Below the pieces are notes generated by a model that was not told where the DNA came from, did no database searches, and worked only from the letters and a program-made list of their open reading frames with translations. 64,000 nt of DNA from positions 726,808-790,807 of the forward strand of contig NW_011887305.1 in assembly GCF_000151315.2 (NCBI RefSeq). The letters run 5' to 3'. Positions 1 to 64,000 of the stretch are shown in pieces (positions within the stretch are counted from its first letter, which is position 1; each line of letters opens with the position of its first letter). The position numbers and the translations under genes are program-made. The DNA comes from Capsaspora owczarzaki ATCC 30864 (taxonomy: Eukaryota > Opisthokonta > Filasterea).

Positions 1-1247
1 GCAGCAGGCGGCAGCAAAGCGTCACAGTTGCCAACGAACTTGGCCAGCACTCCTGCAGATGAACTTTCGCCAGGCCCCTGGGCATTGCATCCTTTCGGTC
101 GAAATCTTCTTAATTCATTGTGAGTGTCAGCAGCGAACAAGAGGTCTGCGGAATGGAAGCGACCCCGCTTACAGGCGTGATTTTTTGTTGTTTGTTTTTG
201 CTGACAGAATTCAACACTATGAGCGGATACCCGATGTACAAACCCTTGCCATGCTTGCTTGCGTCTTTGCTTGGCCCGGCGTAAAATCCAATGCGGCAGG
301 ATGGAAACTAGCGTATGCGGGATTGATTCGCTTTGTGGGAGGAGTCTGTTGCTCTTGTGGAACTGAAAATGCTCACTTGGGGAAGTTGCAGTCGCGGGCA
401 ACACGGTAATCTGCACGCGAGTCGATCAGCAGATTCGATCGACCATGAACCCAGCGTCACAAGTGGGCTGCTCAGCGCCATGTCTACATCTGCGCTCGCG
501 ACCGCCAGGCCTCTGAGCCGCGGTGCTTTCGGCGCTACTGATGATCAAAACTATGCCAAAGCTGTTCGGTATGGGCATTTTCTGTGCGGCAGACAGAGAA
601 ACAGTGTGCAACGAGAGGGAAACTTATTGTTTTTGTGTGTTGGTCTGTTGCATCTGCTGCACAGCATGCTTGACCCAAGCAAGTCCAATCGCTTTTTCCA
701 GTTTATCAAGTTTTATAGCGAGGTTCTGTACGGCTGGGGATACCTGCAAGCGCGTGGCGAGTTGCTGCGCTTTTTGCATCAGCCACCCCGCGGACATCTC
801 GGCCTTGGTGAGCAAATCTTGGTTGGTTGATGGTGGCAACGGGGGTTTTGGTGAAAGTGTGCTTCTCACTCTGCGGTGCTTTTTGGGAATTGGGGGTTGG
901 GGGAGCAGAATTTGACGTCAAGTGCCAAATTTGCAACAAGAACTTTTTGCGGTCTGTTCGGTGCGGAGACTGCAAGCGGAAGGGCTATGGCTTTGGGTGC
1001 GCCATTTGCCACGTTCCAGTGAAAGGTGGGTAGTCGGTTGTTTGGTTGGTTGTGTGGCATGAGTTGGAAACGAGTTGTTCATCATTTTTTCGATTCTTTT
1101 CTTTGTTTTGCACAAATAACAGGTCTGTCGAACTTTTGCGTCGTGTGTGGCCACGGAGGCCACTCCGAGCACATGCGGGCATGGTTTGAGCACAATGTTT
1201 CGTGTCCAACTGGATGCGGCTGCCGCTGTACCGAGATGGAAGTGTAG
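1..1247 (+). CDS. WDR59: WDR59-like GATOR2 subunit, C-terminal part
   Basis: This is the 3' end of a gene that starts left of the window. Spliced exons I can support are about 1–119, 208–~280, 702–807, 909–1025 and 1123–1247 (stop TAG). The pieces read DVQTLAMLACVF, then FIKFYSEVLYGWG, then a cysteine-rich end with CQIC, CGDC, CAICHVPVKG and FCVVCGHGGHSEHM, closing on CPTGCGC. This order matches the C-terminus of animal WDR59, which has a RING-like zinc finger after the WD40 and RWD domains. In animals WDR59 is part of GATOR2, which signals amino-acid sufficiency to TORC1 at the lysosome. The stretch between about 280 and 701 is poorly conserved and its splicing is uncertain. The N-terminal WD40 propeller lies outside the window. 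Family call is strong; the exact second exon end is not. Confidence 0.88.
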
Positions 1248-1275
1248 AAGTGGCGCAGACCGAAACCTCGTTCCG

Positions 1276-1281
1276 AATAAA
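1276..1281 (+). promoter_or_regulatory. Poly(A) signal after the WDR59 gene
   Basis: A canonical AATAAA lies about 29 nt after the WDR59 stop codon. It fits a short 3' UTR, as expected in this compact genome. Other genes here often lack an exact AATAAA. Confidence 0.55.
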
Positions 1282-2448
1282 TCGTTGTTTGATGCGTAAC
1301 TCTACCCCGACGTGGACTGCACACACTCTTCGAGGGTTCAGCCGAATGTGTGTTTGTGAATAGTATTTTCACAGATTTTGCACTGATTTCGGGACCCTTG
1401 AAAACAGATTCAGAGATTTTTGGTTTGTTTGGAGGTTGTTTCATCACTCAAACGGTGCAAGTCGGGCTAGAATCACTCTTGTCACACTTCCATTCTGCTT
1501 TTTTTTTCTTAAATACACCATCGCGCTGTTTTTTGCTTTGCTCCAGTTTTGCATCCAAATTCAAGATTGTCATTTCTCAGCAACCAATCTTTTTTTTTTT
1601 TTTTTTCTCGCTTTATTCATTTTTTTTTTTTTTTTTTTTTTGGTAAGAGTTTTTTTTTTTTTCTTTTTCTTTTTTTCTATCACGATTCAGGTCTTCGCTC
1701 GCATAAGCCCGCTGCCCCCGTCGCACTGGCTCACCAGCACCATTCATCGCGTGTTTGTGACGCGTGGTGAGCAAGTGATTGGCCCGAGCGATGGACGCAC
1801 AACAGACAGCACCATGAACAAAACGCTCAGAGCGAAAAGCGAAGCGAGAGAAATGGAAAAAAAAAAAAAAAAAAAGTTCAACTGATGGCTTTTGGCTGTG
1901 ATGGATTCGCTGCAGTTGGGGGGAGGGAGGGGACATTGCACAGGCGTCCCATCGGCCTTTTGGCGTGGATCTGTTCTGCCGTGCCTGGAGTTCCGCTGTG
2001 ACCAAATCGGCGGGCATCCAGGAACGAAGGACAAGCGAAAAACCTCACAGAAAAAAAAAAAAAAAAAAAAAAAAAACAGGCAAAAAGAGGCACTTCAATG
2101 GCTTATCATTACGAGCTCGGCGCGGGTGATGGTGCATCTGACTCTGATGCTCGTCGAACCCAGCTTGCGTCTGTGGGTGGGAGAAGTGGCGCTCCAAAGC
2201 GAGCGGCCAAACTCTGGACAAAGCCCAATCCAATCCAATACAATACAATACAATACAATACAAAGCCTTTTTTCTTCTTCTTCTTTGTGCTTTGCTTCCC
2301 TTTCTTCAATGACCTTTCTCTTGCCTCGCTTTTGCAGTCATCCTCAAAGCTCACCTTCGTCTTCATCACAAAAAAGCATTTCTTTGGTTTTTAGGGTTTT
2401 TGTTTAAATTCGGGTTTTGGGATTGATCCAAAGAAGGAACAGCAAACC
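1282..2448. other. Intergenic region with poly(T)/poly(A) tracts
   Basis: No gene is supported in this 1.2-kb stretch. It has long T tracts (about 1590–1675, several runs), an A tract near 1857–1875, an A tract near 2050–2077 and a short CAATA tandem repeat near 2235–2262. Open frames here are low-complexity by-products of these tracts. The last 150 nt before the next ATG are CT-rich on the plus strand and probably form the promoter and leader of the TH1-domain gene. Confidence 0.6.
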
Positions 2449-3410
2449 ATGTCTGACATCCCACAAGAAACCAACATTACGACGCCCAACTCGACGAGCG
2501 CAGCGGCCTCGGGCTCTGCGACTGGTAGCAGCGCAGACAACAAGTTTATGGGCCAGAAGGAGCGACGACGCTCGTCCGCCGTCAAGATGTTCCTTGGCGA
2601 CCATCTCAGCCTCCTGTCCAACCAGAGCGTCCTGAAGCTCATGGCAAAGAACAACGACAAGGAAATCCTCTTCTCGGACGTCATTGTCAAGATTAACAAG
2701 CGACACAAGATGCAAGACCGTATCTTCCTGCTGACTGGTACGGAGCAGTTGTTTGTGTGCGTATCAAAATTGTATTGGACTACAATCTCAATTGGGGCTG
2801 GGCGTCTTGTTGTTGTTGTTGTTGCTGCTGTTGCTGCTTTGTGCTTGTCAAATCATGCAGAGGGCGGTGTTTACAACATTGACCCGAACGGCTACAAGTG
2901 CAAACGCCGCATCGCATTGAAAGAGATTGGCTCAATCTCGCTCAGCAAACTGCCCGACAACTTTTTCGCTTTGCAAGTGCCATCCGAGTACGACTACCTC
3001 CTCGTCAGCAGCAAGAAGACTGAAATTGTCTCCAAGCTGCTCGAGGCGTACGAGAAGGCGACCGGCAAGCCCTTGTCCGTGACTTTCGGCAACGTGTAAG
3101 TTTCCAAGGGTTTTTAGAGATTTTAGTTTGATGATAAAGGAGCAGGGGAGAGAGTTGAAATGGACTTTTTGCCTGACCTGTGCGGGTGGGGGTGCAGCTT
3201 TGACTATCGTGTGGACCAAGATACTGTTCGAGAAATTCAATTCAGCCTAGTCGACGGTACATATTGATCTGTGTGGGCTGCATGTCCGTTGCCCTTAAGT
3301 CATCCCTCATTTTTTTTTGTTTTTGCTCTTGTTTGTTGGCGCACCATGTCACAGGCGGTGTCAGCACGCGCATCTATACAAAGAAGAAGTCCAAGGACGC
3401 CAAGAAGTAA
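2449..3410 (+). CDS. Standalone myosin tail (TH1) domain protein
   Basis: Four exons join in frame: 2449–2737, 2861–3095, 3198–3256 and 3355–3410 (stop TAA). The product is about 212 residues and is essentially one TH1 domain preceded by about 30 polar residues. Signature segments are KERRRSSAVKMFLGDH, RIFLLT, CKRRIALKEIGSISLS, LPDNFFALQVP and EYDYLLVSSKKTEIV. The TH1 domain of class I myosins binds acidic phospholipids and links the motor to membranes. No motor domain lies upstream, so this is either a stand-alone membrane-binding module or a myosin-I tail paralogue. It ends in a lysine-rich tail (KKKSKDAKK), which could strengthen membrane binding. The start is the first ATG of the open frame. 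Confidence 0.85.
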
Positions 3411-3886
3411 AGAAACGTGCTCGGCCACGGTTTTCTTCTCGTTGCTCCATTGTTCTTTGTTTTGTTTGTCCTTTCCCCCATTCGCCTTTTTACCTCCAGT
3501 CCATGTGAATGTAGCCACTTGTAGTGGTTGTTGTTGTTATCCTGTCTCTTTCTTTCTTTTCTCCTCTCGCTGATTTTGTCGTTCATCGTCCGTTGCCGTC
3601 TGCCACGCCGGTCGCTTTCTCGTGCAGACGATGTTGCGTGTATGGATGTCGCGTTGTCCGCTGTATCTGTCCCCACCAATCTAATGCTCATTTACTATCG
3701 TCCAAAACGAGATGTTGTGTTCAAGCATTTTCATGGAGCGTGAAGCGACACTGCACTGGCAAATGCTGATATAGATTGCATGCTAACAAAAGAATATACC
3801 AAGCGAGACTCGCTCAATACAAACAGAATCACAAACAAAAAAACATGCTCTGGGGAACAAGCTGCGCCAACGTTCCGAATTCTGAT
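3411..3886. other. Intergenic region between convergent genes
   Basis: No gene is supported. This is shared 3' flank of the TH1-domain gene (+) and the Rab gene (−). It is T- and C-rich on the plus strand around 3420–3600. No clear RNA gene is visible. Confidence 0.5.
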
Positions 3887-4967
3887 CTAGCACGCTCCAC
3901 ACTTTTCATTCTTTGGCTTGTTGGGCGTCTCGTCAACGAGTTGCACCGTCGAAGCCGGCTTTGGTTGTGCGATTGATTCTTGTGGGAGTCGTTTACCTTG
4001 AGAAACAAGCAAAAAAAAAATGAGCGGAAGACCAAAGCGAGCGCAGACAACAGATCGTGCCAAACAAGCCAGCCCCTCTCCATGACGAGGAAGAGAGAGC
4101 CACAAATACCAAACACACAAACCAAACATACTTAGTGCTTCAAACAAATAGCTGACGTTGTCGGCCGTGAGGGCACTGGTTTCGACAAAGAGGGCGTCAA
4201 TCGAGTCGGCGTACTCCTTGGCCTCGTCGCTGGAGACTTGGCGCTGTGACTCGAGATCCGACTTGTTGCCTGCAATAGCCAGGATGATGTTGGAGGGCCC
4301 GAACTGGCGGAGCTCCTTGACCCAGTGCTTGAGCGCCTCAAAGCTCTGCTTGCGCGTGATTTCGTACACGATGATTGCTGCCGCCGCATTTCGGTAGTAC
4401 ATCGGGGCCAATCCACGGTACTAGGTTTGGTGCGAGTGTGGTGAGGTTTTAGAGGGCGGTGAGTGGGGGGGTTAGAGAGTCGATACAATGCTTGGTCGGT
4501 AGCAAATTTTCGGTGCTCACCTTCTCCTGGCCTGCCGTGTCCCAGATTTGGTATTTGAATGTCTGGTCCTCAACAATGAGCGTCTTGGACATGAACGAAG
4601 CGCTGGCGTGAGGGAGGGGGAGGGGTTTGGAGCGATTGAGGAAGGGGGAAAAGGTGTGAAATCAAGGGATTAGTAGTGAGAAGGGAGCAAGGATTTGGTA
4701 GGCAGGTGAGTGAGCAAACAGTAAGCCAAAAGAAGCGTTTTAAAAGCCATAATTTTGCTTTTTTTTTTTTTTTTTTTGGTTTTTTTGGTTTTTTTTTACC
4801 CAATTGTGCTTTCCGAGTTTTCGTTGAACGAGTCTGCGACAAACCGCAGCACGAGACTCGACTTGCCGACGCCAGCATCCTGTCAACGAAGAAGAAGAAA
4901 AGCATTCATTCATTCATTCAAAAGCAGCCAAAGTCAAAAAGTCAGTCAAACAACGAAGCGATAAATC

Positions 4968-5000
<33 letters not shown>

Positions 5001-5332
5001 CCGCAATGATTTTTGCATTGAAATTTTGCATCAACAATAAAAAATAATAATAATAAAATCGATAATAATTCAAAAATTAGTCTACAAATGGCTTTTTTTT
5101 TTTTTTTGTTTTTTTTTTTTTTTGTGAAGAGCAAACGAACGAACGAACGAACGAACGAACGAACGAACGACTCGAATGCGGAGACACGAGTCAATGTTAG
5201 AAGACGAAGAAGAAGAAGGAAGAAGATGGAAGAAGAAGGAAGAAGCGGGAAAGCAACGAAACCACGGCAAGAAAGAGACGCGCTTACGCCAAGAAGACAA
5301 AGCTTGACTTCACGAAGCGACAAGCTTGACAT
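3887..5332 (-). CDS. Rab22/Rab31/Rab5-like small GTPase
   Basis: Five exons splice cleanly on the minus strand: 5332–5288, 4879–4800, 4602–4521, 4420–4132 and 3996–3887, giving 201 residues. G motifs are visible: a P-loop split by an intron (LLG|DAGVGKSSLVLRF), TIGASF in switch I, WDTAGQEKYRGLAPMYYR in switch II, GNKSD and ETSAL. The switch II segment and the VKELRQFGPSNI stretch look like Rab22/Rab31 and Rab5, which control early endosome traffic. The C-terminus is CGAC, a likely prenylation site, although it is neither the commonest Rab CC nor CXC ending. Intron 1 carries a GAAC tetranucleotide repeat and long A/T tracts. Subfamily assignment (Rab22 versus Rab5) is by motif memory only. Confidence 0.93.
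5135..5170. repeat. (GAAC)n microsatellite in Rab intron 1
   Basis: About nine tandem copies of GAAC lie in the first intron of the Rab-like gene, next to long T tracts (5093–5123) and a GAA-rich run (5201–5245). It is a simple repeat with no coding role. Confidence 0.9.
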
Positions 5333-5787
5333 GTGAAGAAAAATATGCTGAGAAGAGTGAACTTTCTATAAGAAAAAAAGAATCAAGAAACTGAGAGAAA
5401 AGAAAGGATAAAGGGAAAAAGAGCTGAATGGATGTGAGTTGTGAGAAGAGATCAGATTTCGAAATTGAACACCAGAATTGTCATTCTAGAATTGCTGATG
5501 GCGCTCGGGGATTGAGGGGAGTATGGAAGAAGGGCAGTGGAAAGGTTTGGGTTGAATGCTGCAAGTTTGGCGAGTACATCCTCGCCAACGTCAGTCAACC
5601 AGAGGAATGAGCGGAATTGCGAGAAAATAGTCATCTTCACCGAGTGCCTGCTACCCTAGCATTCAGCTCACTCCTCTCCCGGATATTTGACATTGAAGGG
5701 GCACAGACCTTGAAGAAACAATGTTGGGTATTCGGAGTTGAAACACACAAAAACAAATCGCATTCAAAATTCGCAAAGAACAAGAAA
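5333..5787. other. Intergenic region, no gene seen
   Basis: This stretch lies between the start of the Rab gene and the stop of SGTA, both on the minus strand. The first 80 nt are purine-rich on the plus strand, so CT-rich on the sense strand of the Rab gene, and probably form its leader. Two overlapping 60-codon frames at 5428–5640 show no recognisable family. Confidence 0.5.
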
Positions 5788-7818
5788 TCATTGTTGGGGC
5801 GCGCCGCCAGCAAACATGTTGCGAAGCGCTGGGTTGTTCAACAGAGCACTCAGATCGGGCATTTGACCACCAGCAGCGCCAGGAGTTGCGCCGTCATCCT
5901 CGCCATCGTCGTCCGGGTTGGCGGAAGCAGCGCCGGCTCCAGCACCTGCACCTGCACCAGCACCAGCACCTCCCATAAAACTTGAAGCCCTGCGAGACAA
6001 GGTTGTGTGTGCTCTTTTAGTGAAAAGGCCGATTCTCTCAACTTCTCGGCGAACCACTCGGACTTACAGATTGGCAAACATGGGATTGCTCATCAAGTTG
6101 GCAGCGGCAGGGGAGCTCATGAATTGCGAGGCCATGTTCATGAGGTTGGGGTTGCTCAACAGGGAGCCAATATCAAAGCCGCCAGGTGCGGCGGCGGGCT
6201 ATTTTTTGTGGCAAAAAGAGCAGCAAAAGCAAAAACCAAAACCAGAGTTAGTCGTTGTCGCAACACCCAATTCCCTCCCCGCACCTCGAAAACCCCTGTC
6301 TTCACGACATACCGCATTGCCGCCGCGAGGAGCTGCTGCCTCAACACCACCTTCCTCTTGCGAAGCCTTCTCTGCGGCCTTCAGGTTGGTCAGGTACGAC
6401 GAGTTGTTGGGCTCAATCTCCAGTGCCGACTTGTACGCCGAAATCGAAGCGTCGTACTGACGAAGTGCAAAGTATGCGTGGCTGAAAGAAGCGTGGGAGC
6501 AAATGAAAACAGACGGGTGAGCGATTTCGCTCTCGAGCGAACACAACAGCTTGAGCCGACCCTTTACCCCAAACGTGCGTGCGCCTTGCTGTATGTCGGA
6601 TCGAGAGAGATGGCAGTGTGGCTGTCCTCGACAGCATCCTTGAAACGCTTGAGGTTGGTGTAGGCGGCAGCGCTGCAAGTTTCCAAATGGTAAGCGAAGT
6701 GCCAGTGCTGAGCTTGCTCTCCCCCCCCCCGCCCCTGCACAACCCTTTACATGCCCGCCCTCCAAGCTGCACTGCAAAAAAAGCACTCACCGGTTGGCAA
6801 AGTACACTGCGTTGGTCGGATTGAGGTCGATGGCGAGCGAATACTTTTTGACAGCACCGTCGTAATCGAGTGAGTTCAATCGCTCGTTGCCCTCTGCCTT
6901 GAGCTTTTCGGCCTCCGCGGCACGCTCTGCGGTTGATGCGTCGGACGGCTTGGCGCCGGCATCGACGTTGTGGTGGCTGACTGGGGATGACTTTGCGGCG
7001 TCTCCAGCTGGAGCGGCCTGCTTTGTTGCGCTGGCCGTGCTCACAAACATCTTGAACAGGCGCTGGAGGTTTGCGGGGCGGATGGTGAGGGCCGCCTGCT
7101 GTGCAGGGTCGTCCTTGTCGACGTCGTAGACTTGACTGAGGCATTGAATGGCCACTGCAGACGGAACAGCGATTGAGAAGTGAGTGACGGTGAGTGAGGT
7201 CTCTCATTGAGCAAAAAGCAAGTAGTCGCAAAGTCGAGATCGAGGAACGCGACACATGTCGATTGAGTGAGTGAGATCGAGTAAGGGAGTGACGTGAAGT
7301 GAGGTGTTTCGCAGTCTCTCATTGAGACAAACGCTCTCGTTGCAAATTCGTCGTCAAGTCAGAATGAATGACCATGCGAGGTGAGGTTTGTGAAAGTGAG
7401 AGAAAGTGTCTCTCCAATCGAGTCGAGTCCATTGGAAAAAAAAAAAACTCGAGATCTTTGTCCTCAGTTCAATGAATGAGACAAGCAAACCGACCTTCGA
7501 GGCTTTCGGTTGCTTCTTCGGGGAATGCCTTGGACGCGACCTCGGACGCCTGTCACACAGAACAAGAGAGAGAGAGAGTGAGTGAGTGAGTGAGCGAAGG
7601 AGCAGCGTGGACAGAGAGGTAAGGAGCACGAGGACCAGGCACTGTGGTACCACCACCAGTGTGTGCGAAACCAAAGGTACAGCACAAGAACGCGAGTAGA
7701 AAAGGCAAACAGAGAGAAGCGAGAGCGCGCGAGAGGGAGGGGGGAGGGGAGCACGTACGAGGTGCTCGATGATGGCAAAGGCGAGGCGCTTGCGGAGAAC
7801 GCTGGAATCGTCAGACAT
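5788..7818 (-). CDS. SGTA: SGTA-like small glutamine-rich TPR co-chaperone
   Basis: About seven minus-strand exons encode roughly 360 residues. The N-terminus (RKRLAFAIIEHL) and AIQCLSQVYDV match the SGTA homodimerisation domain, which contacts the Get4/Get5 or BAG6 machinery. Three TPR repeats follow: AEKLKAEGNERLNSLDYDGA through NPTNAVYFANR, then AAAYTNLKRFKDAV to TYSKAHARLG, then HAYFALRQYDASISAY. The C-terminus has SNPNLMNMASQFM and NNPALRNMF, the Asn-Pro-rich helices that bind transmembrane segments. SGTA hands tail-anchored proteins to the GET/TRC40 pathway in the cytosol. The C-terminal region carries a (GA)n run rather than a glutamine-rich one. The start is the ATG at 7818–7816, set by homology (MSDDSSVLRKR). 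An intron donor directly follows IIEHL. Confidence 0.93.
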
Positions 7819-8166
7819 TCGCGTTAGGCAAGTGAAAAATCTGAGAAAGCAACAAAGGCACCCAAAAATAAAAGAGAAATGAAGTGAATGAATTTGGAGA
7901 ATACATGTACTGAACTTAGGGATGGAACAAGGGTAGATTGACAGAACTGATAGGAATCGAGCAAGCAATGGACCATCATCCATTTGTTGCTCGCGACCGT
8001 CAGATCTGTTTTTGCTCATTCTCTACCTTCTCAGACTGCTTTTTGGATGAGCTGCTCATTGATTGACATGCGTAAGTTGGTTTTATTGTCGAGTAAAAGC
8101 CAACGTTTCGTTGTTTTTGTTTCGTTCTGTACACACATATTCAACACATCACACAAGTTCCAAGCT
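7819..8166. other. Intergenic region, no gene seen
   Basis: This is the 5' flank of SGTA and the 3' flank of the NmrA-like gene, both minus. No conserved protein, RNA gene or repeat was recognised. Confidence 0.5.
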
Positions 8167-9045
8167 TCACTGCTTGAGCTGAGCGGCCAGTGTACTGTCA
8201 AGCGTGTGCGTTGTCTTGTAGCCAACCTTGTCGGCATCGGAGCCATGCGTCAGTGCATTCTCGCCGCTGCCAAAAATGTACAACAGCTGGAGCACAACCG
8301 TGTTCCACGGGTTGGGGTCTGCCGCAATCTTGGCCTGAATGGCATCCAGCGGGCTGTACTCGACCTGCAAATCAGGGCGATACTTGCGCGCAGTAGCAAC
8401 AACCTCGTTCCAGGTCAGAATGTCCGACGCGATGGCGAGCTCGGCGTTCTTGGACAACTCGGGGTGCAGGAGGGCCGCCGCGGTAAATCCGGCCACATCC
8501 GCACGATGCGCGAATGCGGTGCGTGCAGTGCCATCGCCAGGAATGGTGATCTTGCCCGAAGCCACGTCGAGGTTGGCCCAGTCGTAGAAGGTCGTGTCAG
8601 CAAAGCTTGCATTGTAGATGCGGGTGGTTTCGAGGCCAGCAGCGGCAGCAGCGGCAGCAACGTCATTCTTGAACTGGATGAAAGGGCGCGGAACCTTGGC
8701 ATCGCGAGGATCAATGCCAAAGTCACCCGTCACATATCGGCGGACGCCGGCGGCAGCTGCGGCAGGGATGAGCTTGAATTGCTCGGCAAGGGTCGTGATA
8801 CCATAAGAGGCAATGACAACTTCGGCACCTCGCAACGCAGCCACCAGTTGGTCGTGGTTGCTGGTATCGGCGCGAACAATAGTGGCACCCGCCGCTGCCA
8901 ACTCTGACAACGAGGCCGCCTGAGATTCAGGGCGCGAAATGACGCGAACGTCAAACTTGGCAGCCAGAAGAGCTCGGACCAAGTACGCGCCAAGGCCGCC
9001 CGAGCCACCGACAACAGCGATCGTCTTGAAAGCAGTTTGAGTCAT
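8167..9045 (-). CDS. NmrA-like / isoflavone-reductase-like NAD(P)-binding protein
   Basis: A single uninterrupted frame of 292 residues. It begins MTQTAFKTIAVVGGSGGLG, a Rossmann GGxGxLG dinucleotide-binding loop, followed by ALLAAKFDVRVISRP and GATIVRADTSNHDQLVAALRG. RRYVTGDFGIDPRD and the late LTWNEVVATAR segment fit the NmrA/PCBER/isoflavone-reductase branch of atypical short-chain dehydrogenases. Members either reduce small aromatic substrates or sense the NADP redox state; the substrate cannot be told here. The frame stays open upstream to about 9132, but the ATG at 9045–9043 is preferred because the Rossmann strand follows at the normal distance. It is one of the few intronless genes in the window. 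A TATA-like box lies about 110 nt upstream. Confidence 0.85.
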   Translation of the reverse strand: MTQTAFKTIAVVGGSGGLGAYLVRALLAAKFDVRVISRPESQAASLSELAAAGATIVRADTSNHDQLVAALRGAEVVIASYGITTLAEQFKLIPAAAAAGVRRYVTGDFGIDPRDAKVPRPFIQFKNDVAAAAAAAGLETTRIYNASFADTTFYDWANLDVASGKITIPGDGTARTAFAHRADVAGFTAAALLHPELSKNAELAIASDILTWNEVVATARKYRPDLQVEYSPLDAIQAKIAADPNPWNTVVLQLLYIFGSGENALTHGSDADKVGYKTTHTLDSTLAAQLKQ

Positions 9046-9149
9046 TTTGTGATTTCTGTTTGAGTGTAGTTTGTGGATTGTTGCTTGCTGTTGCTCTTGT
9101 TTGTAGAGTTTGCAAAAAAAGTGAGACTGCAAGGTTGATCGAATTTGGC

Positions 9150-9160
9150 CTTTTTATAGG
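9150..9160 (-). promoter_or_regulatory. TATA-like box of the NmrA-like gene
   Basis: On the minus strand this reads CCTATAAAAAG, about 110 nt before the ATG at 9045. It is among the better TATA-like motifs in the window and is placed plausibly for a core promoter. It is unproven without a mapped transcription start. Confidence 0.45.
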
Positions 9161-9750
9161 GCGCAAACGGGGTGACCACCTCTGCCGGTTTGTCGTCGTC
9201 ATCCGCTTGAATTATTCGCCATCACGTTTGGATAGGCAACTCACTCAGGGGGGAAAAGATTTGCCAATTGGTCATTTTCAGAACAGAGGGTTGGACAACA
9301 GTGATACAACGGTGAGAATCTAGTTATCTCCGTGCGAATTTAAATCCCCGCGATTTCACACCAGTCATCGCTCACGCTACCCATTCGACAGCTATTCGAC
9401 AACCATGCGCCAACTCTCACCGTCTTCTTTGATTGTCGGAGGTGAGCAATGTTCTTTCATCGTGTTGCCTCCGTCGGTGAGGGGGAGGGGAACAGCAATG
9501 TGGCCGAGCTGAGAGGGAAGTGCGGAGCGTTTTCTTGGTGACCACCCGTGCTGTTGTCGTCGTCATCATCCATTCTTGTTCGTCATCCTCCTCCATCATC
9601 AGCATCATCATCCTCACCCTCTTCATTCCTCCATTGAGACTTAATTCTTTCGCGCTCTAGCCGAACGTATGGAAAGCTGAAACGATGCTCAGAGTTTGAT
9701 TATTTTACTTTGTTACTTTCCTGTTTTGTTCTTTTTCTTTTGTTTGTGTT
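9161..9750. other. Intergenic region, no gene seen
   Basis: This stretch lies between the NmrA-like promoter and the FAM185A-like stop. It contains a CATCAT/CCTC-rich patch near 9560–9625. A short ATG frame at 9404 followed by a GTGAGC donor could be a small first exon on the plus strand, but nothing downstream supports it. Confidence 0.45.
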
Positions 9751-10992
9751 TCATTCATCGGACAGAGACAGCTTGGACAAGGCGCCAGTCAACCACGACG
9801 AAGAACTCGATTGCTTGAGCTGGGTCGAGCCGTTGGGATTATTCACCTGGATACGCGTCGAAGTAGCGGACGGTTCGGCGAGATGCAGTTGCCGTCGGCC
9901 GGCACTAGCGCTGCTGCTGCTGGTTGCTGGCGACGTGATGACCACAGTCGAGTTGCCGACAGCGTCGACTTGAATCAATCCAGCTCGCTCTTCGTGTCGA
10001 ATGTCAAGATCGCAGGGCTGTGATGACTTGACTCGCAGCGATCCGCCTGCAAAAGAATCGACCACGAAACGCGGCCGCCCGTATTCCCCATCCATCGTCA
10101 CAGTGCACTCTTCTTCGGCGTGCAAGGCACCAATGGTCCACTGTGAAGTAGTAGCAGTCGTCGTCTCTTGTGGTGGCTGTTGTGCGTCTGCGCCGCTGCT
10201 TCCGCTCGAAATGTGCAGCGTATTCGTGTACACATTCTGGCAATGAATGCTGCCGGCCTTGGACGCAAACTCCATCGACTCTCCCTGAGCCTTGGTGTGT
10301 ATTTGGATTTGCCCTCGCCCCGCGCACGTCAGCTGCAAGTTTCCCAGCAGCGTGTCTGCATGAATGTCGCCGTCCTCGGTGGAAACGGTCACAAATGTGG
10401 CCTTGACAGAGTTCAACTGGCACGAGCTCTGGCCAGCCAGCGCGACACGCACTGCGTGGCTTTCAATCTTGGAGGCAGAGAAGGCGGTGCTGCCCGCGAG
10501 CGTGCTTGCATCCAATGCGAACGACCACTTGAGTGGAATGGTCACTTCAATGTGCTTGGTGGATTCCGCCTCTTGTCGCTGCTCTCCAGTCTCGACCAAG
10601 GCAAAGCGAAGGTCTGGACGGTCGCTGCTTGATCGGCTGGACCAGACATCGAGGAACGACGTGGCTGACGGATGCTCTGCAGGTTGTGATGGTCCATGTA
10701 CTTGTAACTGCTGCGCCATCGGTGTGGCTGCCACGCTAACGCGACGTCGTTGCTCGACATCTGCAACAACCGACAGCCGAAGTTGCGTCTGGGCGGGTTG
10801 GGTGGCCAAACGGCTGCCACTCGCTGAATTGGACTTTGGCTTGGAGTGCAATCGAAGGTAGACCATCTCGTCCTCCACCCTCGCTGGCGGGTCCAGATCG
10901 ACGCGCGCTAACTGCGGCAGCATTGCAGTGGACATCCATCGGCGGCTACTTGGCCACGAAGCTCGAGCGAGCGCAGCGACGACGACGAGCAT
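9751..10992 (-). CDS. FAM185A-like DUF4097 beta-repeat protein, probably mitochondrial
   Basis: One open frame of 413 residues. The first 30 residues are rich in Ala, Arg and Ser with no acid (LVVVAALARASWPSSRRWMS), as in a mitochondrial targeting peptide. The rest shows the repeating short beta-strand pattern of DUF4097-type sheets, for example VSTEDGDIHADTLLGNLQL, SKAGSIHCQNVYTNTLHI and GGSLRVKSSQPCDLDIRH. Vertebrate FAM185A has this layout. Its molecular role is not established, so none is claimed. The tail is Ser-rich. The next gene (TIM21, plus) starts 275 bp upstream, so the two could share a divergent promoter. The family call rests on repeat pattern and length. Confidence 0.6.
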   Translation of the reverse strand: MLVVVAALARASWPSSRRWMSTAMLPQLARVDLDPPARVEDEMVYLRLHSKPKSNSASGSRLATQPAQTQLRLSVVADVEQRRRVSVAATPMAQQLQVHGPSQPAEHPSATSFLDVWSSRSSSDRPDLRFALVETGEQRQEAESTKHIEVTIPLKWSFALDASTLAGSTAFSASKIESHAVRVALAGQSSCQLNSVKATFVTVSTEDGDIHADTLLGNLQLTCAGRGQIQIHTKAQGESMEFASKAGSIHCQNVYTNTLHISSGSSGADAQQPPQETTTATTSQWTIGALHAEEECTVTMDGEYGRPRFVVDSFAGGSLRVKSSQPCDLDIRHEERAGLIQVDAVGNSTVVITSPATSSSSASAGRRQLHLAEPSATSTRIQVNNPNGSTQLKQSSSSSWLTGALSKLSLSDE

Positions 10993-11267
10993 TTCCAGAT
11001 GATGTCAATATCCGAGTTGTGGAAATATCTGTCAAAGCAAAATAATCTCAGAACTGAGTAAAGGACTGTGTCTGAACATTTAGGAGCTGTAAATACTGTT
11101 TGGCACAGTGCAAGTTGGGCTCAGAGAGGATGAGAAGCGCTGGCTTTGAACGGCATTGTCGACAGTATGGCAAAACCCGAATACTGCTGACTTAAAAGGA
11201 TAGTCTGAGGTTTTGTTCAGTCTTAGATTTCGTTGTTGTTCCTTGTTCAGAACTCTAGTCTGAGACG
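10993..11267. other. Divergent promoter region between FAM185A-like and TIM21 genes
   Basis: The 275-bp gap separates two divergently transcribed genes and should hold both promoters. No TATA box or clear shared motif stands out. Confidence 0.4.
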
Positions 11268-12825
11268 ATGAGTTTGGCGCCACGAGGACTTGCGCTGGGC
11301 TTCCTGCCAACCCGCGCCGCCTTCGCCATCGCGACTGGCAGCAGTAGTGCCCTTGCATGCAGTATAACGCGATCGTCAGGCATGGCGCCGTGGACGAGCG
11401 CAGTGGCAATGCTGCGGCTCAGCAGCGCAAACGGCCTGTCGACTACCGCTGCCAACGCTGCCAACGCTGCTGCCAACCCACTGCGCACAGCATCCATGCA
11501 CGGAACCAATGCAGTGCGAGCCAGCATGAGCAGGGTTTGGTCGGCTGAACGCGTCCCACCGAGCTTTGTCTCCGCCACGCTGCTCCATACAGCCACAGCA
11601 AGCTCGCTCCGTCCCACCGCGTGCACCACTGCTGCGTCAAGCCTCATGCAATTCAGGCATTATTCATCTGGTCGACCCGGGTTTATGCGCTCAAGCGAAC
11701 ACTGGCGCGATCGACGTAACCGCCATCTGAATTGGAACGTTATGAGTTTTAGAAGTATCACTAACCCACAGTGCGTTTGGACGTGTGCTTGAACAGTTGC
11801 ACGATATGCAAAGACGTCCTTCTACGGAATCATTGTGCTTGCCGGTGCCGGAGCGGCAGGTTGGTGACAATCAGGAGTTTTTTTTGTTCTGGCCGGGGTA
11901 CAAACAACTCATTCAACGTTGAGCCAAAAACAACCGCCTGATTAGGTTACATGCTGTGGAACGTCGCCTCCGAAATGTTCAGTGAAGAAAGCGTCGGTCG
12001 GATGTATGCCGATGCGCTTGATCGCGTGCGAGAGAACGCAGTGGTAACGCTTCGTTTTGCTCTTGTTGTTTTTCGCTGTTGTATTGAACAGTCACGTCTC
12101 AAGCACCTGTGCCTTATTTTGCTCTGTTGCCAGATTGCCAAGGTTGTCGGCCCCACGATCAGCGGGCTTGAAGAAGGCCGTGGTCAACCACGAATGGGGT
12201 GAGTGATTGCGAAATTGTCTCTGGATTGTCGTTTTTCCATTGACTCTGTTTTCCTTTTTGATGCTTGTGCATGTGACAGCGTGCAACAGTTTGACTTTGA
12301 AGGTGTCACGCACACTCGCCTCAACTTCCCAATCAAGGGTGAAAAGGGCGAAGCGACTGTTTCCGCAGAAATGCACTCGGTATTGCATCTCTGGTTGCCC
12401 TGTCTGTGCTCTCTGGTGCACGCATTGCTTACCATGTGACAAAAATCTTTGCTTCTTCTCGTAGGCACATGGCGAGTACATGTACCGGTATCTCTACGTC
12501 GAAACGCCTGGTAAGGGGTTTTTTTTTTTTCGGCTCTTGGCTCTTGTATCTGCCATATTCTTTCCCACACTGGTCCCATTTCGATGGCTGTGTTTTCTTT
12601 TGTTGCTCGAGTACCGTTTTCCAGTGGATATTCTTTTCTAATTGTTGTTGATCTTTTGAGCTCACTCTTCCATTGTCACTTTTTATTTTGTTTTTTAATA
12701 TCCTTCTCCCGCATCTTTCGCCAGCTCCTCCCGGCAAGAACAAGAAGGCGAACGTGTACGTCATCATCCAACCACCTCCGGAGAAGAAGCCCGCTCCCCA
12801 AGCCAAGAAAGGCTGGTTTTCATGA
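11268..12825 (+). CDS. TIMM21: TIM21, presequence translocase (TIM23) subunit
   Basis: About six exons. Exon 1 encodes a long Ala/Ser/Arg-rich presequence of roughly 145 residues and most likely ends at a GTAACC donor near 11717. Exon 2 gives ARYAKTSFYGIIVLAGAGAAG and exon 3 YMLWNVASEMFSEESVGRMY, together the single membrane span and the start of the intermembrane-space domain. Later exons give IAKVVGPTISGLEEGRGQPR, QQFDFEGVTHTRLNFPIKG, GEYMYRYLYVETPG and KANVYVIIQPPPEKK. This order matches TIM21, which couples the TIM23 channel to the TOM complex and respiratory chain in the inner mitochondrial membrane. The stop TGA (12823–12825) overlaps the first ATG of ADAT1. The presequence is unusually long. 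Exon 1/2 junction is inferred. Confidence 0.85.
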
Positions 12826-14630
12826 GCCGTCTGCTGCTTCGACTTGCTCCTGTCTGTCGCCCACACTTGTTGCTTCATCATCATCATCATCATCATCTTC
12901 ATTACGATCGATATAGACTTGCATTGTCGCCGTTGATTGCCGCCGGTTGTCGCGCTGCACACTCGCGTTCGCATTTGCTCAGAATGAGCAGGAAATCTTC
13001 TCAGACGAGCTCCGCCTCCTCACCCCTTCTCCTGACTGCAGACGCTGCTGCATCGCCGCAGACCGTTGCCGACGCTGTTGCGCAAGTGTGTCAGCAGGGC
13101 TATGCACGCCTGCCTCCGCGTGGCAAGCCGAGCCAGGCGCACCTGTGGACGGTCCTCGCTGGGATTGTCGTCTCAGAGCCAGTGCAGCGTGGAGTCGCGC
13201 TGTCGCTCGTCGCGCTCGCCACGGGGACCAAGTGCCTCGGTGCGTCCCAGCTGGCTCGCGATGGCACGCTCGTCAACGACAGCCACGCAGAAGTCCTCGC
13301 GCGGAGGGCGTTTCGCAGAGCGCTCGTGCAGGACATGGCGAGCGGCAAGCCACGCTGGCTCGAGCCCATCCAAGCGACCACAGCTGGTGCTGATGCTGGA
13401 AATCATCACAAGGATGCAGATGCTGATGCTGATGGAAGTCACACGGATGCAAGCTCAAGTGAAAACGGCCGTCCGAATGCAAGTCACACTCAATGGAAAC
13501 TGAAGCCAAACCTCAGCGTGCACCTCTACGTCAACCAGGCACCGTGTGGCGATGCATCGATCTTCCCACTGGATCAGATGGATCCCAGTGAGCGCGAGCT
13601 CGCTGCGATGGTCTACCCGGGAAACAACAATCCCGGAAGCGGCGATGTTGTCGCTCATGCTGAAGTTGTTGCAGACCAACAACAGCTGCACGGCGAGAAG
13701 CGAGCACATCCCACCGAGAACGGTGAAGCCGATACCCATGGCTCGAGCACAGACGCGTCAAGCGCGACGGGAGCAACGGTCAAGCGGCCACGACTCGAAT
13801 TTTCCCCGGCTGCGCAGGACATTCAGCGCACGGGTGCAAAGACCGTGGCCGACACACGCATGGTACTAGGCATTGCACCATCTACTGACGATAACGTGCC
13901 TGCACCCAAGCTCGATTCGCACGAGGCAGGGGCAGATTATCATGTGCAAGGCTGCTTGCGGACCAAACCAGGTCGAGGCGATCGCACGCGCAGCATGTCG
14001 TGCAGTGACAAGATTGCACTCTGGAGCTGCGTGGGTCTGCAGGGAGCATTGCTCTCGCAACTTATTCCAGAGCCGATTCCGCTGGCAACCGTAGTGGTGG
14101 GAGAATTGTTCCATTTGGAAGCAATGCAACGCGCAGTCACGCTTCGTGCCAACACTGCGTTCAATGAATTGCCCTCCGTTCGACGCCTGGCACCCCCAGT
14201 GCTTGCTCGCACCACGGAACGTTTTGTGGATGGCCGGCTGGCCAAGCTCGACTTGGCACGCACTCGCGGTCCAGGCGCTGCCGAGCAGCTTCAATCCGCG
14301 CCGTCGTCCATTGTGTGGTTTTCAGCCAATCCGTCGCCCGTGTTTGAAGTATTGATTCAAGGAAAGAAAGAAGGAGCCAATTCGCGAGTGCCCCCGCACA
14401 AGGCGCAATCCGTGCTGAGCAAGGCCGCAATGCTGCAAGCGGTGGAACCTCTGCTCGCTTCGTCGTCGGCGCAGGCATCGTCGTCCACTTACTTTCTGCT
14501 GAAGCAAGGCGCTGCGGATTACACTGCTCGCAAGCACGCCGTGTTGGCCACAACGCCCTTCCAAGACTGGCTTCGAAATGGCCAGTCTTGGGAAGAGTTT
14601 GCTGCAAGTCGCGAGAACGAGAAGTCATGA
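12822..14630 (+). CDS. ADAT1: ADAT1-like tRNA-specific adenosine deaminase
   Basis: A single frame of up to 602 residues. The deaminase zinc site is complete: HAEVLARRAFRRAL (HAE, with the catalytic Glu), then APCGDASIF and SMSCSDKIALWSCVGLQGAL for the two zinc cysteines. The AD-domain core matches ADAT1, which converts A37 of tRNA-Ala to inosine. A low-complexity insert of about 170 residues lies between the second and third motifs. The first ATG (12822) lies inside the TIM21 stop region and gives an Arg-rich 54-residue extension with seven His, which could act as a mitochondrial presequence. The ATG at 12984 (MSRKSSQ) is an equally good cytosolic start. No intron is needed. The stop is 100 bp from the convergent RsfS-like gene. 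Confidence 0.9.
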   Translation: MSRLLLRLAPVCRPHLLLHHHHHHHLHYDRYRLALSPLIAAGCRAAHSRSHLLRMSRKSSQTSSASSPLLLTADAAASPQTVADAVAQVCQQGYARLPPRGKPSQAHLWTVLAGIVVSEPVQRGVALSLVALATGTKCLGASQLARDGTLVNDSHAEVLARRAFRRALVQDMASGKPRWLEPIQATTAGADAGNHHKDADADADGSHTDASSSENGRPNASHTQWKLKPNLSVHLYVNQAPCGDASIFPLDQMDPSERELAAMVYPGNNNPGSGDVVAHAEVVADQQQLHGEKRAHPTENGEADTHGSSTDASSATGATVKRPRLEFSPAAQDIQRTGAKTVADTRMVLGIAPSTDDNVPAPKLDSHEAGADYHVQGCLRTKPGRGDRTRSMSCSDKIALWSCVGLQGALLSQLIPEPIPLATVVVGELFHLEAMQRAVTLRANTAFNELPSVRRLAPPVLARTTERFVDGRLAKLDLARTRGPGAAEQLQSAPSSIVWFSANPSPVFEVLIQGKKEGANSRVPPHKAQSVLSKAAMLQAVEPLLASSSAQASSSTYFLLKQGAADYTARKHAVLATTPFQDWLRNGQSWEEFAASRENEKS

Positions 14631-14730
14631 GTCGAACAAACTATAAACACCCCCCCCCCAATTGTCTCGTTGAAATGTATTAAAACAACTAATTTTTAAT
14701 GATCAATTTATTTTTTCGGTCTGCTCGAGA

Positions 14731-16296
14731 TCAGCGACGGCTCGATTTCCCTCCCGATCGTTGAGATGTGTTGGACGTTTCACCAGCAGATGGTGATGCT
14801 GCTGGTTGCCGTGGAGATTTTGGGGCGGATTTGCGTGCCTGTTGCTGCGCCAGTGCGGCTTGAACACGTACTCGCTTCTCTTCTTGTCGCTGCGCTTGGT
14901 CTTTTTCGCTGCGGAGCTTGCGCTCGCGACGGATGGTTCCCTTTTGCACCTTGTCGGGATTGACCGGCTTGCCGCCGGCCGGCTTCTTGACCAACTCGCC
15001 CATGGCCTGCCGCTCGCGCATAAACCGGATGGTTTCTGGGTCGAGATGGCGGAAGACGTGCAAGTCCTCAATCTTGTAGTATGCACGCGCGGGTGCTTGC
15101 AGCATGTGAACATGCACTTGTCCCAGCTCGACCGTCATCCAGAAGTCGCTGCCTTCTTGTTTAAAGTAGGGTTGTTGAGTGGTGCCGGGAACTTTGAACT
15201 GTTTTGCATACACACGAGCAAGATGAAAAACAGACACAGAGTAAGCGACTATTTTCTTCCTGAAAGCAACAACAACAACAAAGAAACCTACCGCAGCTCC
15301 GAGATCGCGGGCAAGAGCCTCCATGTGGCGCGAAGACTTGGCAGTGGCAATCAGCATCGTGTCAAACAGAGTGAAACGCTTGGGCGGCTCGGCGTCGAGA
15401 TCTTTGGGGCTGGACTTGCGCGAGCTGGTCGCGTTCGATCCCGCAGCGAGCGTGGCCAGCGTGACACGATGCCGTGCAGCGAGGTCTGCTGCGAGCTCTG
15501 GAGGGAATTGCACATCGACGGACTGCGCCTCGTCCTCTTCTGCATTCTCCGAGATGCGGCCAGCAATGGCGACGAGATCAGTAACGGCGCCTCGCCGCAG
15601 AATCCGGGCCGCCTCCTCGACGACCAGCGACTTGTCCTCAAACATGTGCTGGAGGCGTTGGATGCGCTCCTCGGCCGTCTCAACAGGCTCAGCGACCTGC
15701 TCTGGCGCAGGCTGGGCTCGGGCTCGGAATGGCTGCGGCGGCGGCTGCTGGTTGGCGCTCCTCGCAGCGCGCGCGGCGCCCAGCGGTGAGTCCTCGATGG
15801 TCACCTGTGCGTCGTCGTCCTCCGAGGCAGCCAGCTCGCGGTGGACGAGTGGAGCGGCTGGTTGCAGTGGCTGGATGGCAGCAGCAGCAGGCGCCAAGAC
15901 GGGCGATCGTCTCCGCGCATCCGCAGCAGCGCCGCGCGTTCGGCCGAGTCCAGCAGCAGCAGCAGTAGTTGTAGTAGTAGTAGTAGTTTTAGTAGTAGTA
16001 GGAGCGGTGGGAGACGGGCGGCTGACGATCGTGTTCGCAGCCAGGTGGGCGAGGATTGGGTCGGACGCGACTCGGTCCTGCTCCACGGCTGCGTCAATGC
16101 GATGAGCGCTTTGTTGATGGCCACCGGCATCATTGTTGCTATCGTCATTGCTGCTGAGAGCGGCAGTCGCGCGGCGTGGCTGCGCTGCAGTGCGTCTTGG
16201 CAAAAGTGCACGCGCTGAGGTCGCAATGCAGCGTCGACTCGCAGCGATCAGCGCAGCAGCACCAGCAGCACCAGCAGCACCAGCAGCAGTGGCCAT
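14731..16296 (-). CDS. RsfS/MALSU1-like mitochondrial ribosome silencing factor
   Basis: The frame encodes 521 residues if read straight through, or 490 if a predicted 93-nt intron (15291–15199) is removed. The N-terminus has an (AG)n start and ARALLPRRTAAQPRR, fitting a mitochondrial presequence. A long low-complexity Ala/Thr/Pro region follows. The conserved part is RFTLFDTMLIATAKSSRHMEAL, then EGSDFWMTVELGQVHVHML and ARAYYKIEDL, the RsfS (DUF143) fold. RsfS proteins bind the large ribosomal subunit near uL14 and block subunit joining; MALSU1 does this in mitochondria. The C-terminal 90 residues are basic (KLRSEKDQAQRQEEKRVR) and not typical of RsfS. The intron has GTAGGT and CAG borders, is divisible by three and has no stop, so it might be retained. 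Confidence 0.75.
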   Translation of the reverse strand: MATAAGAAGAAGAAALIAASRRCIATSARALLPRRTAAQPRRATAALSSNDDSNNDAGGHQQSAHRIDAAVEQDRVASDPILAHLAANTIVSRPSPTAPTTTKTTTTTTTTAAAAGLGRTRGAAADARRRSPVLAPAAAAIQPLQPAAPLVHRELAASEDDDAQVTIEDSPLGAARAARSANQQPPPQPFRARAQPAPEQVAEPVETAEERIQRLQHMFEDKSLVVEEAARILRRGAVTDLVAIAGRISENAEEDEAQSVDVQFPPELAADLAARHRVTLATLAAGSNATSSRKSSPKDLDAEPPKRFTLFDTMLIATAKSSRHMEALARDLGAAVGFFVVVVAFRKKIVAYSVSVFHLARVYAKQFKVPGTTQQPYFKQEGSDFWMTVELGQVHVHMLQAPARAYYKIEDLHVFRHLDPETIRFMRERQAMGELVKKPAGGKPVNPDKVQKGTIRRERKLRSEKDQAQRQEEKRVRVQAALAQQQARKSAPKSPRQPAASPSAGETSNTSQRSGGKSSRR

Positions 16297-17579
16297 CGTT
16301 TGTCGGTGGAGCGAATGAACAAATCAAGGACTGACTGAATTGTTTGGCCAAAGCTCCTCCACAGAGGTACCAAGGGGAGATGAGGATGGAAATCCAACAT
16401 TTTGCTCATCAGACGAGGTTGGCGAAATCGTCCAAGGCACGGTGGAGTTGTGCAGCTCGCAAATCACCTTCCTCGCTCTCATTGGCAAACTTGGAGTTCA
16501 TGCCAGGTAACAGGCTGTTCATTTTTGATCTATGATTTGAAAAGAAAACGATGAAGAAGAAGAAGAACAAAAATGGTGTCCAGATTCAAAACAAACATTA
16601 GATTGTTCTTTTCTCAGCAGCCAAATGCAGCAGCAGCTTCTGTGCTCACGTCATCCATAGCCACTGGCGCATGGGTTGGACTGCGCTTTTTGACAATCGT
16701 TCTCGAGCTGCTGTTATCTTCGGCAGTTCTTCCGCAAACCCATCCGCACACTGAAAACAGCATGTTGAGCCAATGCAACGGCTCTCTCTATCGTTCTATT
16801 GCTCTATTGTGCTCCTTATTGTTCACCAATTTTTAATCGTCCTAATTTTGACTGTTCTCAGCTTTCAGTCTTTTTTTTTTCTGTAAGCGTTTTGCATTGA
16901 ATTGAGTTCGCGCCAAATCGTCCTTCGTTCCGCTGTGTCTCTCTCTCTCTCCCTCCCTCCTTCCTCCCATCTCGTTGTACGACTGATGGTCTTTTGCCAC
17001 ACGCTTCTGCCTCCCTCATCGTCACGGTCGCACCGCTGTTCCCTGCACCTCGACTCGCCAGTTCTCTGTTGCTTTCCTCCTTCTCTCGCCTCTCATCACT
17101 CCCCTCTTCGTTTGCACCCTTCGCCTTCCTCTTCCTCATTCTCATCGTCATCATCCTCATCATCCTCATCCTCCTTCTCTCCTTCGCCTTCGCCTTCGCC
17201 TTCTCTTCCCCGCACTGCGTTTCGTAACTCGCTTTTCCTTCTTTTTTTCTTTTTTTTTCTTACTTTTAGCTTTTTTCCCATCTCTTCTCTTTCCCTCCCT
17301 TCTCGTTTTGCTTCCACTTTCTCGTTTGCTTCCATTTTCACTTCATTCAATCTCCTCTTTTTGTGACTTGGTTGCTCTTCACTCTTCCATTCAAGTCTTC
17401 CCACGTTCGTCGTCATCATTCTCGCTCTTTTTTAAAAAAAAAAAAAACAAATATGAAATCGCGACCTTTTTCCTTCTTCTTCTTCTTACTAACTTCACTC
17501 ACTTGACTCACTTGCGTTTTTGATTCACCATCACAGGACAACAAAGGGAAACCCCCGACAAGTTATATCAACCGACATC
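16297..17579. other. Intergenic region with a long pyrimidine-rich stretch before ATG8
   Basis: No gene is supported. From about 16860 to 17540 the plus strand is very CT-rich, with few G residues over several hundred bases. An acceptor-like CACCATCACAG ending at 17535 lies 44 nt before the ATG8 start, so part of this stretch may be a leader intron. The part nearest the RsfS-like gene is its 5' flank. Confidence 0.5.
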
Positions 17580-18592
<1,013 letters not shown>

Positions 18593-19176
18593 ATGAGGTC
18601 GAGGAAGGTCTCGCAAAACAAGGAAAAAAATTTCAAAACAAACAAAAAACAACAAAAAGGTTTCGTTTTGGCTGCGTCTTGAAAAGATCGGAACAACAAG
18701 AACCAACCGCCCATGATGCAACTTTGAAGGGGGGACCCCCAAACGGTCCGGCATTGTTGCTCTTCCATCTCGTGGCTCTTTGATGGACGTTTGTTTCTCG
18801 TTGTCGTGTCGCTTCAGTTGTTGCGCCCAAGCGTTGTGAAGTAGAGGTGTCGTTTATGTGCGTGGTCTGGTGTTGTTCTTTTCTTTTGGGTATTTTTTTT
18901 CGACAAAGCAGAGTGTTTGTGTACTAGTCTTTTTTCTGTCTGTTGTCTTGGAACAGTTCGATTTCTCTTGTTGTTGTTGTAATGTTCTTGTCAACACTTC
19001 AACGATAAAGGAAGCACTTTGCCAAACCATCTGCACTTGCAACCAGTTTCGATCACCAGCTATGCAGCAAACAAGTCACAGAGATTGTGTATTCACGCAC
19101 GCATGAGGGTGTGTGCAACAACAACCAAGACGATTGCTCCGCAACCAAATTCTATCATCAACAAAGGCCCGACTCG
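18593..19176. other. Shared 3' flank of ATG8 and the GNAT gene
   Basis: No gene is supported between these convergent stops. The first 70 nt are A-rich (repeats of ACAAA). No exact polyadenylation signal was noted. Confidence 0.5.
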
Positions 19177-22100
19177 TCAAGCCTGCCCGCCAAGCACCTT
19201 TTGCTTCAACGCAGTCAGCTCTTGCTCGAGAGCACGCAAGCGCGCCAAGACAGCACTTGAATCGGAGGCGTCGCCAGCCGAAGCAGGAGTTGATGGCGAC
19301 CCTGAAGGCAGTGGCGAGGCAGTCATTGTGGCAGCAGCGCCCAGAACGGTCAGACCATTGGGGGAGACATACGACACGGCTCCTGCTCGCGTGGGTTGGA
19401 AGGCAGCCGCAGCTGCCGCGGTAACAGGCTCGGGACCCGCGTACAGATTTCCATTCAGCTCTGCCAACGAGATTCGCGGAGTCGCATTCTGATACAGCCA
19501 CTTTTCGTAGTTGGCCTTTCGCGACGCGTACCACTCGTCTTCCAGCATGGAGAAGTAGACTGTGGGAGTGTTTCATGAGCGGGTGGTGAGCAATTCAGCC
19601 CCACTTGTCGAATCTGCATCCAACAACGCAAGCAAAGAGCAACAAACGAAACAGCTAGGCAACGTACTCGTGTCTCTGTTATTCCCCTTGGTGATGCACT
19701 TGCTTCGGAGAATACCCTGTGCAGACACAACCGTCGTCAGAATCGAAACGCTCGAAACCGGATTGGTCCAAATTGGACTCCCCAACAATCACATCTACAA
19801 TCCAGTCAACCCCCTACCTCATAGACAAACCCCATGCGGGCGGCAGACTTGCGCGACTTTGCATTGAGCGCATTCGCCTTCCATTCGACGCGGCGGTAGC
19901 CCAGCACCTCAATTGCATGGCGCGCGAGCAAGTAGGCCGCCTCCGTGTTGGCCTCGGTGCGCTGAGCGGATGCAAAGTAAAAGATGCTCCCGAGCTCGAT
20001 CGATCGGTCGTTCGGCTCCATGGTCATGTACGAGATGGATCCGACAATCTTGCCAGATTGCTTTGACTCGACAATCAGCATGAGCTGCGTCGCCGGCTTG
20101 AGCAGCGCATAGTGCGCCTGCATGGCTTCGGCGGTCTCCCACGGACCGTACTTCATGTACGTCCACACGGCAGCCTTGGTCGCGTCGCCGTGCGTCTCGG
20201 CAAAGAGCACCGGCACGTCCCGCTCCAGCTCGAGCGGTCGGAGTCGGCAGTACGCGCCCTCCAGCGTGGTATCCGGCGCCGGCAGCTTGGCCTGCCCCCA
20301 ATCATCCACCATACCATGTCACAAGTTGAGCTTCAGCATTAACAAATGACAAGGTTTCAGTGTCGGAGCAGACGACATGATACAGTATTGTGCGTCCGAA
20401 GATGAAAACTGCAATATGAGGTTGGAAATAGAAACGGACGATTTGGTTTTTAAACATTTGAAATGGTACAAATTTGTAGTGCGATTTTGGACAAAATGCT
20501 ATCGATTTGGTTTTTAAAAACACGAAACTGTCCAAACTGCGCCCGAGTTGGTTTTTGCCAAGATAAGGTCTGGTTTTTTGGCGCGAAAACTTTGGAATAA
20601 AAGCTTGAAACTGAAAATTCGCACTCTTGGTTGGGAAATTGCCACTTCATGTTTGGGATTTGCAAACACCCCCAGACGAACCTGCTCTGTAGCCATGCCC
20701 AAACGTCAAAACGAGGCGCAGGCCACCGAATCACGCGCGCCGCGGAAGTGTGTCCATCTAGAAGACCCCGAACGGAAGCGGATCATCGACTTGGCTGTTG
20801 ATCGCGCCTTGCCTCTCGTCACGGTCGCCAGCATGCTCCATCACCCCATCAGCACTGTGTCCAACGTAGTGCAACGTTTCAAGGAGCGCGGAGAGTGGAC
20901 GTCACATCACGTCAATCCCAAGGGATGCCGTGTGCTCACAGCGGAGCATCTCCATTTTCTCGAGATGGAGCTCGACAAGAACGTCAATGTGACCAATCAA
21001 GAGCTCCAGGACCTCCTCCTGACGACATTTGGCATTCAAGTGCATCAAGCAACCATCGGGCGTGCCATGTTACGACAGGGCTTCACGTTCAAGCGCGTGT
21101 ATGAGCAGGTCAAGGTGAAAAATTCGCCTGAAATCAAAGCCCAACGCAAGAAATGGGCTGAGCTCTTCGAGGCTTTCCAGACACCTGTGGATCGCTTGTT
21201 CTACGTGGACGAGAGTGGATTTAATGCGAATCAGCATCGAACGCGAGGTCGATCTCGCAAGGGCGCGCGCGCAATCGTTCAAGTTGGCAGTATTCGTGCA
21301 GCGAATTTCACGCTCATTGCAGCGATCGGAATGAGCGGCGTTGTGTTGAATGAGATCCAGCTCGGAGGCGTGACTGGCCATGTCTTTGCGGAGGCAATGA
21401 CGAAGCTGTTTGACAAGCTCGAGGCAAAAAACGCCGTCGACACCGCCGCGTCTGGCATCGCTGTGGATGAGCTCCCAGTGCAACAGCTTGAGCCCGACCT
21501 CCCCCTTACAAACGTGGTTGAGGACAGTGTGTCGATCAGTAATGCAGTTCACATGCCACTGCTGACGTCCGGTGCAGCGTCGTCCCAACCACCTGCCCCT
21601 CCCGCTGCAGTTGTGTCGTCTGCTGCGTCTGCAGCTGGCGGGTCAGCTCCTGCTTCCACCTCTGCTTCCTCTGCATCCACCTCTGCTTCCACCTCTGCTT
21701 CGACGACCAGAAAGAAGCGCCGTTCTCGTCGCAGGATTCTCGACGATGATGACAACGATGATGGCGGCGTCTACGTTCCACCACACGAAGAACTCATTCA
21801 AGACGAGATTGATGAGCACAATGACAATACTTCCTATTTCGTACCGAGCGAAGAGCACCCAGGTGTCAGCTTTCCGGGACATCATCGCTACAAAGCCTGG
21901 ATCGTGCTCGACAACGCGCGCATTCACAAGACACCCGAAGTGCGCGAGCTTTTTGCACGCCGCGGGTATGGGATGCTCTTTCTGCCTCCGTACTCATCGT
22001 TCTTGAACCCGATCGAGTATGTCTTCAACCAAGTGAAGGCTGCGTTCAAGCGCTCCCGGCTGGAACCGAACGAAACAATCTCAAGTCGTATTACCGCTGC

Positions 22101-23247
22101 TGTTGGTACCGTGACGGCAACGCATTGCCAAAACACTATCACGCATGTTCAGCTCAAGTACTTTAATGCTTGTCACGAGATGCACGATGTGCTAGATTAG
22201 TTGGCGTGCTCTCCTTCGAAAGCTCCCTCAATGGCGCCCGCTCGCCTGTTTTGGGTGGTCGTTTGATGTGATCGTCCGTGTCATGTTACATGTATAAATA
22301 CTGTACATGTATTATTGTACATCCATTTCAAATCATGTTTATTCTGCAACAAGCATCTGCCAAAGACTAGTCGATGGCTTTCAGGAGAACACCCCACAGT
22401 CCGGTCGGCCTTGCGTCCTTTCTTCACTCTACCCGTAAACCTTCATAAAACAAACATAGTTAAGCCTATTTATACATGCATGTACATGTATTGAGCGTAT
22501 GCAAGCTGGAGCGCTCCACTGTGGAGTGCACATTGCGTTGTCATTGGTGCTGCAACTTGCTGGTCGTTAGGAATGATCGGAACAATCCACTCGGCATACG
22601 ATTGCCACCAATTTAATGACACTATGATAAACTATGCAAATGCTAATGCTTACACCGAAATGGCTCGTGAGTACGAGCCCTGGGTGGTAAAGACGTCGCT
22701 GTGGAAGTAATTCATCAAAACTGTAGTTCGAGCTCTTCCCGAGCCCTAGCTTTCCCGCTAGTCACCCCAGCATCTAATGACCTTCCAAGATACATGATTC
22801 AATTCAAATACTTCCTGAAGTTGTTGGTAATTCTAACATCTCAAGTGGGTTAATTCGAAATACAAGCTTGCAAAAACCAACTCGTTGAAAACCAAATCGA
22901 ACGCACAAAAACCAATTACGGAAAAAACCATTTTTCTCGCACTTTCAACCAAGCTACTTTTTTCCAGTCCGATTTTCCTCACTTCGTCCGCTCTAATTTC
23001 CAACCTCGCCTGCTGTGATTTCAACCTCGACTGCATAATACTGTATCATCCCGATCCCGACTCAATTTGAGCTGTTTGCTCCGCCTACTGTGTGATTACG
23101 ATTGACAAATCCCCCATCCCCAGCATCCGGCGAGGGATGCACTGTTTGAATGCTTAGAGAAAAATGCAGGACTTTCTTGCTTACGGGCGTGGAGACAACT
23201 TGGAGGCCGAGCGTGGTGCCGGTTGGCTGAAAAGGGATGTACGACAT
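19177..23247 (-). CDS. GNAT-family (RimJ/RimL-like) N-acetyltransferase
   Basis: Minus-strand exons are about 23247–23185, 20291–19819, a short exon near 19727–19672 and 19559–19177. Exon 1 gives MSYIPFQPTGTTLGLQVV and joins in phase 0 to AKLPAPDTTLEGAYCRLRPL, which is the usual start of this family. The acetyl-CoA fold follows: WTYMKYGPW, IVGSISYM, SIELGSIFYFASAQRTEANT, YRRVEWKANALNAKSRKSAARMGFVYEG, then NRDT and YFSMLEDEW. These proteins acetylate amino groups of proteins or small molecules; the substrate is unknown. A C-terminal extension of about 90 residues ends in a short coiled coil (LARLRALEQELTALKQKV). Intron 1 is 2.9 kb and contains a whole Tc1-like transposon in opposite orientation. 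Alternatively the start is an ATG at 20312, which would leave exon 1 unexplained. Confidence 0.8.
20383..20565 (+). repeat. Left terminal inverted repeat of the Tc1-like element
   Basis: Starts CAGTATTGTGC next to TA. It contains two direct copies of CGATTTGGTTTTTAAA (near 20438 and 20503) and an inner box CGAGTTGGTTTTTGCCAAG. This suggests an IR/DR arrangement with several transposase binding sites, as known for some Tc1 elements. Confidence 0.88.
20695..22200 (+). CDS. DD34E transposase of the Tc1-like element
   Basis: 501 residues from the ATG at 20695 (MPKRQNEAQ). The N-terminal half has two helix-turn-helix segments: RKRIIDLAVDRALPLVTVAS with ISTVSNVVQRFKERG, and VTNQELQDLLLTTFGIQVH with ATIGRAMLRQGFTFKRV. 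The catalytic triad is D172 (FYVDESGFN), D406 (WIVLDNARIH) and E441 (FLNPIEYVFNQVK), with 34 residues between the second Asp and the Glu, which is the Tc1 pattern. D172 and D406 are 233 residues apart, much more than the roughly 90 usual for Tc1. The extra part is an Ala/Ser/Thr-rich segment, a basic RKKRRSRRR cluster that could be a nuclear localisation signal, and an acidic DDDDNDD stretch. Codons are intact to the TAG stop. Confidence 0.93.
   Translation: MPKRQNEAQATESRAPRKCVHLEDPERKRIIDLAVDRALPLVTVASMLHHPISTVSNVVQRFKERGEWTSHHVNPKGCRVLTAEHLHFLEMELDKNVNVTNQELQDLLLTTFGIQVHQATIGRAMLRQGFTFKRVYEQVKVKNSPEIKAQRKKWAELFEAFQTPVDRLFYVDESGFNANQHRTRGRSRKGARAIVQVGSIRAANFTLIAAIGMSGVVLNEIQLGGVTGHVFAEAMTKLFDKLEAKNAVDTAASGIAVDELPVQQLEPDLPLTNVVEDSVSISNAVHMPLLTSGAASSQPPAPPAAVVSSAASAAGGSAPASTSASSASTSASTSASTTRKKRRSRRRILDDDDNDDGGVYVPPHEELIQDEIDEHNDNTSYFVPSEEHPGVSFPGHHRYKAWIVLDNARIHKTPEVRELFARRGYGMLFLPPYSSFLNPIEYVFNQVKAAFKRSRLEPNETISSRITAAVGTVTATHCQNTITHVQLKYFNACHEMHDVLD
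22865..23043 (-). repeat. Right terminal inverted repeat of the Tc1-like element
   Basis: Read on the minus strand from 23043 it begins CAGTATTATGC and carries GAGGTTGGAAAT, CGATTTGGTTTT and the inner box CGAGTTGGTTTTTGCAAG, in the same order as the left repeat. The first 65 nt align with a few small gaps; the central part has diverged more. Confidence 0.88.
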
Positions 23248-23601
23248 GACAAGAACAAACAAACAAAAAAGACTACACGTCCAAGTCGGGTTTAAAGAAA
23301 AAAAATTAGTAGCAAACTGCCTGAATGAGAGAGAGAGAGAGAGAGAGGGGGGGGGAGATCCTATTCTTTTGTTTTCCTTTCCTTCTCACGAAACTGTCTT
23401 TCTGCACAAACAAGCCTGCGATTCATTTGCAAGTATTCCACCCGCAACACGCGTATGGTCCAAAGAGGGCGAGTGAAAATCCAATCTTTTAAACTATCAG
23501 AGTGGTGTTGTTGCGACCAGCACATGTGAGGTTGAAATGCACCAATCGACGACTCTTCAAGTGCGGGGACACAAGTCAAACACACATCTCCAACATCGTA
23601 T

Positions 23602-26600
23602 TCACAAAAGCGCTCCAATTTCGCGGATTGCTGTTCCATCCTCAAAGTTTGTCAGAGCTTTGACGAGCTGCGTAAAGCTTGGTCGTAGTTCTGGGATGGA
23701 GTTCCAGCAACTAAGCATCAAGATAAACAGGTCAGTTGAGCAGTGCTCCGGCATAGACGGTCGACCACCAGCCTCCACATGAGCCAGTGCCTCAGCGCCG
23801 TTCATCTTGCCGTACGGCATTGCGCCGTAACTGGAGCATTCCCCTACCAGCATGCGCCAATAAAAAGTCAAATCTCGACGCAAGAGCAAGTATCAGCGGA
23901 AAATGACGCGACTTACAGGCTGTGACACCAAACGACCAAACATCGGACATGGACGAGAACTTGCGGAAGGTCATTGTTTCCGGTGCCATCCACTACAATC
24001 ACCAACACAATCAGAATCACATACTACCAGCAGTGGAGCCATCTGACTCAACCCACCTTCACGGGAAGTTTGCCTCGCGTTTGCATGCGATAGTAATCTT
24101 GCTCATCCGTCAATTCGCGGGAAAGCCCGAAATCGGCAATCTTGACCACCATTCCTTGCCCCACAAGGCAGTTGCGCGCGGCAAGATCACGGTGCACAAA
24201 GTGCAGCGTACCCAAATACTCCATACCGAGAGCAATCTGGCGAATGGCATGGATTTGCTCGTTGTGCGTCCACCAAAGCGAGTGAGCCTGGGACTTTTGC
24301 AGCAGTGTACGCAAGTCGCCGTACTGCACAAACTCCAGCAGAACGAGATGAGGCTCTGACTCAACCAGAGCCGCAAGAAGGCGCACGACATTCGGATGTA
24401 CAAACGGAGCCATCAATTTCGCCTCAGCCTCAAAGTCTTGGCGAGACTTCTCGTCAGCGTCGGCCTTGGAAGACTTGACTGCAACCAGCACGGTTGGAGA
24501 CGCTGTAGGTTCAAGCAAGGCTCGAGCTCTTGTGGGCAACACGTTGAAAAGCACTTGACCCAGTGACACATCGCCAAATTCACCACTGGCAAGGTGCTTC
24601 CCAATGGTCAAGCCTTCGCGAACGCGACGAGAATTGCTGCCGGCAACATACGCGCTCGCATCATCGTCAACCACCTCCTCTGGCGGGGCGGTCGGGACAG
24701 CTTGATACGACTGTTGTTGACCGATCGCCGCTGGGGATGGAATGTCCGCTTTGTCGTGTGCTCCAGCCGAGTGGTTTTGAGGGGAAGTTGTCACTTCATC
24801 AGCCTCCTGGTAGATTGGATCGGAAGAGTCCTTCGCTTCTGGCTGCTGCTTCTGGTCGGAGGTTGAGCCGCCATCCTCGTTGTGAGATTCGGTCGAATCG
24901 GGAATAGGGGAGATTGTCACTTCTTCAGCCTCCTGATACATGGGATCGGCAGCATTCTGCGATTCTGGCTGCTTTTGGCTGGGCTTGGCGGAGGTTGAGC
25001 CGTCATCCTCGATGGGAGATTCACTCGAATGGGCCAGAGGAGACATTGTCATTTCAATAGTCGTCTGATCGATGACTGGACTGGCAGAGTCCTTCGGTCG
25101 TATGACAGAGCGTTGCGAGCGCCGGCGCCGCAACACGATGAAGACCACCACAATGAGTGCAATGACTGCCACGGACGCAACGACAGCAGCGATGATGGCT
25201 GCTGAAGATGAAGCTGACTCTTGAGAACCATCGCCTTGTTGTGCAATGGACGATGCAACGGATGCAGCAGATGCTGATGCGGTTGAAGCAACAGAAGCGG
25301 AGAGCGCCGAGGAAGCGGAAACAAGCGACGCGACAGATGCGGACGCCGTTGATGCGATTGACGCAGAGGATGCGGTAGCAAGTGAAGCAAAGGATGCCGA
25401 GATCGCCGAGGTAGCCGAAGCAAGAGATGCAACAGAGGCAGCCGAAGCAGATTGCGTGGACGCGACTGAAGCGATGGAAGCAAAAGGAACACAAGATCCA
25501 CCCAGCATGCCAGAACCGTCATAGCACTGAGTGCATACAGACGACGAAGTGCAGTACAGGCAATTGGTCTCGCAACACGCACTGGACCCAGCGGCATAGC
25601 AGGTGGCACAGACTGTATCACACTCTACAACACAAATGTCAGCAAAGTGAACAAAATGGGAATTGTGGTCATCTCGAACTCTTACTGTAAGGTTGGGATG
25701 CACTGCCGTAGGTGCTGGGCGGAGCAACATTGTTGTCACCAAACGTAAAGTTGTTGGGGGCCAGATATGGGTAAGAAAGCGACAACGCCAAGGCATTTGG
25801 CAACCCCTTGAACAGACCCGGCGGCAAAGTCGTGATAGGATTGTTTTGCAAAGCCCTGCAGGTACGCAAAAAGTAAGAAGCGATCGAATGCGTGCAATGA
25901 GAGTTCATACTTACAAGGTAGTTAGCGCAGTCAGGCCTGTGAATGAAAAATCGGGAATGCTAGTGATCTGATTGCCGTCTAGATGCCTAAAAATGGAATC
26001 GCAAACGAGTGAGCCGTCTGTTCGTAGCCGTCCTGTCGGTTGTTTGCTTACAGATCTGTCAGCGCAGCAAGGTCGGTGAATGCGCCAGCAGGAATGCTGG
26101 TGATCTGGTTGTTTTCCACAGATCTACCGATATAGTCAGAAACGAGTGAGCCGGTTGTGCGTGGTACATCATGTGTTTGCTTGCTTACAGGTAAGTCAGC
26201 GCCGTCAGGCCGGTGAATGCGTCAGCAGGAATGCTGGTGATCTGGTTGATGCCGAGAGACCTACGGATGGAGTCATAAACGCGTGAGCCGTCTGTACGTA
26301 GCCTTTCCTGTCGGCTGCTTGCTTACTTACAATTCAGTCAGCGCAGGGAGGCCAGTGCATGCGGCAGCAGGAATGCTGGTGATTTGATTGTTTTGCAGTA
26401 CCCTACCGATAGATTCATAAACGAGTGAGCCGTCTGCTCGTAGCCTTTCCTGTCAGTTGCTTGCTTACAGGGAGGCCAGCGCGGTCAGGCCGGTGAATGC
26501 GTTGACCGAAATGCTGGTGATCTGGTTGGTATACAAAGACCTGCCAATAGAGTCATAAACGAGTGAACCGGTTGTGCGTGGCTCATCATGTGTTTGCTTG

Positions 26601-28073
26601 CTTACAGGTAGGTCAGCGCCGTCAGGCCGGTGAATGCGCCAACAGGAATGCTGGTAATCTGGTTAGAATCCAGAGACCTACCGATAGAGTCAGAAACGAG
26701 TGAGCCGGTTGCGTGTAGTTCATCATGTGTTTGCTCGCTTACAGGTAAGTCAGGGCAGTCAGGTTGAAGGTGAATGCGGTTCCCGAAATGCTGGTGATCT
26801 GGTTGTATTGCAGAGACCTACCGATGGAGTTATAAACGAGTGAGTCGTCTGCTCGTAGCCTTTCCTGTCAGTTGCTTGCTTACAGGTAAGTCAGGGCAGT
26901 AAGACTGGTGAATGCGGTTCCCGAAATACTGGTGATCTGGTTGTATTGCAGAGACCTACCGATGGAGTTATAAACGAGTGAGCCGGTTGTACGTGGTACA
27001 TCATGTGTTTGTTTGCTTACAGGTGAGTCAGCGCCGTCAGGCCGGTGAATGCGTCAGCAGGAATGCTGGTGATCTGGTTGGAGGCGAAATACCTACCATA
27101 GAGTCAGAAACGAGTGAGCCGGTTGTGCGTGGTACATCGTGTTTTTGCGTGCTTACAGGGCAGTCAGCGCAGTCAGGCCGGTGAATGTGCCAGCAGAAAT
27201 GCCGGTGATTTGATTGTATAGCAGAGACCTACCGATGCAGTGTTATGATGAGAGATCCTTCCACGAAGATACGAGTAATGGGTTGATGATGAGAGTGATA
27301 ATAGGGAAACAAGAGACTTCACTTATACAAAGCGACGAGTGAACACACTCCAAATACAGAAACACATCAATCCATAACACTCCGCCTTTCTTTCCCCCCT
27401 TTCGAGACATTCCCAAAGCACTAGCGCTTCTTGCGTTTGGCACTTTCCCGAGTAGGCTTGTCCGGGTTAGCCTTATGAAATGCCACCGTCATGCGATGGT
27501 GTTCTCCAAACACCTCCCAAGGCTCAACAGTCGGTTCCTCCACGCCTGTCCACTTGACCTTGTACCAGAGCGTTCCTTTGTCAATAAAAGAATCAACAAT
27601 CTTCTCCGCTTGTTAATACTTTTCGCCTTTCATGTGAATGGGACGAGGCTCGGACACTGGCCGGCCAGGTATGCCATCCGCCCCCGAACGAGTGAGCCGT
27701 CTGCTCGTTGTCTTTCCTGTCGGTTGCTTGCTTACAATTCAGTCAGCGCAGTAAGACCGGTGAATGCGTTGGTCGGAATGCTAGTAATCGGGTTGGAGTT
27801 GATGTACCTATTGACCATGTGCTCGTCAGTCAGGAGGGCAATGCTTCGCTTCAAGTTTTAGCGAAACAGCAACACTTACAGTTTTGTTGTGTCGGTTGGG
27901 ATTCCACTCGGAATGGCTGTGAGAGATATGCCATAGCAACTGACAACAGTTGCCACCGTGCAATCGCACACGGCCTCAGTGCCACATGCATTGGCTGCCT
28001 GTGCCAACTCGACGTTATTCGTCCCGCAGAACAGCAGAAGCAGCAGAGAAAAGGCAAATCCGCTTGTTCCCAT
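23602..28073 (-). CDS. Receptor tyrosine kinase with LRR ectodomain
   Basis: About 17 exons and roughly 1,070 residues. A signal peptide (MGTSGFAFSLLLLLFCG) and an LRR N-cap (CGTEAVCDC) come first. Then come eleven LRR exons, ten of exactly 72 nt and one of 75, each encoding one 24-residue repeat (NQITSIPAGAFTDLAALT type), then a C-terminal LRR exon. A Cys-rich segment (CDTVCATCYAAG) and an Ala/Ser stalk of about 100 residues precede the membrane span (IIAAVVASVAVIALIVVV). The cytoplasmic part has repeats with DPMYQEA and DPIYQEA, then a kinase with SGEFGDV, VAVK, HRDLAARN, DFGLSR, LPVKWMAPE and DVWSFGVTAWE. HRDLAARN and PVKWMAPE mark a tyrosine kinase. The first glycine of the loop is Ala (LASGEFG). 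The protein ends just after the kinase. The ligand is unknown. Start ATG at 28073 is chosen for the signal peptide. Confidence 0.92.
25850..27810 (-). repeat. Array of 72-nt LRR exons with similar introns
   Basis: LRR exons start near 25917, 26052, 26190, 26331, 26469, 26607, 26743, 26884, 27021, 27159 and 27733 (plus-strand left ends). Each splits a leucine codon, so all introns are phase 2 and units can be added or lost without shifting the frame. Introns are about 65 nt and similar to each other, with repeated words such as ACGAGTGAGCCG and TCATGTGTTTGC. The exon near 26743 is 75 nt. Confidence 0.9.
27241..27690 (-). mobile_element. Fragment of a Ty3/gypsy chromovirus (LTR retrotransposon fossil)
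   Basis: A remnant in an intron of the LRR kinase gene, on the same strand as the gene. Visible parts are the tail of pol with a chromodomain (WYKVKWTG, EPWEVF) and a short LTR at 27241–27379 with ends TGTTATG and CATAACA. The rest of the element is missing, so it is a broken fossil. It replaces part of an intron that is otherwise like its neighbours, which points to insertion after the LRR exons had multiplied. Age cannot be estimated from one LTR. Confidence 0.8.
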
Positions 28074-29301
28074 CTTGAGTGTTTGGATCTGCGACAATAA
28101 TTGACAGAGTGAGAGAGTGAGCATCAAGTCACATAAACCAACACTCTCCCCTCTCCCGTCAATGTCAGAGTTGCTCAGTGCCAGTTATTGTGTGGAAATC
28201 AATGGCTTAGTGCAGACAGAGTGTTCACGCCCCACAAGTCTGCAACTTTGCCTTGCCCCTCCCTCTCAGTGCGCCATTATTGCTCACTTTACACTGCTTT
28301 CTTTGACGCAAATGTGCCTTCAAGTGCGCCAGGGTGAACGAGGCAGTTCGATCATTGGTCTGCAAAGGGTGTTGCATGTGGTTCCAACACGAGTCGCGGG
28401 CGGCCCTGCTGCGTTCCATCCCGTCCTCTGCTTGATTGAAGTAGCTTGCTTTCAACAGTGCACAGCAAAGAATCAGAGGCGAGAAGAGAGAGAGAGACAG
28501 AGAGAGAGACAGAGAGACAGAGAAAACGTGCAAAACGCTCCTTTCGTTCAATTGCTCAGCCAGTTGAGATTGGATCTCAGGAAGCGAGCGATTCGAAAAG
28601 TGAACGGTGGCTTGCTGCTGGAGCTTGTTTGGTGGTGCGTGTTCGCTTACTTGTTGGTACAGACGAGACCAAACGAGAGAGGAAGCGAGGGCGGCGGGGA
28701 GGGCGCCGGGGTTGAAGAGAAGAAACTCAAGAAACAAAGAACAAAGACAGCAACAAACAAAAAAAAAAAAAAAAAATAGTCAAAAAAAAAGGAGAGAGCG
28801 ATGGCAAATCGGTGTGGCTTCTGTTTGCTATGCTTCTCGGTTTGAATCGCAGCTGACGATCGACAAAGCGGAACACAATCATTCCAAGGAGTATGATTGG
28901 AGAGCACCGTTGCTCCCTGAGGGGGTTGACGATCAAGGAGATCGCGACCTTGCTAGATCTACAACCCACCTCGCATGGCGAGCCAATTCCATGGACCGAA
29001 GCAAACGAGCATGAAACACGCCCGTTTTGCCATGGCTGTCATGATTGACAGGTATCGTGATGACGGAGCAGTGTTCAAGAGCGCGGCCGACTTGCGAGAG
29101 TTTTTGATTCTCGTATAGTATACGCTGTCCTTGTGCTTCGATTCGACGTGGCAAGATCAGGGATCTTCGTGTTGCTCTTCGAGTACGGTTGCGCAGATGA
29201 AATGATATTGATATTGATAGGCTATAATACAGCACAACATTGAATCCAAAAACGAAACAGCCAAACCGGCTTCCTAGACACCTCAAACAGCTTCGACAGG
29301 C
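28074..29301. other. Intergenic region, no gene seen
   Basis: This stretch lies upstream of the LRR kinase and downstream of the ABC transporter. It has a GA-rich simple repeat (about 28483–28525) and an A-tract (28760–28777). Several overlapping frames have no recognisable family. The part just above 28073 is probably the kinase promoter and leader. Confidence 0.5.
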
Positions 29302-32300
29302 TTAGCGCTTGAGAGCAGAGTAGTAACGAACGCCCAACACCACGAGCGTGGCCAGAGCAACGTAGTAACCGACAAGAATGCCAAAATCGCCCCACTCTGT
29401 TCGCCAGAAATGACCGCAAACAAAGTCAAAAAATTAGTCAAAAGCCAACCCGCAATCATCATCGACCAACACCACCAAAAGGCACTTACGGCGATCGTTG
29501 AGGTCAAAAGAATCCAAAAGATCTTGGCCATTGTTCATGATGCAAAACTTGTTGGACTCGCTGGAATTGTACGGGTTGGTAATGACAATCGCTTGGTCGC
29601 CCTCGCACTCAAAGATGCGGCCCCGGAACTCGTTCACAGCAAGCGCCTCGATTGCGTACACCATGTAGTTCATGTAGGCAAACCAACGCCAAATCCACGA
29701 CATTGATTCGATGGGGATGAGGAAACCAGCCAGCAGGAACTGCGAGAGAGCCAAAAAAAAAGGGGGAAGGAAATAAGAAAATGAGAAATTGCTGCTCATC
29801 TGCGCTGCACCACGAGACACGCCAGCTCAAACCGCAGTACGTACAAAGAAGGTCGAGAACATGGGAGCCACAACGTTCGCCACTGCTTGGTTGGCAGAAT
29901 ACACGGCAACCGTTTGAGCAAAGGTGTTGGCGCACAGGAAGGTGACAAAGTAGATCAGAACAAAGAAGAAGAAGCGGTCCACTTCGACGCTCAGGTTGCT
30001 CATCCAGTAGAAGGGCACAACGAAGACGATGAGGTAGAAGACATGGAACGGGTACTCGACAAAGAGCAAGCTGATTGACATTGCTGAAGTGTGATAGGTG
30101 CCGCTCGCCTTTTCACGATAGAACACTGTCACAAATCACCAGAAATCAGTCAGAGTTTGCAACAAGTCGCACAGCGCCACACTTGAACACTCGTGTCAAA
30201 ACAACTCACCAGCACGCAAGTCCAGAATGTCACCCATGGACGACTGCGAGATGAAGGACATGAAGACAAGACCAAAGAAAATCAGACCAATGCGACCGGT
30301 CGCGCCAGCTGTGTAGGGTCAAAGAGCAAACAACCAACGAAAAAACAAGCAGAAATCAGTCATCGGTGCAATCAAAGCGTCAACCATGAAACAAACATCT
30401 CCACATCAAAGACCCAAAAAAACCATACTTGTATCGTAGTTCAGTTGCCAGAACAAGGATCCCAGCACAAGCGACATGATGAGGTAGGTGCCAAGACGAG
30501 TCTTGAAAAGGGCCGGGTTGCGCCAGGTCATCAGCCAGGTACGGTAGGCAACTTCCTTCAGTTGTGTTCTGAACGATGTGGCAAAGGGAGTGTCAAAGTG
30601 CGGCGGCTTGACGTCCGGGGTGCAGACACCCTTGGCGAGTGCATCCTTGGTCTTTTGGCAGTTGGCCGATTCGCGCCATTGCTGGGCGCCATCTGGCTCG
30701 TTGGTCTGGCAGACAGTGTCCAAGACCCAGTCGGCCACGTTGCGATCATAGGTGAACTCGATGCCAAACTTTTCCTTGACGTAGGCCAGGAGCAGCGAGG
30801 CGCGCTCGCCGACAGGGCCAAAGAACACTTGGTGGCCTCCCTTCTTGAGCAGCAGTAGGTGGTCAAACATGCCAAAGATCTCGGCCGAGGGCTGGTGGAT
30901 GGTGCAAATGACGGCGCGACCACTCTGGGCAATTTGACGAATCTTGGACATGACCAGTGCGGCGCCAAAGGCGTCCAAGCCCGAGGTCGGCTCGTCCAGG
31001 AAGAGAAGCGGCGGGTCTGCAATCAGCTCGATGGCAATTGTCAGACGCTTGCGCTGCTCGGGCGACAGACCGCCCGACGTGACAGTGCCAATCAGATCGT
31101 CCGCAATGTCTTCCATGTCCAGCTCGTACATGACCCTGTCGACGCGAGTGCGCTTCTCTTCGATCGAGATGCTCTCGGGCAGGCGGCACATGGCAGCGAA
31201 CAGAACGGCCTCCTTGACGGTGTGCTGAGAGAGGTGAATATCCTGCTGCTCGCAGTAGCCAGAGATGCGCTTGAAAAACTCGTTGCGGGGACCGCCGTTG
31301 ATCTTGATGGAGCCAGTGATTTGACCGCTCGTCTTGCGATCGCCCAGGACGTCCAGGAGCGTGGTCTTGCCAGCGCCGGAAGGACCCATCAGAGCCACCA
31401 AGGTACCGGGCTTGACATAGCCGTTGATGTCCTGCAACAGAGTCTTGGTGAACTCCTTGTTGTTCTCGTCCTTGGTTTGAACGTCATACTTGAGGTTGCT
31501 AAACTCGAGGAAGGCCTTCTGGTTGGGCTGCAGACGGGAGACCACGGCAGCCGCGGCGGTAGCAGCAGCCACCGACTCGGTGCGACCCTCGCCAAGGTAC
31601 AAGTCCTTTTGCTCTTGCATTTCTTGGGCAAACGCGTTGGCTTCCTCGCGGCGCTCAATCATCTTGCGGGACAAGAGCTCGCGGCGGTGCCTCAGGGCCT
31701 CCTTGGACTCGTAGTGCGGGTTGTAGCTGTGCGACTCGCGCGTGTACTTGACGGCAAAGAACGAGACCACCAGGAAGAAGAGCCAGTAAACGTAGATCAG
31801 GATAATGTCCCAGGTGTGCCAAGAGTCGCCCAGCTGGGCGCCCACAGACATCAGGTACTTGTCGCCAGTGGGAAGAGGGCAAACTTGAGTGCCGTTAAAG
31901 CCACCAGCCGAGAACGGCAGGCTGTAGAGCGGCGACGAGGTGGGCGGGATGAGCTCGTTGGGCTCGCAATACAGAGTGCGACCGGAGAACTCGTTCAGCG
32001 CAAGACCTTCGTAGGTGTAGTGCATGGGGGACAGCCAGTACATCCAAATCCAAAAGTCTTGAATGGCCGACGGCGAGAGGATGAAGCCTGTGAACAAAAA
32101 GCACAGGACGATGGACGACGGGATGATGGCGTTGGCGAGGCTGATTGTACTGTTGGAGCAGCGCACAAACGAGGAGGGAGGTGAGCAAGCCATGAAGGAG
32201 AAAACGCCGGCACTCCAAACTTCTCAGAGCTTGTGTCGACTTACGGAATCATCGCTGAAAGAGCACGGGCATACGTGGTCGACCAAAGAGCAGAGCCAAT

Positions 32301-34254
32301 GCACATGAACATAAAGTAGAAGAAGGCCGAGGCAGTTGAAACAAATCCGACGGCAAAGTAGATGACGCAGACAAAAATCATCGTTTCGAGCAGCAGACCA
32401 GGGAAATCCGCGAGGTTGACCGCCAAAAAGTAAGCAAACGGCTGAAAGTACTTTGACTTTCGCTGCAACAAGTACACATCACGCTCGGCCAGCAATTGAG
32501 GGATTGCGGCGCCACCTGTTTTCAAAACAAGTCGAGTTGCAGAGCGAGCTGTAGTCAGAAGGTCTGTCGTCGAAACTCCCCGCATACACACACGCACACA
32601 GACACGATAGCTTCTCAACCATACCCATAAAACCAAAGTGACCAACGGCAGTCGAAATAACACCGAGCTTGTTGCGGGAATCGCGCTGGTTGTCGCCCAG
32701 CTGCAAGAAGACCGTGGCGAACAGCACGGCCGTCATGATGCCTCGACCGATGCGAGCCTTGAAGGCGGTGGGATCGCGGACTTGCATCTTCATGGCACGC
32801 GAGAGGGTCAGCTTGAACTGGCGCCACAGCTCGAGCGGGTACTTGCCAAACTCGTCAATGTGAGCCGCGGGCGGGCACTCCTTGGGCGCAACGCCCTTCC
32901 ACAGGCGGCGACCGAGGGCGGCATACAGGTCGCTCTGGTGGAACTTGTCGACGAAAAAGTCAATGTCAAGACCAACGCTCACCTCGGGAGCCACAAACTT
33001 TTCAGGGTGGTCGCAGCACTGGGCCAGGAACTCGGCAGGGTTCATGTTCTCGGGGCAATGGAGACCCAGGCTGGCAAAGTAGTCGAGCACGCGACCGCGC
33101 GGGCCAAAGTACGTGATGCGGCCTTGCGAGAGGATGCACACTTGGTTGAAGAGCTCGTACAGCTCCTTGGAAGGCTGCAGAAGCGCGGCCATGCATGGGA
33201 AGCCGACATCTGCAATCGAGCGAACGTGCGACAGCACATTGAAGGCGGCAGCAGAGTCGAGGCCAGTGGTGGGCTCGTCGAGCAACAGCATGTTGGGGGT
33301 CTTGAGCATTTCAACGCCAATGGTCACGCGCTTCTTCTCACCGCCAGAGACACCGCGGATCAGAGCGTTGCCGACAAGCGTGTTGGCAGCATGCTCAAGG
33401 CTGAGGAGCTTGAGAATGACGTCGACGTGGGAGGCACGTTGCTCGGCAGTCATCTCGCGGGGAAGCTGCAGCTCGGCAGCAAACTCGAACGTCTCGCGCA
33501 CAGTGAGGGTTGGCGTGTGGATGTCGCTCTGGGGAACGTAGCCGCAGATTCGGTTGAAGTTTTCCGGGACTGGAAGGCCATTGATCAGCAGGGTGCCGTT
33601 GCGATCGCTGGGGAGGCGGTTGGCGATGGCCTTGATCAGGCTGGTTTTGCCGCAGGCGGGGCCGCCGAGAATGGCAACCATGTCGCCGGGCTCCATGTAG
33701 CCCGAAATGTCATCGAGAATGGTAAACTCGACCTGCGGCGGCTTGGCACGGAGGTGCATGGATTGGAGCAAGTCCGAGTAGACGGTGCTGACTGTCTGCT
33801 TGGTGTTGATCATCTTCTTGTAGCTCATGTCTCGGAACTCGACAAACGCACCGAGCATGCGGCCCGGGAAGAAGCGCTCGACAAAGTTGACATAGTACGA
33901 GCGCATGTCAAAGTTGGGGTCGTTGAGGTCGACAACGAGGCTTGCGCTGCTGGCGGATCGGTCGGCGGATTCGCGCAACGGGCGGTAGGCCTCCTTGAAG
34001 TCCTGCGGGAAGAGGGCGCGCTTGGGGTCTGTGTGCGAGATGCGCGACGGGTCCAGGCGTGCCTGTGCGACTGCGAGCAGTGCCGGGTTGGCTGCATGGA
34101 TTTGGTCGGCAACGAGGTCTTCGACGGGTCGCGTGGTTGTCAACTCAATCTCGTCGAGCTCAATGTGCACGTGCTTCTTGTTGCCCTCGACGGCGTGCGC
34201 GTACGATCCCGAGCGCGGTCGGCTCGCGTCTACGGCGAGGTTGTCCGTGCTCAT
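29302..34254 (-). CDS. Full-size PDR-type ABCG transporter
   Basis: About seven exons and roughly 1,440 residues, ordered NBD1–TMD1–NBD2–TMD2. NBD1 has GGPACGKTS (Walker A), RGVSGGEKKRVTIG (signature) and MLLLDEPTTGLD (Walker B). NBD2 has GPSGAGKTT, GGLSPEQRKRLTIA and LLFLDEPTSGLD, then ICTIHQPS. TMD segments include FILSPSAIQDFWIWMYWLSP and FLIPIESMSWIWRWFAYMN with NEF motifs after each, as in pleiotropic drug resistance pumps. The reversed domain order and doubled half-transporter mark the PDR subfamily of ABCG, which exports hydrophobic compounds across the plasma membrane in fungi, plants and amoebae. The second signature (LSPEQ for LSGGQ) suggests one weaker composite site, as in fungal PDRs. 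The start is the ATG at 34254–34252 (MSTDNLAVDASRP). The N-terminal 170 residues are cytosolic and poorly conserved. Confidence 0.95.
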
Positions 34255-36258
34255 TTTGAGTGCAAGTTCTGCAGAAGTTGAAGGTTGGGCGTGGGGGGTG
34301 TTGTGAAGGGGAAAGAAGGCAACGTAGGGTGAGTGACAAATGACAAGATTAAAGTAAGAAGCGAGTATGGATTGAATCAGGCGTTTTATGCGTGCAAGTG
34401 TGTGTGTGTGTGTGTGTCGCAAAGTGAGGTGGAAAGTGGGACTCGATAAGGAAGGAGCGAAAATAAAATTAAAAAAAAGCAACATCAAAAGCAACTGGCT
34501 TTTGGGGAAAAAGACGAAAGCGAAAATGAGAAGCCGAAAAACGAGTCAAAACGCAAGCCGATCGAAAAAAAAAAACCGCAACCAACTGACTGTGAGTGTC
34601 GAAATGGAGACGATGCTCATCATGCTTTGGTAAGGAAATAAAAAGGAAAAGGGATGGATTAGAAGGAAAGAGACAGACAGGGGGTTGCGAGGGTTGGGGT
34701 GGACGAAGGGAAGAGGGAAGACAGAGACGAGGGCGAACAGGTGGGCGGAGCCGAGATTCAGAAAAAAAAAAAGAGAAAAAAACGAGAAAAAACGAAACGT
34801 TCGCACCAGCGGGAAGCGCACGCACGAAGGGAGAGAGAGACAAGAGGTGAGATGAATGGGAGAAGAGCAAAACAAACGCACAGTACGAGGACGGAATGAA
34901 TTGAAAAAGAAAGAAGAAAGAAGAAGAAAGAATAAAGAAAAGAATTAAAAAAAAGGACTGACTGTGGTGAGATTGTTCATCCGCGTGCGTTTTTAAAGGA
35001 CTTACAAAACAACAACAACAAAAAAGCGAAACCGTAAAATACAAAAATCAACGCAACGCAACGATGCAGCGAGACCGCAATCGCGCCGTTCCCTTCCCTT
35101 CCCTTCCCTTCCTTCGCTCTCCTTCCCCCTTTGCTCACATGCGTGGATCACACACACACAGAGTGAGATGTACAGCGAGAGAGCGAAAGAGAGAGCGAAA
35201 GAGGAGACCCGGAGATTTTGTCACCAGCTTCAAAAACCGCGTCGGCTCGATCGGCTTCGGTTTCTTCGGCATCATCGGCATCGCTTTTTTTTTTTTTTTT
35301 TTTTTTGGAAAATCCCGCTTTGTGTGATTCTCCCCGCATGCGACATGCTGTTCCTCAGTTCATTGGACAGCGATGAACAAACAAGGAGCATTTCGTCCAT
35401 CCATCCATACAGCAAAAGCAGTGAGGTTGGAACGCAAGCGTCAGATCTCAACTGCTGGAGAATCGATTGAGAGTGAGAAACTCTGTGTTTTGTGCAACAA
35501 AAAGTCGTGTGAGCGAAAGGGAGTGAATTGTCGTCGGTAATGGTCGACTCGTATTGACAGTACAACTAGGATGAGAACAGACGATGAGAACAGACGATCG
35601 CAGTGACTCTGCTGCTGCTGCTACGGTGGTGCGAACGGGCAGAACAAAGCGTTCCCGCAAGCACGCTGCGTTTGTGTCAATCGATTGACTCGAGTCAATA
35701 TTCATGCATCTTTAGACGTGAGGTGTGAGGTGTGAGGGATCTTGCGGGGTGCGGGGGAAAGGACAGCAGCGGTGCGGAAACAAGTTGCCAACACCAACCA
35801 GAATGGGGAGAGTTTTGCACAAGCCGAACTCGGAGCCGACCGACAGAAGAAGAGAGCGATGGAGGTAGAAGGGAGGGCGGGGGGCAACAACCAAAATGCA
35901 AAGTCGTGTGACGTGGCAACATGGCATAATGGTGGTGGTGGTGTTGGTGTTGGTGGTGGGGGAAACGCAGGGCAAACCGAAGCACGAGCGGTAACAAAGA
36001 TTTGGCTGAACGGCAACCTGGATCACGCCGGAAAGCAAGCGACATCCGCATGATCGAAATAAAGCTATACGTTTATCATCACAGTGATAGGTGAATGAGG
36101 AAGGGGGTTTGAGAGTAGCAACTCAGAGTGACTGCTTCAGAGTCGCTCAGACGGAACAGTGGCATCTCAGTATGCCGCCCACTTCACCCCATCCCTCTTT
36201 GCATTACTCTTACTTGCTTTACTTTTCTGTCCATTCAGTCGTTTTAACATTACACAAA
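34255..36258. other. Intergenic region with purine-rich stretch and simple repeats
   Basis: No gene is supported in 2 kb. From 34255 to about 34960 the plus strand is strongly purine-rich, so the transporter's sense strand is pyrimidine-rich up to its ATG. Simple repeats include (GT)n near 34398–34417, (CTTCC)n near 35089–35112, (CA)n near 35150, a T tract at 35285–35306, and GGT repeats near 35930–35960. An AATAAA at 36058–36063 has no clear parent transcript. Confidence 0.5.
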
Positions 36259-36360
36259 ATGCTGAGCAGCTCAGTGGTGCGATTGGCAGCAGCGCGCGCT
36301 GTTGCAAGCTCGTCGACGCCACTCTGCCATTACTACGCAGCCCCACTCGCAGTCACCCGC

Positions 36361-36435
<75 letters not shown>

Positions 36436-37314
36436 TACGCTATGGCTGCCACTGCTGCTCGGGTGCTGCCCAGTGTCAGCGCCAGCCTGGCTGCCTCTGC
36501 TTCAGTCCCGTCCCTCTTCCACTCCGCTCTCAGCTCCGTTTCGACCTCGCCATCATCACCATCATCATCACCATCATCATCACTCCTTGCACTGTCATCG
36601 ACGCTCGCTCGGCGCGGAATGTCGTCCATGTCCACCGCGTCCGCCGTCGACGTCCTCAGCCACCAGGACCCGTCCAACCCGAGCGTCCTCATCGACTCGT
36701 TCAGCTCAATGGGATTCACAGTCAACGGCGTCACCTACGTCGGATCCATGGCGCTCTTTCCGCGCGTCCCTTTGCTCTGGAACGTATGTATTTCCAAGCA
36801 AACTATCGTGCTGAGGTCATTTTTTCTGAGATTCTGAGTTGTTTGGATGTTCGTTTTTGTTTTGTTTTTGACAGGTCAAGTCAGTCGAAGAGCTCACGCC
36901 AGAGAGCCTCACTCTGTTCCATCTTGTCAATCCAAAGATCGGTGCGGTTTTTGCCCTGTTTTTGAAGAGTTGTTGTTGTTTCACAACCTGCTCAGTTGAA
37001 CTGGCGATGTTTGTAATCAGAACTGCTGCTCATCGGCACCGGGTCCAAGATTGAGACGATTGATCCGGCCGTGCGCCAGATGCTCAAGGAGAAGCGCATT
37101 TCCCTCGAAGTGCTGGATACTGTGAGTTACGAGTTTCGTTGTTTCATCATTGCGAAAATCGACATTGGCCCATTGATTTTCGTCGCCCGTCTCCCTTTGT
37201 CCCCAACAGCCACACGCTGCAACTACCTTCAACTTTTTGTCTCAAGAGGGCCGGTTGGTGGCTGCTGCACTCATCCCCATTGCACCAGAAACCCCCGCCT
37301 CGACCAACCCCTAA
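36259..37314 (+). CDS. NDUFAF3: NDUFAF3-like mitochondrial complex I assembly factor
   Basis: Four exons. The C-terminal part matches NDUFAF3 (DUF498): IDSFSSMGFTVNGVTYVGSM, FPRVPLLWNVKSVEELTPES, LTLFHLVNPKIELLLIGTG, ETIDPAVRQMLKEKRISLEV and AATTFNFLSQEGRLVAAALI. In animals NDUFAF3 works with NDUFAF4 to build the peripheral arm of respiratory complex I at the inner mitochondrial membrane. The N-terminal 135 residues are a long Ala/Ser/Arg-rich presequence interrupted by 25 consecutive histidines (36361–36435, all CAT). No other start fits as well, since the ATG at 36259 opens a typical presequence (MLSSSVVRLAAARAV). An ATG just after the His run is a possible alternative. The stop lies 112 bp from the convergent OTUD6B stop. 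Confidence 0.92.
36361..36435 (+). repeat. (CAT)25 microsatellite coding for 25 His
   Basis: Twenty-five uninterrupted CAT triplets, in frame inside the NDUFAF3-like presequence. Perfect purity suggests recent growth and probable length variation between strains. Confidence 0.97.
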
Positions 37315-37426
37315 AAGCCCTGAAAGGGGAAACACCAAAAACCAACACAAACATCCTGTCAACATAATATACTTGTACAACATACAAAACACTTGCTGTG
37401 AGTAAAAGCTTTTCAAACACGACGTT

Positions 37427-38428
37427 TTAGCTCGAGGAGGCATCGGCGTCGGGGCTGGAACTTGGGACGAGCGAGTTGTAGTGCTCGCCGAGCCCATACA
37501 GATGTCGGTGGTAGGACAACCTCAGTGGCTCGCCCGGAAAGTCGGCACCCAGAGTGACGACCGGGGAGCCCGCTTGATAAATGTGAATGGGCACTTGGAG
37601 CCCGGCAGACAAGGCCTGCGCCTCGATTTGGCCTCCCCATGCGGCGGTAGACGCAATCTCGTTGCAGTACTTTTTCAGCTCTGTCTCGGTATACATGTCG
37701 CCTGAGTCGGTGACGAGGAATGGCAGGAAGTCGTCCTGGTGCGCGAGAATAAAGCTGGCGGTCAGCTTGCGCAGCGCAGCAAAGTCAGTCGGCGCTCGTG
37801 CAACCGCGTTCCGACGGAGCTGATCTGCCACAGCATTGTACAGGCAATGTCCGTCCGATGTGATGGTCTTGATGGCCAGGTCCGCCTTCTGCAGGGCCTG
37901 CTTGAGCTGGTTGGCCTCGACGTCGCGTGCGCTGGGACCACGCGCGGCAGTGGCCTGGTACTCTGCCTCCGCCCGCTGCATGCGCTCGCTGTGCGCAGTG
38001 GCCTTGTTGTCCCTGCGCTTCTGCGCGCGTGTCGGCTTGCTTGTCTTGTTGCTGCTGCTGTCATCTGCAGCGTCGTGCGCCTCGGCCTCCTCCGACGTCG
38101 CCGCCGCCAGTTCCGATCCTCCAGATCCTGCTCCGTTGGGCTTGTTCGCAGTAGCAGCAGCAGCAGCAGCAGCAGCCTTTGCCTCCTCGGCCTCGGCGGC
38201 CTTGAGCTCGGTCGCGTGGCGCTGCGCGGTCTCGGCTTCGAGCTCTTCAATCTGCTTCTGGACGTCCTTCTTGCGCTTGTTGTCGCCCTTCGGAACAGAC
38301 TTTTTCAATGCCTGCACCTGCGATTGCATGGCTTTGATCTCCTTGCGGTGCTTGGCGCGGACCTCCTCCAACGGCGACTGCAGCTCGCTGTCTGAGCCGG
38401 ATGCAGCCTCGTCGTCGTGGTCGGACAT
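37427..38428 (-). CDS. OTUD6B: OTUD6B-like OTU-domain deubiquitinase
   Basis: A single-exon frame of 333 residues. The N-terminal half is a charged coiled coil (VRAKHRKEIKAMQSQVQALK, then QKQIEELEAETAQRHATELK) followed by an Ala-rich linker. The OTU domain has TITSDGHCLYNAVADQLRR, with the catalytic Asp and Cys in the DGHC motif, and YHRHLYGLGEHYNSL with the catalytic His near the end. AWGGQIEAQALSAGL and PIHIYQAGSPVV match OTUD6A/B. OTUD6B removes ubiquitin from proteins involved in translation initiation and proteasome assembly in animals. All catalytic residues are present, so it is probably active. The start ATG fits MSDHDDEAASGSDSE with an acidic N-terminus. Confidence 0.93.
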   Translation of the reverse strand: MSDHDDEAASGSDSELQSPLEEVRAKHRKEIKAMQSQVQALKKSVPKGDNKRKKDVQKQIEELEAETAQRHATELKAAEAEEAKAAAAAAAATANKPNGAGSGGSELAAATSEEAEAHDAADDSSSNKTSKPTRAQKRRDNKATAHSERMQRAEAEYQATAARGPSARDVEANQLKQALQKADLAIKTITSDGHCLYNAVADQLRRNAVARAPTDFAALRKLTASFILAHQDDFLPFLVTDSGDMYTETELKKYCNEIASTAAWGGQIEAQALSAGLQVPIHIYQAGSPVVTLGADFPGEPLRLSYHRHLYGLGEHYNSLVPSSSPDADASSS

Positions 38429-38779
38429 TCTCAGACAAAAAATTTAAAAAAAAAAGACTGAGAAATAAGTTAAGTGTGACTAGGATTGGACGAAAATAAC
38501 AACAACACGGCTCTGTTTCATCATGGACGAGAAGGCAACACGGAAAGGACGAGTAGTTTGGTCCAATACACTGTGATGAGCAAACGCAATCTCACAAGGT
38601 TGGCTACAACCAATGCAGATCCAGTACCAGTAAAGTAGAAATGCTGTTGAACGAGGCGAAATCTGCAACAGCACTCAGATTCATTGTCAACTTCGAGACA
38701 ATCATCCACTTTTGAGCTGTAAATAGCTTGTAACTTCAGTGTGTTTTTTATTCATAATAGCCCCTTGTTGGTTGGTTGT
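38429..38779. other. Intergenic region, no gene seen
   Basis: This 350-bp stretch lies upstream of OTUD6B and downstream of DAD1, both minus. Nothing beyond weak open frames is visible. Confidence 0.5.
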
Positions 38780-39702
38780 TCAGCCGAGGAAGTTCATCAC
38801 AACAAAGTGCAGAACGACATGGCAGAAGAGAAAGTCTGCAAACGAGCGTTCCCGCGAAATGTTCTCAAATCCGTTCTTAGGGTTGACTTGCAGACGAAGG
38901 CCGACTGTGCCAGAAATTCAAACAGGACGAGAGTATTAGAACAAGAGTGAGTGGTGAGTAGTAGAACAATCGAGTGAAGGGGTTAAGCTCGGTAGGTTGA
39001 ATGCGAGTTGACTGGACCGAGATTGGTACATCCAATCCGCCACTTCCCCCTCACTAAGTGTGCCCTTCCGACTAAACATGAGTGGTTAAAACGATCGTAA
39101 AAACGCTTCAATGGTTGAGGGTTTGATGCTCAATGCCAAACGTGAGTTTTGACTGGACCAAGATTACGATCCAAATCCTCACTCGCTGTTGAACCTGCTT
39201 TGGCCAGTAGTGAAAAACGCCCAGGCACCCCTCCTCGAGTAAACCCCATCGAGCCCCACTTCCTTCCATCCGGAGTGCGTCGACAGACCTGTCGACCAGA
39301 ACGCGCATCCAAAAGAGTTTGCCGAGATCGCTGGTTTACGATTGAAAATTTTGTGCTTTTGAGCCAGTGAGGCAACAACGAGCCCTGGGGCCTTGATATC
39401 AGCGCGACAGAGAGAGACAAGAGAGACAGAGAGACAAGAGAGAGAGAGTGTGTGTGTGTGAGCGAACGAGAGCGGTGAGGCGTACCTGCGAGGACAAAGC
39501 TGCCAATCGTCGAGATGAAGCCAGCGAGGAAGGCGTTGAAGGGGAACGTGCCGACCAGCGCACAGTAGACAAACTGCGCAATGCCAGTCAGCATAATGTA
39601 GACAAGGTATGCGTCGATGACCTTGATCAGCTGCGGCGTGTCGGCAGTGTACCGCTTGGCGAGCACAGCGACAACGTTCCCAATGCTGTTTGGATTGCTC
39701 AT
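38780..39702 (-). CDS. DAD1: DAD1, oligosaccharyltransferase subunit
   Basis: Two exons (39702–39486 and 38904–38780) give 113 residues, the same length as human DAD1. Exon 1 reads [20 protein letters not shown], then [20 protein letters not shown] and [11 protein letters not shown], covering the first two membrane helices. Exon 2 gives [20 protein letters not shown] and [20 protein letters not shown], the third helix and conserved C-terminus. DAD1/OST2 is part of the ER oligosaccharyltransferase that transfers glycans to asparagines in nascent proteins. The single intron is 581 nt, long for this genome, and holds a GA/GT-rich simple repeat near 39410–39465. Start is the ATG at 39702–39700 ([10 protein letters not shown]). 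Confidence 0.96.
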
Positions 39703-40806
39703 GGTTGAACTACTCAAAAGAAGGAGACTGGGCGCCGAAAATGATCTCAGACAGGACTAAGGTGAGGTAGCAGATCAAGTTGACTGAGTGAGGTGGAAGA
39801 GATCATCTCAGAGGCGTCTGTGCTGAGCGAATTGGAACCCAAAACCAAAACCAAATCTCAGAATTCAGCCAATCTGCATTGCGCTCACTTTTAGCTAAAT
39901 CCTCCATCGCAGCTACATCCTCCATCGCATCCAGCGCAGTGACTTGCGTTCTATAGGTGGGATTTTTGTGTATTGATCCCAGGATTGAGCGGAACCGCTC
40001 AGAAACGCTCAGAAACAACAATGGATTTCAGCGATTCAACGCTGGCTTTCCCCAACCCCGCTCTTTGCCGCTACAAACATCGAAATAACATGCATAGCAC
40101 GTTGTTTAAAATAGAACTGTCGATGTGGAGCTTGGGCTCCATTCAACAGCTCGAAACACAACGAAACGAAACGAAATGGACGAACAACAAAAAAAATCAA
40201 TTCATCATTTCGGACGGGCTCGCTCTCTCCTTTTCTGCTGCACCTCCAACGGCTGTTGCTGGTAGGTCGCCATCCGCGAATCCAATCTGATGCAGGACGA
40301 CCTGGTGTACCCGATTCGCCGTCGAGGGGTACCGGGTGCAATGGAACGAAGGGTCGAAACGAGCGGTGCGAGATCGGGGCAACGAAGGGGGATGAATGGG
40401 AAGCGATTTTGCATGTCGCTCGATCGCCGTTCCTGTGCTCGCAGTCGCGCACGCACGACCCCCGCGTCTCATGGCGCGTGCTTTATTGAGAATCCTGACA
40501 GCTAGGTGTGGGAGGGGGGGGAATGGGCAGCGCTGGGCTGGTTGAGCAGCTCAAGTAGCAGCTTTGATCGTGCGCTCCCACGTCCCCCTTCTCCCCTTTG
40601 CTCTTGCTTGCTCTTGCTCTTGCTCTTCCTGTCACGACTCTCGATTTCACTGCGAAAACCGCCGTGGTGGAACCCCAAACTCGACTCCTCCCTGTCTCTA
40701 CTTGCTCACTTTGCTCACTTTGCTCTCTCTCGCTCTCTTCTCTCTTCGCAGTTTCCTTTCGTCCAACCGTAACCCACACCCAGGACCCAAGCCAACTCTC
40801 TCAATC
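39703..40806. other. Divergent intergenic region between DAD1 and RPSA
   Basis: No gene is supported. The 250 nt before RPSA are CT-rich on the plus strand, with TTGCTCTTGC-type repeats near 40601–40630 and an acceptor-like TCTCTTCGCAG ending near 40750. RPSA may therefore have a leader intron. The rest has no recognised feature. Confidence 0.5.
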
Positions 40807-41625
40807 ATGTCCGGAGGCCACGCTATTCTCGCTCCCACTGAGGACGACATCCAGAAGCTCCTTGCCGCCAACGTCCACCTTGGCGCCAAGAACGTCGAGC
40901 AGCAGATGCTCTCGTACGTCTACAAGCGCCGCATTGACGGCATCCACCTGATCAACCTCCACAAGACCTGGGAGAAGATCGTCCTCGCCGCCCGCATCAT
41001 CGTCGCCGTCGAGAACCCCGCTGACGTTGCCGTCATCTCTGCCCGCACCTACGGCCAGCGCGCCATCCTCAAGTTCGCCGCCCACACTGGCGCCCAGTCC
41101 ATTGCCGGCCGCTTCACCCCCGGTACCTTCACCAACCAGATCCAGGCTGCCTTCAAGGAGCCCCGCGTTCTGATCGTCACCGACCCCCGTGCCGACCACC
41201 AGGCCATCCGTGAGGCTGCCTACGTCAACATCCCGATCATTGCCTTCTGCGACACCGACTCCCCCCTCCGCTACGTCGACGTTGCCATCCCCTGCAACAA
41301 CAAGGCTGCCCAGCCCACCGGCCTCATCTGGTGGCTCCTTGCCCGTGAGGTCCTCCGCCTCCGCGGCACCCTCTCCCGCACCCAGGCCTGGAACGTCATG
41401 CCCGATCTCTACTTCTACCGTGACCCCGAAGAAGCCGAGAAGCAAGAGCAGGAGGCTCGTGAGGCTAAGGCCCGCGCGCTGAACGCCTCGGCCACCGCCG
41501 CTGACGAGTCTGCCCCCGAGGCTGCCTCCGGCGAGTGGACTGGTGAGGCTGGCGCCACCGGCGAGTGGTCTGCTGACAGCAACTGGTCTGCCGCTGGCAG
41601 CGACAACTGGGGTGCCAACCAGTAA
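40807..41625 (+). CDS. RPSA: 40S ribosomal protein SA (uS2)
   Basis: One uninterrupted exon of 272 residues. Typical segments are [119 protein letters not shown] and [13 protein letters not shown]. It is the small-subunit protein uS2 at the mRNA exit side of the head. The C-terminus keeps the acidic eukaryotic extension with repeated E/DW motifs ([21 protein letters not shown]). Codon use is much more biased to C-ending codons than in neighbouring genes, as expected for a highly expressed ribosomal protein. That bias also creates a long open frame on the opposite strand, which I do not accept. Confidence 0.98.
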
Positions 41626-41836
41626 AAGCGCACTGCTCGGCTCCTGTTCTCGTTTGTCGATGTTTGACCCTGTGTAACGAACCCCGCTCCTCGTTTTGTT
41701 TGTTAAACTTGTGAAAAGCACATGGTGAGCAATGAATTTCGATTTTTATCATCCGTTTGTTCAGCATTATCAGTGTGCAGTAGTAGTTCAGTGCAGTCTT
41801 GGTTGTTTGGTTTTTGGATTTGCAATCCGTGTTTGG

Positions 41837-43626
41837 ATGGCGCATGTTGCGGTGTTCCGTGGACTGCATGTCCATCACACCCAGCTGAATCATGCTCGCT
41901 GGGTGTCTCTTGCGTCGTCCTTGTCCTCCACGCTGACTGGGATTGACCAACGACGGTCCTTCTCAACGGTCAAGGACTCGTCCATCGCCGAGGTTGCGAC
42001 CGCCAAGACAACGACCGCGACCACCGCCGAAATGCAGCTCGATGGGCAGCAGCCGCCAGTGTCTGCATCTCGCTTCCTGCTTGCTGTCGAGTACGACGGC
42101 ACTGCGTTCAGGTGAAGGAGGCTTTGAGGACCACGAGGAACGGACACGGATCACTGTCATCACTGCGGAATCTCAGTTCTGAGAGTTCTGAGGTGTTTTT
42201 GGAGGATGATCATCTCACTCGATGCATGCGTTTGTCTCATGATGTTGGATTCTGATCGATGGGGGGTGGGGGCAAAAATTCAGTGGAGTTGCTGCAAGTC
42301 CAGACGAACCACCAGACCGACCAAGTGTCGGATCCGTTTTGGATGTAAGAAGTTGGCGAACAACCACATATCGACCAACTCTGTTAAACCCGTCAGTTCA
42401 AAGCGTCGACTAAATTTCTGGTGTGCGTGGAATCGTTGGAACAGCGTGCGATTGCACAAGCAACGCGCCAAGATGCTCGCGTGACCTTTTCGAGCCGCAC
42501 CGATGCCGGCGTTCATGCATTGTGGAATACCTGTCATGTCGACATTGAGCCTCGAACCCGACGAGGAGATTTGATGGTAGGTTTGCGTTCGTCGCAAAAG
42601 ACGCGTTTCGACGTTCCCAACCTGACCTCTCCTCTCGTTTCCCTCGTGAAATGCAGACTCAACAACAATGGACTCCCTTGGCACTCGGATCCGCCATCAA
42701 TTACTTTTCTAGAGGAAAGGTGCCATATCCAATGTCTGTTCGTGCCGTGTGCGCCGTGCCAGAGCAAGTCCATGCGCGATTCAACGCAACCCAACGAGTG
42801 TACATTTATCGGGTTGTCGTTGGCGAATCTAGTGCAGCCTCAGTGTTTGACTTGCGCTATCACCTCACTGCCGCACCCATTGATGAGAGTCTTGTGCAAG
42901 TACGTTCAGCTCCTTGTTTTGAGTGGATGGCAACTTGTCGGCTTGTTTCTTCGTTGACTCACTCAATCTCCTCCGGTCAATCCATCGTCCAACAGCAAGC
43001 ATGTCAAGTATTTGAAGGGACGCACGATTTTCAGTCATTCCGTGCTGCCCGATGCCAGGTGAAAGAACCAAATCGTGGGCGTGTTGCTTGAATCTTGCAA
43101 GGTGGCCGAGTTCTCAATCGCTTCCAACCCTACATACCTTGAACTGACTGTATTCCCTTGGCTTTGACTGCAGGCGCGAACAACAACCAGACACATTTCC
43201 CAGTTCTCCGTCCAGATCGACAAACACAAAACTGACAACCCGTGGGCAAACTCGCTGCCAGACGCCCTCTCCAAACCAACGGTCGCATTAACATTCACCA
43301 TCCGGGGTTCTGGGTTTTTGTACCATCAAGTTCGTATCATGGTGGGGCATGTGTTGAGCGTCGCGAGTGGCAAGTCAACACTGGCCGATCTCGTCCACCT
43401 TCGTGACAATCCGCAAGTCATTCACTTGCACAAAGACATGCTACCGGCACATGGACTGTGTCTCAAAGAAGTGTGCTATGACTCTCAAGACATACCGCCC
43501 GAGTCGTGGGTGATGATTGCCAAAAAGCACCATAGCTTCAAAGCACTGCGCGAATCTGTGATTGTCCGGAAACCATTTCGAAATCCTGCCAAACCAGAAG
43601 CAGCCGTGGTTGACCAACAAGATTAA
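41837..43626 (+). CDS. PUSL1: PUSL1/TruA-type tRNA pseudouridine synthase, probably mitochondrial
   Basis: About six exons. The first gives FLLAVEYDGTAFR; an intron then leads to SGVAASPDEPPDRPSVGSVLD and to VTFSSRTDAGVHALWNTCHVD. The catalytic Asp is in the SRTDAGVHAL motif of the TruA family. Later exons give VRAVCAVPEQVHARFNATQR, VYIYRVVVG, CQVFEGTHDFQSFRAARCQ and SGFLYHQVRIMVGHVLSVAS, ending ALRESVIVRKPF. TruA enzymes convert uridines in the tRNA anticodon arm; the PUSL1 branch acts in mitochondria. The 60 residues before the domain include DQRRSFSTVK, fitting a targeting peptide. The ATG at 41837 is a choice among two in-frame ATGs (the other at 41732). The stop is only 77 bp from the convergent INTS7 stop. 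Confidence 0.9.
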
Positions 43627-43703
43627 GAACGTAAAAATACATGAGTATTATTGTACAAGTATCTGAGATGTTTAGCCAGGCAAATGTTGAAACGCGGTCT
43701 CGT

Positions 43704-46700
43704 TCACAACTCAAATTTCAGTAAAAAGGCCGAGCGCAACCCAACGTCCCAGGTCACGTCATCAGCGTCCCGTGCGACGATATCGATCGACACATGTCGC
43801 GTGCATTGTGCGCCTGCTGAGGTGGACAGGCGTGCAAGCTGCGTGTACCGAACTGGAATTGTAACGGCAAAGTAGCCATCCTGCGTCGATGGAGTGGCCT
43901 CGTAAGCAGTTCGCAACACAGAGGTGCGAGCACTGAGAAGGGCAATTGGATTGTCAAACGAGGTGTTGGAGATCTGTTGTCCGACAAAAACAACAAAAGC
44001 AAAGTTTTGTCAAAACAACTGCTGTTGCATCTTCACAAACAGGAAGCGCAAATTGCTCGACTTACCAGAGGATCTTGAGCATTTCGCAGTGTCGTAACGA
44101 GCTCGTCTGCCGCGCGGAATGGGAGTAGAGGCATGGCAGCCTCGCCGTCGCCTTCGATCGAAGTACACGTGAATGTCACGACCAAGTGTCTTATCTGGTG
44201 CGGCGCAGATACTGTGCAAGAGAATATGGGAAGCAAAAGCAACGACCAGAGCAATGTCAAGGCAGAAAAAGTAAGACTACGTGGTGATTTGGCGAGGAAA
44301 AAAAAAAAACAGAACGAGACGACGGGCGCGCTCACCGTGCTGTTGAACTACTCCTTCGACTCGCAATAACAGGTCGGATTGTTTGGTCGTAACGGTGGAT
44401 TCGGTGGGTGATGGTGACGGCGACACGGTCATCTACGAGCAATCATGCGAATCAGTCAGCCACGGCTCTGGCTCCTGCAGGATTGGGAAGGAGCTCAGCC
44501 GAGGGGACACGTACCTCGATGCGGGTGAGCTTTTGGCTTGCAAAAAAGACTGGGAGAATTGGAACTCGAGCTCCCAGTGCGTAACGTCGAAAGATTTCTG
44601 TGACTGCTTCGAGACGCTGATACCAAACATTCCTCCCAACCACTGAGTGTCGCAAACCTAAACCTCAATCCATCCCAATCATGTGGACTTTGTACCTCGC
44701 CCAATGAGTCCGTAGCAGCAGGAAGTTGTGCGACAGCAGAGTCGACAATCGAATAGACTTCCGTCGAATCTCGCGACGGCGGCTGGTTGGTCTCCATGTC
44801 TGTTTCGCAGCCACCGCTGTGTTGGAGTCAAACAATGAAGGAGAGGCAAAAGTCAGCATTGGTGCCGACGCGTCAAAGTTAGACTTCAAAAAATCCGTAC
44901 CTCGCTTGAAGCGATCCGAGTGCTTGCCGAAGAATGGCACACAACGCGGTCTGTGTCGAAATTATGCTCAACGACTGTGCATCCATATCAATCGCCGTGC
45001 GGCAGAGCCGCTCGTAGGCATTCTCAAGGTTGACGAGTGCAGTCTGAGTCGCGACAACAGAGTGGGCGACCGAGGCCGAGAGCTTCTCGGCTTCAACGCA
45101 CAGCTGCGTGCGTCGTAATAGCGAGGCAATGCTGGAGAAAATTTCGACATGGGTGATGCGCAATTGCAAGAGTTGTAGTTGGAGCGACCATGAGAACTTT
45201 GGAGATGAAGCAGCCTGTCCAAGACCGTCGTGAAACGCACGACGGCAACCAAAAACAACAAGTCAGTGACAAAATAGCATCAGCAGCCCCCAGCACACGG
45301 ACGGAAGGAACTAAACGAACGCACCGTGAATTTGGCAGCCGCTTGTCGCAAACTCGCGAGTGCCTGCGATAGTTGCTGTGTCTGCGAACTGCCCGTATCG
45401 GGCAACGAGCTGGCGTTGGCAATCAAACTCTCACTCGCCGAAAGTTCGAGCAAACCTGAAATCCACAATGCAGTATGTTCCGAAGCGGTCTGGCAGGAGA
45501 GTCGAGAACACACAAAAAGATCAGGCTCACGTCTTTTCGAAGACAAACGAACACAATAACAACTGGCACTTACGCGTTCTAAAAGTCGAGGCAGAAGCGC
45601 GCTGCTGAGCTCAAAGTGGCCATTTTGGAGAGCGGCTTTCGCAAGAACGTAGAATGGCCACATGTTTGCGCTAGAGTCTTCGGGAAGATGTTGCAGGATG
45701 GTGGCAGTAATATCTGAGCGCACTTCCGAGGACGTGTCAAACTGCCAAGCAGAGGAAGAAATCAACAAGAGCCGCGCCAGACCATAAAAGTGCGCAGCAG
45801 CGCTGCCATTGGCGAGTGCGTCGCGAAGGAAGGCGTGCATTTGAGCAGTCGTGGCGCGCGCGTGCCGAACTTTCAGCGTGGCAGTGCATGCCTGGAGCAG
45901 CAAGCTGAGATTGGCAGGCGAGGCGTGAGGCGCGAGGAAGAGCGCAAGCTGCAGAGACGTCGAAACAAGCTGGAGCGGATAGGTGGTGCACAAATCGACA
46001 CTGCACTTCAGTAATCGCTTCAATCGGGACGCTTGAGCGGGCTGTGACACTCGGGCGGCCACGTGGAGAAAGAGCGCTCGCAGAGTTGCTTGCGGCCACG
46101 TTTGCTCGTGCGAATGGCCCGACACGCCGGGAAGCACAGAGACGAGAATGTTGGTCAGCAGCTCAATCACCACGACAATCAATTCAAACGGAGGGTGGGG
46201 AGCCAGCGGGGATTGCTCTGGGCTGGCGGGAGCGACGATGCGAAACAGGAGCGCAACCAGAGCAGCCAGCTTTGAGTCATCGGAGCCGTCCGGGCTGGTG
46301 CTCACGACAGCACGTGCGCTCGCGCTGTCCGTGTCCATTTGCATGGCCGCCGCTTCTGTTTGCTTTGATGGATTGCTCGATGCCAACAAGGCGTGGAAAG
46401 CGGCGCAGAGCGGCCATCGAGGTCGAGCAAGCGCGCGCAGCACAACGACGGCACGCACCGCCACTGACGGGGAGGCGTCGCTGACCAGCTCAGTCAGCGC
46501 ATCGAGACACCCTTCTGATGCCCACATGGCCTCATCATACGGAATTTGCTGCGCAAGCAGGGCGAGGCCGTCCAACGCGGCACATCGAACCGCATCGCGT
46601 GGATCAATCTGAACAAACTGGATGAGCAGGCCAACCTGCTCACTTAAGCCGTCCTGAGAGGCGAGGACTAGCCTGGTCAGCGTGGAGAGGATGGCGGCTG

Positions 46701-47755
46701 TAAAAGGTCGAGTTGGCGCAACGACCAACAATTCTACCAGCGTCTCTCGCGCTTCCTTGCAAAGCTGTGCGCTGTGATGCATCAGGGCCAAAAGTTGCAG
46801 CAGACGCAACTTTACAAGCGGAGGGGTGTCGTGTCCACGGCACATTGGCCCAATCCGCGTGCACAGCGCAGACGCAAACTCGCTCGAAACGCTGCAGAAA
46901 CGAGCAGCCGCCCCGATCGCCGCATCCACCTCAATCTCGTCCGTTGCAGACAGGGCGTTGAGAACTGCGTTGTGCACTGTCTTTTTGTCCTTTGCAATGA
47001 GTGCAAGCGCACCCAGTGCGGTCAGTGCGAGCGAACGTGCGACCGAGTCGTTGCTGTGCGACACGATAAAGATGCGCATGACGAGTTCGTCCACATTGAT
47101 GACGCGATTGAGCTGCGCAGAGCATTGCGACAGCACTCCGGCAACATGTCCTCGAATCAGGTTGTTTCTGAGCAATGAAGGTATGGTTGATAGAAGTAAC
47201 GTTAGGATGTTTGAGGTCTTTTGCTGTAATAAAACCAAAGCGTCCTCCACCTGTCCCCCCAAACCCCCAAACCCCAATATCTCTATCGATCTGCAATGCG
47301 CGTGAGTTGCCTCCTTACTTTGATCGAAACTCGTCGGCAAGCTTGAGCAACGCGCTGTTCACAATGACTGGCAGCGGATACTTTTCCAGCACGCGCGCAA
47401 CGCCGACGATCGCTTCGCACTGCTCGCCGAGATCGGTCGCGCGGAGGCCTGAATTGTGTGTTCACAAAAGGTTTTCAAGTTGGCAAACAAAGGCCGAAAC
47501 GCGTCGCAAGTGAGTGCAGTGAGAGTGAGTGGAGTTGCATTGGGATCATTCGCTTTGTAGGCAGCCGTCCGCGTTCGAGGGAAGGGGGGGGGGGTTGAGA
47601 CTGAGGCCGACAGCAGAGCGAGTCCAAGCAACGTGGATCTGCAACGTGGATCTGCAACTGGGCGTGAGGGTTGAGGCGAATGGAGGGGGCTGACCTTTGT
47701 CGAGCTCGAGCAGCTGTCGGTTGGCTTCGTCGACGTCGACCGAGCGACCACTCAT
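43704..47755 (-). CDS. INTS7: Integrator complex subunit 7
   Basis: A multi-exon minus-strand gene. Exon 1 gives MSGRSVDVDEANRQLLELDK; exon 2 joins as LRATDLGEQCEAIVGVARVL, EKYPLPVIVNSALLKLADEF. A long exon (about 47167–45600) follows, with VINVDELVMRIFIVSHSNDS, VARSLALTALGALALIAKD, EIEVDAAIGAAARFCSVSSE and LLIQFVQIDPRDAVRCAALD. These match the HEAT-like N-terminal half of INTS7. The last exon encodes ISNTSFDNPIALLSARTSVL through HVSIDIVARDADDVTW, like the beta-rich end of the animal protein. INTS7 is part of the Integrator, which cleaves snRNA and promoter-proximal RNAs bound to polymerase II in the nucleus. The middle and C-terminal splice sites (43980–45600) are less certain because conservation is low. 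Confidence 0.87.
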
Positions 47756-48044
47756 GGTGAACAATGAGGAAAGGTCGAAAGGAACAACAGCAAAATGATG
47801 AATGATTAAATGTATCGTGTAGGACGGGAATACGATGAAACGAAACAACATTGCGAATTGATTTCGGATGGAATAGTGGATTTAGAACTACTTGTGCACC
47901 ACGAGCGCAGACAAGCCCCAGCAGCGACAAATGGAAGCAAGAACGACAAGACGTCAAGTGGGGAACCGACAATCCAGGTGGTCAAGCGGGTAAATGAAAC
48001 GACGAGGAAGGACAGACAGCTGGGGAAAAAAAAAGTTCAAAAAA
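47756..48044. other. Short intergenic region upstream of INTS7
   Basis: 289 bp between the INTS7 start and the MTHFR stop. No feature was recognised. Confidence 0.4.
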
Positions 48045-50658
48045 TCAAGCGGTCGCATACACTTGCGTTGGTACTGCCGCGGCGTCTTCAAGCTCAAAGA
48101 GCATGTCGAAAACGTCGTAAATGTTGCCGGCAACAAAGTCATTGTCCACCAAATTGACAAGATAGAACGTGTCGTGCACTTCGCTCAGGAACTTGCGCGA
48201 TGGCGATTCTGGCGGGTACAGCGAGCCCCATTGTGTCTTCCACAGCGCGAAGGCCTCATCCTGCAAAAAAGCACGTCACCAGCAGCGTCGAGTGAGATCC
48301 ATGGTCAAAGGCAAGACATGGCCAAACCAAAAACACAAAAGAAAATCACGAAACAAAGTCAACCTCGTACCTTCCAGACGCCAAAGCTGATCGGGTCAAC
48401 CACGGTCGGTTGAACAATCTCTTTGCCAGGGAACACGCCCCAGGTGACGGCAGTGGGGGTTTCGTTTTCAAGGTTTCGCAGATCCTCCGTGCCCTGAAAT
48501 GGATTACAACGATGAATCAGTACGGAACAGATCAAGCAAGCAGAAAAGCAACATGTAAATAAGCTCGGTACTCACGCTGTAGTTGACGGCGTGATATTGG
48601 ACAGATGGGAAGGCGTCAATAGCACGAAGCAGGTTGGGAAGTCGATCGCTTGCAATGAAAAACTCGAGGTAGGCCTGCCACAACATCACCCTTCAAATGA
48701 GCGCCAAGAGCCAACGATCGCAGAGCCAAACTGCTGCTACTACAAGAACAACAGCAGCAATAGCTCAAAACAAACACCCAAAACCAAAGGAAAACTCACC
48801 TTTTGATAGACATAACCGCGAGGACCGCCCCAACCGTGAGTGGGATCGTCAGAGCGCAAGCCGTTGACGCGAGGCTGTGAGTTGATGGTGAGGACGCCGC
48901 GCTCGTTCAAGCGGATGAGGGGACCGAGAACTGTGCGGGTTTCTGGGGCGATGGGCTCTTCGTTCCACGGCAAGCGCTGGACGTTGCCTTTGCCGCTCAG
49001 GTAGTTTGTAAACACGGTGATAATGTCGGCAATGGACTCGCAAGACCGGCCCCACATTTCTTTGCGGGCAGTGTCGTCAGTGTCTTGGAGGTGGAAGAGG
49101 TAGTAGTCGGTGAGCTCGCCGAATGCGGGCGACGACGAATCACCCCAGCGACCGTTGGGGAAATCGTCCCACTCTTGAGTGCGCAGCAGGTAGCTCTTTG
49201 GGCGGCAAGACCAGAAGATGGGTCGCACGTCCTCGCTCGAGCGGCGCTCGTTTGCGGAGGTCTTCCAGGGCAGGCTTCGAGGGCCCTCCGACCACAGACC
49301 GAGCTGGAGCAGAATTTCGCGGACGGCAACCTCGCGGTTGAGCGTGTAAAAGTGCACGCCCTGGATCATGCGGTTGCCAAACTCGTCGACGCGGTCGAGG
49401 AGCTCGCGGCACATGTTGGTGGCAAGGTGCACGCCATACCGGCGGATGGCCTCGTCGTCGTCCTTGATGGGCTCGATCGTGTCGAGGATGTACTGCGGCG
49501 GCTGCAGGTTGCTCAACTTGACGAGATTGCGGAGCGACGAGTAGCCCTGGATCGGGAGCACGCCTGGAATGATGGGGACTTTGATGCCGATCGCGCGGCA
49601 CTTTCTTACAAACTCAAAGAAGGTCTCCACGTCAAAGAAGAGCTGAGTGATGATGAATTCAGCGCCTGCGTCGACCTTTTCCTTCAAGTGTTGCAGATCG
49701 CTCTCGAGAGACTTTGCTTCCGGGTGGCCATTTGGATAGCCTGTTGAAGATTCAAAAAAAAAAAAACAAGCACAAAGGCGGAACATTCGATGTGTGAGTG
49801 TGATGAGTCCGACAAATGACAGCGATGCGACCTTCGAGTGTAAGATGATCATGAACGAAGGACAGAAAACCAATAAAACAAACGCTTCCACCAAAGCGGC
49901 AAAAAACCGTGACATCCCCAAAACAATCGAACGTGCAATGAATGACCAGCAATGATATCATCATGCACTGGAGCATGCATGTTGCGTTTTTTGCACGATG
50001 CATTGTAGACGTGCGTTGTGGCTTCAACATCAACATTTGTGATTTTGGGAGCACTTGGATGTCAAAGTAGGCACCTCACACGTGCATGTAGACGTATCTG
50101 ATACACTGATAAAGGATGAGAGATTCATTCAGTGCAAAAAAATCATTGCTTACCGGCGACGCAGATGCCAAAGTAGTCGCCAAAGGTGTCTCTGACGTGC
50201 TTGACGAGGTCTGTGGCATAGCCAAAGCCGTTCTCGATGGTCTTCCAGCCTTCGCCTGGGGCGGGGTCGCCGCGGAGGGTGAGAATGTTGCGAATGCCGT
50301 TATTCTTTGCGCGCTGGAGCGTCTCTGTGAGCTGCGCCTTGGTCTGGTTGGCGCACGTCATGTGCAGCATCGTCTCGAGTCCGCACAGGTTGAGCGCGGT
50401 GGACGCGACCGTCATGGAGCTCGTCGGGAGCTCGATGGCGGTAGGGTCGCCACCACCCGCGCCCCACGTCACGTCAATGAACAGCGGGTTGCCCTGCGAC
50501 AGCCGGTCAAACCGCGACANNNNNNNNNNNNNNNNNNNNNNNNNNNNNNNNNNNNNNNNNNNNNNNNNNNNNNNNNNNNNNNNNNNNNNNNNNNNNNNNN
50601 NNNNNNNNNNNNNNNNNNNTCCGCTCATCAGCCGCGTGGACGTCTTGCTCTTGGTCAT
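48045..50658 (-). CDS. MTHFR: Methylenetetrahydrofolate reductase
   Basis: Minus-strand exons encode a full two-domain eukaryotic MTHFR. The catalytic TIM barrel shows [85 protein letters not shown] and [20 protein letters not shown]. The regulatory, SAM-sensing domain follows after [83 protein letters not shown] and [11 protein letters not shown]. It reduces 5,10-methylene-THF to 5-methyl-THF for methionine synthesis. A 100-N gap (50520–50619) removes about 33 residues near the N-terminus, where the Phe-Phe-Pro-Pro substrate motif would lie. The start ([13 protein letters not shown], 50658) is therefore provisional. Confidence 0.96.
50520..50619. other. Assembly gap (100 N)
   Basis: Exactly 100 N inside the first MTHFR exon. 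The round number suggests a placeholder, so its true length is unknown and reading frame across it cannot be trusted. Confidence 0.99.
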
Positions 50659-51196
50659 GCGAAAAACGGGTGAAAGGGGGAGTTAGGGTTAGGGGGGATT
50701 ATGGGGAAGAAGAGGGTTGGTGATTAATGAAAAAAACAAGGGGTTAGGGGGGGGCGCTGTTGGGTGGAGAGGGGCAGTGGGATGGAAAAGGAGGAGTGAA
50801 ACAAAATGAACAAAGTTAGTGAGCAGAGAGTAAGGGTAAAGTGCGGATTTAGAATGGAATGGGATACGAAGAGTGAACTAAACGGGTGCTGAAGGGGTAT
50901 GGTTTTGTTGGGATGTGCAAAATTTCCCACCTCCGTTTCCCAAAAAAAAAAAAAAAAAAAAAAAAAAAGTGGGATGATAACACACGATGCAACACGACGA
51001 GTGATTGACGAGACGATGATGATGATGATGAAGGTGAACTCTGAGTGAGTGGAGTGAGTGGGATGGAGGAGCGAGTGAGTGGAGTGAGGGAGATGAAGGG
51101 AGATGGGAAACGAAGGGAAAAAGAGCGGCACTGAAGCGTTGGCAGTGACGTGGCGAGTGAGAAAACAGAGAAAGAGCGAGCAAACCTCAGAAAAGC

Positions 51197-51228
<32 letters not shown>

Positions 51229-52167
51229 CTATGATGATGATGATGACTATGATGATGATGATGATGATGGATGGAGTTCTGTGGTGTGAAATGGCGAGAC
51301 GACGATCAGAAGTGGAAAAAAGAGAGAGTGGAAAAATGTTGGGGGATGCGAATCTTCCACGTGCGAAGGGGGGCAGTTGTTCCAGACGAGAAGACGAGAA
51401 GACGAGAAGACGAGAGACGAGAAGACGAGAGATGAGAGATGAAGAGGGATAGAATGAGATAAAGTGTTTGGAAACAAAAAAAAAACGGACTTGGACGCGA
51501 AAAACGGAGCACGAAATGGAAAGAATAAGCGGAAAAGGCGAAGAGAGAAAGAAGAAGGAAGAAAAAACAAAAAAACAAAAAAAAACAATGGCGTGACGCG
51601 ACTTTTTTGCTTTTTTGTTGATTCTATTTTGTTGGAAGCAGTAAAGTCACAATAACGAACAAGAACAAAAGGCAACAAAAGAAGGAAGAGATTGAAAGAA
51701 GACAAGCAGGATAAGATTGAAAGAAAACAAGAACAAAGACAGAGAAAGGCGGGTGATGAAGGGCGTATTCGGTGAACGGATACTGTACGATGGAATAGCA
51801 ATAAATATGATATTAGAAGGTTAATAAGATACAGCACGGTTAAGAACACAAGAAGAGAAAACAGACCCGTCGTCAGAGGGGAGGGGAGGGGGCGAGCGGA
51901 CAGGGCAGACAAAAACTACGTTGAACGAAACGAGTCAACGATTCGCCACAGACAGAGCAACAAGGACAGAGCACACACAAGCTGATGCCAAGTTCCACTG
52001 AACAACTTTCTGACGACCACGAGTGGACAAGGTAGGCAAGAAATTCCGTTGTTGAACTTTTGGCTCGCACAAAGCCTTGACCCAACGCTGTTCGCCGCTC
52101 ATCCACGGCCTTTTCCCCTCCCCGCCTCCGAAAAAGCAGGCTCTTGAAGATACCCTACTAGCCATGG
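50659..52167. other. Purine-rich intergenic region with ATG/GAT microsatellites
   Basis: No gene is supported in 1.5 kb. The plus strand is purine-rich throughout, hence pyrimidine-rich on the MTHFR sense strand. Notable pieces are two TTAGGG units near 50681–50695, an A tract at 50941–50967, (ATG/GAT)n near 51200–51270, a GAGAC/GAAGAC repeat near 51385–51440 and further A-rich DNA to 51800. Short low-complexity frames are not genes. Confidence 0.55.
51200..51270. repeat. (ATG)n microsatellite
   Basis: Runs of ATG triplets broken by two ACT triplets. Non-coding, in the MTHFR upstream region. Confidence 0.85.
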
Positions 52168-52890
52168 CTATAGAATCGCACCAGAACGTCGCTGCTGCAG
52201 ATATTCACTCACGCGAGCATCGTGCTCGTCCTGCAAGGTTGGCAGCTTGGCCATGCCAGCCTGCAGCCGGACTTGATCGATGCGGTCCTTGAGCGGCGTG
52301 TAGATGTGTGTCTGAAGACGGTTGATCTCTGCGCGCAGCTGGTCGCGCTCGTCCACGAGCTGCTGCAATCCAGCGTTGATTGCTTCATAGTCCTCGGTGA
52401 TCTCGGCAACGTCTCGCAGCCGCGACGCCCGTTCTTCAAGCAACGCATCGCGCTCTGTCACGTATTCCCGCAGCAGGATGGACTCGTTCGCCACAAGTCC
52501 CGCCGTGTTTGTCACAGACGCAGCGAGTCGCTCTGCATGCGCCAGCAGCGCGCGCAAGTCCTTGAACTCGGGCGACACGTCCGCCGCGCTGCCACTTCCA
52601 GTCGCTTCAGCGGTCGTTGCCGCAGCTGCCGCGCGTGATCGCACGGCCGAGATCGACGCTGCTCTGGCTGGACCAGGCTCAGCAGAAGGAGCGGCAGATC
52701 CGTCCACGCCAGTCCCACCGCGTCGCTTCTTTGGCGGCCGGCCTCGCTTACGTGCAGGGGCTGATGCAGCAGCAGCAGCAGGTTGCATGTCTTCGTCGTC
52801 TGCTTGGTGCGCTGCGGCGTCGTCCGGCGCGGGATCCTCGTGTGACCTGGCGTCCGCTTGATCGTCGGTCTGAGTCTCTTGTTGTTCCAT
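52168..52890 (-). CDS. ZC4H2-like coiled-coil protein with AT-hook, no zinc finger
   Basis: One frame of 240 residues from the ATG at 52890 (MEQQETQTDDQADARS). The N-terminus is acidic and disordered, then KRGRPPKKRRGG is a clear AT-hook/nuclear localisation segment. The C-terminal half is a continuous coiled coil: ILLREYVTERDALLEERASR, LRDVAEITEDYEAINAGLQQ, LVDERDQLRAEINRLQ, then IYTPLKDRIDQVRLQAGMAK, LPTLQDEHDARVSEYLQQR. The last two segments resemble the helical part of animal ZC4H2 (YKPLKEHVDALR..LGLQRLP). The C4H2 zinc finger that should follow is absent; the frame stops six residues later. It may be a divergent ZC4H2 relative or only a shared helical module. A downstream exon with the finger was looked for to 51870 and not seen. 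Function is unknown; nuclear, DNA-contacting role is inferred. Confidence 0.6.
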   Translation of the reverse strand: MEQQETQTDDQADARSHEDPAPDDAAAHQADDEDMQPAAAAASAPARKRGRPPKKRRGGTGVDGSAAPSAEPGPARAASISAVRSRAAAAATTAEATGSGSAADVSPEFKDLRALLAHAERLAASVTNTAGLVANESILLREYVTERDALLEERASRLRDVAEITEDYEAINAGLQQLVDERDQLRAEINRLQTHIYTPLKDRIDQVRLQAGMAKLPTLQDEHDARVSEYLQQRRSGAIL

Positions 52891-53237
52891 TCGGGACGAG
52901 CAAATGGAGTGGCTGGTTTTAGAAAATAAGAAGAAAAAAAGTCTGAGAAACAAACAGGGGGTGAGATTCTGAGAACAGGATGAAAGTTGTTTTGAAGTGC
53001 ATTTTCAAGAGGGAACTTTTGAGCATTTCGAACAATCAACAACAACAACAACAACACCAACGACAACAACAACGAGAGTAACTTCTGCACAGCAGGCAAG
53101 CTTGCATTGCAGAAGGATGCAGGAGGGGTGGGGGGATATTCAACAGAAATGGCGAGATAGAAAACAGAAGAAGGGAACGTAGCATCGACTCGACCAAAAT
53201 TATCAACAAGAACGACATGCGCGAGATGAAGGACAGC
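52891..53237. other. Short intergenic region
   Basis: Contains a CAACAA repeat near 53036–53075. No gene or RNA was seen. Confidence 0.5.
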
Positions 53238-54923
53238 TCACATCACAGAAGAAGCCTCCATGCTGCCGCCATACCCGCTGTCACGCAAAGGAGAAGGAGC
53301 AACGCTGGAAAACAGGCGCTTTTGGGCGGGGCTGAACGAGAAGGCGTTCTCAGCGCCAGCCTTGACACCTGTGAAGAGCTGTGACTGACGCTTGGACGGG
53401 GGTGTCCGCATGTGTTTGGTGTTGACCACGGCGCCGAAAAGGCCACCAGCGGTCTGATTCTGCGTGGCAAGTCCTAGCGGCTGGCGAGCAGCGCTGTTCG
53501 CTTGCCATTGCGGGCCGGCAGATGCGCGCTTACGAGCAGGCGAGAGCTGAGGTGTGCTAAAGCGAGTCGGCGCGCGAGCCTGCATGACAGACATGTCGGC
53601 GAGCATGGGGAGCGCAAGGGCAGACTTGCGCTTGTTGGGCTTTTCCGTCAGCGTCAAGTCGACAGACACGGGGCGCGACAGCTCTTGCTTTTTCATTGCG
53701 CTCACCGCAGCGTCCAGCTCGGCGTGAATGTCAAAGGCGTCCAGAGAGCTCTTGCGCTTGCTTGGCTTGGAAATGGGAGAAGGCATGTTGTCGTCGTCCT
53801 GCTCCTCCTCGTCACCACTCAGGTCATCGACGGTGGTGGCCAAGTCCATGCCTGTGGTTGTGTCCATGGGTGTTGAGAAAGCCCCGCTGATCTGCCGCGA
53901 AGGCGAGCTGGCGTCGACCATGACGAGCATGCTTTCATTGAGCGAGTTGCCAAGCTCGGTCGCAGGGGTTTCGACCGCCTCTGAAGCGGGAACATCCTGC
54001 CACTCGGCGTCGGAATCCTCCTGTGCAGTGTCTTCCGAAAGAACGACAGAGACGGGAGTCACGCGGCGCTGTGCCTGACGAACGAGCATTTGCTTGCGCA
54101 AAATGGGGGTGTTGAACCCAGGCAGCGAGTTCATGCGCATCGGAGACGGAAAGGGATTGCGGCTGGAATTGCGCTCGCTTGGCATCAGCAAGCGGCGATG
54201 GGCGCCCGACGCGTACTTGATCGAGGTTTGCGAAGTGAACGCGCCGTGGAAGGCCTTGTTCGAGTCGTCAGATGCAACCTCTTGGGCGGGTGTAGCGTTT
54301 TCGTCTTCTTCACTCTCCTCGACATCCTCCCAGGGCTCGTCTTGCGCAGGGGCGGCGAACGACGAGTCCAACGGCTCTTCGAGAACCAAGATTTGCTGCG
54401 GCACCATTGCCGCGGTCTGCATCATTGCAGAGTAGTGCTTCTGTTGCTGCTGATGAGCGAGAGGGGTGCGAGCCACCATGCGAGGTGACCTCGGATCGAA
54501 TGTTGGAGCGGCAGTTGAGCGAAGCGGAGTCCGGCTGATGCGGCTCGGCGATCGCGGGTCGAACGCAATCTCTGTCTCTGGAACTCCCGAAGTCCTGGCC
54601 TTCTTGTGAGCCGCCTGGTATGGTGCGTGACCCGACAGCTCGCTGACACGCGGATGGCGCTTGGGCATGCGGATGGAAGGGGAAGCGTTGTGAGTGCGTT
54701 CCATGAAGACTTTGCCCGCCAGCGGAGTCCGCGGCGCCATTGCGCCATGGTCGATCCTGTTTTGCGGGGAGCGCGGGTCCAGATACGCCGGCAGAGCGTT
54801 GCGGACGGGCGTCAGATGCAAGTCGTGGACGCGAGCCGTTTGAATTGGTTTCGAGCCGTTTGCCCGAGTTTGGGAAGAATCGCCTTCTGCTTCTTCAAAG
54901 GACTTGCTTGCCTGTGCACCCAT
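53238..54923 (-). CDS. CDCA3/Tome-1-like DPRSP-motif protein, N-myristoylation signal
   Basis: 561 residues from the ATG at 54923, almost wholly disordered. It begins MGAQASKSFEEAEG, a good N-myristoylation signal, which decides the start over upstream codons. Three motifs of the form DPRSP are present, the second and third followed by RTPL: LDPRSPQNRIDHG, FDPRSPSRISRTPL and FDPRSPRMVARTPL. Animal CDCA3 (trigger of mitotic entry) likewise starts with MG and has DPRSP–RTP repeats. The rest has many SP/TP sites (SPMRMNSLPGFNTPIL, STPQLSPARKRAS, FSPAQKRLFSSVAPSP), typical of a CDK substrate, plus acidic patches. No KEN box was seen. CDCA3 acts with SCF in degrading Wee1 in vertebrates; transferring this role here is inference. 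An alternative is an unrelated phosphoprotein with convergent motifs. Confidence 0.65.
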   Translation of the reverse strand: MGAQASKSFEEAEGDSSQTRANGSKPIQTARVHDLHLTPVRNALPAYLDPRSPQNRIDHGAMAPRTPLAGKVFMERTHNASPSIRMPKRHPRVSELSGHAPYQAAHKKARTSGVPETEIAFDPRSPSRISRTPLRSTAAPTFDPRSPRMVARTPLAHQQQQKHYSAMMQTAAMVPQQILVLEEPLDSSFAAPAQDEPWEDVEESEEDENATPAQEVASDDSNKAFHGAFTSQTSIKYASGAHRRLLMPSERNSSRNPFPSPMRMNSLPGFNTPILRKQMLVRQAQRRVTPVSVVLSEDTAQEDSDAEWQDVPASEAVETPATELGNSLNESMLVMVDASSPSRQISGAFSTPMDTTTGMDLATTVDDLSGDEEEQDDDNMPSPISKPSKRKSSLDAFDIHAELDAAVSAMKKQELSRPVSVDLTLTEKPNKRKSALALPMLADMSVMQARAPTRFSTPQLSPARKRASAGPQWQANSAARQPLGLATQNQTAGGLFGAVVNTKHMRTPPSKRQSQLFTGVKAGAENAFSFSPAQKRLFSSVAPSPLRDSGYGGSMEASSVM

Positions 54924-56044
54924 GTCTTTATGTCGCTGTGTTTTTGTAGTGGAAGGTTTGAGCTTCAGAGACTGCTTGCTTGAAGGGCTGACAAAGAAAG
55001 GAGAGTCTGCAAAGCACGACAAAAACGAAGAAAATATGAAACAAAAAAAAAAAGTGAAACGGTTTGATTCAAATCGACTTTGACGCATTTTAAGTTGTAT
55101 CGAGGTCTGCGTTGTGGGATGATGCAGCGGAGACAACGGAGTTGGAGGGATGGGTTGCTGGAGTTTGAAAATGAGTCAACAAGTGCTTCTTACAAGGAAA
55201 AAGAGGAAGAGAGAGAGAAGGGCGCGAGGGGTTGAGTGGAAAATGGAGAAACAAAACAAACAAAAAAGAGTGGTTGTTCCATTCGGTGCTTGATCCAAAG
55301 TTGCGCAAAATTCATTCGAGGGTAAATAGGTTCAGAGATTTGAGCAGCTTAAAGTGTTGAAGCTGACCTGTTGCAGAATCGCGTTGCTTGGCGAGAAAGG
55401 GGCATGGCGAAAAAAGGGTCGAAAACGAACCTCAAACACCCCGCCACCGGCACTGCTTTCAGCCCAAAGCCATTGCTTTGCGCGCCTGCCATTCATTTCA
55501 GCAGCTTATAAATATCATTGCTGTCAATTTTGCATCAAGAGAAATGGGAGACGGGCCTTAGGAATGGCAGTTATCCAGGTTTGCCTTTTCAGCAACTTGC
55601 GATGCATCACAGAACCCTAGATCAGCACTCTTCAGACCGTCCAACTGCTTGATTCGATAGACGTCTATTCAAAATGTTGTTTTATTGCTTAATCCATTGA
55701 CATATTCCCAATCTGCGTCTTGGGCACCATTTTCTAGACATTTTGATGGACGCAACTGTAATCCCTGAAAGAGGGCAATTTTGGCGAGAAATCGGTCGCA
55801 AAAATCGAAAACCCGACCCACCGTGCCGCAACCACTGTCATTGCGTTGGAATTCAGCTGTTGAATATCCCTGCAAAGAGCGAATCCAATCGATGACGGAT
55901 TGATGCGAATGGCTCGAAGAGTAACAATCAGTCTTGTTCTTGGCAGTTCTTCAGACACTTTTCACCTCATTCTGCACCTGAACAAAGCTGCTACCACAAC
56001 GTTAGCTTAATTCTACCCACAACTGTTCAAAGCAAACACAAACC
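54924..56044. other. Divergent intergenic region, no gene seen
   Basis: This 1.1-kb stretch separates the CDCA3-like gene (−) and CBP4-like gene (+) and should hold both promoters. The minus-strand leader of the CDCA3-like gene is pyrimidine-rich. A weak TTATAAATA at 55505–55513 lies mid-region. No conserved protein was recognised. Confidence 0.5.
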
Positions 56045-56503
56045 ATGGAGCGATATACGAAAGCGCTGGTCAGCGGTGCGGCCGTCATCTACTTTGGCTA
56101 CTGGTGCATGACGCGCACAACACCATCGCACGACGAGCTGCTCGGGGTAGGTTGATGCGACCCCCTTTTGCATCTGATACCGTTTGAAAGAGTTGGTAGA
56201 CTCGATGACGGGTTGCTGCGCGGCGGGGCGGCGGCTTTCAGTAAGCTCACGTTGCGCTGCACTTGGTTGCATGTGGTTTAGCGACTGCCGGCGGAGGAGC
56301 GACGACGCTTGGCACGGAGCCATGACGATCGCCAAGCAATCAATCAGGAACTCATGAACCAGATCCAGAAGAACGCAGCAAGCACAAAGCCGGTGTGGCA
56401 GGTGGACATTGAGCCAAGCTCCATCCCATTGCCGCCAACCCCGGCGCCAACCACGCCCGCTTCACCCGTCTCGCCAACAGTCAAGCCAACAGCTCCCAAG
56501 TGA
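56045..56503 (+). CDS. CBP4-like cytochrome bc1 assembly factor
   Basis: Two exons (56045–56146 and 56282–56503) give 107 residues. A short N-terminal membrane helix (LVSGAAVIYFGYWCM) is followed by TTPSHDELLGRLPAEERRRL, then a helix DDRQAINQELMNQIQKNAAS and KPVWQ, and a Pro/Thr-rich tail. Fungal Cbp4 has this plan: one membrane span, TTPTxEEL, a charged helix and a PVW motif. Cbp4 stabilises early cytochrome b intermediates in the inner mitochondrial membrane; UQCC3 is the animal counterpart. The Pro-rich C-terminus is unusual. Small size limits confidence. Confidence 0.65.
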
Positions 56504-56759
56504 TTGGCGATTATTATTGTATTGGTAATGGTTGAGTTGTGCTGTACTTTTAGTTTTTTTTTTTTCGAAAAAACAAAAAAAAAAAACATCCAATTTCGTT
56601 TTTGACTTGGTACCGCTCAACAACATCGAAGGATCGGGCTTTGGGGGTAATTTTTGTAACTTCTTTTATAACTTCTTCCTCCAGGCGAAAACACGGAGGA
56701 GGAGAACACAACCAACAACAAACAAACAACCGCAAGGAACAAAACACCCATTTCCTCTT

Positions 56760-57733
56760 TTAGAATGGTGCTGGCAATGCCTTGACTTCAGCAACAGTCT
56801 CATCGAAAGCCTCCTTAATGTCCTTGTTTTGCTTGACGAGAACAACACTGGTGGGGCGCTTGGTGGAGCCGGCAGCACCGAGTTGCTCCTTGGAAGGGAC
56901 GTACACGTACGGGACGCTCATCTCCTCGCAGAGAACGGGAATGTGAGCAACGACATCGATGGGTGAGATGTCACCAGCAATGATAACGACGCTGTCGAGG
57001 GTGAGGGAGCGTTATCGCAGGGGAGAGAGTGAGGGCCGGAACCAAGTATTTTGAGCAATCATCACCATAGTTGAGCGCTCGTGCTTACCCAGTTTCCTTC
57101 TTCTTGAGGGCCTTGACGACTTCCTTGACACCGCGGCGGATTTGCTTTGCCTTGGCAGCTGCAATAGTGTGAATCCAAGCAATAGTGTGAATCCAAGCAA
57201 TAGTGTGAATCCAAGCAAGAACAAGGAGAGTGAGTTTGCTGTTCGGAGATCAACTCATGAAGGGGGCGGGTGGATGTCGAGGCGAGCGTATTCCATCCCC
57301 TCCCTTTCCCCTTCCTTCAATCCTTTCTCCTCTCTTCCAGCAAAGCACGTTGAGATTCAGTCAATGGAAAAGCCCTCAAAAAAAAAAAAAAAAAAGAAAA
57401 AAAAAAAGAGTGGAAAAAAGCACGCGGTGAACTGTGGCTTTTGCATTGAGCCTCTGTCTCTGTCTGCCTGTCTCTGTCTCTGTCTCTGTGTCTCCGATGC
57501 AGAGGAGGCGACGCACCCTTCTTGACTGTCTTGAGGACCTTCTTGGTGAGCTTCTTGTTGGCGAGCGGCTTGGCAATGACCGAGACGCGCGAGACGAGCA
57601 GGTCGTAGTCGAGCTCAAGAGCGCCCTCGTTGTCAGAGTCGTCCTGCTCCTTGGTGCTCTTCTTGCTCTCCTTCTCCTTCTTGGTGTCCTTGACGGCCTT
57701 CGCCTTGCTCGACTCCTCCTTGGTCTTGGCCAT
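56760..57733 (-). CDS. NHP2: NHP2, H/ACA snoRNP protein (L7Ae family)
   Basis: Three minus-strand exons. Exon 1 has a lysine-rich acidic/basic N-terminus and ends VIAKPLANKKLTKKVLKTVK. Exon 2 gives AAKAKQIRRGVKEVVKALKK and KETG. Exon 3 gives VVIIAGDISPIDVVAHIPVL, CEEMSVPYVYVPSKEQLGAA and GSTKRPTSVVLV. This is the L7Ae fold with the NHP2-type RRGVKE RNA-binding helix. NHP2 is a core protein of H/ACA RNPs that pseudouridylate rRNA and, in animals, of telomerase RNP. The N-terminus is more highly charged and longer than in animals. Three perfect 18-nt repeats lie right before the second exon's splice acceptor. Confidence 0.95.
57162..57215. repeat. 18-nt tandem repeat ×3 at NHP2 splice acceptor
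   Basis: Three perfect copies of CAATAGTGTGAATCCAAG (plus strand) at 57162–57179, 57180–57197 and 57198–57215. On the NHP2 sense strand they occupy the last 54 nt of intron 1 before the CAG acceptor, where branch point and pyrimidine tract should be. Confidence 0.95.
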
Positions 57734-58147
57734 TGTTGTTGTGTGTTTGGGGGCTGTGAGCGTGGGATGAGGTGAAAAAAAAAGAAAAAAAAAAAGACTG
57801 CGGCAATCCTGCTCCTGTTACCTTACCAAGAGAGCGAGAAGACAGGTCTGTGGATCTGCATGCATTGCGCGTTGAACTAGCAACATAACAGCGGAAAAAC
57901 CCCACCACCTCAGACGCTCAGACGCTCCGAAGCTCGATTCTGCTTCCCGCATTTTTTTGTTTGGCGCCATTTTCTTTTACTCTGCTTTTCGCTTCACCGC
58001 CGCCGCCCCTCCCTTTGATCGTTGATTTTTGATCTCTCTTGTTGCTCTGTCGATGCATGTTTCATCATCATGCATCAGCGCTGTCTGATCCGATTGTCTT
58101 CCATTTGCGATCGTTCAGTTTATTCCTTTTTTTTTCTGTTTTCCACA
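57734..58147. other. Divergent promoter region between NHP2 and eIF3c
   Basis: About 410 bp between two divergent translation-related genes. The 150 nt before eIF3c are CT-rich on the plus strand. No clear TATA box. Confidence 0.45.
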
Positions 58148-58546
58148 ATGTCTCGCTTCTTTGCCAGTGGCGACACATCGTCCAGCGAGTCGTCGTCTGA
58201 ATCCGAGGACGAGCGCGTCATCCAGCCCACGCGCCCCGCAGCCAGGTGCGTCGAAAAAAGCCCCATCGCATCGGCAACGCCACAGCAGTCCGTCCGAGGC
58301 AGAGGAAGGAAGGAAGAGGAAGGAAGGATGGACGCGAGGCTGGAAAAACGCGAGATCCGAAGCTTTCCGTTTCTCCCTCTCTTCCCTCATCCGAGCGAAC
58401 GCCAGCCGAACAACGCACGCTGCCGAACAGTAGAGCAAAGCATGCGCTAGAAGAGCGCGGCGAGAATGAGAGAGAGAGCAAACACACGAGGCTTTTTCTT
58501 TTGTTGGCTTTTTGATGTTGAATTTTTGATGTTGAAATCCATCCAA

Positions 58547-58578
<32 letters not shown>

Positions 58579-61500
58579 CAGCACATGGCCGGGTTGGACT
58601 TTGGCTGGAAATGCATTGGAGTCGACCCATCCCCACACACACACACACCGCCCTCGCTCTCTGCTCGGAAGCGCGCCGTGACTGACTGTTGCCATGGTTG
58701 ACTGTGATTCTTGGGGTGCACAGCCGCTTCCACGACAGCAGCGACGATGAGGACGTCAAGCGCGTCGTCAAGTCTGCGGCGGAAAAGCTCAACGACGAGA
58801 TTGAAAAGATCCTCAAGGAGCTCAACGTCCACCGCAAGACCAACGACTTTACCAGCATGCACACAGGTCAGTCTTCCCCACCGTGGTTGTCGTTGTCGTT
58901 GTCGGGAGGGCGGTCCTCGCCGCTCGTCGTTGCTTTCCGAGTTTTTCAAGTTGATGTCGACATCGTTGCGCTCATCCTCTCTGCTCTTTCTCCCTCTCTC
59001 TCTCTGTCTTACCACCAAAAATCAATCGTGATCCAACTCGTCGTGACACACAGACCTCGAAAAGCTGCTCAAGCTCGCCGAAAAGTTCAAGGCTGGAACC
59101 CCGTTGCCAAAGCCCTTCCTTCGCGCGATTGACATTATTGCAAAGGCTGTGCCGGAAACGGCCGAGGCGGCTGAAAAGCTGAACAAGCTGCACGCCAAGG
59201 GTCTGGTCGCCATCAAGCAAAAGCTCAAGAAGAACGCCCCGATGTACGAGGCGCAGCTCGCCACGTACCGCGCCAGCCCCGAGGCCAACGCCCCCGTCAA
59301 GCCTTCGAAGGAGGCCAAAGAATCCGAATCCAGCTCTGACTCGAGCTCTGATTCCGATTCGGACACCCCCAAAAAGCCAACGGCCAAGACTGCCAAGCCC
59401 GCGCCAGGCAAGGCTGCCGCTGGCAAGAAGGCTGCGGCATCGAGCTCGGACTCGTCCAGCGATTCCGATAGCGAGGACGAGGCTCCCAAAAAGCCCGCCA
59501 CCAAGCCCGCCGCAGCCACAGCCACAGCCAAGGCCGCTGCTGCCGATTCCGACGAGTCGTCGGACTGGGACTCGTCCGAGTCCTCGTCGTCCGAAGACGA
59601 AGGCGGCACGCCCCAGTACACGCGCGAGTACTTCTTGAAGAAGGTCGGCGAGCCCGAGAAGCCTCTCAAGAAGGTCAAGCGTGTTCGTGCTGTCGCGCCA
59701 AAGCCCGACGAAAACGCGGCCGCCGAGGCTGCCGAGCCCAAGGTGGAGGTGAAGGCCGAGAAGGTCTTCTTCCCGAAGGACGCTGAGATTACACACGCCA
59801 TGATGGTCGCCAAGCTGCAAGAGATTGTTGCTGCTCGCGGCAAGAAGGGCACCGACAAGAACGACATGATTGACACGCTCAAGAAGCTGGCAGAAATTTC
59901 CGAGACGGCCAAGCTGGGCGTCGCCATGCGCCTCAAGATTTTCCTGCACCTCGTGGCTGCCGAGTTTGACGCTGCCTCGACCACTCCTCCCATGTCCACC
60001 GAGCTGTGGAACAGCTGCTTTGCCAACGTTGGCGAGCTATTGCGCATTGTCCGCGAAACCCCCACACTGATCGTCGGCGACCATGTCACTGAAGAGAATG
60101 AGAACTTGAGCGATACCTCCAAGCCCCTCGCCGTGCGCGGTAGCGTTCTGGGAACGGTCGAGCGCTTGGACGACGAGTTCACTCGCACGCTCCAGTCGGC
60201 CGATCCCCACACTGTCGAGTACATTTCCCACCTCCGTGACGAAAACCGCCTGGTCAGCTTGCTTGTTGCTGCCCAAGAGATGGTTGAGCGCATTGGCGTC
60301 GTTGTCGACATTTGCCGACTCTATCTTCGTCGCATCGAGCACGTCTACATCAAGTTGGATTATCGCGAATTTGCAGAGAAAGGCCTCTTGTCTTCGCCTG
60401 CCCTTGCTTCCGCTGTCAGCTCACCGACCGGCACTGACGAGCGCGCCACCGCGCTCATGGCTCGCCTGTGCAAGTACATTTATCACAACGACAAGACCGC
60501 CCGCATTCGCTCGCGCGCCATGCTCTGCCACATCTACCACCACGCCCTGCACGACCGGTGGTTTGAGGCCCGCGACTTGATGCTCATGTCCCACCTTCAA
60601 GAGACGGTGACGCACGCCGACATTGAGACGCACATCCTTTTCAATCGCACCATGGTCCAACTCGGTCTGTGCGCCTTCCGCGCTGGCTTGATTGTTGACG
60701 CCCACCACTGCTTGCAGGATTTGGTGAGCTCGGGTCGCGCCAAGGAGCTCCTTGCCCAAGGGCCCACCCAGCAAAAGTACCCTGGTGCCGAGCGCAACGT
60801 CGAGCAGGAGAAGATTGAGCGCCGTCGCCAGCTGCCCTTCCACATGCACATTAACGTCGAACTCCTCGAGTGCGTCTACCTGACCTCGGCCATGCTGCTC
60901 GAAATCCCCAACATGGCTGCTCACCCGTACAACCACAAGCGTCTGATGATTTCCAAGCACTTCCGCAAGTACTGGGACTTTGTCGACCGTCAAATCTTCC
61001 ATGGTCCCCCGGAAAACACTCGTGATCACGTTATTGCCGCCGCGCGTGCGCTCGCCGCGTGCAACTGGAACCAGGCTCAAACGCTCATCCGCTCCATCAA
61101 GATTTGGTCGCTCTTCCCCACCGCCGACAAGGTCAAGGACATGCTCAGCCTCAAGATCCAAGAGGAGGGTCTCCGGACATACCTCTTCACCTACAGCGGC
61201 ATTTACGACTCGATCAGCCTGGACACGCTGGCCCAGCTGTTTGACTTGCCCCAGGCCACCGTTCACCGCATTGTCAGCAAGATGATCATGTCGGACGAGC
61301 TGCACGCTTCGCTCAACCAACCAACCAACACAATCGTTGTTCACCGTTCCGACCTTTCCAAGCTGCACCACCTAGCCCTCCTCTTCACCGACAAGTCAAC
61401 CACTTTCATCGAGAAGAACGAGTTCTTGTTTGAGCAACGCTCTGGTGTCCAAGGCTTCCGCGAGCAACAGCAACGCGCCGCCAGCGCCTGTAAGAGAGTT

Positions 61501-62044
61501 TGCTTGACTTGTTCGAAGGGCAACCATAGCCCCAATTCCCAAAAACAAACAAACAAACAACAACAACAACAACAACAAAAAAAAAAAAAAAAAAAAAAAA
61601 AGCAACGCAGCTGTTTTGATGAAGCTCGCCTTGTTCTTACTCCACCCGCTCTCTGTCTCTCTCTCTCTCTTTGAGTGTTAGATTCAAATCAACGACGCGG
61701 GCCAGGTCAACGCCCCGCTGCTGCAGGCAAGGAAGGCGGTCAGCAACGGCTTCAGCGCCAGTTTGTCGGTGGTGCGGGTGCAGCACAAACCCAGCGTCCG
61801 GTAAGTGAGGCTGCGCTGCGGCGTGTTTTCGTGGTGGCTCGCGGTGTTGTGTGACTTTTTTTTTTTTTTTTTTCTCTTTTTGAAAACTCACATCGCTTTT
61901 TGATCTCGTTTCATTTGACGACGGCAGCGCCGATTTGGTCAGCCCCGCAACTATCACAACAACAATAACAACAGCAACAACAGCAACGTCAACAACACCG
62001 CGACCCAAGCCGATGCTCAGCAACTCGCTGTTAGCTCGTCTTAA
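58148..62044 (+). CDS. EIF3C: Eukaryotic translation initiation factor 3 subunit C
   Basis: Exon 1 (MSRFFASGDTSSSESSSESE) joins a second exon (FHDSSDDEDVKRVVKSAAEK), then a long exon from about 59054 to 61491. The order matches eIF3c: an acidic Ser-rich start, DEIEKILKELNVHRKTNDFT, DLEKLLKLAEKF, AIDIIAKAVPETAEAAEKLN, a second acidic Ser/Asp insert (residues around 59320–59600) and the long helical region DLMLMSHLQETVTHADIETH, then a PCI/winged-helix end (SLDTLAQLFDLPQATVHRIV, SKMIMSDELHASLNQPTNTI). eIF3c is a core subunit that contacts eIF1, eIF5 and the 40S. Two 3' exons give an Arg/Gly/Gln tail (YSNQRRGPGQRP) and an Asn-rich end (NYHNNNNNSNNSNVNN). Introns hold long A tracts (58546–58571, 61574–61600) and a T tract (61857–61873). 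The upstream region is 5' CT-rich. Confidence 0.95.
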
Positions 62045-62467
62045 CTCGTCTTTGGTGCAATGTTGTGACCCTTTTTATGCTTGTTTCTCTTCCTGTTCCA
62101 ATATCAGCATTTTTGTTTTCCAAATTTTCCCCATGTCCAATCTGTCGTGCGTCGCATCAGATTTACAAGCAGACCACAAATTTGGGGATGCAGCCGAAAC
62201 CTTGGCCGTTCGAGCGTCCGCAATGCGACTCAGATACATTTGGATCTTCCAGGCACAAGCCGGTGCGCGTTGTTGTAACATCATCAACCACTAGTGAATA
62301 ATTCAGCGCAAGTTGGGAGTTGCCAATGCTACGAGCTGTTTGCATTTCAACCTCTTCTTTCGAGGCTCTTTCGTCGTTGAGAGTCAACCTTGCCCGAGCA
62401 CTATACGGAACATTCCATCGATTCGAACAAGTAGGCGGTTTGCACCCAAACATTCCGATAACTGTCG
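62045..62467. other. Shared 3' flank of eIF3c and the RNI-type LRR gene
   Basis: No gene is supported between these convergent genes. Confidence 0.5.
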
Positions 62468-64000
62468 TTAGACAAATCCAACATAAAGCGATTCAAACAA
62501 CTCATCTCGAGAAGACTTGCTGGTTCGAACTTGAACTTGCCAACCCGCGCGCATTTGTCGGATGATAGGATCATTGGCTGGCAGGATTGTCACAAGGTCG
62601 AGGTTCGAATCGACAACAGTCGATTTCTCCGAGCACTCGTATCGAAGAGCACCTTGCTCATCTCGAACAATCAAATCAAAACACAGTCACCGGTGTTGTC
62701 AGGACGCTTGCGCCAGTCGCGAAGCACTTGAATTGCTTTTATACGGATTGAATTCCCATTGACGCATTGAGGCAGTGTGACTTTCAGAATAAGATACGCG
62801 GGGAACTCATCATCAAACTCCGATCGCTTGCTTTGCTGCACGCCTTGCCAGTAGTGCGCTTCGTCCATAATGAGCTCGGCAATCTCGTTTGGTAGTGCTG
62901 GTAGAGATGTGGGTTGATCCTCCAGCGCCAGTCCGCTGCTTAGCAAGTGAAACACGTTGTGAAGATCTTCAGCAGTTGCCAATCGTGGAAGCAAGGAGAA
63001 TGCAAGAGGGTTGATCTGGCCATCGATCCTGCGCACGAACAAGCAGAGAGAATGAGTACTCCGTAGCGACTCCTCTGGTTGGAGCACAAATCGTTCGGAC
63101 AAACAACATACCAAAAATTAGACAGAGTTCGGTTGACTTGACACATTTCATCAAACGCTTGAAGACCAACATTGCCAATGCAATTGTATCGTAGACTATC
63201 GCTAAAAGGGTGAGCAAGGTATGTCTGACCCTGGCTCAACGAGTGAGACGAGCAAAGCAAAGCGCACAGCAACTTACTCGAGCTCAGTCACCGTCGTGTT
63301 CACTTTGAGTGCTTCAGCGATTGCGTGCACTCCAATGTCACCGATCTGATTGCCACTCAAACTGTCCCATTCCCCTCCATCGGTGAGCACTCCTAATACC
63401 TTCTACTTGATCACACGCACCGGTCAACGTGAGATTGCTTACAATAGCTCATTCACCATCGTGTTCAGCTTGAGTGCTTCAGCAATCGCCTGTGCTCCAA
63501 CATCGCCAATCTGATTCATATGCAAACTGTCCATCTCCTCCATGAATGAGCACGCTGAACTGCCTTCTGTTGAAGTCACGCATTCACATGTATCAGTCAA
63601 AAGAAGCTGCCTTACTACAACTGAGTCAGTGTCGTGTTCACTCTGAGTGCTTCAGCAATCGCTCGCGCCCCAGCATCGCCAATCTGATTCTCATGCAGAC
63701 TGTCCATCTCCTCCATGAATGAGCACGCTGAACTGCCTTCTGTTGAAGTCACGCATTCACATGTATCAGTCAAAAGAAGCTGCCTTACTAGAGCGTCGTC
63801 ACCGTCTTGTTCACTCTGAGTGCTTCAGCAATCGCGTGCGCTCCAGCATCGCCAATCTGACAGGCACACAGTCTGTTCATCCCATCAGTGAGCACTCCGA
63901 ATACCTTCTACTTGACCACCCACTCATAAGCACCAGTAGATGCGAAATGCCTGACTTGAGGCAAGACAGCGTCTTGTTCACTTTGAGTGCTTCAGCAATC
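62468..64000 (-). CDS. RNI-type leucine-rich-repeat protein, C-terminal part
   Basis: The gene continues beyond 64000; only its 3' end is seen. Repeats of 28 residues, one per exon, read NQIGDIGVHAIAEALKVNTT, NQIGDVGAQAIAEALKLNTM, NQIGDAGARAIAEALRVNTT and similar, the ribonuclease-inhibitor LRR type. At least six LRR exons are visible, the last being more divergent (NCIGNVGLQAFDEMCQVNRT). Downstream comes a non-LRR domain with LPALPNEIAELIMDEAHYW and IKAIQVLRDWRKRPDN; it resembles an F-box-like helix followed by a beta-rich module seen in some fungal proteins (from memory). At 62671–62680 the pentamer TCAAA (plus strand) is doubled. It shifts the frame: the upstream frame stops here, while the downstream frame continues conserved-looking sequence to a stop at 62468. 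Either a frameshift in the gene or a sequence error is likely. Function is unknown. Confidence 0.72.
63526..63790. repeat. Identical 92-bp intron/exon duplicates in the LRR gene
   Basis: 63526–63617 and 63699–63790 are identical over 92 bp, with a period of 173 bp. Each copy covers the start of an LRR exon, a whole intron and the end of the next LRR exon. Confidence 0.95.

What the first reader, a model, noticed from the sequence alone, without database searches (positions are those of the whole stretch)
20383..23043. Complete-looking Tc1-like transposon with long IR/DR ends
Both ends (CAGTATTRTGC) and the flanking TA were found, with inverted repeats near 180 bp and a fully open transposase. 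Most Tc1 elements have short ends; long ends with internal direct repeats are the IR/DR class. Open frame plus intact ends suggests recent or current mobility.
Basis: partly seen in the sequence, partly recalled or inferred. Interest (0 to 1): 0.75.

Follow-up and report, generated by a model that had tools for sequence, protein, structure and literature searches.

The report
Recently mobile DNA transposon in Capsaspora
This is a complete, recently moving cut-and-paste jumping gene in Capsaspora, a single-celled relative of animals; its family is very probably already catalogued, but it has unusual repeat-array ends and a large floppy insert inside its enzyme.

Summary
A 2,661-bp transposon lies at 20383-23043 between TA duplicates in Capsaspora owczarzaki, with CAGTATTRTGC ends and a 501-aa DD34E transposase. 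The assembly holds 13 places of the family; 10 have both ends flanked by TA. Two pairs of copies at unrelated sites are identical over the whole element. One-TA unoccupied relatives exist for the C22 and C20 copies, and unoccupied relatives for the C9 copy; one further site carries damaged alleles that suggest imprecise excision. For the window copy itself the evidence is its identical twin only.

Two corrections. First, it is not one of the host's canonical Tc1-like families: with two siblings it forms a separate IS630-Tc1-mariner lineage, which I infer to be the published Cobalt1-3 (Carr & Suga 2014). Second, the ends are not the two-repeat IR/DR type: an imperfect 59-bp inverted repeat is followed by five inward TGGTT motifs per end, and the siblings keep this layout with different motifs.

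The transposase carries about 145 extra, mostly disordered residues with a basic cluster between catalytic D1 and D2; the 52 bacterial relatives that could be measured and the host's two Tc1-like transposases lack it.

The parts
20381..20382 (.). left TA of the target duplication
   Evidence: read directly; TA on both sides in 10 of 10 copies with both ends
20383..23043 (+). whole transposon, 2,661 bp
   Evidence: similarity of 10 full copies stops exactly here
20383..20441 (+). left outer inverted repeat, about 59 bp, imperfect
   Evidence: local alignment of the ends
20444..20632 (+). left array: inward TGGTT at element positions 62, 126, 167, 189 and 246
   Evidence: binding role inferred
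20695..22200 (+). transposase gene, 501 aa; D172, D406, E441
21430..21876 (+). insert between catalytic D1 and D2 (residues about 246-394), low-complexity, basic cluster RKKRRSRRR at residue 339, then an acidic run
22201..22860 (.). 3' non-coding stretch, function unknown; no Rfam match
22875..22951 (-). right array: inward TGGTT at 93, 114, 130, 150 and 165 from the right end
   Evidence: binding role inferred
22984..23043 (-). right outer inverted repeat, about 60 bp, imperfect
23044..23045 (.). right TA of the target duplication

Best explanation
An autonomous cut-and-paste DNA transposon of the IS630-Tc1-mariner superfamily (DD34E, TA target), recently mobile in Capsaspora owczarzaki ATCC 30864, most likely a copy of the published family Cobalt1. 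Inferred mechanism: helix-turn-helix domains of the transposase bind the outer repeat and several inward TGGTT motifs at each end and pair the ends; the RNase-H-fold DDE core cuts beside CAGT and joins the element to a TA, preferably A-TA-T, which is duplicated. The basic cluster in the disordered insert may be the nuclear localisation signal. The donor gap is sometimes repaired imprecisely. Shown: anatomy, TA on both sides, near-identical copies at unrelated sites, unoccupied relatives of some sites, constraint on the core. Inferred: binding to the arrays, nuclear signal, excision route, the name Cobalt1.
For: 13 places in the genome, 10 with both ends and TA; 0 to 2.4% divergence in 55 pairs; window copy and C4a identical over 2,661 bp, C18 and C2 over 2,683 bp. 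Unoccupied relatives: C22 site, 239 of 240 bases with one TA; C20 and C9 sites. Site with a 16-bp right-end remnant on C4 and a damaged copy on C25. Open frame in 8 of 12 copies; non-synonymous changes depleted in the core, 7 of 16, p=0.011. DDE_3 E=1.4e-21, DD34E, Mos1 fold E=4.9e-9. Cobalt1: first 300 bp give diversity 0.0128 (0.0132 for 312 bp) against 0.013 published, and 8 of 12 copies identical to another there.
Against: No observed transposition; no unoccupied relative for the window copy (40 of 65 candidates scored). Non-synonymous changes in the insert are not depleted (24 of 36, p=0.22). The AlphaFold model has mean pLDDT 59. For Cobalt1: 13 places here against 17/17 published ends, 8 of 12 identical against 16, Tajima's D -0.18 here against +0.326 published; different sequence sources, but not a sequence comparison.
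Confidence: 0.85

Rival explanations
1. It is one of the two published Tc1-like families (CoTc1 or CoTc2), as 'Tc1-like' would suggest.
For: TA target, DD34E; UniRef calls the sibling protein P0003 a Tc1-like transposase; the NCBIfam IS630 model scores this and a canonical Tc1-like protein alike (132 and 129 bits).
Against: The genome has two other canonical Tc1-like families, 69% identical to each other and remote from this one. CoTc2 was published with no identical copies and diversity 0.022, CoTc1 with 41/42 ends and 0.007, against 8 of 12 identical and 0.0128 here.
Confidence: 0.08
2. The near-identical copies are products of draft assembly or of segmental duplication, not of transposition.
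For: Two copies hold 100-N gaps and three lie on contigs of 12-23 kb; C25 may contain a misjoin.
Against: Similarity stops exactly at CAGT beside TA; the flanks of the identical pairs do not match each other; unoccupied relatives show the same junction.
Confidence: 0.04
3. The terminal motifs are transcription signals of the transposase gene or composition bias and not transposase sites.
For: No binding data; motif sequence differs between sibling families.
Against: Both ends carry them, inward on opposite strands, although only one gene is present; dinucleotide shuffles of the ends seldom reach the excess; canonical Tc1-like elements of the same genome show none.
Confidence: 0.2

Closest known systems
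Cobalt1 (Cobalt superfamily) of Capsaspora owczarzaki (Carr & Suga 2014, PMC4007536: parts 1-6 of 7 of the text read; Suga et al. 2013: not held, not seen)
   Same: Same culture, TA target, similar 5' diversity (0.0128-0.0132 here, 0.013 published), many identical copies; sibling pattern of one larger, one smaller and one single-copy family.
   Different: Sequence not compared (supplements not available); copy count 13 places against 17/17 ends, Tajima's D of opposite sign.
Canonical Tc1-like elements of the same genome (L040, L036; probably CoTc1 and CoTc2)
   Same: DDE_3, DD34E.
   Different: D1-D2 spacing 90 against 233; best match 38% over 50 aa (L040); no inward terminal array.
Bacterial IS630-type transposases (Psychrobacter, Poribacteria and others)
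   Same: D2-E part up to 57% identical over 46 aa; DD34E.
   Different: D1-D2 spacing 79 in 52 of 52 measured; no insert.
Sleeping Beauty (IR/DR ends) and Mos1 mariner
   Same: Predicted fold (Mos1 E=4.9e-9; Sleeping Beauty catalytic domain E=2.2e-3); long ends with internal repeats as in IR/DR elements.
   Different: Two direct repeats per end in Sleeping Beauty (PMC7827188, passages); five short motifs per end here; large insert in the core.

Membership tests
IS630-Tc1-mariner superfamily | DDE transposase of the DDE_3 kind with DD34E spacing | tested here: met
   PF13358 E=1.4e-21; D406-E441 with 34 between
IS630-Tc1-mariner superfamily | insertion at TA with TA duplicated | tested here: met
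   10 of 10 copies with both ends; one TA in the unoccupied relatives of the C22 and C20 sites; the C9 relative read has TG
IS630-Tc1-mariner superfamily | terminal inverted repeats | tested here: met
   59 bp imperfect, score 41 against a shuffle best of 32 in 200
Tc1 family in the narrow sense | Tc1-type second HTH (PF01498) over its cut-off | tested here: not met
   15.6 bits, cut-off 31.5; canonical L040 39.6
Tc1 family in the narrow sense | groups with the host's canonical Tc1-like transposases | tested here: not met
   groups with its two siblings and P0004 (98/96 and 99/99); unrooted tree of 14 rows, 139 columns, with 8 of 56 readable bacterial rows
IR/DR elements (Sleeping Beauty type) | two transposase-binding direct repeats per end, the outer one at the tip | tested here: not met
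   five TGGTT motifs per end; no direct repeat of the tip reported
IS630 (NCBIfam NF033545) | model score over its cut-off | tested here: inconclusive
   132 bits, cut-off 100, but the canonical Tc1-like control L040 scores 129, so the model does not separate the two
Cobalt1 | sequence identity to the published family | not testable with these tools
   supplements and Suga et al. 2013 not available
Cobalt1 | 5' diversity, identical copies and copy number as published | tested here: inconclusive
   diversity agrees (0.0128-0.0132 against 0.013); identical copies 8 of 12 against 16; 13 places against 17/17 ends; Tajima's D -0.18 against +0.326
Autonomous active transposon | transposase-dependent excision and integration | not testable with these tools
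   needs an assay

The most novel reading that the evidence does not exclude
The lineage is a distinct class of eukaryotic IS630-type transposons. Its transposases carry a 145-290-residue disordered insert with basic and acidic tracts inside the RNase-H core between D1 and D2. Its ends are arrays of many short inward repeats whose sequence has been replaced between sibling families (TGGTT, TGAAC, GGATT/TTGGA) while the layout stayed. Transposase DNA-binding domain and end array would then have co-evolved as a pair, and assembly would use many weak sites per end and not two strong ones.
Probability: 0.35. Interest if true: 0.6.

Novelty: already known. Interest (0 to 1): 0.38.

Why it matters
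As a mobile element it is ordinary and very probably catalogued. Two features deserve a specialist's look. Three sibling families keep the same end layout with different repeat words, a natural series for studying how a transposase and its binding sites change together. And the catalytic core carries an insert of 145 to 290 residues between D1 and D2; the insert domains of other DDE transposases that I recall (no call) lie between D2 and E. The unoccupied and damaged sites add DNA evidence of movement to the copy-similarity and expression evidence of the published survey.

Tried and rejected
IS630 membership by NCBIfam: rejected as evidence, since the canonical control scores alike. Short non-autonomous derivatives (MITEs): none seen by the exact end pattern; of 27 end matches 24 belong to the family (20 ends of full copies, one each at C25, C4b, C4:1644126 and the C4:520341 remnant) and 3 (C1, C7, C15) show no further end similarity; by my own arithmetic about 1.6 such matches are expected by chance. 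RNA family in the element: none at gathering score. Relatives in the protein collection: three searches gave only two named Capsaspora proteins, a near-identical unnamed one (P0001) and one unnamed fragment, P0004; the search works by shared exact words, and only the 7,995 candidates sharing most words were scored. Viral contigs: none. PDB by sequence: chance-level hits only, the best transposase a Sleeping Beauty subdomain at E=0.85. First idea that the element was CoTc2: dropped after L040 and L036 were read. Regular phasing of the terminal motifs: autocorrelation clearly beat its shuffles in one sibling's left end only (L021, lag 22: 0.452 against a 95% level of 0.353); other ends were at or near their level, so no phasing is claimed.

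Full report
WHAT IS THERE. The element runs from 20383 to 23043 (2,661 bp), with CAGTATTGTGC at the left, CAGTATTATGC (reverse complement) at the right and TA on both sides. The window lies in a 27.46-Mb assembly of 29 contigs. The host is Capsaspora owczarzaki ATCC 30864: annotated proteins of this family and of a sibling carry that name, and the annotated copy CAOG_09202 (P0002) lies on a 12,808-bp contig, the length of contig C22 here.

COPIES. Of 16 BLAST pieces, 15 belong to 13 places of this family and one to a sibling. Ten places have both ends and TA on both sides (C14=window, C4a, C22, C20, C9, C5, C18, C2, C3, C13; C3 and C13 contain a 100-N gap). One lacks the last 34 bp (C25), one stops at position 1,179 (C4b), one is a 66-bp left remnant (C4:1644128). 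The tool's counts are lower bounds. Among the 11 longest copies, 55 pairs differ by 0 to 2.4%; the window copy and C4a are identical over 2,661 bp, C18 and C2 over 2,683 bp, and C5 and C25 differ at 1 of 2,631. A search with joined flanks of nine copies found all 18 flanks at their own places, and the flanks of the identical pairs did not match each other (40 of 65 candidates scored). The target is A-TA-T: A before the TA in 9 of 10, T after it in 8 of 10.

UNOCCUPIED AND DAMAGED SITES. The C22 copy has an unoccupied relative on C12 (L075): 239 of 240 bases agree across the junction, with one TA and no element; the wider stretch is 90.8% alike. The C9 copy has three unoccupied relatives (C18, C14, C13; 95%), the C20 copy two over its whole joined query (C5 94%, C10 88%) and some shorter ones. 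I read one junction of each: C5 keeps the TA; the C9 relative on C18 has TG in its place. A weaker match across the C5 copy's junction (C4:1769323, 80%) was not read. These are paralogous repeats, not strains. The window copy had none. At one more site, contigs C25 and C4 are 98.8% and 98.3% alike on the two sides of the element (1,176 and 2,198 alignment columns). C4 keeps only the last 16 bp of the right end and lacks some 20 bp of the left flank; C25 keeps the element without its last 34 bp, followed by a second copy of about 32 bp of the left flank. I read this as imprecise repair after excision. For C25 a draft misjoin of an occupied and an unoccupied haplotype is as possible, and would itself imply an unoccupied allele.

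CODING STATE. Start to natural stop is open in 8 of the 12 copies that carry the start; C22 is frameshifted, C3 and C13 hold gaps, C4b is cut. Against random mutation, non-synonymous changes are fewer than expected in the core (7 of 16; p=0.011) but not in the insert (24 of 36; p=0.22). The numbers are small.

TRANSPOSASE. DDE_3, D172-D406-E441, 34 residues between the last two. The AlphaFold model has low overall confidence (mean pLDDT 59, pTM 0.48), but the order of strands and helices is that of an RNase-H fold, with a mostly disordered stretch (residues about 265-390 under 50) between the helix after D1's strands and the strand before D2. Foldseek's best matches are Mos1 transpososomes (E=4.9e-9), then SETMAR and, at E=2.2e-3, Sleeping Beauty catalytic domains. 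D1-D2 spacing is 233 here, 242 and 382-383 in the two siblings, 85 in the unnamed fragment P0004 and 90 in two canonical Tc1-like transposases of the same genome. Of 364 bacterial or archaeal relatives 80 loci were kept; 56 gave a readable frame, D1 was found in 52, and the spacing was 79 in all 52. The insert holds RKKRRSRRR followed by an acidic run; that this is a nuclear localisation signal is inference. The end of the insert (SEEHPGVSFP) is shared with the closest sibling.

ENDS. Beyond the 59-bp outer repeat, TGGTT occurs five times in the first 260 nt of each end, pointing inward, never outward in this copy, against 0.31 per 250 nt in the window; 10 of 10 copies with both ends keep five and five, and C9 also has one outward match. 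The C17 sibling has TGAAC ten times in the first 420 nt at its left and eight times at its right end, with no outward match in the first 260 nt; the single-copy sibling (L021) has GGATT six times at the left and TTGGA six times at the right end within 260 nt. Dinucleotide shuffles reach the observed inward excess of the best word in 0, 0 and 1 of 1,000 (window, C17, L021) with ends cut at 250 nt, in 3, 0 and 17 at 200 nt and in 2, 0 and 0 at 320 nt; for the two canonical Tc1-like families in 305-439 and 367-931 of 1,000. That these motifs bind transposase is inference.

NAME. PMC4007536 (parts 1-6 of 7 read) lists TA-targeting families in this culture: pogo-like Cop1-5, CoTc1-2 and Cobalt1-3. 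This genome has two canonical Tc1-like families, 69% identical, and pogo-type DDE_1 hits at other places. That leaves Cobalt for this lineage of three: this family, one with three copies over the whole query plus fragments (C17/C6b 97.5% and C17/C1 96.3% identical), and one with a single full-length copy. Cobalt1, 2 and 3 were published with 17/17, 9/9 and 1 copies and 5' diversities of 0.013, 0.032 and none. The first 300 bp here give 0.0128 and 312 bp give 0.0132; 8 of 12 copies are identical to another there (published 16), and Tajima's D is -0.18 against +0.326 published. This is a consistent inference with some disagreement, not a sequence comparison.

NOVELTY. Searches for the family in print listed PMC4007536 as the one paper with the Capsaspora family names. 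I saw nothing in the parts read on the arrays or the insert; two searches on such features were seen as listings only, plus passages of PMC7827188. The supplements and Suga et al. 2013 were not available, so I cannot say that these features are unpublished.

Noticed in passing
L014 (C25) and L072 (C4:520325-521010): Two homologous contigs carry different damaged states of one insertion: a 16-bp right-end remnant on C4, and a copy without its last 34 bp plus a repeated stretch of left flank on C25.
   Followed up: partly
L066:201-266: A 66-bp left end of the element beside TA, followed by unrelated sequence: another possible excision or repair remnant.
   Followed up: partly
window 19806-20312 (-): A GNAT acetyltransferase frame (PF13302, E=2.3e-16) starts about 70 bp from the insertion, so the element sits just upstream of it.
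   Followed up: partly
P0002 (CAOG_09202), contig C22 copy: The annotated 432-aa protein lacks most of the insert that other copies encode, and this copy is frameshifted there; probably a spurious intron in the gene model.
   Followed up: no
PMC4007536, results on Tajima's D: The text names CoTc2 as significantly negative, while Table 3 marks CoTc1 (-2.669***) and gives CoTc2 -1.124 without a mark.
   Followed up: no
sibling copy on C6 (L025/L027 joined): Its two 85-bp ends are 97.6% alike, against 79% in the C17 copy: possible conversion between ends.
   Followed up: no
window 24048-25796 (-): An open frame that by eye looks like a receptor-type tyrosine kinase with a serine/alanine-rich stretch; not searched.
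   Followed up: no
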